Assembly (NCBI GenBank): GCA_018223085.1
Contig: JAAEZB010000007.1
Span: forward strand, 32,831 to 65,973
Source of the DNA: Paracoccaceae bacterium
Lineage (GTDB): Bacteria > Pseudomonadota > Alphaproteobacteria > Rhodobacterales > Rhodobacteraceae
Direction: 5' to 3'
Length of the DNA stretch: 33,143 nucleotides
Each line of letters starts with the position of its first letter. The stretch's first letter is position 1. The notes below the pieces were generated by a model. The model had not been told where the DNA came from. It did not search any database and saw only the letters and a list, made by a program, of their open reading frames with translations. Positions 1-33,143 of this stretch are shown here, one piece after another. The position numbers and the translations under genes were made by a program.

Positions 1-91
1 GTATTACGTCGGTATCGCGTCGGTGCGGGTTTGCATTTCTTTCCAGAAGGAAACGCATTGGGAAAATTTTAGAAGATTTTGCGGGCCCGGC

Positions 92-898
92 TTAGCGCAG
101 CAAGTTGGGGCGCAGCTTGATCGGGCGGCGCACGTCCGAGGGCAGGTGCCGGTTAAGGTGCCGGTTGGCAAGGCCGAACAGGCCGACAATGCAGAGCGTC
201 AGGAGGATGAAATAGCCTGCAAGGATCGGGTAGGGCACGAAGGGGTTGAACGTCTTGTCGGCGAAGTAATTCGCGTAATAGAGCGCATCGCCTTTTTGCT
301 TCCAGGCCGGGAAGCCGGAGAAATAGACCAGCGTTGTGGCATGAAAGAGGAAGATCGCCTCGTTGGTGTAGGCGGGCCACGCGAGGCGCAGCATGGTTGG
401 GAAGGTGATGCGGCGAAAGCGCGCCCAGCCCGACATGCCATAGGCATCGGCGGCTTCGAGGTCGCCCTTGGGGATCGACAGGAGCGCACCATAGAAAATC
501 TCGCCGGAATAGGCGGCAGTATTGAAGAACAGCACCACCAGCGCCCCGAGCCAGGCCGAGGTCAGCGGCGAGAAGAAGGGGATGACCTGTTTCAGAGAGA
601 GGAACAGGAAATAGGCAAAGAAGAATTGGATAAAGAGGGGTGAGCCGCGGAAGACGAAGATGAACCATTCCGCCGGTTTGCGAATCCAGCGCGAGGACGA
701 GGATTTGCCCACGGCGAGCGCAGTGGCAAAGAAGAACCCGGCCAGAAGCGCCAGCGCGCCGAAATAGATATTCCACAGCATGCCCGAGCCAATCAGGGTA
801 AACTGTTGGCAGAGGGTGAAGTCCTCTTTTGGCAGGAGGCGTTCGCCGATGCCGATAGAGCGCAACCCGTAGTCGGCGATGGTATCCCAACAGCTCAT
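92..898 (-). CDS. Polar amino acid ABC transporter permease (HisM/ArtM-like)
   Basis: Inner-membrane permease of a basic/polar amino acid ABC importer, 268 residues. Several hydrophobic segments are visible from about residue 38 onward, with a BPD_transp_1 domain. The EAA loop that docks the ATPase is clear in the last third (E-A-A-D-A-Y-G-M-S-G followed by R-I-T-F-P). The ATG at 898 overlaps the stop of the upstream permease by 4 bases (ATGA), so the two halves are probably translationally coupled and form a heterodimer. It is the last gene of the operon ATPase, binding protein, permease, permease. Substrate cannot be read from sequence; HisJ/LAO-like features of the binding protein suggest a basic or polar amino acid. 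The 91 bases beyond the stop reach the window edge and show no convincing terminator. Confidence 0.9.
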   Translation of the reverse strand: MSCWDTIADYGLRSIGIGERLLPKEDFTLCQQFTLIGSGMLWNIYFGALALLAGFFFATALAVGKSSSSRWIRKPAEWFIFVFRGSPLFIQFFFAYFLFLSLKQVIPFFSPLTSAWLGALVVLFFNTAAYSGEIFYGALLSIPKGDLEAADAYGMSGWARFRRITFPTMLRLAWPAYTNEAIFLFHATTLVYFSGFPAWKQKGDALYYANYFADKTFNPFVPYPILAGYFILLTLCIVGLFGLANRHLNRHLPSDVRRPIKLRPNLLR

Positions 899-1779
899 GC
901 GGCAGCCTTTCTCTGGGCTTCGCCAGCGGCGGTGGCCTGTCCGTGGGTGAGGCGCTTCATGATCCGGTCAAGCACCACTTCGGAGACTTTGGTAAAGGCG
1001 AGGTAGAAGACGAGGAGCGCGAAGAAATACCACATGCGCCAGTCGCCATGGGGGTAGTCGGTAAAACGGGCGTTCTTGGTGCCGCCGAGTTCACGGGCCC
1101 AGTAGACGATATCCTCGACCCCGAGGAGAAAGAGCAGGGGCGTGGCCTTGATGAGGACCATCCAGAGGTTGGAGAGTCCGGGCAGGGCATAGACCCACAT
1201 TTGCGGCACCATGATGCGCCAGAAGGCCTGACGGTGGGACATGCCATAGGCCTCGGCGGTTTCCATCTGGGCGCGGGGGACGGCGCGCATGGCACCGAAA
1301 AGGACGTTGGCGGCAAAGGCGCCGAAGACGATGGCGAAGGTCAGTACGGCGAGGAAGAAACCATAGGTTTCATGCACCCATTGCGGCGAGGAGGACAGCG
1401 GCAGCTTGGCCGCGTCGCAGACCACAAAGTCATTGCCCTGTCGGATCGGTTGATCCCAGTCGGAGCAGAGGAGTTTGTGGCGCATCCACTCAAAGCCCTG
1501 ATCGAGGGCGATGACGAAAAACAGGAAGAAGGCAATATCGGGCACGCCACGCACGATCGCGGTATAGCCCTTGCCGAGCCAACGCAGCGGCGCAATGCGC
1601 GAACGCGCGGAGGCTGCTCCGGCAAAGCCGAAGAGAAGCGCGACAGGGGCGGTAATGGCCAGAAGGACAAGCACGGTTACCACCGAGATATAGAGGCCCA
1701 TATGTTTGCCCGTGGTCAGGTAGCAGCTAAGCCACGTGAGCCCGTCGAGCGTAGATGGATCTGCGCAGTAGGAAAACAT
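895..1779 (-). CDS. Polar amino acid ABC transporter permease (HisQ/ArtQ-like)
   Basis: Second inner-membrane permease of the amino acid importer, 294 residues. It has BPD_transp_1 architecture with an EAA loop (E-T-A-E-A-Y-G-M-S, then R-I-M-V-P-Q-M). It carries an insertion between membrane segments with C-S-D-W and V-V-C-D stretches, probably a periplasmic loop, which makes it longer than the classical 228-residue HisQ. The ATG at 1779 lies 84 bases after the stop of the binding-protein gene, and that gap contains a strong hairpin with a U-run. The C-terminus is Ala/Gln-rich and overlaps the start of the next permease by 4 bases. Family assignment is firm; substrate is inferred only. Confidence 0.9.
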   Translation of the reverse strand: MFSYCADPSTLDGLTWLSCYLTTGKHMGLYISVVTVLVLLAITAPVALLFGFAGAASARSRIAPLRWLGKGYTAIVRGVPDIAFFLFFVIALDQGFEWMRHKLLCSDWDQPIRQGNDFVVCDAAKLPLSSSPQWVHETYGFFLAVLTFAIVFGAFAANVLFGAMRAVPRAQMETAEAYGMSHRQAFWRIMVPQMWVYALPGLSNLWMVLIKATPLLFLLGVEDIVYWARELGGTKNARFTDYPHGDWRMWYFFALLVFYLAFTKVSEVVLDRIMKRLTHGQATAAGEAQRKAAA

Positions 1780-1808
1780 GCTTGGGTCGGTCCGGTCCTG
1801 TCGGTGAC

Positions 1809-1841
1809 AAAAGGGTCCGCAGCCACAAGGGCCACGGACCC
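1809..1841 (-). terminator. Intra-operon hairpin with U-run after the binding-protein gene
   Basis: On the minus strand the segment forms a 12-pair stem, GGGTCCGTGGCC against GGCTGCGGACCC, with two G-U wobbles and the loop CTTGT. It is followed at once by TTTT (plus-strand AAAA at 1809-1812). It sits between the binding-protein stop (1864) and the permease start (1779). This is the form of an intrinsic terminator, so it probably acts as a partial terminator or 3' stabiliser that gives more binding protein than permease. Confidence 0.75.
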
Positions 1842-1863
1842 GGAAATCCCTAGAGGGACGAGA

Positions 1864-2586
1864 TTACCACTGGGAAGCGACTTCCCATTTGGCGATCATG
1901 GCGTTCAGCGTGCCATCGTCTTTCATCGACTGGATGGCTGCGTCGAACTTGGCTTTGAGCTCCTGATCGGATTCGCGCACACCCATGCCAACGCCGCCAC
2001 CGATCTGTTCCATGCGTTCGAGCATGACGAGGCCGTCCTGGCCAACGACGGTGTCGAGGAAGCTTTTGTCGGCGAGAACCGCGTCTGCTTCGCCGTTTTT
2101 GACGGCGGCGACGGTTTCGTCGGGGGTTGCGAATTCAACGAGGGTCCAGCCTTTTTCGGCGATGAAGCCCGCCTGAATGGTGGTTGCCTGAGCCGCGATC
2201 ACGCCGCCTTCGACATCCACGTCAGCCGACATTGCGGCATAAGCCGAGGGATCCGGCGGAGTGTAAGCTTGGGTGAAGTCGATGACTTCATCGCGCTCGG
2301 CGGTGATCGACATACCGGCGATGATGGTGTCGTAGTTGCCCGAGACGAGGTTCGGAATGATCGAATCCCAGTCGTTCTTGACCCATTCGCAGGTCAGGCT
2401 GGCGCGTTTGCAGAGCTCGTCGCCGAGTTCACGCTCAAAGCCGTCGATTTCGCCAGCGTCGTTGACGAAGTTCCACGGTGCGTAGGCGCCTTCGGTGCCC
2501 ATGCGCACGGTCTTGCCGTGGCCGTCCGCTGCGGCGATGCCCGCAGTCAGCGCCAGTGCGGCGGTGGTCAGGATCAGTTTTTTCAT
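1864..2586 (-). CDS. Periplasmic amino acid-binding protein (HisJ/LAO-like)
   Basis: Solute receptor for the amino acid ABC importer, 240 residues. The start at 2586 is chosen over an upstream in-frame start at 2736. It gives a classical Sec signal peptide (M-K-K-L-I-L-T-T then a hydrophobic run, cleavage near A-A-A-D at about residue 20), and GGGAG lies just upstream. The mature part shows the SBP_bac_3 pattern: G-T-E-G-A-Y-A-P-W-N-F near the N-terminus, G-F-E-R-E-L, then D-T-I-I-A-G-M-S-I-T and E-R-D-E-V-I-D-F-T. That resembles the HisJ/LAO/ArgT family, hence a preference for basic or polar amino acids, although the exact ligand is inferred. It lies 25 bases after the ATPase gene. Confidence 0.9.
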   Translation of the reverse strand: MKKLILTTAALALTAGIAAADGHGKTVRMGTEGAYAPWNFVNDAGEIDGFERELGDELCKRASLTCEWVKNDWDSIIPNLVSGNYDTIIAGMSITAERDEVIDFTQAYTPPDPSAYAAMSADVDVEGGVIAAQATTIQAGFIAEKGWTLVEFATPDETVAAVKNGEADAVLADKSFLDTVVGQDGLVMLERMEQIGGGVGMGVRESDQELKAKFDAAIQSMKDDGTLNAMIAKWEVASQW

Positions 2587-2611
2587 GATTTCACTCCCGT
2601 TTGGTTGGTCA

Positions 2612-3403
2612 TTAATGGGCCGTTGCGGAGAGGAATCCGCGCAGGCGTTCTGTCTTGGGGTTTGCGAACAATTCGTCCGGTGCCCCTTCTTCTTCGATTT
2701 TGCCCTGATGCAGGAACACGACGTGATCCGAGACATCCTGAGCCATTTTCATGTCATGGGTGACGATCATCATGGTGCGCCCTTCCGTGGCGAGATCCTT
2801 GATGACGCGGATCACCTCTTGCTCCAGCTCGGGGTCGAGCGCGGAGGTCGGTTCGTCAAACAAAAGCGCCTCGGGTTCCATGCAAAGGGCGCGGGCGATG
2901 GCGGCGCGTTGTTGCTGGCCGCCGGAAAGCTGGGCCGGGTAGACATCGCATTTGTCGCCAATGCCGACTTTGTCGAGGTAATGGCGGGCGGATTTTTCGA
3001 CCTCGGCGCGGTCGCGGCCAAGCACGGTCAGCGGCGCTTCCATGACGTTTTGCAGAATGGTCATATGAGCCCAGAGGTTGAATTGCTGGAACACCATGGA
3101 AAGATTGGTGCGGATGCGCAGAACCTGTTTGGGATCGGCCGGGTGGCGGCCATGGCCTGTGCCTTTCCAGCTCACGGGTTCGCCCTTGAAGAGGATTTCG
3201 CCCTGCTGACTATCCTCAAGCAGATTGGCGCAGCGCAGGATGGTTGACTTGCCCGACCCGGAAGAGCCGATCAGCGAGACCACGTCGCCGCGATGGGCCA
3301 TGATGTCGACGCCCTTGATGACCTCAAGCTCGCCATAGGCTTTGTGCAGGTCGCGAATTTCGAGAACGGGGGTGTCGTCAGGCAAGGGCAGAACCGCTTT
3401 CAA
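2612..3403 (-). CDS. Amino acid ABC transporter ATP-binding protein (HisP/GlnQ-like)
   Basis: Cytoplasmic ATPase energising the importer, 263 residues. Walker [10 protein letters not shown] is at residues 46-54, the Q-loop at about 106, signature L-S-G-G-Q at 159-163, Walker B L-L-F-D-E-P at 180-185 and the switch His at 216. The length is normal for the HisP family. The first available start is a TTG at 3403, because an in-frame TAG sits two codons upstream. No good Shine-Dalgarno sequence precedes it, so initiation may be weak, leaderless, or slightly downstream. A possible but poor minus-strand promoter (TTGCAA at 3445-3450, TATTGT at 3420-3425) would give a very short leader. First gene of the operon. 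Confidence 0.9.
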
Positions 3404-3511
3404 TGGCTATATCAGGGCCACAATAGGACGGAAAAAACGGGCGATTGCAATGCGCAAAACGGCTGACGCAGGGGGAATTGCGGCGAAATGGGCGTTCGAG
3501 CGCGCGAATGG

Positions 3512-4246
3512 TCAGGGCGTGGGCGGGATCGGCACGGCGAGATAGGCCGATGCGGGCAGGTGGCAGATGCCGTGCAGGCAGAGGGTTTCGCGGTCCTCTG
3601 AGGAGAGGTCGGCGATGGCATCTTCGAGTGCAGAGGCGAGGGCCTCTGCATCGCCTGATGCGTTGGTGATATAGGGCAGGGCCGGGGTTGGCGCGGTGCG
3701 TGTCACCTCGGCGAGATCGGAGGCGAAGGCGTCGTAGCGGCGGATCAACTCCCATGTCACGGCGTCGAGCGCGGCGAACCGGGCGGCCCCGGTGGCCACA
3801 GATTCGGCGGACGCGCGATGGCCGCCGGTTCGCAAAAGCGCAGCAGGTGTAAGGTCAAGGGCCGCCAGATGGGCATGGGGCGCGGCCCAACCGGATTGCG
3901 ACAGCCCATCATTATAGGCAAGCGTGCCGGTGCAGAGGGTTTCGAGCGTTGCGTCTGCATCGTCGCGGTGGGCGACGATTACGCTATTGTAATGGCCGGG
4001 GGGGCAGTCGGGCAGGGCATGTTCGGGGGTGCCGATAAGGCGGACCTTATCATGCAGGCGGGCCCGGAAAGGCAGGCCGCAGGTTTGCGACAAGAGAAGA
4101 TCGGGCGAGAGCCAGGTTTCCATAAAATCGCAATCGCGGCAGAGTTTCTCTGGGCCGGCCCCAAGGCGCGCACGGATACCGGCCCAGAGCCGATCATTGG
4201 CCGCGGCGGTTTCGGGACGGTCATACATGCCGAGGAGGGCGATCAT
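3512..4246 (-). CDS. PhnD-like (phosphonate-binding-type) protein without signal peptide
   Basis: A 244-residue protein resembling the PhnD/SsuA-like periplasmic binding fold (PF12974 type). Visible features are the N-terminal M-I-A-L-L-G-M-Y-D, a central H-Y-N-S-V-I-V with L-A-Y-N-D-G-L-S-Q-S-G, and G-G-H-R-A-S followed by D-A-V-T-W-E. These match the ligand-lobe pattern of phosphate/phosphonate receptors. No signal peptide or lipobox is visible, so it may be cytoplasmic, unlike true transport receptors. The start at 4246 overlaps the TerB-like stop by 4 bases (ATGA); an upstream in-frame start at 4375 would lie inside that gene. Seven Cys residues occur, including C-R-D-C. Family call is moderate, function unknown. 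Confidence 0.6.
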   Translation of the reverse strand: MIALLGMYDRPETAAANDRLWAGIRARLGAGPEKLCRDCDFMETWLSPDLLLSQTCGLPFRARLHDKVRLIGTPEHALPDCPPGHYNSVIVAHRDDADATLETLCTGTLAYNDGLSQSGWAAPHAHLAALDLTPAALLRTGGHRASAESVATGAARFAALDAVTWELIRRYDAFASDLAEVTRTAPTPALPYITNASGDAEALASALEDAIADLSSEDRETLCLHGICHLPASAYLAVPIPPTP

Positions 4247-4683
4247 GCCTCGGGTGTCACCCGTTGGCGGGCCAGAGCCGAATCGCGGTCGTTGACACCA
4301 AGGAGGTTCGACGCGAGCCGCACCAGTGCATCTTCTTCGGCGTCGCGGATGCCATCGGCGAGCACGACTTTCCAAAGTGCCTCGATCACGCCGATACGGT
4401 CTTCATAGGCCACGGCGTCTTTGATGGCGCGGGTGAAGCGCACGGTATCGGGGGCACCGGCCTCGACCTCTTCGGCCTCTTTGCGCAGGGCCGCGGCCTC
4501 AAAAGGCGACAGGTCATAGCGTTCACGCAGCACGCGGTCGATCTGGTCGGCCTCTTCATGGGCATATTCGCCATCGGCCAGCGCGATACGCACAAGAAGC
4601 GCCGTCAGGGCGAGGCGGGCGTCATCGTCAGAGACGTTTTCGGGGTTGGCCTGTGTCAGGCGTTTGAAGAATTCTGCAAGCAT
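4243..4683 (-). CDS. TerB-family protein, copy 1
   Basis: A 146-residue all-helical TerB-like protein, probably cytoplasmic. Two acidic TerB signatures are visible: A-D-G-E-Y-A-H-E-E at about residues 36-44, and A-D-G-I-R-D-A-E-E-D in the second half, the repeat pattern thought to bind divalent metal in TerB folds. Despite the family name, no other tellurite-resistance gene (terC, terD, terZ) is nearby, so a resistance role is not supported. It follows a second TerB-like gene by 44 bases. The ATG at 4683 lacks a good Shine-Dalgarno; the nearest AGGAGA is about 40 bases upstream, which may mean weak translation. Confidence 0.85.
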   Translation of the reverse strand: MLAEFFKRLTQANPENVSDDDARLALTALLVRIALADGEYAHEEADQIDRVLRERYDLSPFEAAALRKEAEEVEAGAPDTVRFTRAIKDAVAYEDRIGVIEALWKVVLADGIRDAEEDALVRLASNLLGVNDRDSALARQRVTPEA

Positions 4684-4727
4684 GGTGTCGATTTACGCGC
4701 CGCACCGCAGGGGTGCAAGGCATCTCC

Positions 4728-5147
4728 TCAAAGCGTGATGCGGTCCTCGGGTTTGATCCCGAGCATGTCTTCGATTTCGAGCACGGCATCTTCCTCGGCC
4801 TTTACGTGTACGCCATCGGCAATCACCACACGGCGAAAGGCAGGTAGGATCGAGAGGCGGTGAGCGTAGTCGATATTCTGGCGGATGAGGAGGGCGAAAT
4901 CGGGGGTGCCGGGGGCTTGGGCCTCAAGTTTCTCGCAGGTGGCGCGCATCTTGGCGGCCTCGACAGCGTTGAGGGCAAAGCTCTCCTGAAGGATGTGGTC
5001 GATCTCGGAGATTTCCTGAATGTGGTAATGCGAATCGGATTTGGCGATCCGCACCAGAAGTGCGCCAAGGGCGAGATGTTCATCCGGTTCGGGCAGCGGC
5101 GGGGTTGCCGGTTTGCCCATAAGGCGTTTTTTCAGGTTCTCAAACAT
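4728..5147 (-). CDS. TerB-family protein, copy 2 (first acidic site degenerate)
   Basis: A 139-residue paralogue of the neighbouring TerB-like protein, with the same helical layout. The second acidic signature is intact (I-A-D-G-V-H-V-K-A-E-E-D). The first reads K-S-D-S-H-Y-H-I-Q-E instead of A-D-G-E-Y-A-H-E-E, so the Gly and one acidic side chain are lost and His residues appear. This suggests divergent metal preference or a purely structural role after tandem duplication. The ATG at 5147 overlaps the DUF1330 stop by one base (TGATG), so translational coupling is likely. Cytoplasmic; exact function unknown. Confidence 0.82.
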   Translation of the reverse strand: MFENLKKRLMGKPATPPLPEPDEHLALGALLVRIAKSDSHYHIQEISEIDHILQESFALNAVEAAKMRATCEKLEAQAPGTPDFALLIRQNIDYAHRLSILPAFRRVVIADGVHVKAEEDAVLEIEDMLGIKPEDRITL

Positions 5148-5440
5148 CAGGCGTCATACCCTTCCACAATCACAAGTTCACCGGTGCTTACCGGGTCGCG
5201 AAGGGCTTTCGCGGCCTGATAGCCAGATGAATGGTAGCAATCGAGCGCGGCCTTGTAAGAGGGAAATTCGATGACAACGTTGCGCGAGCGGGCCTCGCCC
5301 TCGACCGCCTCAAAGGGGCCGCCCCGAACGAGAAAGCGCGCGCCGTATTCGGCAAAGGGGGCGGCATTGGCCGCGACATAGGTTTTGTAGGTGTCGATGT
5401 CTTGAACGTCGATGCGTCCGATCCAGTAGCCTTTGGCCAT
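5147..5440 (-). CDS. DUF1330 domain protein
   Basis: A 97-residue DUF1330-type protein with ferredoxin-like (dimeric alpha-beta barrel) sequence features: K-G-Y-W-I-G-R-I-D-V near the N-terminus, Y-G-A-R-F-L-V-R-G-G in the middle, V-V-I-E-F-P-S-Y-K-A-A and a Y-H-S-S-G-Y-Q tail. Biochemical role of the family is not established. The start at 5440 is preferred over 5509 because GAAGGGAG lies 7 bases upstream. The spacer between that site and the ATG is a run of seven C (plus-strand G at 5441-5447). First gene of a tightly packed unit with the two TerB-like genes and the PhnD-like gene. Confidence 0.85.
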   Translation of the reverse strand: MAKGYWIGRIDVQDIDTYKTYVAANAAPFAEYGARFLVRGGPFEAVEGEARSRNVVIEFPSYKAALDCYHSSGYQAAKALRDPVSTGELVIVEGYDA

Positions 5441-5564
5441 GGGGGGGCTCCCTTCGGGTCTTAAAAAGCAATTAAGTCTTGAGGCAATCTGGAAGAGGAT
5501 GCGGCGCATGGCAATCCCTCCCGCGTGTGAATGATCGCGGGGGAGCTGAATAGCGACGGGAGAA

Positions 5565-5608
5565 GGGGAAAAGAAAGGGGCCGGGCCGCATGAGACGCGG
5601 CCCGGCCC
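5565..5608 (-). terminator. Intrinsic terminator of pyrG
   Basis: Perfect 12-bp inverted repeat GGGCCGGGCCGC (5578-5589) and GCGGCCCGGCCC (5597-5608) with a 7-base loop. On the minus strand it is followed by CTTTCTTTTCC. It starts 8 bases past the pyrG stop. Confidence 0.88.
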
Positions 5609-5616
5609 GGTTGCGC

Positions 5617-7260
5617 TTAGACGAGGCGCGAATTGTCTTTGGCGGCGCGGATGAAATCCTTGAACAGCGGATGCGGATCAAAGGGTTTCGATTTCAGTTC
5701 CGGGTGGAACTGCACGCCGATGAACCACGGGTGGTCCTGCCATTCGACGATTTCGGGCAGGCGGCCGTCGGGGCTCATGCCGGAGAACTTGAGGCCGACC
5801 TCTTCGAGCTTGTCACGATAGGTCGTGTCAACCTCGTAGCGGTGGCGGTGGCGTTCCTCAATGGCGGTGGTGCCGTAGACGTCGGCGACCTTGGAGCCGT
5901 CGGCAAGCACGGCGTCATAAGCGCCGAGGCGCATGGTGCCGCCCTTGGCGTCGTCATGTTTGCGGGTCACTTTGGCGTTGCCCTGCACCCATTCCTTGAG
6001 GTGGTACACGACGGGTTCAAAACGCTTTTTCCCGGCTTCGTGGTCGAATTCTTCGGAGCCTGCGGTCTCAATTCCGGCCATGTTGCGGGCGGCCTCAATG
6101 ACGGCCATTTGCATGCCGAGGCAGATGCCAAGGTAGGGCACCTTGCGTTCACGGGCGAATTGCGCCGCTTTGATCTTGCCCTCGGTGCCGCGTTCGCCAA
6201 AGCCGCCGGGGACGAGGATGGCGTCATAGCCTTCGAGATAGGGGGCGGCGTCTTTCTTGTCGAAGACCTCGGCATCGACCCAGTTCACATTGACCTTGAC
6301 GCGGTTGTGCATGCCGCCATGCACCAGCGCCTCTTTGATCGACTTATAGGCGTCTTCGAGTTGGGTATATTTGCCGACGATGGCGATGCTGACTTCGCCA
6401 TCGGTATTGTAGATGCGATCGTTGACGTCTTCCCAGGTGCGCAGGTCGGGTTTCGGCGCGGGCGCGATGTCAAACGCGTCGAGCACGGCCTGATCGAGTC
6501 CTTCGCGATGATAGGCAAGGGGGGCTTCGTAGATCGATTTGAGATCATAGGCGGCGACGACGTGTTCTTTGCGCACGTTGCAGAAGAGGGCGATCTTCTC
6601 ACGTTCTTTATCGGGGATCGGCTGTTCAGAGCGGCAGACGAGGATGTCGGGCGCGATGCCGATGGATTGCAGTTCCTTCACCGAGTGCTGGGTCGGTTTG
6701 GTCTTGAGTTCGCCGGAAGCGGCGAGCCATGGCAGCAGGGTCAGGTGCATGAAGATGCACTGGCCGCGCGGTTTGTCATGGGAAAACTGGCGGATGGCTT
6801 CGAAGAAGGGCAGGCCTTCGATGTCGCCGACGGTGCCGCCGATTTCGCAGAGCATGAAATCGACCTCGTCATCACCGATATTGATGAAGTCCTTGATTTC
6901 ATTGGTGACGTGGGGAACGACCTGAATCGTTTTGCCCAAGTAATCCCCACGGCGTTCTTTTTCGAGCACGTTGGAATAGATGCGCCCCGAAGACACGGAA
7001 TCGGTCATCCGGGCGGGCACGCCGGTAAAGCGTTCGTAATGGCCAAGGTCGAGATCGGTTTCGGCGCCATCATCGGTCACGAAGACCTCGCCATGTTCGA
7101 ACGGCGACATAGTGCCGGGGTCCACGTTCAGGTAGGGGTCGAGTTTGCGCAGGCGTACTGTGTAGCCGCGTGCTTGCAAAAGCGCACCAAGCGCGGCCGA
7201 GGCAAGACCCTTGCCCAGAGACGAGACAACACCACCGGTGATGAAAATATACCTTGCCAT
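5617..7260 (-). CDS. pyrG: CTP synthase
   Basis: CTP synthase (glutamine-hydrolysing), 547 residues, converting UTP to CTP in the last step of pyrimidine nucleotide synthesis; cytoplasmic tetramer. The N-terminal synthetase domain opens with the P-loop region [11 protein letters not shown] and includes [12 protein letters not shown]. The C-terminal class I glutaminase domain shows the nucleophile Cys380 in G-I-C-L-G-M-Q and the His519/Glu521 pair in F-H-P-E. The start at 7260 is fixed by the conserved [10 protein letters not shown]; the 36-residue upstream extension is unlike the family. GGGAG lies about 11 bases upstream. It has its own candidate promoter at 7350-7379 and a strong terminator. 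Confidence 0.98.
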
Positions 7261-7349
7261 GGATCGGCGACTCCCGTGAATTTCAGACTTCTTGAGGTGC
7301 CCACGACGAAGAATTCCAAACAGAATCTGTCGCAGCATCACGGGACTTA

Positions 7350-7379
7350 AGTGTATCAGGATTCGCACTGGCTTGGCAA
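7350..7379 (-). promoter_or_regulatory. Candidate pyrG promoter
   Basis: On the minus strand, TTGCCA (plus 7374-7379) matches the -35 consensus at 5 of 6 positions and TACACT (plus 7350-7355) matches the -10 at 4 of 6, with an 18-base spacer. It lies about 90 bases upstream of the pyrG ATG and downstream of secG. Sequence match only. Confidence 0.45.
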
Positions 7380-7435
7380 CCGAGCCGCAAGATGCTGTTG
7401 CGCTTCGGATGAATTAATCAACCAGTGGTGGGGAA

Positions 7436-7453
7436 GGGCGCGCGGGCGCGCCC
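7436..7453 (-). terminator. GC hairpin after secG
   Basis: Inverted repeat GGGCGCG (7436-7442) and CGCGCCC (7447-7453) with a 4-base loop, 27 bases past the secG stop. On the minus strand it is followed only by TTCCCC, so it is a weak or Rho-assisted terminator, or simply a 3' stabiliser. Confidence 0.45.
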
Positions 7454-7479
7454 AAGAGAACCGGGGTGTTGGAGGCCGA

Positions 7480-7845
7480 TCAGTCGGCGCGCGGCACCAG
7501 CGGCGCGTCGGCATCTGCGCCACTTGGCGGCAGGAGCGTATCTGTGGCCGGAGCCTCTTCGACCTCTTCCACCGCTGCGGGTTGATCGCCAAGGCGGTCA
7601 AGCACCGAGCTTCCGGCGGCGTTTTGGGCCGCGAGGATGGTGAGGGTAATCGATGTGGTGATAAAGCCAATCGCGAGAACCCAGGTCACCTTGCCGAGTG
7701 CGGTCGCCGCAGCGCGGCCCGAGACGGCACCGCCGCCACCGCCACCACCCATGCCAAGGCCACCGCCTTCCGAGCGTTGCATCAGCACGACGCCGATCAG
7801 CGCCAGAGCAAGGAGGAGATGGATGGTAAGGACGACGTTTTCCAT
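7480..7845 (-). CDS. secG: Preprotein translocase subunit SecG
   Basis: Small accessory subunit of the SecYEG translocon, 121 residues. Two membrane segments are visible: about residues 4-22, ending in V-L-M-Q-R-S-E-G, the SecG hallmark, and about 52-72. They are joined by a Gly-rich loop with eight consecutive Gly-like positions. The tail after residue 80 is acidic and Pro/Ala-rich, as in alphaproteobacterial SecG. The secG-pyrG order is common in this group. A candidate promoter on the minus strand is TTGCCC (plus 7902-7907), a 17-base spacer and TACATA (plus 7879-7884), placing secG in its own unit rather than with the upstream membrane protein. Confidence 0.95.
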   Translation of the reverse strand: MENVVLTIHLLLALALIGVVLMQRSEGGGLGMGGGGGGGAVSGRAAATALGKVTWVLAIGFITTSITLTILAAQNAAGSSVLDRLGDQPAAVEEVEEAPATDTLLPPSGADADAPLVPRAD

Positions 7846-7878
7846 GGGACCTGTCAGCGTTCGGTTGGTTCAGCGCGC

Positions 7879-7907
7879 TATGTAGGCAAGTTTGTCGCGC
7901 GGGGCAA
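7879..7907 (-). promoter_or_regulatory. Candidate secG promoter
   Basis: Minus-strand TTGCCC (plus 7902-7907), 17-base spacer, TACATA (plus 7879-7884), about 34 bases upstream of the secG ATG. The -10 is a poor match (3 of 6), so this is a weak prediction. Confidence 0.35.
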
Positions 7908-7939
7908 GCGGGTTTCCGAAAAGGAATAGCGCGGCGGGA

Positions 7940-8335
7940 TCAGTGTTCGACATCGTCGATATCCATCTGCCCCGAGAGCATGCGGCGTACGATGGACCAG
8001 CCAAGGCCAATCCCAAGGACAGCGGACAGGGCGAAGATGCCGATCCATGTATTGAGGTCGGGGTTTTCAAGCGATAGCATACCCCAGTCATAGAGCACCC
8101 AGACCAGCGCTCCGACCACGGAGAGAACGAGAAACATGCCAAAGCCACCAATCGAGCGCAGGGTGGCGCGCAGATAGATGATATAGCCAATCATGAGGAG
8201 CAGCCCGAGAAGCACCGCGAGCGGTGTTTCCTCCAGATAGTTCCCCCTGCTCCAACGGATATAGTTCCATTGAGTGGGATTGTAGGTAAGGGCCAGCAGA
8301 ATGAATGCAAAGACCCAACGCAGGAACAAGCCCAT
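7940..8335 (-). CDS. Four-TM membrane protein, DUF6524-like
   Basis: A 131-residue integral membrane protein with four predicted membrane segments at about residues 5-17, 38-54, 62-82 and 96-115. The conserved-looking N-terminus carries T-Y-N-P-T-Q-W-N-Y-I-R-W before the second segment, and the C-terminus is short and acidic (D-I-D-D-V-E-H). It resembles the small family annotated DUF6524 in Rhodobacteraceae; I am moderately sure of that name and know no function. It is transcribed away from purA across a 133-bp divergent region and precedes secG with a 94-base gap. Confidence 0.7.
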   Translation of the reverse strand: MGLFLRWVFAFILLALTYNPTQWNYIRWSRGNYLEETPLAVLLGLLLMIGYIIYLRATLRSIGGFGMFLVLSVVGALVWVLYDWGMLSLENPDLNTWIGIFALSAVLGIGLGWSIVRRMLSGQMDIDDVEH

Positions 8336-8468
8336 TGTCTCTCCAAATGCTTTTTACTTGGTTTGCGAAAATTTGCGCCCGCTGTCCAGTGTCATGGCAC
8401 ATTTGCGGTTTCGCATAGCGAGTATCGCGGCTAAAAGGGCGCGGGTTTGACCTCTGAAAGGACCGGAT

Positions 8469-9764
8469 ATGGCTAACGTTGTCGTCGTTGGCGCCCAGTG
8501 GGGCGATGAAGGCAAAGGCAAAATTGTCGATTGGCTCAGCGAGCGCGCCGATGTGATCGCGCGTTTTCAGGGCGGCCACAATGCCGGCCATACGCTGGTC
8601 ATTGATAGCAAAGTTTACAAGTTGCACGCGCTGCCTTCGGGCGTGGTGCGCGGAGGCAAGCTTTCGGTGATCGGCAATGGCGTGGTGCTTGATCCGTGGC
8701 ATCTTGTGAAAGAGATCGAGACGGTGCGTGCGCAGGGCGTTGATATCAGCCCTGAGACGCTCATGATTGCGGAAAACACGCCGCTGATCCTGCCGATCCA
8801 TGGTGAATTAGACCGGGCCCGCGAGGAAGCGGCCTCCAAGGGCACCAAGATTGGCACCACCGGGCGCGGCATTGGCCCGTGCTATGAAGACAAGGTTGGC
8901 CGCCGCGCCATTCGCGTCGCCGATCTGGCCGATGAGGCGACGCTTGAGGCGCGGGTTGACCGCGCGCTTCAGCACCATGACCCGCTGCGTAAGGGGCTTG
9001 GGATTGAGGCGGTGGACCGGGATGGTCTTGTTGAACAGCTCAAGGAGATCGCACAGCAGATCCTGCCCTTCGCGGCGCCGGTATGGAAAGTTCTCAACGA
9101 GAAGCGCAAGGCGGGCAAGCGAATCCTGTTTGAGGGCGCGCAGGGCGCGTTGCTCGATATTGATTTCGGCACCTATCCGTTCGTGACCTCTTCGAATGTG
9201 ATTGCCGGGCAGGCGGCGACGGGCGTCGGCATCGGGCCGAATTCGATCGACTATGTGCTTGGCATTGTGAAGGCCTATACCACCCGCGTGGGCGAAGGGC
9301 CGTTCCCGACCGAGTTGGACGATGCGGACGGGCAGCGCCTTGGCGAGCGCGGCCATGAATTTGGCACCACCACCGGGCGCAAGCGGCGCTGTGGTTGGTT
9401 CGATGCGGCGCTTGTGCGCCAGACCTGTGCGATTTCGGGGATCAACGGTATTTCGCTGACCAAGCTTGATGTGCTTGACGGGTTCGAGACGCTGAAAATC
9501 TGTGTGGGTTATGACCTTGATGGCGAGCGGCTTGATTACCTGCCGACGGCGGCGGATCAGCAGGCGCGCTGTAAGCCGATCTACGAGGAAGTGCCCGGTT
9601 GGAGCGAATCGACGGAAGGCGCACGCAGTTGGGCCGATCTTCCGGCGAATGCGATCAAGTATGTGCGCCGCGTGGAAGAGTTGATTCAGTGCCCTGTCGC
9701 GCTACTTTCCACCTCGCCGGAGCGCGAGGATACGATCCTCGTCACGGACCCGTTCGCGGATTGA
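8469..9764 (+). CDS. purA: Adenylosuccinate synthase
   Basis: Adenylosuccinate synthetase, 431 residues, catalysing GTP-dependent joining of IMP and aspartate in AMP synthesis; cytoplasmic dimer. The N-terminus carries [11 protein letters not shown] with the catalytic Asp13, then G-G-H-N-A-G-H-T with the catalytic His41. Further family motifs are [20 protein letters not shown], the [12 protein letters not shown] loop and L-T-K-L-D-V-L-D. The ATG at 8469 follows GAAAGGA at a good distance. Length is normal. It is followed 10 bases later by the DUF2842 gene. Confidence 0.98.
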
Positions 9765-9774
9765 GGATTTCGAC

Positions 9775-10014
9775 ATGGCTCTGAGCTATAAGGCGCGGCG
9801 GCGTTGGGCGTTGTTTATTCTTCTGGTGGGTATCCCGGTTTATCTCGGGGTGGCCTGGGGGGGGCTTAGCCGCTTGTCGCTCTGGCAATTGCCGGTGCTT
9901 GTGGAGTTCGCGATTTACGTGATCTTCGGGGTGGCCTGGGTCTTTCCGCTCAAGCCGATCTTCAAGGGGATCGGCCAGCCCGACCCGGATGATCCGGATC
10001 AGGGCGGATATTGA
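9775..10014 (+). CDS. DUF2842 small membrane protein
   Basis: A 79-residue DUF2842 protein with a basic N-terminus (Y-K-A-R-R-R-W) and two membrane segments at about residues 11-28 and 40-57. A conserved P-L-K-P-I-F-K-G-I-G-Q-P-D-P-D-D-P tail follows. Function is unknown; it is widespread in alphaproteobacteria. It lies 10 bases behind purA and probably shares its transcript, which ends at the strong hairpin 18 bases after the stop. Confidence 0.88.
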   Translation: MALSYKARRRWALFILLVGIPVYLGVAWGGLSRLSLWQLPVLVEFAIYVIFGVAWVFPLKPIFKGIGQPDPDDPDQGGY

Positions 10015-10031
10015 TAGCCACGTAGAAACAG

Positions 10032-10060
10032 AAAAAGGCCTCCCATTGGGAGGCCTTTTT
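10032..10060. terminator. Bidirectional intrinsic terminator
   Basis: Perfect 13-bp stem AAAAAGGCCTCCC (10032-10044) and GGGAGGCCTTTTT (10048-10060) with loop ATT. It has A-runs and T-runs on both sides, so it can stop both the purA-DUF2842 transcript and the convergent gene ending at 10082. Confidence 0.95.
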
Positions 10061-10081
10061 GTTTTGGTCGTATCGAGCCGA

Positions 10082-12121
10082 TCATCCGGCGGCGCGGTCC
10101 TCGGGTTTGTAGGCGATGTTTTCGGAAGCCGTGAAGCGTCCGCCACCGATCTTGGCGATTTTCTTGTCGCGCAGGAGCTGGCCGAAGGTGCGCAGCGTGT
10201 CTTCGCGGCTGAAGTTCTCTTCGTCCATGTCGCGGGCCATACGCATGACCATCGGGCGGGAGAACTGACCACGGCCTTCCACATAGGTGAGATAGGCGGC
10301 TGCAGCTTCGAGCAGGTCGGGCAGCTGGGTCGCACCCATGGCTTCGGCAAACTCGGCAAAGTTTGTCGCGTCTGCCGCCGCTTCGCCGACCGGAGGGGTT
10401 TGGGACTGGGCAGCAGCCTCTGTCCGGTCGGCGGCGGAGATGCGGCGCGGGCGAACAGGGGCGCGCGGCGTCTCCTCGGCGGCCGGCGCGGTGTCTTGCG
10501 CCGGGGTGTCGATACGTTGTTCTGCCACAAGCTTGAGCGGGGCCGGGGCCGGACGGGCCGGAGCTTCGCTGCGCGGTTCAGGGCGCTGAGGTGCAGTCCG
10601 CACCACAGAAGCGAGATCCTCGCGATAGGCTTCGGTTTGATCCGCGCCCGGCTTGGCGTTGCCAGCTTTCTTTTCGGCCTTGGTGGCAGCGACGGCGGCG
10701 CGCAGATGGGCGATGGCCTGACGACGGCGGTTGCCCTCGGGCTCTTCCATCTGGGTGTTTGCCTCGCGCAAGAGGCGGGACATGTCGTCGCTTGTATCTG
10801 TTAGTGCCTTGGGGCGTTTGGGGGCGACAGGCGCGTCCTGCTCGGCACCGGCGAGGCCTTCTTCGACTTCCTTCTGAGCCTCTTTGGCGTCGCCCCGGTT
10901 TAGCTCGGCCTCGACCTGCGCCAGTTCGGCGAGCAGTTCGGCTTCGTCCTCGGCTGAGAGGCTGGAAGCGGGCATCTCGGGGGATGCTGCAACGATTTCA
11001 TCCTCGTCTTCGTCCGGTTCTGCCTCAAGCAGGCCATCGGAGACAGCGGCTTCGAAATCGGATTTCTTCATTCGCAGCACGCGGGCCCGCACTGGTTTAA
11101 TCGGCTGCGGCGTCTCTTCGATCTCTTCGGCCACGCTTTCGGCGTCTTCGGCTGCGGCGGCTGCGGCCATGTCATCGTCGAGTTTCAGAACGGTTTCGAT
11201 CTCGCGGCGGGTCTCGGCCAGAAAGCTATCGGCGTGTTCGTCCTCGGAGAAATCTTCCTCTTCGGGTTCCTGGGCGGATTTGGAGACTACGGCGCGGATG
11301 CGCTGTAGCTTGGCGGCGATGCTGTCGTCTTCGGCTTCGAAGCTGTCTTCGGGGTCAACGATCTCTGCCTCGGCGAAGGTCACGGCGTCGTCGTCTTCGG
11401 CGGTCTCTTCTTCGAACTCTGCGAGCGGCGCTTCGGCTTCGTCGGCGAAATCTTCGGCAACGTGCTCTTCTTCGATTTGCGCAATCTCTTCTTCGGCGAC
11501 GATCTCATCAAGCGCGGCCACTTTGGCGATCTCTTCGATGATCGGCGCTTCGATGGGGGCTTCGGCGATTTCTTCGATCTCTTGCGGAATCTCTTCGGCA
11601 GAAGAGTCATCAGAGGATTCGTCGGCCGCGAGGTCGGCTACGACGTCTTCAATGACCTCTTCGGCGGTGTCTGCGACAGCTTCGGCGGTTTCAGCTTCGG
11701 TTTCGGCCTGAACAGCGGTGAGAATCTGGTCGGTGACGTCCTCAACCTCGACCTCGACCTCTGCTTCCGGCGCTTCTTCCGGGGCTTCGGCCTCGACGGG
11801 CGTTTCGACGATTTCCTCTTCAGCTTCAGCCATATCCTCAGCCGCTTCGGCCTTGGCCTCTTGTCCAGCGGCGCTCAGGTAGATGCCACCGCCATCCGTC
11901 ATACGGGCGCTGACGCGGCGTTCGATCTCGCGCTCGGCAATGCGGGCGAGCATCTCGGCATCCGGCGTGGGGGGCTCGGCACCGAAATATCGGTCGTCGG
12001 CGGCCAGATCGCGGAAATACTCCGCAATCGCCTTCATTGTATCAAAGGAATTGTCGAACCCTTCGAGGGTGCAGGAAAAGGTCCCATAGGAGACCGTCAA
12101 AACTTTATTATTCGTAACCAT
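10082..12121 (-). CDS. Large acidic protein of unknown function with conserved ends
   Basis: A 679-residue protein. The first 80 or so residues look like a folded domain: V-L-T-V-S-Y-G-T-F-S-C-T-L-E-G-F-D, then M-K-A-I-A-E-Y-F-R-D-L-A and D-R-Y-F-G-A-E-P-P. Residues about 88-580 are very rich in Glu, Ala and Asp with little hydrophobic patterning, so probably disordered, ending in Arg/Pro-rich stretches. The last 95 residues form a second ordered block (L-L-E-A-A-A-A-Y-L-T-Y-V-E-G-R, R-P-M-V-M-R-M-A, then F-G-Q-L-L-R-D-K-K-I) that reads like a winged-helix domain. No signal peptide or membrane segment. The ATG at 12121 follows AAAGGA. I recognise no function; homologues are sometimes loosely labelled chemotaxis protein, which the sequence does not support. 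Confidence 0.8.
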   Translation of the reverse strand: MVTNNKVLTVSYGTFSCTLEGFDNSFDTMKAIAEYFRDLAADDRYFGAEPPTPDAEMLARIAEREIERRVSARMTDGGGIYLSAAGQEAKAEAAEDMAEAEEEIVETPVEAEAPEEAPEAEVEVEVEDVTDQILTAVQAETEAETAEAVADTAEEVIEDVVADLAADESSDDSSAEEIPQEIEEIAEAPIEAPIIEEIAKVAALDEIVAEEEIAQIEEEHVAEDFADEAEAPLAEFEEETAEDDDAVTFAEAEIVDPEDSFEAEDDSIAAKLQRIRAVVSKSAQEPEEEDFSEDEHADSFLAETRREIETVLKLDDDMAAAAAAEDAESVAEEIEETPQPIKPVRARVLRMKKSDFEAAVSDGLLEAEPDEDEDEIVAASPEMPASSLSAEDEAELLAELAQVEAELNRGDAKEAQKEVEEGLAGAEQDAPVAPKRPKALTDTSDDMSRLLREANTQMEEPEGNRRRQAIAHLRAAVAATKAEKKAGNAKPGADQTEAYREDLASVVRTAPQRPEPRSEAPARPAPAPLKLVAEQRIDTPAQDTAPAAEETPRAPVRPRRISAADRTEAAAQSQTPPVGEAAADATNFAEFAEAMGATQLPDLLEAAAAYLTYVEGRGQFSRPMVMRMARDMDEENFSREDTLRTFGQLLRDKKIAKIGGGRFTASENIAYKPEDRAAG

Positions 12122-12253
12122 AGAAGCGGGTCCTTTGAACTACTCGGCCTTCTGTTTACCACGAGAGAGAAGACGAAAGCCGACCGATTCTGTGCAAGGC
12201 ACCGTATCATTTTTAGGCTTATTTGTGGCGGTGTTGCTTTTCGGGGGGAGAAA

Positions 12254-12940
12254 TTGAGCGAAAAACCGGGGATTGTGCACGATTTGGAACCAGTCACCCT
12301 TGTAGGGGCTGGGCGTGTCGAAAATGGCGACATTGACGCGGTGCGGCGATTTGCGCCGCGTGTTGTGGCGGCCGATGGCGGGGCGCATGCCTGTCTGGAT
12401 GCGGGGGTGATACCGGAGCGGGTCATTGGCGATATGGACAGTGGCGAGGATTTGGACGCGCGTGGCATCGGAGCTGAGCGAATCCTAAAGATTGAAGAGC
12501 AGGACAGCACCGATTTTGACAAGGCGCTGCGCCATATCGAAGCGCCCTTGGTGATTGGGGTTGGGTTTTCCGGGGCGCGGATCGACCACGAGTTGGCCTG
12601 TTATAATGTGTTGCTGCGCTATCCGGCGCGGCGCTGTGTGCTTGTTGACGCAGAGGACATTGTGTTTCTCGCGCCGCCAAAGGTTGCGCTGCCGCTGGCG
12701 GCGGGCACACGGGTGTCGCTTTTCCCGATGGGGGCGGTGACGGGGCGTTCGGAGGGGCTGCGCTGGCCAATTGAGGGGATTGCCTTTGCACCGGATGGGC
12801 GGATCGGCACGTCGAATATGGCGACGGGATCTGTGCGGCTTGAGATGGGAGCGGCGAAGATGTTGGTGATGGTGCCACGTGCCTGTCTGGGAGATGTGGT
12901 TGCGGCGCTCTTGGCCGAAGAGGCGCATTGGCCGAAATAA
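12254..12940 (+). CDS. Thiamine diphosphokinase
   Basis: Thiamine pyrophosphokinase, about 228 residues, transferring pyrophosphate from ATP to thiamine to give the active cofactor; cytoplasmic. Family motifs are D-G-G-A at residues 41-44, G-D-M-D-S at 59-63, D-S-T-D-F-D-K at 84-90 and G-F-S-G-A-R-I-D-H-E-L-A, covering the metal and ATP site. No ATG is available. The best start is a TTG at 12254, preceded closely by GGGGGGAG; a GTG at 12275 is the alternative. It stands alone between a divergent acidic-protein gene and a convergent transporter operon, with no other thiamine gene nearby. Confidence 0.88.
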   Translation: MSEKPGIVHDLEPVTLVGAGRVENGDIDAVRRFAPRVVAADGGAHACLDAGVIPERVIGDMDSGEDLDARGIGAERILKIEEQDSTDFDKALRHIEAPLVIGVGFSGARIDHELACYNVLLRYPARRCVLVDAEDIVFLAPPKVALPLAAGTRVSLFPMGAVTGRSEGLRWPIEGIAFAPDGRIGTSNMATGSVRLEMGAAKMLVMVPRACLGDVVAALLAEEAHWPK

Positions 12941-12945
12941 AAAGC

Positions 12946-13059
12946 GGGCCGGTGCAAGACCGGCCCGACAGGGAGCGAGCCCGGCTATGGATCGGTGCCG
13001 GGCATCGGGGAAGTCTGTCCCGCTCCCTCCTTAAGCAAGCAGCAGAGGGAGGGAGCGGG
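12946..13059. terminator. Three tandem hairpins between convergent units
   Basis: The 127 bases between the thiamine diphosphokinase stop and the livF-type stop hold three inverted repeats. GGGCCGGT (12946-12953) pairs with ACCGGCCC (12959-12966). GCCCGGC (12979-12985) pairs with GCCGGGC (12997-13003). CCCGCTCCCTCC (13019-13030) pairs with GGAGGGAGCGGG (13048-13059). In addition GGGAGCG at 12971-12977 can pair with CGCTCCC at 13021-13027, giving an alternative larger fold. No U-run follows any stem on either strand, so these are non-canonical terminators or RNA-stabilising structures. Confidence 0.6.
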
Positions 13060-13067
13060 TATCTGGC

Positions 13068-13823
13068 TCAGATGGCCAGATACTCGGAGCGAAGCTCCTC
13101 GTTGGCGAGGACTTCATCGGCACCGCCATCAAAGACGATACCACCGGTATCCAGAATGACCGCGCGGTCCGCGAGTTCGAGCGCCCGCACGGCGTTCTGT
13201 TCGACGATCACGGTGGTGATGCCTTGTTCCTTGATGATGCGCAGGGTCTTTTCGATCTCATCGACGATCACCGGCGCGAGGCCTTCATAGGGTTCATCCA
13301 GAAGCAGCACCTTGATGTCACGGGCCAAGGCGCGGGCGATGGCGAGCATCTGCTGTTCGCCGCCCGACAGCGTCACACCTTCCTGCTTGCGGCGTTCGCC
13401 GAGGCGCGGGAAGAGTTCGTAAAGGCGTTCGAGTGACCAGCCGATGGGCGGGGCGATTTGGGCCAGTTCGAGGTTCTCCTCGACCGTGAGGCCGGGGATG
13501 ATGCAACGATCCTCGGGGACCAGCCCGATCCCAACCGCAGCGGCCTCATAGCTTTTCATGAGGTGCAGCGGTTTGTGATCGAGCCAGATCTCGCCGTGAG
13601 TGACCTGAGGGCTATCCATGCGGGCGATGGAGCGCAGGGTCGATGTCTTGCCTGCGCCGTTACGGCCGAGAAGGGCGAGGATTTCGCCTTCGTGCACGTT
13701 GAACGAGATGTTCTGCACGATGTAGCTCTCGCCATAATAGCTCTCCATGTTCCAGACGGAGAGATAGGCGGGGGCAGTTTCGGCCAGATTGTGGCCCTTG
13801 GAGAAGTCGGGTTTGACGTTCAT
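13068..13823 (-). CDS. livF: LIV-type ABC transporter ATP-binding protein (LivF-like)
   Basis: One of two ATPases of a branched-chain-amino-acid-type (HAAT) importer, 251 residues. Walker A G-R-N-G-A-G-K-T is at 53-60, signature L-S-G-G-E-Q-Q at 152-158, and Walker B L-L-L-D-E-P with the LivF-typical Y-E-G-L-A-P at 173-183. The N-terminal 20 residues are longer than in LivF and carry no known motif. SD AAGGAGA precedes the ATG. Last gene of the operon; its stop is followed by a large GC hairpin. Substrate of the system is not readable from this subunit. Confidence 0.9.
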   Translation of the reverse strand: MNVKPDFSKGHNLAETAPAYLSVWNMESYYGESYIVQNISFNVHEGEILALLGRNGAGKTSTLRSIARMDSPQVTHGEIWLDHKPLHLMKSYEAAAVGIGLVPEDRCIIPGLTVEENLELAQIAPPIGWSLERLYELFPRLGERRKQEGVTLSGGEQQMLAIARALARDIKVLLLDEPYEGLAPVIVDEIEKTLRIIKEQGITTVIVEQNAVRALELADRAVILDTGGIVFDGGADEVLANEELRSEYLAI

Positions 13824-13835
13824 GGCAGGGTCTCC

Positions 13836-14591
13836 TTATCCCGTCTCGCCGAGATACGCTTCGCGTACCTTCGGGTTGCCGCGGATGTTTTGCGGGTCGT
13901 CTTCGACCAAGGGCGTGCCCTGGGCCAGAACGGTGATCCGGTCGGCGAGTGAGAACACGACGTGCATGTCGTGTTCGATGATGGCGATGGTGATGTCGCG
14001 TTCATCCGCGATCTGCTTGAGAAGGTCGATCGTATTGTTGGTATCGGCGCGGGCCATACCGGCGGTCGGTTCATCAAGTAGGAGAAGGCGCGGTTCCTGT
14101 GCCAAGCACATGCCGATCTCAAGGCGACGTTTGTCCCCACGCGACATTGAGGCCGCGTGCATGTCCTTTTTATCGGCCATGTTCATGTCTTCAAGCATGG
14201 CCTCTGCTTTTTCGACGATGTCTTTTTCGTTGTGCATGTTTTCGATGGCATGCATGCGGAAGGCACCGTCGCGTTTGGCGAAGCAGGGGATCATCATGTT
14301 TTCCATGACGCTGAGATCCGCGAAGATCTCGGGGGTCTGGAACACGCGGGAAATGCCCATCTGGTTGATCTCGTAGGGTTTGCGCCCCAGAACCGACTGG
14401 CCGTCGAACATGACAGAGCCGGTATCGGGGATGAGCTTGCCCACGAGGCAGTTCAGAAGGGTGGATTTGCCGGCCCCATTGGGGCCGATGATGGCGTGAA
14501 CGGTGTTTTCCTTCACGCTCAGGTTGACATCGGAGAGCGCCTGCAGGCCGCCGAACCGTTTGCCAACGTCTTTGACTTCAAGAATACCCAT
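13836..14591 (-). CDS. livG: LIV-type ABC transporter ATP-binding protein (LivG-like)
   Basis: Second ATPase of the HAAT importer, 251 residues. Walker A G-P-N-G-A-G-K-S-T is at 36-44 and Walker B L-L-L-L-D-E-P-T-A-G-M at 169-179, matching LivG. The ABC signature reads M-S-R-G-D at 149-153 followed by K-R-R-L-E-I-G, instead of the usual S-G-G-Q or Y-G-Q-Q-R-R form. Asp replaces the Gln and Arg the first Gly, which may be a subfamily trait. The switch His lies in E-H-D-M-H at about 207. It starts behind AGGAGA, 13 bases after the permease stop. Confidence 0.9.
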   Translation of the reverse strand: MGILEVKDVGKRFGGLQALSDVNLSVKENTVHAIIGPNGAGKSTLLNCLVGKLIPDTGSVMFDGQSVLGRKPYEINQMGISRVFQTPEIFADLSVMENMMIPCFAKRDGAFRMHAIENMHNEKDIVEKAEAMLEDMNMADKKDMHAASMSRGDKRRLEIGMCLAQEPRLLLLDEPTAGMARADTNNTIDLLKQIADERDITIAIIEHDMHVVFSLADRITVLAQGTPLVEDDPQNIRGNPKVREAYLGETG

Positions 14592-14604
14592 CGGTCAATT
14601 CTCC

Positions 14605-15792
14605 TTATTCTGCCGGTTCGGTTTTGGCGGTGTTGTTGCTGTCGTCTTTCTTGCTGGTGACCAGCTTCTTGAGGCGCTGACCGCCCTCAACAAGGCCACC
14701 GGGCAGGAAGATCACGACGAGCATGAACAGGATGCCGAGGGTCAGGTGCCAGCCCTTGCCGATGAAGGGATGGATGATGAAGACGACAAAGTCTTCAAGG
14801 CCATCGGGCAGGAAGCTGAACCAGCCGTGCAGGATGTTGTCGTTGATTTTCGAGAAGATGTTCTCGAAATACTTGATGAAGCCTGCGCCGAGAACCGGAC
14901 CGATCAGGGTCCCGGTGCCGCCGAGGATGGTCATCAGAACGACTTCGCCCGAGGCAGTCCACTGCATCCGCTCGGCCCCGGCCAGCGGGTCCATTGCCGC
15001 CATCAGGCCACCGGCGAGACCGGCATACATGCCCGAGATCACGAAGGCCGCCAGCGCGTAAGGGCGCGGGTTGAGGCCGGTATAGGTCATGCGGGTGTTG
15101 TTGGACTTGATCGCGCGCAGCATCATGCCGAAGGGCGAACGGAAGATGCGGATCGCCAGATAGAACATCACCATCAGGATCACGGCACAGAAGTAGTAGC
15201 CGTTGTTGAAGGTGAATTCCCAGCCGCCCATAGCGATCTTGCTTGAGCTGTTCATCACCAGACCGAAGAAATGCGGCGAGTTGGCTTCGTTGGCGCCAAG
15301 GAGCACTTGCGGATCCTTGGTATAGACCTGAAGGCCGGTTTCACCATTGGTGATCGGGGTCAGAACCGAGTAGGCGAGGTTGAACGACATCTGGGCAAAG
15401 GCCAGCGTCAGGATCGAGAAGTAAATCCCCGAGCGCCGCAAGCTCACATAGCCGATCAGGAGGGCAAAGGCGCCCGCAGTCACGACGGCCAGCGGCAGGC
15501 CCCAGATCACGTTGTAGTCGAGAAGCTTATACATCCAGACCACCGAGTAGGACCCCACTCCGAGGAAGGCCGCGTGACCAAAGGAGAGGTAGCCCGTCAG
15601 GCCGAAGAGGATGTTGAAGCCGATGGCGAAGATGCCGAAGATGGCGAAACGCTGCATCAGGTCCGGGTAGCCCGCGTTGAACTGCGCCATGGCGCTTTCG
15701 GTCGGGAACGGGTTGAGCAGGATCGGCGCGCCAAGAGCGAGGATTGCCACCACGATCATAAGAGCGGTGTCTTTTTTGTTCATTCCGAGCAT
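14605..15792 (-). CDS. livM: LIV-type ABC transporter permease (LivM-like)
   Basis: Inner-membrane permease of the HAAT importer, 395 residues with about ten hydrophobic segments. It has the LivM signature: [20 protein letters not shown] near residue 60, and later L-A-G-G-L-M-A and G-G-T-G-T-L-I-G-P. The ATG at 15792 is preceded by GGAGGAA 7 bases upstream, lying inside the end of the previous permease gene. The C-terminal 25 residues are charged and cytoplasmic. It pairs with the LivH-type permease immediately upstream (3-base gap). Confidence 0.92.
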
Positions 15793-15795
15793 GGT

Positions 15796-16827
15796 TTATT
15801 CCTCCATCACGCCTTTGCGGCCCATGAGACCCCGCGGACGGGTGAGCAGAATGATGATTGCAACCAGGTAGATGATGATCTGGTCGATACCGGGCAGGAG
15901 CGATTTCACCTCGTTCATGGAGGCGAAGCTCTCAAGCACGCCAAGCAGGAAGCCTGCGGCCACGGCGCCCGGAAGCGAGCCCATGCCACCGACAACCACC
16001 ACGACGAAGGACAGCACGAGGAAGTCCATACCCATGTGATAATTCGGCGAGTTGATTGGCGCATACATGACGCCCGCAAGTCCTGCCACGGCGGCGGCGA
16101 TGCCGAACATGATGGTAAAGCGGCGGTCGATGTTGATACCGAGAAGGCCGACGGTTTCACGATCTGCCATACCTGCACGCACCACCATACCGAAGGTGGT
16201 AAATTGCAGGAAGGCAAAGACCCCGCCGATCACGGCTGCGGCAAAGAAGAAGTAAACCAGGCGCCAGTAGGGGTAGATCACGGTGTTGGGATCAAAGCCA
16301 AGCAGGGTGCCAAAGTCGAACGCGCCGGTCAGTGCGTCAGGCGCGCCGGTGGGGATCGGGTTCGCGCCGAAGAAGTATTTGACCACTTCCTGCAGAACGA
16401 TGGCGAGACCGAAGGTCACAAGGATCTGGTCAGCGTGCTCACGTTTGTAGAAGTGTTTGATAAGGCCCCGCTCCATGATGAAGCCGATGCCGATCATGAT
16501 CGGAATCGAAAACAGGATCGATAGAGGTACGGCCCAGTCGATTAGCCCAGCGCCGAATTCGGGGCCAAACCAGGCCTCGACATAGGGTGTCTTCACGACC
16601 AGCGGATTGCCGAGGAAGTCCTTTTGCGTTGGGTCGATGGTCTCGAAGCTGATGGTCAGGATTTTCGAGAGAGTGACGGCACAGAATGCGCCGATCATGA
16701 ACAGCGCGCCATGGGCGAAGTTCACGACGCCGAGCGTGCCGAAGATAAGTGTAAGCCCCAGCGCGATCAGCGCGTAGGCCGAGCCCTTGTCGAGCCCGTT
16801 CAGAATCTGAAGGATGATTGCGTCCAT
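15796..16827 (-). CDS. livH: LIV-type ABC transporter permease (LivH-like)
   Basis: Inner-membrane permease, 343 residues. The N-terminus is typical LivH: a G-L-D-K-G-S-A-Y-A-L-I-A-L-G-L-T-L-I-F-G run followed by V-V-N-F-A-H-G. V-V-G-G-M-G-S-L-P-G-A occurs near the end. It is longer than E. coli LivH (308) because of an insert at about residues 55-80 that contains D-P-T-Q-K-D-F-L-G-N-P-L, probably a periplasmic loop. The start at 16827 follows GGTGGGG; an alternative ATG at 16839 adds four residues, and the longer reading to 16944 would cross the intergenic hairpin. Second gene of the operon. Confidence 0.92.
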   Translation of the reverse strand: MDAIILQILNGLDKGSAYALIALGLTLIFGTLGVVNFAHGALFMIGAFCAVTLSKILTISFETIDPTQKDFLGNPLVVKTPYVEAWFGPEFGAGLIDWAVPLSILFSIPIMIGIGFIMERGLIKHFYKREHADQILVTFGLAIVLQEVVKYFFGANPIPTGAPDALTGAFDFGTLLGFDPNTVIYPYWRLVYFFFAAAVIGGVFAFLQFTTFGMVVRAGMADRETVGLLGINIDRRFTIMFGIAAAVAGLAGVMYAPINSPNYHMGMDFLVLSFVVVVVGGMGSLPGAVAAGFLLGVLESFASMNEVKSLLPGIDQIIIYLVAIIILLTRPRGLMGRKGVMEE

Positions 16828-16909
16828 GGTCCCCACCATTTGACTATTGGGAAAGGCGCCTTTGCGGGAAGTCTCTTGCTGTCCCGTCGCGGCGCTGGCG
16901 CTCGTGAGA

Positions 16910-16940
16910 GATGGCGGGCGGAATAGCTCCGCCCGCCATC
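16910..16940 (-). promoter_or_regulatory. 13-bp perfect hairpin between livK and livH
   Basis: GATGGCGGGCGGA (16910-16922) and TCCGCCCGCCATC (16928-16940) with a 5-base loop, 16 bases past the binding-protein stop. On the minus strand it is followed by TCTCACG, so there is no real U-run. It is more likely a 3' barrier to exonuclease that raises binding-protein mRNA than a terminator. Confidence 0.7.
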
Positions 16941-16956
16941 GCACATTTCGCTAGGA

Positions 16957-18309
16957 TCAGGCGCCCGGGTTGCAGGTGCCGAGCGATGCTTCGGCGCCGC
17001 CGAACATTGCGTGATCCGGTGCGTAGGTGACCTGAGCGACCGGCGTCTTCTCAACCACTTCGAGTGTATCATACTCAGTGGTCGGGTTGTCGCGGCCTTT
17101 CATGACCAGCACGTCTTTGAAGCACTGGTGGTCGTCTGCGCGGTAGAGGGTCGGGCCGTTGCCCAGACCGTCGAATTCGAAGCCTTCGAGGGCTTCTGCA
17201 ACGGCGCAGGGGTTGAACGAACCGGCACGTGCCACGGCGTCTGCATAGAGCAGGGTCTGGGCATAGCAGGTCTGAGCCGAGTTGGACGGCGGACGGCCAT
17301 ACTTCTTACCGAAGGACTGCACGAATGCCTTGGTGCCTTCGTCCTGAAGCTGCCAGTTCCAGTTCATCGAGCCATAGACGCCTTTGATGTTCTCACCGGC
17401 ACCAGCCGCCATCAGTTCCGAGTAGAGCGGAACGACGATTTCGAACTGTTTGCCGTTGACCATCTTGTCACGCAGGCCGAACTGAATCGCGTTGGTGAGC
17501 GAGTTCACCATGTTGCCGCCGTAGTGGTTCAGAACCAGCACGTCTGCGCCCGAGTTCAGAACCGGAGCGATGTAGGACGAGAAGTCAGTCGCCGACAGCG
17601 GGGTCAGCACGTTGTTGACGGTTTCCCAGCCCATGGCTTCGGTGGCAGCCGCGATCGACTCTTGCTGGGTCCAGCCCCAAGTGTAGTCGGCGGTCAGGTG
17701 ATAGGCGCGGCGATCGGTGCCGTATTCTTTCGCCAACACCGGTGCCAGAGCGGCAGCGGACATGTAGGCGTTGAAGAAGTGACGGAAACCGTTGGCCTTG
17801 CGGTCCTTACCGGTGGTGTCGTTGGAGTGGGTCAGACCGGCCATGAAGATGATGCCAGCTTCCTGGCAGAGGCCTTGAACAGCCACGGCCACGCCCGAAG
17901 ACGAACCGCCGTTGATCATCACAACGCCGTCTTTTTCGATCATCGACTTTGCCGAGGCGCGGGCTGCGTCCGACTTGGTCTGCGTGTCGCCGGTTACGAA
18001 CTCGACTTTCTTGCCGAGCACACCGTCGCCGCCGAGGGCTTTGGAGCTGAAGGTGTTCAGCGCACCGCCGTCACCCATGCCGTTGATGTGTTCAATGGCG
18101 AGCTCTTGTGCGCGCAGCTCGTCCATGCCTTCGTCGGCATAGGGGCCGGTCTGGGGCACGTTGAAGCCGAACTTCACGGTCGAGCCGGTGGGCTCGTTCG
18201 TGTAGGCGGCTGCCGAGCTGGCAGTGAAGATGGTCGGCAGCGCAACGCCAGCGCCTGCGACGGCACCGGTCTTGAGCACGCCGCGACGTGTCATAGTGGT
18301 TTTGGACAT
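16957..18309 (-). CDS. livK: LIV-type ABC transporter substrate-binding protein, Tat-exported
   Basis: Periplasmic receptor of the HAAT importer, 450 residues, in the Peripla_BP_6 class. The N-terminus has a twin-arginine signal (T-R-R-G-V-L-K-T-G then a weakly hydrophobic Ala/Gly stretch, cleavage near S-S-A-A-A-Y at about residue 35), implying export in folded form by Tat. The mature part shows K-F-G-F-N-V-P-Q-T-G-P-Y-A-D-E-G, then V-M-I-N-G-G-S-S-S-G-V-A-V-A and Y-H-L-T-A-D-Y-T-W-G-W. Four Cys occur. It is longer than E. coli LivK (369). Ligand unknown: amino acids, amides and organic acids are all possible for this class. First gene of the operon, with SD GGGAGGA and a candidate promoter at 18382-18411. 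Confidence 0.9.
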   Translation of the reverse strand: MSKTTMTRRGVLKTGAVAGAGVALPTIFTASSAAAYTNEPTGSTVKFGFNVPQTGPYADEGMDELRAQELAIEHINGMGDGGALNTFSSKALGGDGVLGKKVEFVTGDTQTKSDAARASAKSMIEKDGVVMINGGSSSGVAVAVQGLCQEAGIIFMAGLTHSNDTTGKDRKANGFRHFFNAYMSAAALAPVLAKEYGTDRRAYHLTADYTWGWTQQESIAAATEAMGWETVNNVLTPLSATDFSSYIAPVLNSGADVLVLNHYGGNMVNSLTNAIQFGLRDKMVNGKQFEIVVPLYSELMAAGAGENIKGVYGSMNWNWQLQDEGTKAFVQSFGKKYGRPPSNSAQTCYAQTLLYADAVARAGSFNPCAVAEALEGFEFDGLGNGPTLYRADDHQCFKDVLVMKGRDNPTTEYDTLEVVEKTPVAQVTYAPDHAMFGGAEASLGTCNPGA

Positions 18310-18368
18310 GTAATCCTCCCATTTGGTAAATCATGGCCAGCGGCTCCTCTTCCGCGGACCAATCGCAC

Positions 18369-18378
18369 TTTGTGCAAA
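18369..18378. promoter_or_regulatory. TTTG-N2-CAAA dyad at the livK transcription start
   Basis: TTTGTGCAAA lies just downstream of the predicted -10 of the livK promoter, about where transcription would start. It resembles the half-site TTTGCAAA that I recall for the ScfR-family regulator PccR of Rhodobacter sphaeroides. With such a regulator encoded divergently next door, this is a plausible operator, but the match is imperfect and the spacing differs. Confidence 0.35.
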
Positions 18379-18381
18379 ATC

Positions 18382-18411
18382 ATTATCGGGGAGGGTTGGA
18401 AAATTTCGCAA
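18382..18411 (-). promoter_or_regulatory. Candidate livK operon promoter
   Basis: Minus-strand TTGCGA (plus 18406-18411), 18-base spacer, GATAAT (plus 18382-18387; 5 of 6 to TATAAT). It lies 73 to 102 bases upstream of the livK ATG. This is the best promoter match in the divergent region. Confidence 0.5.
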
Positions 18412-18415
18412 CAAC

Positions 18416-18481
18416 TGCTTTCAAAGCAACAATTTATTTGTAAAGAAATCCACAATACCATGGTATGCATTGTAAAGAAAT
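18416..18481. promoter_or_regulatory. Cluster of dyads and 12-bp direct repeats in the livK/scfR-type divergent region
   Basis: Three elements crowd 66 bases that are markedly AT-richer than the surroundings. TGCTTTCAAAGCA (18416-18428) is a perfect 13-bp dyad. ATACCATGGTAT (18455-18466) is a perfect 12-bp palindrome. TTGTAAAGAAAT occurs twice (18438-18449 and 18470-18481), exactly 32 bases apart, about three helical turns, flanking the palindrome. This looks like a multi-site operator, probably for the adjacent ScfR-type regulator and possibly a second factor. Confidence 0.5.
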
Positions 18482-18519
18482 TATTCTGCGATGCGGAAAG
18501 CTGTTGAAATGATGGAGAA

Positions 18520-19836
18520 ATGCCCTTGGCACGCGATACCCTGACCGGAAGCCGCATTCGCGAGCGCCGCGCTATGGCGGGAATGCGGCAATCGGAACTG
18601 GCACGGGAGGTCGGGATATCGGCCTCTTACCTTAATCTGATTGAGCATAATCGCCGCAGAATCGGCGGAAAACTCCTTGTCGACATTGCTCAGGTTCTTG
18701 GGGTGGAACCCTCGATTCTCAGCGAAGGGGCCGAGGCGGCGATGATTGCCACACTGCGCGAAGCGGCGGCAGGCGCGGGCAGGGCACAGCCGGAGCTGGA
18801 CCGGATCGACGAATTTGCCGGGCGGTTTCCGGGATGGGCGGAACTCGCGGTGGAGAACCATCGCCGTATTGCCTCGCTTGAGCGGGTGGCGGCGACACTG
18901 ACCGATCGTCTGACCCATGATCCGCATCTGGCGACCTCGATGCATGAGGTGTTGACCATGGTAACGGCGATCCGTTCGACGGCGTCGATCCTGGCAGAGA
19001 CCCAGGAGATTGAGCCAGAATGGGAAAAGCGGTTTCAGCGCAACCTCAACGAAGATAGCCGCCGTCTGGCAGAAAGCACGCAGCAGCTTGTGTCCTATCT
19101 CGACGGGGCCGGGGATGTGGGGGCGAGCCTGACTTCGCCGATGGAGGAGGTCGAGGCGATGCTGGCTACGCATCGTTACCATTTTCCGCAGCTTGAGGAA
19201 GGAGATGCGGCGATTGGCTTTGATTTCGAAGGGTTTGTGGCGGAGCAACCGCAGCTGACATCGCAGGGCGCGCGCGACCTTGCGGTGACGACGCTGCGGC
19301 AGCTTGGGGCCGATGCACGGGCCATGCCGCGTGAGCAGGTTGCAACGGTGCTCAGGGAGTGCGGTATGGAGTTCACCGAGATCATGCGCCGGTTCCGGGT
19401 TCCGATGGCGACCGTATTTCGCCGGCTGGCGATCTTGTCGGATACGCTTTTGCCGCAATCTCTTGGCCTTGTGATGTGTGACGGGTCGGGGATGTTGATG
19501 CTGCGCAAGCCGGTCGAAGGCTTCCCGGTTCCCCGGTTTAGCGCGGCCTGTCCGAAATGGCCGCTATTTCAGGCTCTGAATCGCCCGCTACGCCCCATTC
19601 GCCAGCAGGTCACAGTCACTGGGCGCGATGCGCGGCCTTTCGAATGTTATGCGGTGACCGAGGCGATTGGTGTGGCGGCGTTTAACGAAGACCCGCTCTA
19701 TCATTCCTACATGCTGGTGGTGCCGCTTGAACGCGCGGCGCCGGATGCGCGCGAGGTTGGGTCGAGTTGTCGGGTCTGTCCCAGCATGGATTGCGAGGGG
19801 CGCCGGGAGCCTTCGATCCTCGTGCAGGGACTCTGA
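18520..19836 (+). CDS. ScfR-family (short-chain acyl-CoA-type) XRE transcriptional regulator
   Basis: A 438-residue cytoplasmic regulator. The N-terminal XRE helix-turn-helix spans about residues 8-65 (R-I-R-E-R-R, M-R-Q-S-E-L-A-R-E-V-G-I-S-A-S-Y-L-N-L-I-E, then R-R-I-G-G-K-L-L). The C-terminal half fits the DUF2083/ScfR domain, with the V-P-M-A-T-V-F-R-R-L-A stretch and a terminal Cys motif C-R-V-C-P-S-M-D-C. The HExxH metalloprotease-like core seen in some relatives is not visible. Family members (RamB, PccR) respond to acyl-CoA of acetate or propionate metabolism. The start is ambiguous: ATG at 18520 has GGAG only 2 bases upstream, whereas TTG at 18526 has it at 8. Divergent from the LIV operon, so likely its regulator and self-regulated. 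Confidence 0.85.
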   Translation: MPLARDTLTGSRIRERRAMAGMRQSELAREVGISASYLNLIEHNRRRIGGKLLVDIAQVLGVEPSILSEGAEAAMIATLREAAAGAGRAQPELDRIDEFAGRFPGWAELAVENHRRIASLERVAATLTDRLTHDPHLATSMHEVLTMVTAIRSTASILAETQEIEPEWEKRFQRNLNEDSRRLAESTQQLVSYLDGAGDVGASLTSPMEEVEAMLATHRYHFPQLEEGDAAIGFDFEGFVAEQPQLTSQGARDLAVTTLRQLGADARAMPREQVATVLRECGMEFTEIMRRFRVPMATVFRRLAILSDTLLPQSLGLVMCDGSGMLMLRKPVEGFPVPRFSAACPKWPLFQALNRPLRPIRQQVTVTGRDARPFECYAVTEAIGVAAFNEDPLYHSYMLVVPLERAAPDAREVGSSCRVCPSMDCEGRREPSILVQGL

Positions 19837-19926
19837 GGCTGGATTTGACTTGGTTTTTTCGACAGGGGCACTAAGATCGGCAGACCACTCATGAAGCAGG
19901 GGCGCGTGTCGGGGAGGGCAAGCGGT

Positions 19927-20295
19927 ATGGGCAAACGGGTTCTTCTTATTGAAGACGAGCCGAACATCATTGAGGCTATCAGTTTCATCCTGTCGCGGGA
20001 TGGCTGGGCCGTGGCGACGCATTCCAATGGGCATGACGCGGTGGATGTCGTTGAAGAGGCCAAGCCAGACCTGTTGATCCTTGACGTGATGCTTCCGGGT
20101 AAGAGCGGCTTTGAGATTTTGCGTCATTTGCGTGAGAACTATGGGCCGCAGGACCTGCCGGTGATGATGTTGACGGCACGCGGCCAGCTAAAAGACCGCG
20201 AAATGGCTGAGAAGGCCGGGGTCAACCGTTTCATGACCAAGCCGTTTTCGAATGCCGAGATGCTGGAGGCGGTGCGCGAACTGGTCGCGTCGTGA
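19927..20295 (+). CDS. Receiver-only response regulator
   Basis: A 122-residue protein consisting only of a receiver domain, with no DNA-binding or enzymatic output. Acidic pocket Glu9/Asp10, phospho-acceptor Asp53 in L-I-L-D-V-M-L-P-G, Thr83 and Lys105 in M-T-K-P-F are all present, so it should be phosphorylatable. The start at 19927 is preceded by GGGAGGG; an in-frame start at 19891 would add 12 residues ahead of the fold. A weak TTGACT occurs at 19845-19850 but without a convincing -10. Its TGA overlaps the next gene's GTG (GTGA). It is the likely partner of the kinase two genes downstream, working by protein contact or as a phosphorelay shuttle. Confidence 0.92.
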   Translation: MGKRVLLIEDEPNIIEAISFILSRDGWAVATHSNGHDAVDVVEEAKPDLLILDVMLPGKSGFEILRHLRENYGPQDLPVMMLTARGQLKDREMAEKAGVNRFMTKPFSNAEMLEAVRELVAS

Positions 20296-20558
20296 GCGAG
20301 AGGCGGTCTCCTCTGTTTCTTGAGCGGCAGAGCTATCGCGGTCGTCGTCTTGTTGATTTCCTGCGCATTCTGCCTCTGCTTGGCGGACTTCTGTGGGCTG
20401 TGCCGTTGCTCTGGCCGACCGGGGAGGAAAGCACGGTCACCACTTCCGAGGCGATCATCTATATTTTTGGGGTTTGGCTCTTCATGGTGCTTGCCAGCGC
20501 TGCGGTGTCCTTTTTCCTGCGCCGCTCGGGGTTAAGTGTCGAGCGTAAGGACGGGTAG
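20292..20558 (+). CDS. Small two-TM protein between response regulator and kinase
   Basis: An 88-residue protein with a basic N-terminus (residues 1-20, five Arg) and two membrane segments at about 22-41 and 54-76, joined by a short acidic loop with T-G-E-E-S-T-V-T-T-S-E. The tail is basic. It begins with GTG at 20292 inside the stop of the response regulator (4-base overlap) and ends 5 bases before the kinase gene. The packing makes co-translation very likely. I recognise no family; a role as an assembly or accessory subunit of the SLC5-kinase is an inference from position only. Confidence 0.75.
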   Translation: MSERRSPLFLERQSYRGRRLVDFLRILPLLGGLLWAVPLLWPTGEESTVTTSEAIIYIFGVWLFMVLASAAVSFFLRRSGLSVERKDG

Positions 20559-20563
20559 GCGCT

Positions 20564-23254
20564 ATGGCGACGATGAATATCCTCGTGGCGGTGTGTTTCG
20601 TCTACGTGGCTTTTCTGTTCTTTGTCGCGTTTGCCGCCGAGCGCGCGGCGCGGCAAGGGCGTAGCGGCTGGCTGCGTTCGCCGATGGTTTATACGCTTTC
20701 CCTCTCGATTTATTGCACGGCCTGGACCTTTTATGGCGCTGTGGGCTATGCGGCGCGGTCGGGGATGGAATACCTGACCATCTATATTGGTCCGACGCTG
20801 GTCATGATCGGGTGGTGGTGGGGTTTGCGCAAATTGGTGCGGATCGGGCGCACGCAGCGCGTGACTTCGATCGCCGACCTGATTTCCTCGCGTTATGGCA
20901 AGTCGAACCTTCTGGCGATTGGGGTCACGGTTCTCGCGGTGATTGGCACCACGCCATATATCGCGCTGCAACTTCAGTCTGTCACGCTCAGCTTTTCGGT
21001 TTTCGCGGATGCCGCAGATAAGAGTGGCGGGATGACCGATATGGATTCCACGGCGCTTCTGGTGGCGATGGGATTGGCGCTTTTCACGATCTTGTTCGGG
21101 ACCCGCAACCTTGATGTCAACGAACGCCACCATGGTGTTGTGATCGCTATCGCGGTTGAGGCCATCGTCAAGCTTTTCGCGCTTTTGGCTGTGGGCGCCT
21201 TCGTCGTTTGGGGCGTTGTTGGAGGCGTGGGCGAAATGATGGCGCGGATTGATGCCTCGGATATTGGCCATTGGCAAATGCGTGGGGATCGCTGGGCTTC
21301 GCTTATCTTCCTGTCAGCGGCGGCGTTTCTCTGTCTGCCGCGGATGTTTCAGGTCATGGTGGTTGAGAATGACGATGAGGGGCATTTGCGAACCGCGTCC
21401 TGGGCGTTTCCGGCCTACCTCATGGTGATGAGCCTTTTTGTGGTGCCGATTGCCGTGACGGGCCTCGATCTCTTACCGGAGGGCTCTAACCCGGACTTGT
21501 TCGTTCTGACCTTGCCACTTGCCATGGGCAAGGAAGGGTTGGCGATGTTGTCGTTTATCGGCGGTTTTTCTTCAGCGACGTCGATGGTCATCGTGGCGGC
21601 GCTGGCACTGTCGACGATGGTGTCGAACCATATTGTTATGCCGATATGGCTCTCGGTGACGGGGGGCGGGGCGTCAGTGTCAGGCGATGTGCGCAATGTG
21701 GTCATCACGTCGCGGCGGTTTTCAATCGCGGGCGTGGTGGTGCTTGGCTATCTCTATTTCCGGGTTTCGGGGGGCGGCACTGCGCTGGCCTCAATCGGGC
21801 TTGTGTCCTTTGCCGGGGTGGCGCAGCTGCTGCCGGTACTGCTTGGCGGGGTGTTCTGGCGCGGGGCGACACGGACGGGGGCGTTTGTTGGGCTGAGCGT
21901 CGGGTTTGTTGTCTGGACTTATAGTCTGCTGCTGCCGAGTTTCGGGCCGGATGCGGTTCTGTCGACACAGATTCTCGACCAAGGGCCTTTCGGCTGGTCT
22001 TGGCTCCGACCGCAGGCGTTTTTCGGGATTGAGGGGCTTGATCCGCTGGTCCATGCGATCCTTTGGTCGATTTCACTCAATGGGTTGAGCTTTGTGCTGG
22101 CTTCGATGGTGGGCTTTCCGACACCGCTTGAACGGTTGCAAGGGGCGCAGTTCGTCAATGTCTATGAGCATAGCACCACGCCCCAGAGCTGGAGCGGGAA
22201 CGCGGCGCAGAGCGAAGACCTGATGATTATGTCGCAGCGCATTCTTGGCGCGCGCGAGGCGCAGACCCTGTTTGAGCGCGAGGCCAAGCGGCAGGGGGTG
22301 AGCGGGTATTTGCCTGATACGACGCCAGATTTCCTGCAGGCGCTTGAAAGGGCGCTTTCGGGATCGGTCGGCACGGCGACGGCGCATGCGATGATCGGGC
22401 AGATCGTGGGCGGGGCGTCGGTTTCGGTCGAAGATCTTCTGGCGGTGGCGGACGAGACGGCGCAGATGATGGAATATTCTAGTCGTCTTGAGGCAAAATC
22501 CGACGAACAGGCGCGCACGGCGCGGCAGTTGCGGCAGGCCAATGAGAAATTGCAGCAGATTTCAGTGCAAAAGGATGCTTTCCTTAGTCAGGTCAGCCAT
22601 GAGCTGCGCACGCCGATGACGTCGATCCGGGCATTTTCCGAAATCCTGCGCGATAGTGAGCGGCTGAGCGAGAGCGAGCAGGTCAAATACGCCTCAATCA
22701 TTCATGACGAGGCATTGCGCCTGACGCGCTTGCTGGATGACCTTCTTGATCTCAGCGTGCTGGAAAACGGTCAGGTAAACCTTAATATCCAAAGTGGGCA
22801 GCTTGGGCGGCTTCTGGATCACGCGATTGCCTCGGCCCTTACCGGAAGTGGGGCGGAGGGGTTCGTGATCCACCGGGATTCTGTGCTTGAAGCGGTGCGT
22901 TTGACCACGGACCTTGATCGGTTGAGTCAGGTTTTCATCAACCTGATTTCCAATGCGCAGAAATATTGCGATGCCGATGTGCCGGAGCTCGCCATCCGGG
23001 TCAGCCCCCGTGATGACCGGATTGTCATTGATTTTGTGGATAACGGTTCGGGGATTTCCAAGGAGGATCAGGCGGTGATCTTCGAGAAGTTCGCCCGCGT
23101 TGGGGCGATGCGCGCCGGGGGCGCGGGGCTTGGATTGGCGATTTGTCGTGAGATCATGGCGCGTCTTGGTGGGTCGGTGAGCTATCTGCCGGGACAGGGC
23201 GGGGCGGCGTTCCGTGTGATCTTGCCAACGTCACAAGCGATGGCGGCACAATAA
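20564..23254 (+). CDS. SLC5/SSS transporter-coupled sensor histidine kinase
   Basis: An 896-residue membrane sensor. Residues about 5-530 form a sodium:solute symporter (SSSF) domain of roughly 13 hydrophobic segments, including S-I-Y-C-T-A-W-T-F-Y-G-A-V-G near the start and F-I-G-G-F-S-S-A-T-S-M-V-I-V-A mid-domain. A linker and coiled coil (about 545-665, E-K-L-Q-Q-I-S-V) leads to HisKA with His679 in S-H-E-L-R-T-P. HATPase motifs are Asn797 (N-box), D-N-G-S-G-I at about 826, F-E-K-F and G-A-G-L-G-L-A-I. No C-terminal receiver is present. This is the CbrA/CrbS class, in which the transporter part senses or carries the ligand; CrbS is linked to acetate metabolism. The alternative start at 20573 differs by three residues. 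Confidence 0.92.
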   Translation: MATMNILVAVCFVYVAFLFFVAFAAERAARQGRSGWLRSPMVYTLSLSIYCTAWTFYGAVGYAARSGMEYLTIYIGPTLVMIGWWWGLRKLVRIGRTQRVTSIADLISSRYGKSNLLAIGVTVLAVIGTTPYIALQLQSVTLSFSVFADAADKSGGMTDMDSTALLVAMGLALFTILFGTRNLDVNERHHGVVIAIAVEAIVKLFALLAVGAFVVWGVVGGVGEMMARIDASDIGHWQMRGDRWASLIFLSAAAFLCLPRMFQVMVVENDDEGHLRTASWAFPAYLMVMSLFVVPIAVTGLDLLPEGSNPDLFVLTLPLAMGKEGLAMLSFIGGFSSATSMVIVAALALSTMVSNHIVMPIWLSVTGGGASVSGDVRNVVITSRRFSIAGVVVLGYLYFRVSGGGTALASIGLVSFAGVAQLLPVLLGGVFWRGATRTGAFVGLSVGFVVWTYSLLLPSFGPDAVLSTQILDQGPFGWSWLRPQAFFGIEGLDPLVHAILWSISLNGLSFVLASMVGFPTPLERLQGAQFVNVYEHSTTPQSWSGNAAQSEDLMIMSQRILGAREAQTLFEREAKRQGVSGYLPDTTPDFLQALERALSGSVGTATAHAMIGQIVGGASVSVEDLLAVADETAQMMEYSSRLEAKSDEQARTARQLRQANEKLQQISVQKDAFLSQVSHELRTPMTSIRAFSEILRDSERLSESEQVKYASIIHDEALRLTRLLDDLLDLSVLENGQVNLNIQSGQLGRLLDHAIASALTGSGAEGFVIHRDSVLEAVRLTTDLDRLSQVFINLISNAQKYCDADVPELAIRVSPRDDRIVIDFVDNGSGISKEDQAVIFEKFARVGAMRAGGAGLGLAICREIMARLGGSVSYLPGQGGAAFRVILPTSQAMAAQ

Positions 23255-23310
23255 CGGCCCTGTAAAGAGCTTGGTAACCTTGGCGCGGTTAGGGTCGGAA
23301 CAGATGCAAC

Positions 23311-24429
23311 ATGCCCCGAGCCATGCCTGAGACACCGACAAAATCCATTCTGCACAAGATGTCCGCACCAAAATCCGGGGCGAGTCTTCCGGTTGCGCGC
23401 CAGTTGCGGCGGGCCATTGAAACCGCGGCAGAAGCGCGGATGGGGCTTTCGGTTGAGGTTCGGGCGGTTCATCAATCCTTGCGGCCGCTTGAAGAGGTGC
23501 GCGGGCTGCTTGACGGGAGCGGGTTTCTGGCACTTCTGGAGGGGCGGCCGGGGGGCGGCATCGGCCTTGATATGGCGGTGCTGAGCGGGATCGTCGAACA
23601 TCAGACGATTGGTAGTATCCTGTCACGGAGTGAAGTCCCACGCAGGCCAACGCGGGTCGATGCGGCGTTGCTTGCGCCGCTGCTTGATGATTGCCTGACC
23701 CGGTTCAGTGGCGCGCTTGAGGCGGATGGGGGCGGACCCTGGGGGCGGGGCTATGCCTTTGGGGCCATGGTTGGCACGGCGCGGGGGCTGGTTCTGACGC
23801 TAAGCGAAGGTCTCTATCACGTGTTCGAGATGGAGCTTGCCCTGATGGGCGGCGCGCGTGAGGGGCGGATGGTTGTTGCATTCCCAGACAAGGTCGAGGC
23901 GGCCTTGCCGGACACTTCCGCGGATGCCGATCCCTTACCTCCGGGGGAGAGCCTGCGTGCCGGGGTAATGACGGCGCAGGCGACACTGGATGCGGTTTTG
24001 GCACGAGTCTCGATGCCGCTGGCGCAGTTTCAGGCTCTTGCCGTGGGTGAGGTGGTTGTTCTGCCGCCGGGGGCGCTACAGGATGCGCAGCTTGAGATCA
24101 ATGCAGAGGCGGGCGGGTTGCCAGTCAGTCTTGGTCAGTTGAACGGGTTTCGCGCCGTGCGTCTCAAGGTCGGACAGGAGAGACGGCGGGAGGCGGATAA
24201 GGCCGGGGCGCCATCGCTGCGCGAGGCTTTGGCCGAGGAGCCGGACATAAGCGAGGCAGATCAAGCCTCTATGCCGCTCAATACCGTGGAGGTGCTTGAG
24301 GAGCTGCCAGAGATGGAGGTCGCCGAGAGTGCGGAGATGCCAGTTCTCGAAGAGGGGCTGGACGACCTTGATGATCTGCTCGGCGGTCTGGATGAGGACG
24401 TTGGAGGGGCGGTGGCACTACCCGCGTGA
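23311..24429 (+). CDS. FliM/FliN C-terminal-domain (SpoA) protein
   Basis: A 372-residue protein. Residues about 20-210 match FliM-like middle sequence only loosely (V-R-A-V-H-Q-S-L-R-P-L-E, L-S-G-I-V-E-H-Q-T-I-G). Residues about 220-290 form a SpoA/FliN-like domain (L-D-A-V-L-A-R-V-S-M-P-L, A-L-A-V-G-E-V-V-V-L-P-P-G, G-F-R-A-V-R-L). A long acidic tail ends in L-D-D-L-D-D-L-L-G-G-L-D-E-D. In the flagellar motor or type III systems this domain builds the C-ring. No flagellar genes are in the window, so it is an orphan. Alternative starts are 23323 and 23359. The last 12 bases overlap the convergent gene. Confidence 0.75.
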   Translation: MPRAMPETPTKSILHKMSAPKSGASLPVARQLRRAIETAAEARMGLSVEVRAVHQSLRPLEEVRGLLDGSGFLALLEGRPGGGIGLDMAVLSGIVEHQTIGSILSRSEVPRRPTRVDAALLAPLLDDCLTRFSGALEADGGGPWGRGYAFGAMVGTARGLVLTLSEGLYHVFEMELALMGGAREGRMVVAFPDKVEAALPDTSADADPLPPGESLRAGVMTAQATLDAVLARVSMPLAQFQALAVGEVVVLPPGALQDAQLEINAEAGGLPVSLGQLNGFRAVRLKVGQERRREADKAGAPSLREALAEEPDISEADQASMPLNTVEVLEELPEMEVAESAEMPVLEEGLDDLDDLLGGLDEDVGGAVALPA

Positions 24430-24855
24430 TCCATCCCCGGATTGTGCCTCAAGATAGGGGCGCAGGGGCGAGAGATCATAGCCTGCCTCGGCCGCGGCTT
24501 CGAGGATGGTCTCGGGGGCAAGGCGTCCAGCGTTGACAAGGCCCCAGACGAATGTCGAGCGGGTGCCGGAGCGGCAATAGGCCAGTATGCGAGCCCCATC
24601 CGTGTCGATGACCTCTTGCTGGCGGGCTATATTCTCGGGTGTCATGCCTGCGTTGGAGACGGGATTGACCACGAAAATCAGGCCAGCAGCCTCGGCAGCA
24701 GCCCGCATGGTATCGGCATGCAGATTGGCCGGGATTTCTTCGTCCGGGCGGTTGCAGAGCACATGGGTAAACCCGGCCTCGGCGAGGGCAGGCATGTCCT
24801 CGGGCGAGATTTGCGGGGCGACGGAGTAGGTTTCGGTAATTTTGCGCGTGTCCAT
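24418..24855 (-). CDS. DUF442/TIGR01244 family phosphatase-like sulfur-transfer protein
   Basis: A 145-residue protein of the TIGR01244 (DUF442) family, with the cysteine-phosphatase fold. The active-site loop is A-Y-C-R-S-G-T-R-S with Cys94 and Arg99, the CX5R arrangement. The conserved N-terminus has S-V-A-P-Q-I and V-L-C-N-R-P-D-E-E. In many bacteria this domain is fused to, or encoded next to, the Blh persulfide dioxygenase, and it is proposed to act in sulfur transfer; here it is the distal gene of that cluster. It is separated from the YeeE-like gene by 85 bases. Its 3' end overlaps the convergent FliM-like gene by 12 bases. Phosphatase versus sulfur-transferase activity cannot be told from sequence. 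Confidence 0.9.
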   Translation of the reverse strand: MDTRKITETYSVAPQISPEDMPALAEAGFTHVLCNRPDEEIPANLHADTMRAAAEAAGLIFVVNPVSNAGMTPENIARQQEVIDTDGARILAYCRSGTRSTFVWGLVNAGRLAPETILEAAAEAGYDLSPLRPYLEAQSGDGSRG

Positions 24856-24940
24856 GAGGGTATCTAGCGTGTTTCGTTGGATGGCTGCAATGCAGCATTT
24901 TTATGCGCGCGCCATGTCGAGGCGCGCACAGGGCTAAGTG

Positions 24941-25375
24941 TCAGGAGGAGGGCAGAGCCTTGCCAAGCGCATGGCGCAGCGGCGGGGTCAGGGCCATGCC
25001 AGCGAGCATGGCGGCGAAAAAGACCCAATGCGGCCAGCCCCCATAGCTTAGCGAAGCAATGGCCGGACCGGGGCAGAGGCCGGCCAGCCCCCAGCCCGCG
25101 CCGAACATGACAGAGCCGAGGACAAGGTCACTATCGGCTTCGGTTTTGGCTGGTTTGGGGAAGTCGCCGCCGACCAGCGGTTTGCGCCCACGGGTCAAGC
25201 GCCAAGCAAGGAGCATTGGCAGAATGGCGCCGCCCATGACGAATGCGAGCGTCGGATCCCAATCCCCGAAGACATCAAGCCAGCCTTGAACCTTCTTGGT
25301 ATCGGTCATACCGGAAATGAAGAGGCCTGCGCCGAAGAGGCCTCCGGCGATAAATGCATAAATCTTGCGCTGCAT
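24941..25375 (-). CDS. YeeE/YedE family membrane protein, second half
   Basis: A 144-residue membrane protein with about four hydrophobic segments, matching the C-terminal half of YeeE/YedE (sulfur transporter) proteins. Motifs are G-A-G-L-F-I-S-G-M near residue 15 and the Cys-containing G-W-G-L-A-G-L-C-P-G-P-A. The E. coli homologue carries thiosulfate through a chain of Cys residues; the Cys in G-L-C-P-G-P is the analogous one here. The ATG overlaps the stop of the first half by one base, so the two probably form one transporter. A role in moving thiosulfate or other sulfur species beside the persulfide dioxygenase is inferred from context. Confidence 0.92.
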   Translation of the reverse strand: MQRKIYAFIAGGLFGAGLFISGMTDTKKVQGWLDVFGDWDPTLAFVMGGAILPMLLAWRLTRGRKPLVGGDFPKPAKTEADSDLVLGSVMFGAGWGLAGLCPGPAIASLSYGGWPHWVFFAAMLAGMALTPPLRHALGKALPSS

Positions 25376-25812
25376 CAGATCACCCCTAGGAGATGGCGGA
25401 ACAAGAGAACGGCTGCGCCGCCCGCGAGGATATAGAAGACGGTGGCGACAATGCCGCGCAGGGAAAAGCGCGAGATACCGCAGACGCCATGGCCCGAGGT
25501 GCAGCCATTGGCAATCCGTGTACCGATACCGACGAGGAGACCGGCAGAGATCAGCACGGCGAGGTTTTCGCTGGCGTGGGTTGAGAAGGGTTTGTAGAGC
25601 GGGTTGAGCAAGATCGGCAGGAGGATGACACCGGCGAGAAAGGCCAAGCGTTCGCCCGCACTATTGCGGCCGGTGCCGTCGATAAGCCCACCGAGAATGC
25701 CGCTTGCGCCCATGATGCGGCCATTGGCGAGGAGGTAGACCGCCCCGCTGGTGCCGATCACGAGGCCACCGACAAGGCCCCAGATCCAGTCTGTTGGTAT
25801 GGTTTCAAGCAT
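25375..25812 (-). CDS. YeeE/YedE family membrane protein, first half
   Basis: A 145-residue membrane protein with about four hydrophobic segments. It carries the family motifs [13 protein letters not shown] and [19 protein letters not shown], with two conserved Cys in the pore motif. It corresponds to the N-terminal half of full-length YeeE, which here is split into two genes with a one-base overlap. It starts 40 bases after a strong terminator-like hairpin that follows the persulfide dioxygenase gene, so its expression depends on read-through or an unseen promoter. Confidence 0.92.
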
Positions 25813-25852
25813 CGCGTTTCCTTTTTGGTCCTTGAAGTATCGCCCGGAGGCG

Positions 25853-25895
25853 AAAAAAGACCGGCGCGCTCCTGTTCGCGTGGGGCACGCCGGTC
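25853..25895 (-). terminator. Strong intrinsic terminator between persulfide dioxygenase and YeeE genes
   Basis: GACCGGCG (25859-25866) pairs with CGCCGGTC (25888-25895), and the stem continues inward with GC.CC against GG.GC. On the minus strand it is followed by TTTTTT (plus AAAAAA at 25853-25858). It lies 25 bases after the dioxygenase stop and 40 bases before the YeeE start. Confidence 0.9.
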
Positions 25896-25920
25896 TGTAT
25901 AATGAGTAGCGATCACAAGC

Positions 25921-26784
25921 TCAGAGCTTGTTAACCGGCACCTTGAGGAAGACATCTCCCTGTTCATCAGGCTCGGGCATCTGACCGGCCCGCATGTTCA
26001 CCTGTAGCGACGGGATAATGAGTTTGGGCATTGCGAGGGTCGCGTCGCGGCTGTCGCGCATCTCGACAAAGGCGTCTTTGTCTTTGCCTGCGCCAACATG
26101 GATATTGGCGGCTTTTTGTTCACCCACCGTGGTTTCCCATGCGTATTCATCGCGGCCCGGCGCTTTGTAGTCGTGACCGACAAAGATGCGGGTCTCGTCC
26201 GGAAGGGAAAGAATCTTTTGGATCGAGTTATAGAGTGTCTCCGACGAGCCGCCGGGGAAATCGCAGCGCGCGGTGCCGAAATCGGGCATGAAGAGCGTGT
26301 CGCCGACAAAGGCCGCATCACCGATCACATAAGTGAGGCAGGCGGGTGTATGACCGGGCGTGTGCAGAACATCGCCGCGCAGTTGCCCGATGTGAAAGCT
26401 GTCGCCTTCCTGAAAGAGTTGATCGAATTGTGAGCCATCGCGCTGAAATTCGGTGCCTTCGTTGAAGACCTTGCCGAACGTATCCTGCACGATCTTGATG
26501 CGGTCGCCGATACCGATCTTGCCGCCCACGCGTTCCTGAATATAGGGCGCGGCGGAGAGGTGGTCGGCGTGAACATGGCTTTCGAGGAGCCATTCGACGC
26601 TCAGGCCTTCGCCTTTCACGTAGGCAATCACCGCGTCGGCTGATTTCGTGTCGGTACGACCGGACGAATAGTCGAAGTCGAGCACGCTGTCGATGATGGC
26701 ACAGGACGTGCCTTTGGGGTCTTTCACGACGTAGGAAATGGTATTTGTGGCGTCGTCAAAAAAGGCTGTTACTTCGGGTTTCAT
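25921..26784 (-). CDS. blh: Persulfide dioxygenase-type metallo-beta-lactamase fold hydrolase (Blh/ETHE1-like)
   Basis: A 287-residue cytoplasmic metallo-beta-lactamase-fold protein of the ETHE1/Blh group, which oxidises glutathione persulfide to sulfite and so detoxifies sulfide. The iron-site motif H-V-H-A-D-H (His70, His72, Asp74, His75) is present, with H-T-P-G-H at 141-145, G-D-T-L-F at 161-165 and the ETHE1-typical G-T-A-R-C-D-F-P-G-G-S with Asp175. The start at 26784 is favoured over 26835 by the M-K-P-E-V-T-A-F-F beginning and an upstream GGAGG. Neighbours (YeeE pair, DUF442 protein) are the usual sulfide-response partners, but no ArsR-type BigR regulator gene is present here. Confidence 0.92.
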   Translation of the reverse strand: MKPEVTAFFDDATNTISYVVKDPKGTSCAIIDSVLDFDYSSGRTDTKSADAVIAYVKGEGLSVEWLLESHVHADHLSAAPYIQERVGGKIGIGDRIKIVQDTFGKVFNEGTEFQRDGSQFDQLFQEGDSFHIGQLRGDVLHTPGHTPACLTYVIGDAAFVGDTLFMPDFGTARCDFPGGSSETLYNSIQKILSLPDETRIFVGHDYKAPGRDEYAWETTVGEQKAANIHVGAGKDKDAFVEMRDSRDATLAMPKLIIPSLQVNMRAGQMPEPDEQGDVFLKVPVNKL

Positions 26785-26916
26785 GTGGCTACCTCCGTTC
26801 GGGTGAACATATAAGGCTTCGCGCATGTGTCGCAAGAGCCGCGTGGCGGTTGACCTATATCAATGCCTGTGAAGGTGGTTCGTGAAAGGGTAGTTTGGCA
26901 ATTGGAGGAACACGCG

Positions 26917-27246
26917 ATGATTGATATTGAGGCCCGCAAAAAAGCGCTCATGGCTCGCTTATCTGAGCTTGATACCCGTCTTCATGAAATTGAGGATGAA
27001 CTGGACAACCCGCCCTCCAAAGATTGGGAAGAGGCGGCGGTCGAGCGCGAAGGCGACGAGGTTCTCGAACAGCTTGGCCAAAGCGGAAAAGATGAAATTT
27101 TGCGTATTCGTGCGGCATTGAAGCGGGTACGTGATGGAGAATACGGCATTTGCGTGCGTTGTGGCGAGGATATTGCGCCGGAACGTTTGGATGTGTTGCC
27201 GGATACGCCATTGTGTAAAAATTGTGCGGCTGCGGTCGCGCGGTGA
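26917..27246 (+). CDS. DksA/TraR-family zinc-finger protein
   Basis: A 109-residue DksA/TraR-type protein expected to enter the RNA polymerase secondary channel. The four zinc ligands are Cys79, Cys82, Cys100 and Cys103 (C-V-R-C and C-K-N-C). The helical hairpin occupies about residues 5-75. Its tip reads D-W-E-E-A-A, where E. coli DksA has D-x-x-D-R-A, so Asp36 is kept and the second Asp is Glu39. The protein is shorter than E. coli DksA (151). The start at 26917 follows GGAGGA at 7 bases; the ORF can be extended to 26863 without family support. It is divergent from the persulfide dioxygenase gene and followed 30 bases later by a small gene. Confidence 0.9.
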   Translation: MIDIEARKKALMARLSELDTRLHEIEDELDNPPSKDWEEAAVEREGDEVLEQLGQSGKDEILRIRAALKRVRDGEYGICVRCGEDIAPERLDVLPDTPLCKNCAAAVAR

Positions 27247-27276
27247 CACTGGGACAGATTTTAGGAGGATCCCGAC

Positions 27277-27492
27277 GTGACCATTGTAGAACTGATTGAA
27301 AAGGCCAATGCGCTTGAGGCGAAGATCGCTGATGCCACGGGCGATGAGCGCTATGAACTTCACCAGGAGTTGCATCGCGCACTTGAAAACATTCGCGCCA
27401 AGGGCGGTTCCGTGCCGTCGCATCTGCGCAACCTCGACCTTGAGTTAGTCGACGAAGAGGTCGAAGATTCCTTTGACAATATGCCGGTCTAA
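27277..27492 (+). CDS. Small conserved protein, helical
   Basis: A 71-residue, acidic, probably all-helical cytoplasmic protein starting at a GTG preceded by AGGAGGA 7 bases upstream. Heptad-like spacing (I-E-K-A-N-A-L-E-A-K-I, then L-H-Q-E-L-H-R-A-L-E-N-I) suggests a short coiled-coil hairpin. The tail is D-S-F-D-N-M-P-V. I know no function. It is co-directional with the DksA-like gene (30-base gap) and both end at one strong terminator, so they are probably one transcription unit and may act together. Confidence 0.8.
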   Translation: MTIVELIEKANALEAKIADATGDERYELHQELHRALENIRAKGGSVPSHLRNLDLELVDEEVEDSFDNMPV

Positions 27493-27519
27493 GACAGCGA
27501 GGCAGGCGATTTCGATTTG

Positions 27520-27550
27520 GGCGCGCGCGGGGAACCGTGGGCGCCTTTTT
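27520..27550 (+). terminator. Intrinsic terminator after the DksA-like unit
   Basis: GGCGC (27520-27524) pairs with GCGCC (27541-27545). Inside it CGCGG pairs with CCGTG around a GGAA loop, separated by one G-G mismatch. TTTTT follows at 27546-27550. Classical form, 28 bases after the stop. Confidence 0.9.
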
Positions 27551-27560
27551 CATTGCAGGG

Positions 27561-27588
27561 TTGCGCCATTGCGCAGGGAGCCTAAAGT
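27561..27588 (+). promoter_or_regulatory. Candidate promoter with an internal dyad, FadB-like gene
   Basis: TTGCGC (27561-27566), 16-base spacer, TAAAGT (27583-27588; 4 of 6 to consensus). The dyad TGCGC-CATT-GCGCA (27562-27575) overlaps the -35 and spacer, a position suited to a repressor. Weak promoter match. Confidence 0.35.
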
Positions 27589-27634
27589 CAGGGTGAATGT
27601 TATGTGAAGATCGCTCTGGGAGGGCGTGCGGATC

Positions 27635-29728
27635 ATGAATGAGGTGATCGGCTACGAGGTCAGCGACGGGATTGCGATCCTCGGAATCAATAATCCGCCA
27701 GTCAATGCAGTGGGTGCCTCTGTCAGGCAGGGATTGTCTAATGCGCTGCATCGGGCCTTGGGCGATGATGCGGTGCAGGCGATCCTGATCCTTGGTGAGG
27801 GGCGGACTTTTCCTGCCGGGTCGGACATCCGGGAATTTGGCAAGCCGCCTGCCGATCCGTGGCTTCCGGGGCTATGCAATGCGGTTGAAGCGTCCCCCAA
27901 GATTGTCGTCGCGGCACTTCATGGTACGGCGCTGGGCGGCGGGTTCGAACTGGCCTTGGCGACACACTACCGGGTTGCGGCAGAGGGTGCCCGGATTGGC
28001 TTTCCCGAAGTGACGCTTGGCATTTTGCCCGGCGCAGGTGGCACACAGCGTGCGCCGCGCCTTGCGGGAGCGGGCGATGCGCTTGACCTCATGTTGTCAG
28101 GCCGCGCGATTTCCGTCACCAGCGCCGAGGCTGCGCCTTATATTGACAAGGTGGTGCAGGGAGACTTGCGGCAGCAGGCATTGAGCTATGTGCAGGAGTT
28201 GTTGGCGCAGGGCGCCGGGACGCGTCCCACCCGTGACATCCGCAAGGGTTTTGCCGATCCGATCGCCTATCAAAAGGCGGTCGCGCTGCGCAAAGAGGTT
28301 GTGGCGAAGCGTCCGGAAATAGCGCCGCAAGAAATCGTGAAATGCGTCGAAGCGGCGGAGTTGTTGCCTTTCGATATGGGGCTCACGGTAGAGCGGGCCG
28401 CGTTTGACGATTGCGTGCAATCGGATCAGGCGGCGAGCTTGCGCCATGTGTTTTTCGCCGAGCGGCGGGCGCCTAAATTTCCTGAGATTTCCGGACAGGG
28501 CGCATCCCCTGTTTCACAGGTGGGAATTGTCGGGGGTGGTGTGGCCGGACGTGGCCTAGCTCTGGCGTGTCTTGAGGTCGATCTCGAAGTGGTGCTGATT
28601 GAGCGTAACAGCGCAGCTTTGCGCGAGAGCCTTGGCAAAATCAACGCCTATCTAGATCGGCTGGTTGCGCAAGGGAGGCTTCGGGGGCAGGCTCGTGATG
28701 ACCGGGGAATGCGCCTACATGGTAAGACAGATTTTGTTGCCCTGTCCGAAGCGGATGTCGTGATCGAGGCGGTGGCCGATGATCTCAAGGAAAAGCAGCA
28801 GGTTTTCTTCCAGCTTGACGCAGTGGTGCGTGAAGGGGCGGTTCTTGTTAGCACGACGATGCGTCATGATCTGCATCAGATCGCTGGAAAGACGGGCGAT
28901 CCGGGGTGGGTTTTGGGGCTGGATATTGGCACACCTGCGCATCTCCAGCAGGTTGCGGAAGTCATGGTGCCAGAGGGAGTAGAACCTGCGGCGGTTGCCG
29001 CGCTGGTGGCGCTGTTGCGGCGTCTTGGAAAATTGCCGGTTCGGGCAGAGGGGCGCCGGGCGCATATCGGGCGTGCGGTGCTTGGGGCCTATCGGCACGC
29101 GGCGGATATGCTGGTCGAGGATGGATCGACGCCATATCTCGTAGACGAGGCGATGCGGGCCTTTGGCATGAAGTTTGGGCCCTTTGAGCAGATCGACCGG
29201 GAGGGGCTTCGGGAAGATCGCACGCTGCGCCGGGCCTTGGCGGATAATGGCACGCTTCAGGGGCGGCAGGTGTCAATCCTTGACCGGCTTTGTGAGGCCG
29301 GGCGGTTTGGTCGGTCTGTGGGCCAGGGGTATTATCTCTATGACGGGCAAAGCCCCAGTGGCCGGGCCGATCCTGAGGTAATCGCGCTTATCCGTGAGGA
29401 GCGTGAGAGCAGGGGCATCGCGGCGCGTGGGTTTTCAGAGGAAGAGATTCAGCGCCACTGTCTCGCGGCGATGGTCAATGAGGGGGCGCGGCTCTTACGG
29501 CTTGGGGTGGCGCGATGCCCGTCAGATATCGACGTGGTGATGGTGCATGGCTATGGCTTTCCGCGTTGGCGCGGTGGGCCTATGAAAGCGGCCGATCTGG
29601 TGGGTCTTTGGGCAGTGCAGCGTGATATCGAGCAGTTTGCGCAGCAGGATAGCGTTTTCTGGTCGCCGGAGCCGGTCTTCGACACGTTGTTCAAAGCGGG
29701 ACAGGGCTTTGACGCGTTGAACGGCTAA
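27635..29728 (+). CDS. FadB-like enoyl-CoA hydratase/3-hydroxyacyl-CoA dehydrogenase fusion, dehydrogenase site degenerate
   Basis: A 697-residue two-part protein. Residues 1-180 are an enoyl-CoA hydratase/isomerase (crotonase) domain with oxyanion-hole G-T-A-L-G-G-G and both catalytic Glu positions (Glu105, Glu125), as in FadB. Residues 295-480 have the NAD-binding fold (G-x-G-x-x-G at 300-305, Glu323 after the second strand), but the catalytic His of 3-hydroxyacyl-CoA dehydrogenases (H-F-F-N-P) is replaced: Asp430-I-G-Thr433-P. The conserved Asn of the G-F-I-x-N-R motif is also absent (H-I-G-R). Glu442 remains. C-terminal G-Y-G-F-P-R-W-R-G-G-P-M is normal. The start at 27635 is chosen because GGGAGG is 11 bases away, against 2 for the GTG at 27626. 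The hydratase is likely active, the dehydrogenase doubtful. Confidence 0.9.
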   Translation: MNEVIGYEVSDGIAILGINNPPVNAVGASVRQGLSNALHRALGDDAVQAILILGEGRTFPAGSDIREFGKPPADPWLPGLCNAVEASPKIVVAALHGTALGGGFELALATHYRVAAEGARIGFPEVTLGILPGAGGTQRAPRLAGAGDALDLMLSGRAISVTSAEAAPYIDKVVQGDLRQQALSYVQELLAQGAGTRPTRDIRKGFADPIAYQKAVALRKEVVAKRPEIAPQEIVKCVEAAELLPFDMGLTVERAAFDDCVQSDQAASLRHVFFAERRAPKFPEISGQGASPVSQVGIVGGGVAGRGLALACLEVDLEVVLIERNSAALRESLGKINAYLDRLVAQGRLRGQARDDRGMRLHGKTDFVALSEADVVIEAVADDLKEKQQVFFQLDAVVREGAVLVSTTMRHDLHQIAGKTGDPGWVLGLDIGTPAHLQQVAEVMVPEGVEPAAVAALVALLRRLGKLPVRAEGRRAHIGRAVLGAYRHAADMLVEDGSTPYLVDEAMRAFGMKFGPFEQIDREGLREDRTLRRALADNGTLQGRQVSILDRLCEAGRFGRSVGQGYYLYDGQSPSGRADPEVIALIREERESRGIAARGFSEEEIQRHCLAAMVNEGARLLRLGVARCPSDIDVVMVHGYGFPRWRGGPMKAADLVGLWAVQRDIEQFAQQDSVFWSPEPVFDTLFKAGQGFDALNG

Positions 29729-29730
29729 GA

Positions 29731-29946
29731 TCAGGCGAGAAAAATGCCCAAGATCACTAGCATCAGGCCGATCACCGAGAGAAACAGCGAGCCGAGATTG
29801 AGCGGCATGACCTTTTGAACTGCTGCGCGCAGATCTTCGTCCGACAGCCCGGCCTTGCGGGCGCGGGCGACGCGCACAATTGAGAGAACGAGGCCACAAA
29901 GCCCCACAAACGAGACGGTTGCTCCGCCCCAGACCAGCCATTCCAT
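29731..29946 (-). CDS. Small two-TM membrane protein
   Basis: A 71-residue membrane protein with segments at about residues 4-23 and 49-69, joined by a charged loop (V-A-R-A-R-K-A-G-L-S-D-E-D-L-R-A). M-P-L-N-L-G-S-L-F precedes the second segment. Function unknown; similar small proteins occur in Rhodobacteraceae. It is convergent with the FadB-like gene, leaving only 2 bases between stops. The longer reading to 30033 has no hydrophobic or family support, so the start at 29946 is preferred. Confidence 0.72.
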   Translation of the reverse strand: MEWLVWGGATVSFVGLCGLVLSIVRVARARKAGLSDEDLRAAVQKVMPLNLGSLFLSVIGLMLVILGIFLA

Positions 29947-30130
29947 GAGCCTATTCCTTTCGGCGTCAATTGCGATGGACCTAGCCCATGGGCTGCAATT
30001 GGGCAAGGGGGGCAAATTTTCGCCCGCAGGCATGGCTTGGCCGCTTGCGGCGCGGGGGGCGGGGCGATAGGTTGCGGCTTCGTTCCCCCAAGCCGATCAT
30101 CCATATCGGCCCAGCCCACAGGAGTGCTCA

Positions 30131-30388
30131 ATGAGCGACAATCCCAGCGATGAAAGCTATCGCGTGACCGCCGGCGAACTGCGCCAGTTCATTGAACGGA
30201 TCGAACGGCTTGAGATCGAAAAGAAGGACATCGCGGACCAGCAAAAAGAGGTCATGGCCGAAGCCAAGGCGCGCGGTTATGACACCAAGGTGATGCGCAA
30301 GCTTGTTGCGCTGCGCAAGCGCGATAAGGATGATATTGCCGAGGAAGAGGCTGTTCTGGAGATGTACAAGGAAGCGCTCGGAATGTGA
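30131..30388 (+). CDS. gapR: GapR nucleoid-associated protein (DUF2312)
   Basis: An 85-residue DUF2312 protein, matching GapR, the DNA clamp that binds overtwisted DNA in Caulobacter and helps topoisomerases ahead of replication and transcription. It shows V-T-A-G-E-L-R-Q-F-I-E-R-I-E-R-L-E near the N-terminus, a long helical E-K-K-D-I-A-D-Q-Q-K-E-V-M-A-E-A-K stretch, and the basic G-Y-D-T-K-V-M-R-K-L-V-A-L-R-K-R-D that lines the DNA channel. ATG at 30131 follows AGGAG. Its stop is only 11 bases from that of the convergent unknown gene. Confidence 0.92.
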   Translation: MSDNPSDESYRVTAGELRQFIERIERLEIEKKDIADQQKEVMAEAKARGYDTKVMRKLVALRKRDKDDIAEEEAVLEMYKEALGM

Positions 30389-30399
30389 GCGCCCGCGCG

Positions 30400-31272
30400 T
30401 CAGGGGGAGATGAAAGTCACCCCGGGCATGCGCGAGATTTCATAGACGTCTTCATCGTAGATATCGGTCAGGGCGTCGACGACATCCTCGGTCCAGCCGG
30501 GGATGTCGAGCTCTTCTTCAAGTTCCTCTTCGATGGCGAACTTGTCGAGGAAGGCCGCAACGACCCGGCGTTTCTGCATCTCTGTCATGCCGGGGTGGGC
30601 GTCGACATAGGCATCAAACCTTTTCAGGCCCTCGGCGGTCATAATCTCATGCAGAAGATCGTTGCCGCCCTCAAGCGATTGTGTCGGCTCAATGCCCGAA
30701 AATTCGCGCAGGAGCTGCTCCCAGATCAACGGCGTGTCTTCGTTGCACCAGACCGTCACTGCCGTATCGGGTAGGGCGTCGCGCATGCGCAGGATCATCT
30801 CGGACCAGCGCAGAGCGGTGGGGTCTGACCCGCCTGTGATATCTTCGATACGATCATCCGGTGAGCCATTCAGCAACGCGGGAAGGAGCGTCGCAGGATT
30901 TCTGATGGCAAAGAAAACTTCGATCGCGTCGTCCTGAAAAATGCTGCAAAAATCCTGCAGGCGTTCCTCGCCACGAGGGTAATAAACGTTGTTGCGGATG
31001 GCCAGACGCGGCACGCAGAAAAAATTGCTATTGGTGAAAATAATCCGATCCGGTTCTTGCACGCTCGGCCCCTTGAGATCGCCAAGCACATCGGCGCGGG
31101 CATTGGCGCCAATCAAGTGATCGTGAAGGAGGCTGCGCAGCTTGGTACGGTAGCTGCGCGGCTTAGGCAGGGATACTCCGCGAGAGGCCAGCATATCCCG
31201 GTTTTTGCTCAGGGATTTCAGTAGCCTGTCGTCATCAGTAAAATGGGCGCCTGCGTGAAGGACTATTTGCAT
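30400..31272 (-). CDS. Protein of unknown function, sulfotransferase-like features
   Basis: A 290-residue cytoplasmic protein. It opens with I-V-L-H-A-G-A-H-F-T-D-D-D-R-L-L, where a P-loop strand would sit in sulfotransferase-like folds. Mid-protein it has V-F-F-A-I-R-N-P-A-T-L-L-P, similar to the R-N-P segment of those enzymes. A classical P-loop with Lys is not visible, so nucleotide or PAPS binding is unproven. The C-terminal third is acidic and helical (E-E-E-L-E-E-E-L-D). Start at 31272 is favoured over 31347 by the conserved-looking M-Q-I-V-L-H-A-G-A-H opening. It is divergent from the iron-type permease, with 84 bases between. I do not recognise a function. Confidence 0.65.
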   Translation of the reverse strand: MQIVLHAGAHFTDDDRLLKSLSKNRDMLASRGVSLPKPRSYRTKLRSLLHDHLIGANARADVLGDLKGPSVQEPDRIIFTNSNFFCVPRLAIRNNVYYPRGEERLQDFCSIFQDDAIEVFFAIRNPATLLPALLNGSPDDRIEDITGGSDPTALRWSEMILRMRDALPDTAVTVWCNEDTPLIWEQLLREFSGIEPTQSLEGGNDLLHEIMTAEGLKRFDAYVDAHPGMTEMQKRRVVAAFLDKFAIEEELEEELDIPGWTEDVVDALTDIYDEDVYEISRMPGVTFISP

Positions 31273-31356
31273 AATGTTCCGAAAAGTCTGTGCTGTCAGA
31301 GTGTCATTATATCTTCGTTTCTGGACAGTGAAACCAGATTCAGGCAACAGGGACTT

Positions 31357-33015
31357 ATGAAATCGTCTCTGTCTCTTTCTGGTTCGATCCCGTTTCGTTT
31401 TCGCTTGCCCAGCATATGGTCGCTTGGGGCGTTGGTGATTGCCGGTGTTGTGCTATTGCCGATCGTAGCGGTTTTTGTCCTTGCATTTAACCCGACCGAG
31501 AATATCTGGGGGCATCTCCTTTCGACCACCTTGCCACGCTACATGCGCAATACGGTGGTGTTGATGCTTGCGGTCGGCTTTGTAGCGGCGAGTATTGGCA
31601 CGGTCGCGGCCTGGCTTGTGACGCGGTATCGGTTTCCGGGGGTGGGCTGGTTGCAATGGGCGCTTCTCTTGCCGTTGGCGATCCCGGCCTATGTCGGGGC
31701 CTATGCTCTGGTGGACTTCTTGGAATATGCCGGGCCGGTGCAGACGGGACTGCGCAGCTTGTTCGGGTGGCAGAACGCGCGGGATTATTGGTTCCCGGAA
31801 ATTCGATCGCTTGGGGCGGCGGTGATCGTGTTGTCGGCATCCCTTTTCCCATATGTCTACATCCTTGCGCGGGCGGCGTTTCGGGAGCAATCGGGCGCAG
31901 GCGAAGAGGTTGCGCGCTCGCTTGGGGCGGGGGCGCTGGCGCGGTTCTGGCGCGTGGGTCTTCCCATGGCGCGTCCGGCCATTGCGGCGGGCACCGCCAT
32001 CGTGATGATGGAGACGGTTAACGATTTTGGAACGGTGGATTACTTTGCGGTGCAAACGCTCACCACCGGAATTTTCAGTGTTTGGCTTGAAAGCAATAAC
32101 GCAGGCGGTGCAGCTCAATTGGCCTGTGTGGTACTGGTGCTGGTGATTTTTCTGGTCACGATGGAAAAAGTCAGCCGCCGCAAGCTGCGATTTTTCAGCA
32201 TGACAACCCGTCAGCGCACGGCAGATCTGGTGGCGCTACGGGGGGGCATAAAATGGCTCGCGACGCTGGCTTGCCTTGTCCCGTTTCTGGTCGGTTTTGT
32301 CTTGCCGATCAGTGTTATTTCCTCACATGCGCTTGGCAATCTCGAACGCTGGGGCGATCCGATGCTGCTTCGAGCTCTGGGCAATACGCTGATGGTCGGG
32401 GGGCTTGCGGCTCTGGTGACGGTGGCGGCTGGGGTCTTCCTTGTCTACGGGGTACGGCTTTCGGGGCGACGCTTGCCACGGCTTCTTTTGCCGCTGACCA
32501 CGATTGGCTATGCGGCACCAGGGGCAGTTCTTGCGGTTGGTATTCTGATCCCGTTGGCTGTGGTGGATAATCGGTTGGCGGATTTCCTCGAAGCATTAAC
32601 AGGGCGATCGACGGGGCTTTTGCTCACCGGCTCGGCCTTTGCGATTGTGCTGGCCTACTGCGTGCGGTTCTTCGCCATTGCCCAGGGCGCGGCAGACGGG
32701 GCAATGGGGCGGGTCACGCCAAGCCTTGCTATGGCCGCGCGTTCGCTTGGGCGCACCAAGGGACAAGTGCTTGGCGAGGTCTATTATCCGCTCATCCGCA
32801 CGACGATCGGCTCGGCGCTGCTTTTGGTTTTTGTGGATTGCGTTAAGGAATTGCCTGCCACGATGCTCCTGCGCCCGTTCAATTTTGATACGCTGGCCAC
32901 TCAGGTGCATGATCAGGCGAGCCTTGAGAACCTTGGCGATGCAAGTCCGGGGGCTGTGCTTATCATGCTCGTAGGGCTTGGCGCTGTCGCTCTTCTTGCG
33001 CGAGCCAATCGATGA
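31357..33015 (+). CDS. Iron(III)-type ABC transporter permease, two-domain (FbpB/SfuB-like)
   Basis: A 552-residue permease with two fused BPD_transp_1 halves and about 12 hydrophobic segments, the FbpB/SfuB/AfuB arrangement for ferric iron import. Each half has an EAA-like loop with R-S-L-G: E-E-V-A-R-S-L-G-A-G with R-V-G-L-P-M-A-R-P, and M-A-A-R-S-L-G-R-T with E-V-Y-Y-P-L-I-R. The start at 31357 follows CAGGGA; the upstream extension to 31243 lies over the neighbouring gene's start. No binding protein or ATPase lies in the window, and a tRNA gene follows, so its partners must be encoded elsewhere. Iron is inferred from the family; thiamine or putrescine-type relatives exist. Confidence 0.9.
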   Translation: MKSSLSLSGSIPFRFRLPSIWSLGALVIAGVVLLPIVAVFVLAFNPTENIWGHLLSTTLPRYMRNTVVLMLAVGFVAASIGTVAAWLVTRYRFPGVGWLQWALLLPLAIPAYVGAYALVDFLEYAGPVQTGLRSLFGWQNARDYWFPEIRSLGAAVIVLSASLFPYVYILARAAFREQSGAGEEVARSLGAGALARFWRVGLPMARPAIAAGTAIVMMETVNDFGTVDYFAVQTLTTGIFSVWLESNNAGGAAQLACVVLVLVIFLVTMEKVSRRKLRFFSMTTRQRTADLVALRGGIKWLATLACLVPFLVGFVLPISVISSHALGNLERWGDPMLLRALGNTLMVGGLAALVTVAAGVFLVYGVRLSGRRLPRLLLPLTTIGYAAPGAVLAVGILIPLAVVDNRLADFLEALTGRSTGLLLTGSAFAIVLAYCVRFFAIAQGAADGAMGRVTPSLAMAARSLGRTKGQVLGEVYYPLIRTTIGSALLLVFVDCVKELPATMLLRPFNFDTLATQVHDQASLENLGDASPGAVLIMLVGLGAVALLARANR

Positions 33016-33026
33016 ACGATTAAGGC

Positions 33027-33055
33027 TTGCGGGGACGCGATATTCGTCCTAAATC
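33027..33055 (+). promoter_or_regulatory. Candidate tRNA-Thr promoter
   Basis: TTGCGG (33027-33032), 17-base spacer, TAAATC (33050-33055), 9 bases before the tRNA. Geometry fits a stable-RNA promoter; the -10 match is weak. It starts 12 bases past the permease stop. Confidence 0.4.
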
Positions 33056-33064
33056 CCTTCCGGC

Positions 33065-33140
33065 GCCCCTATAGCTCAGCTGGTAGAGCAACTGATTTGT
33101 AATCAGTAGGTCCGCGGTTCGAGTCCGTGTGGGGGCACCA
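33065..33140 (+). tRNA. tRNA-Thr (anticodon UGU)
   Basis: A 76-base cloverleaf with encoded CCA. The acceptor stem GCCCCTA pairs with TGGGGGC, with discriminator A and CCA at 33138-33140. The anticodon stem ACTGA/TCAGT encloses loop TTTGTAA, so the anticodon TGT is at 33098-33100 and reads ACA. The T-arm has TTCGAGT. No intron or defect. Confidence 0.97.
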
Positions 33141-33143
33141 TTT

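Follow-up and report, generated by a model that had tools for sequence, protein, structure and literature searches.

A conserved receiver, CbrX-like small protein and SLC5-STAC kinase unit in Rhodobacteraceae

A stand-alone receiver, a small two-helix membrane protein and an SLC5-STAC sensor kinase are encoded as one tightly packed unit in the 33,143-nucleotide stretch of Paracoccaceae DNA that we analysed (the window), and this unit is no local oddity of one genome. We consider it fairly probable that the three proteins form a CbrX-bearing transceptor for small carboxylates, in which the kinase, its two-helix subunit and a cognate receiver signal by contact, likeliest to the adjacent ScfR-type regulator. 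The features to which we refer are the following.

18520..19836, + strand: ScfR-type XRE regulator of the kinase-linked group, 438 aa (HTH_3 2.3e-12, PF09856 5.2e-10)
19927..20295, + strand: stand-alone receiver, 122 aa, without output domain (Response_reg 1.6e-28)
20292..20558, + strand: CbrX-like two-TM small protein, 88 aa, GTG start
20564..23254, + strand: SLC5-STAC-HisKA-HATPase sensor kinase, 896 aa, without C-terminal receiver
20579..22123, + strand: SLC5 (LeuT-type) transporter domain of the kinase, residues ~6-520 (10ed_A matches)
22196..22468, + strand: STAC region of the kinase, residues ~545-635, borders approximate (profile alignment to 10ed_A)
22571..22771, + strand: HisKA/DHp of the kinase, residues 670-736 (HisKA 3.3e-18)
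22910..23233, + strand: HATPase_c of the kinase, residues 783-890 (4.6e-22)
23311..24429, + strand: FliM/FliN-like protein, 372 aa, starting 56 bp after the kinase gene (FliMN_C 1.1e-5)

Gene layout and distribution

The receiver gene runs from an ATG at 19927 to a TGA stop ending at 20295, and the same frame also opens at 19891. The small ORF starts with the GTG at 20292, so the two genes share the four bases GTGA. Its TAG stop ends at 20558 and the kinase begins with the ATG at 20564, which leaves a gap of 5 bases. The earlier note had described one overlapping unit of receiver, two-TM protein and SLC5 kinase, with the small ORF coupled by a 4-base overlap upstream and a 5-base gap downstream, and both the coordinates and the reading frames bear this out. 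Scans for promoters (2 against 1.6 in shuffles) and terminators (8 against 7.6 in shuffles) gave no excess. When the spacing was compared in 108 rows, which include a few duplicate genomes, the overlap between receiver stop and small start was 4 bases in 91, a value that the script favours by choosing the small start codon nearest to it. In 106 of these rows, the kinase start lay at -13 to +9 from the small stop; most relatives have an overlap where the window has its 5-base gap.

The three-gene order, whose conservation across Rhodobacteraceae the earlier note had put forward as a point to survey, is kept. Among 80 relatives, the receiver was found on the same strand upstream of the kinase in all 78 loci with room for it. 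The small protein preceded the kinase at 80/80 loci, 78 of them by tblastn and two (L093 and L099) recognised by eye in the reading frames. Of the genus representatives of Rhodobacteraceae, 174/198 encode the kinase and 163/198 a detectable small protein, every one of the latter being among the 174. In ten of the 11 kinase genomes that lack a detectable small protein, its place is taken by a hydrophobic ORF of diverged sequence, and the locus of the remaining one is cut by a contig end.

Outside Rhodobacteraceae, 21 of 23 short-kinase loci (L126-L148) have the small ORF; within this set L144 begins at a contig end, and in L148 the kinase is missing its first 94 residues. The betaproteobacterium Cupriavidus necator C39 carries on its plasmid p1 a small ORF that precedes the kinase by 1 base and that gave a 99.1% profile match to our small-protein group C. 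CbrX itself is present at 5/5 CbrA loci. We found no member of the small-protein family ahead of the hybrid CrbS-type kinase at any of the 20 such loci examined. In a tree of 62 SLC5-STAC regions (L125, L144, L148 and L150 left out), the 42 with a small protein and the 20 without were split by one branch with 100/100 support.

We asked how much of this could be old chromosome order among neighbours that share no function. Other genes also stay near the kinase, in 38 to 65 of 76 to 79 loci. However, ScfR, receiver, small protein and kinase stand together in every Rhodobacteraceae locus with room, and the same set with short overlaps recurs in other alphaproteobacterial families (L126-L129, L131). 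The module moreover occurs in two arrangements, a ScfR type and an exonuclease type, and on plasmids too. Mere synteny is therefore highly improbable.

The small protein and its probable kinship to CbrX

Purifying selection acts on the small ORF, with a median dN/dS of 0.255, a rough value because the median pS is 0.66, and pN was below pS in 136/136 pairs. Pro38, Phe59 and Trp62 are invariant in the 21-sequence alignment, which shows two hydrophobic stretches, and hydropathy agrees in the relatives (L123 passes with one). No Pfam or NCBIfam name scored above its cut-off. DUF6611 was rejected as a weak match (0.0026, below cut-off), with 9/22 members at E <= 0.01 and a best value of 4.5e-5.

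In build and place the protein corresponds to CbrX of Pseudomonas, a two-helix protein whose gene lies upstream of, and overlaps, that of an SLC5-STAC kinase without a C-terminal receiver. It differs in length (88 aa against 58 aa in CbrX) and direct sequence similarity is weak. We therefore compared profiles stepwise with hhalign. Small proteins of Rhodobacteraceae matched those of other alphaproteobacteria at 99.5% (E 4.5e-22), the latter matched group C at 98.8% (E 1.1e-16), and group C matched CbrX at 83.5% (E 8.3e-6). None of 60 shuffles reached any of the six scores, and 47 SLC5-hairpin controls against CbrX gave a maximum of 16.2, compared with 29.3 for the real group C profile. The direct comparison of the Rhodobacteraceae protein with CbrX was weak (7.4%, E 0.0047), and its score of 17.8 was not above the best SLC5-hairpin control of that profile (19.6). 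HMMER small-protein profiles built without CbrX, searched against the PDB set down to E <= 10, did not find CbrX, and a profile match to CbrX in the PDB (4e-9) was rejected as circular, its alignment having included CbrX. Given the positive stepwise chain and the negative CbrX-free profiles, homology to CbrX is likely but unproven.

The accessible part of a 2026 cryo-EM preprint (PMC13022988) shows CbrX attached to CbrA at the SLC5 domain, where it packs against TM3/TM8 below the TM6/7 loop; the preprint calls its role unresolved and reports that it is dispensable for growth of P. putida on histidine. A subunit thus need not be an essential one. The available text of an earlier study (PMC6591292) describes CbrX as well conserved in Pseudomonas and Azotobacter, and our literature search brought up no account of CbrX-type proteins from families other than Pseudomonadaceae. 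Judged from sequence, the small protein here is probably a subunit of the kinase. The earlier note had suggested that an unrecognised protein may be a new subunit: the probable subunit stands, while the lack of known kin does not, since the protein has the place, the build and the probable ancestry of CbrX.

The small ORF could also be a translational-coupling leader for the kinase only, with a peptide that has no function of its own. In P. putida, it makes a difference to CbrA production whether cbrX is translated, and a changed peptide of equal length still permits CbrA translation, as the accessible text of PMC6591292 has it; a CbrX that is not needed on histidine fits such a leader. Still, the peptide itself is selected, conserved proline, phenylalanine and tryptophan residues included, the ORF is missing ahead of the 20 hybrid kinases examined, and CbrX binds the SLC5 domain. 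We regard the leader-only explanation as unlikely.

The kinase and its SLC5 pocket

The kinase sequence alone matched the solved CbrA chain 10ed_A at 2.6e-65 over residues 7-472. A 12-member kinase profile built without CbrA matched it at 1.4e-106 over residues 6-617; since kinase position 617 corresponds to 10ed_A residue 590 of 606, the STAC region is covered. A match of 2.1e-203 was set aside in favour of this clean value, because that profile included CbrA. The Pfam SSF model gave no match on the kinase, and its search of the same genome matched contig C108 only. No PAS domain was detected with Pfam at E <= 1. The kinase ends directly after the HATPase_c domain, so it is non-hybrid. The predicted phospho-acceptor His679 (CAT, 22598-22600) is invariant in 13 aligned kinases.

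Besides the long match to the CbrA chain, the kinase shares with the CbrX-CbrA/CbrB system of Pseudomonas its Lys203, which corresponds to CbrA Lys196; this Na2-site lysine is present in 62/62 SLC5-STAC sequences. In contrast to CbrA/CbrB, we found no PAS domain, and a receiver-only neighbour takes the place of the sigma54 activator CbrB. The histidine pocket of CbrA (Ser53, Ala56 and Phe248) is absent as well: the kinase has Thr52, Thr55 and Ser251, the residues of the hybrid CrbS-type kinases. CrbS/CrbR (MxtR/ErdR) and RpuS/RpuR also employ SLC5-STAC kinases, and their pocket is the same as here where it differs from CbrA. By these residues the pocket resembles the CrbS type (acetate/pyruvate) rather than that of histidine-binding CbrA. 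In the tree, too, the SLC5-STAC sequence is closer to the CrbS/RpuS-like hybrids, so classed from their length and tree position, than to CbrA. CrbS-type kinases are described, in the part of the literature at hand, as hybrids with a PAS domain and a C-terminal receiver that have LuxR-type regulators as partners, whereas the kinase here has no C-terminal receiver, and none of the 20 hybrid loci has a small-protein family member ahead.

Only 1 SLC5 column unites CbrA with the short kinases while being rare among hybrids, against 41 that the short kinases have in common with the hybrids and that CbrA lacks. With this ratio, we make no claim for an interface.

By analogy with CbrX on TM3/TM8 of CbrA, we propose that the small protein may pack against the SLC5 domain of its kinase. 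Because of the pocket residues and Lys203 in the Na2 site, the SLC5 domain would bind or move, together with protons, a small carboxylate from the class of acetate and pyruvate. The STAC region and the coiled stretch behind it would then relay this state, with no PAS domain in between, to the kinase core. The signal need not be transport itself, since CbrA without its transmembrane part is described, in the portion of the source at hand, as still signalling when overproduced. Finally, to judge by the residues present, His679 would pass its phosphoryl group to Asp53 of the receiver (GAC, 20083-20085).

The receiver and its possible targets

The bare receiver that the earlier note named as the only adjacent partner proved to be a conserved neighbour. 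It was usable at 111/115 loci and never exceeded 136 aa. All 112 sequences, of 117-136 aa, are receiver-only; in them Asp10, Asp53 and Lys105 are invariant and position 9 is always Glu or Asp. No other receiver domain was found on the contig of the kinase (C49), hence no CbrB- or LuxR-type partner there. Without an output domain, the receiver would have to act by contact.

Across the whole genome, 27 receiver matches exceed the cut-off, all output types together, so a DNA-binding partner elsewhere is possible. The receiver could then be a shuttle or sink, passing phosphate to a ChpT-like histidine phosphotransferase or draining the kinase, with a CrbR-like or CtrA-type regulator as the output. 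Both CbrA and CrbS work through DNA-binding regulators, as far as the accessible accounts go, and Osp of Rhodobacter sphaeroides, likewise a single receiver domain without output domain, inhibits CckA within the same order (PMC9430884, accessible part). However, phosphorylation of Osp was not seen there and Osp is without the acidic residues; compared by that description, the receiver here has the full site and belongs to a kinase operon. The contig without any other receiver also speaks against the shuttle, and we rate it as rather unlikely.

For the contact signalling that we prefer, the co-inherited adjacent ScfR is our tentative candidate target in alphaproteobacteria. The window ScfR matched PF09856 with 39.8 bits against a cut-off of 24, and it shares this domain and the XRE helix-turn-helix with the other members of its family (RamB, PccR, MccR). 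The earlier note had seen in this neighbour a hint of a carboxylate signal, and its tie to the unit held: ScfR lies upstream on the same strand in 77/77 loci with room. Kinase-linked ScfRs also stand on their own side of the tree, where one branch with 100/100 support separates 12 of them from 6 unlinked ones (L115, L116, L118 and L122, which begin inside ScfR, were left out). The window ScfR scores 37 bits, and the other ScfR of the genome 236. Two observations speak against our reading. In the second module type, an exonuclease with membrane segments occurs and ScfR is not adjacent, and on pFER4 the XRE gene is directly preceded by a further kinase and a response regulator that binds DNA.

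Directly behind the kinase and on the same strand, 76/79 loci carry the FliM-like gene, which the earlier note did not mention. Its profile matches the C-terminal domain of FliM (4yxb, 9.9e-11), and it is possibly a further member of the unit.

This position would suit a receiver that acts on a FliM-like switch protein, so that the transceptor directly steers or brakes the flagellar motor. By hand count, 41/61 genomes have FliF and FliN without FliM beside them; 40 of these 41 encode one further FliMN_C protein, in 31 cases behind the kinase. On the other hand, 6/9 kinase-bearing genomes without FliF retain the FliM-like gene, 7 genomes have it elsewhere, and the receiver-kinase pair outside Rhodobacteraceae comes without a FliM-like match. 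We find a direct motor route quite improbable. A wider version, which we hold to be doubtful, is that an ancestral module of CbrX-type subunit, SLC5-STAC kinase and receiver contacts effectors that differ between lineages and belong to other classes than response regulators: the acyl-CoA-family transcription factor ScfR in alphaproteobacteria, the exonuclease of the second type and perhaps the FliM-like protein of Rhodobacterales. If true, the state of carboxylate uptake would set transcription and motor together.

An output-less kinase with one receiver, beside a transcription factor of the metabolite type, offers a way to ask how the state of a transporter controls genes. A small protein with the build, place and probable ancestry of CbrX accompanies the non-hybrid kinases that we examined in alphaproteobacteria, one betaproteobacterium and further Pseudomonadota; the hybrids examined lack it. 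With this distribution, and with marine model strains that are easy and harmless to work with, the purpose of CbrX becomes a comparative question.

The kinase unit and its bare receiver

The window comes from a Shimia-like genome of the Rhodobacteraceae (completeness 89%), with Shimia aestuarii AMM-P-2 as the nearest record (92% in the kinase). The unit and its 3' neighbour are laid out as follows:

18520-19836, + strand: ScfR
19927-20295, + strand: receiver, 122 aa
20292-20558, + strand: two-TM small protein, 88 aa
20564-23254, + strand: SLC5-STAC-HisKA-HATPase kinase, 896 aa
23311-24429, + strand: FliM-like protein, directly 3' of the kinase

Re-reading of the window coordinates bore out the 4-base overlap, the 5-base gap, Asp53 and His679 described in the earlier note. 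The note had also regarded a transporter-kinase paired with a bare receiver as unusual. The pairing is real, but it is the rule of this branch and not an oddity, because the 112 receiver-only sequences surveyed (window included) are all 117-136 aa long and mostly adjoin the small protein or the kinase. Asp10, Asp53 and Lys105 are invariant in them. The survey covered 115 loci (L033-L112, L115-L149) and the window; no receiver was obtained from three loci (L147, and L125 and L144, where the contig ends), and L071, cut by a contig end, was dropped. In loci with an exonuclease gene some receivers were found about 2.3-2.8 kb ahead, beyond that gene, and the match in L148 was 2.8 kb away. The window's own genome has 29 receiver matches, 27 of them over the cut-off, and this is the only one on the window's contig.

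Distribution and descent of the small protein

Small protein and kinase consistently occur together. Among 198 Rhodobacteraceae genomes, one per genus, it was matched in 163 (E <= 0.001) and the kinase in 174; according to the match lists, the kinase is present in every genome with the small protein and stands alone in 11. Ten of these 11 have a hydrophobic ORF ending -18 to +4 bases from the kinase start (in L123 a single stretch passes the hydropathy threshold, and the L124 frame opens far upstream), while in the eleventh the contig ends inside the kinase. In 91 of 108 rows a 4-base overlap joins the receiver stop to the small-protein start, the start codon having been picked nearest that value. 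Selection keeps the small peptide, since its median dN/dS is 0.255 (receiver 0.087, kinase 0.085; 17 loci, L033-L049; 101, 97 and 104 of 136 pairs, respectively, with pS < 0.7).

Nor is it confined to Rhodobacteraceae. From a non-exhaustive phylum sample of 397 genomes, 204 with a kinase match, 40 loci were chosen by hand among the matches listed, and 10 were added from five genomes judged Pseudomonas-like. A hydrophobic ORF ends -29 to +11 from the kinase start in 21 of 23 non-hybrid loci outside the family (L126-L148); of the two exceptions, L144 begins at a contig end and the L148 kinase lacks its first 94 residues. CbrX is present in all five CbrA loci. No member of the small-protein family was found in the 20 loci with hybrid kinases (about 1130-1320 aa, L151-L170, with one gene entered twice as L163 and L166). 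At four of these loci a hydrophobic ORF of some kind ends within 260 bp; those of L153, L161 and L169 gave <= 0.6% against the three family profiles, and that of L155 (168 aa, one stretch) was discounted by eye. A tree built from 62 SLC5-STAC regions (L125, L144, L148 and L150 left out) has one 100/100 branch that parts kinases with the small protein from those without, as labelled from the locus readings.

The three profiles represent Rhodobacteraceae (A), other alphaproteobacteria (B) and mostly genomes outside Alphaproteobacteria, plus L140 of the same class and L124 of the same family (C). On Paracoccus plasmids, PDEN_RS25400 gave 91.1, 94.8 and 99.2% against A, B and C, and the small gene of pFER4 98.5, 95.8 and 0.7%. 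On plasmid p1 of the betaproteobacterium Cupriavidus necator C39, an 82-aa ORF stops 1 base short of the kinase and gives 99.1% against C and 69.3% against A.

Stepwise profile-profile comparison connects these groups with CbrX: A to B at 99.5% (4.5e-22), B to C at 98.8% (1.1e-16), A to C at 95% (4e-8) and C to CbrX at 83.5% (8.3e-6). None of 60 block-shuffled versions reached any of these scores, and 47 hairpin-sized controls cut from SLC5 domains scored at most 16.2 against CbrX, compared with 29.3 for C. However, direct comparison of A with CbrX gave 7.4% and a score of 17.8, below the 19.6 of one SLC5 stretch against profile A, and HMMER profiles built without CbrX failed to find CbrX. Because the stepwise comparison is positive while the direct comparison and HMMER stand against it, we call the small protein CbrX-like: by its place and build, as read from the sequence, and probably by descent. 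Passages of a preprint (PMC13022988) describe CbrX as holding on to TM3 and TM8 in the SLC5 domain of CbrA during purification, placed between SLC5 domains in AlphaFold dimers, and dispensable for growth on histidine. According to an excerpt of PMC6591292, cbrX shares a transcript with cbrA, is coupled to it in translation and is conserved within Pseudomonas and Azotobacter.

Two arrangements of co-travelling genes

In the alphaproteobacterial type, the order ScfR, receiver, small protein, kinase was found in all 77 family loci with room for it, and the type also occurs in other families (L126-L129, L131). One 100/100 branch parts 12 kinase-linked ScfRs from six further ScfRs of these or related genomes. 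The window ScfR scores 37 bits against the ScfR profile and the genome's other ScfR 236 bits; by eye, the window copy keeps the C-terminal Cys pattern, but its ligand site may be changed. Genes of a branched-chain-amino-acid-type ABC transporter (13068-18309, - strand) lie divergently beside ScfR, and in 65 of 76 loci the gene for the binding protein has stayed at that place. Among the few order breaks, L081 has a 345-aa ORF, transposase-like by eye, between the kinase and the FliM-like gene.

The exonuclease type combines the receiver, an exonuclease-domain protein of about 680-730 aa, the small protein and the kinase. RNase_T was found in all three such proteins tested (1.1e-36, 7.9e-26, 2.7e-39). 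L132 has an additional CBS-DUF294 nucleotidyltransferase and L133 an adjoining SSF symporter. Plasmid 1 of Paracoccus denitrificans PD1222 carries a nucleotidyltransferase, a hypothetical protein (81 aa), an "ATP-binding protein" that is the kinase, a response regulator and the exonuclease-domain protein. Three of its four gene junctions are 4-base overlaps, and the genes follow each other identically on p_II of P. aminovorans. Possibly, the exonuclease is the receiver's effector in this arrangement. Plasmid loci of both types are:

L190:2688-9588 (NC_008688.1) and L200:1850-8612 (NZ_CP109865.1): exonuclease arrangement on Paracoccus plasmids, genes nearly all overlapping
L199:2173-8796 (NZ_CP068436.1): C. 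necator C39 plasmid; symporter-like ORF, small protein, kinase, receiver and 720-aa exonuclease-type protein in a row
L192:2446-8300 (CP038202.1): five-gene alphaproteobacterial-type cluster on a 1.46-Mb Paracoccus ferrooxidans plasmid

By eye, a long, putatively sensor-like stretch separates the N-terminal hydrophobic part of the 720-aa protein from its exonuclease end. The L192 annotation calls the kinase a sodium:solute symporter and the small protein hypothetical. The alphaproteobacterial-type cluster on pFER4 of P. ferrooxidans includes the FliM/FliN gene, and a second histidine kinase and a transcription factor of the response-regulator class lie immediately ahead of its XRE gene.

Ligand pocket, FliM-like gene and signal output

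In Pfam searches of the window kinase, the SSF model did not match the N-terminus, and neither a PAS domain nor a C-terminal receiver was found. The single sequence matched solved chain 10ed_A over residues 7-472 (2.6e-65), and a 12-member kinase profile without any CbrA matched it over 6-617, STAC region included (1.4e-106). We identified 10ed as the CbrA structure, since its 58-residue chain X is matched over the whole length by a CbrX ORF (1.6e-32). The CbrA pocket listed in a section of PMC13022988 (Y51, S53, W55, A56, F71, Y75, F248, F406) was mapped onto 62 kinases. CbrA and the others have most of the aromatic frame in common; the window kinase has T52, T55 and S251 in place of S53, A56 and F248, and hybrid kinases have T (18/20), T (20/20) and S or A (19/20) there. 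The lysine filling the Na2 site of CbrA is kept in 62/62. According to a passage of PMC9100948, CrbS and RpuS function in the use of acetate and pyruvate. The pocket residues, the lysine, these roles and the ScfR neighbour favour a small carboxylate as ligand, with proton coupling.

The FliM-like protein could be the FliM that is missing for the fla1-type flagellum of roseobacters. In a hand count of 61 genomes (G022 and G023, with three matches each, being unsure), 41 have FliF and FliN without an adjacent FliM, and 40 of these have one further FliMN_C protein: 3' of the kinase in 31, elsewhere in seven and of indeterminable placement in two. The exception, G053, also lacks the kinase. However, the gene is kept in six of nine kinase-bearing genomes without FliF, and the candidate of genome G004 scores weakly against the family profile (9.7e-9). 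In passages of a P. inhibens motility screen (PMC12363192), fliM is mentioned once, in the reference list. As the target of the receiver, the FliM-like protein ranks third and is improbable.

What the sequences show is the order of the genes, their conservation and co-inheritance, their domains and the intact active residues; from there on, the working is proposed. By analogy with CbrX, the small protein would sit bound to the SLC5 domain; His679 would pass its phosphate to Asp53, and the receiver would act by contact. That the receiver is a relay or sink ranks second and seems rather unlikely. Output via ScfR ranks first, as a tentative choice.
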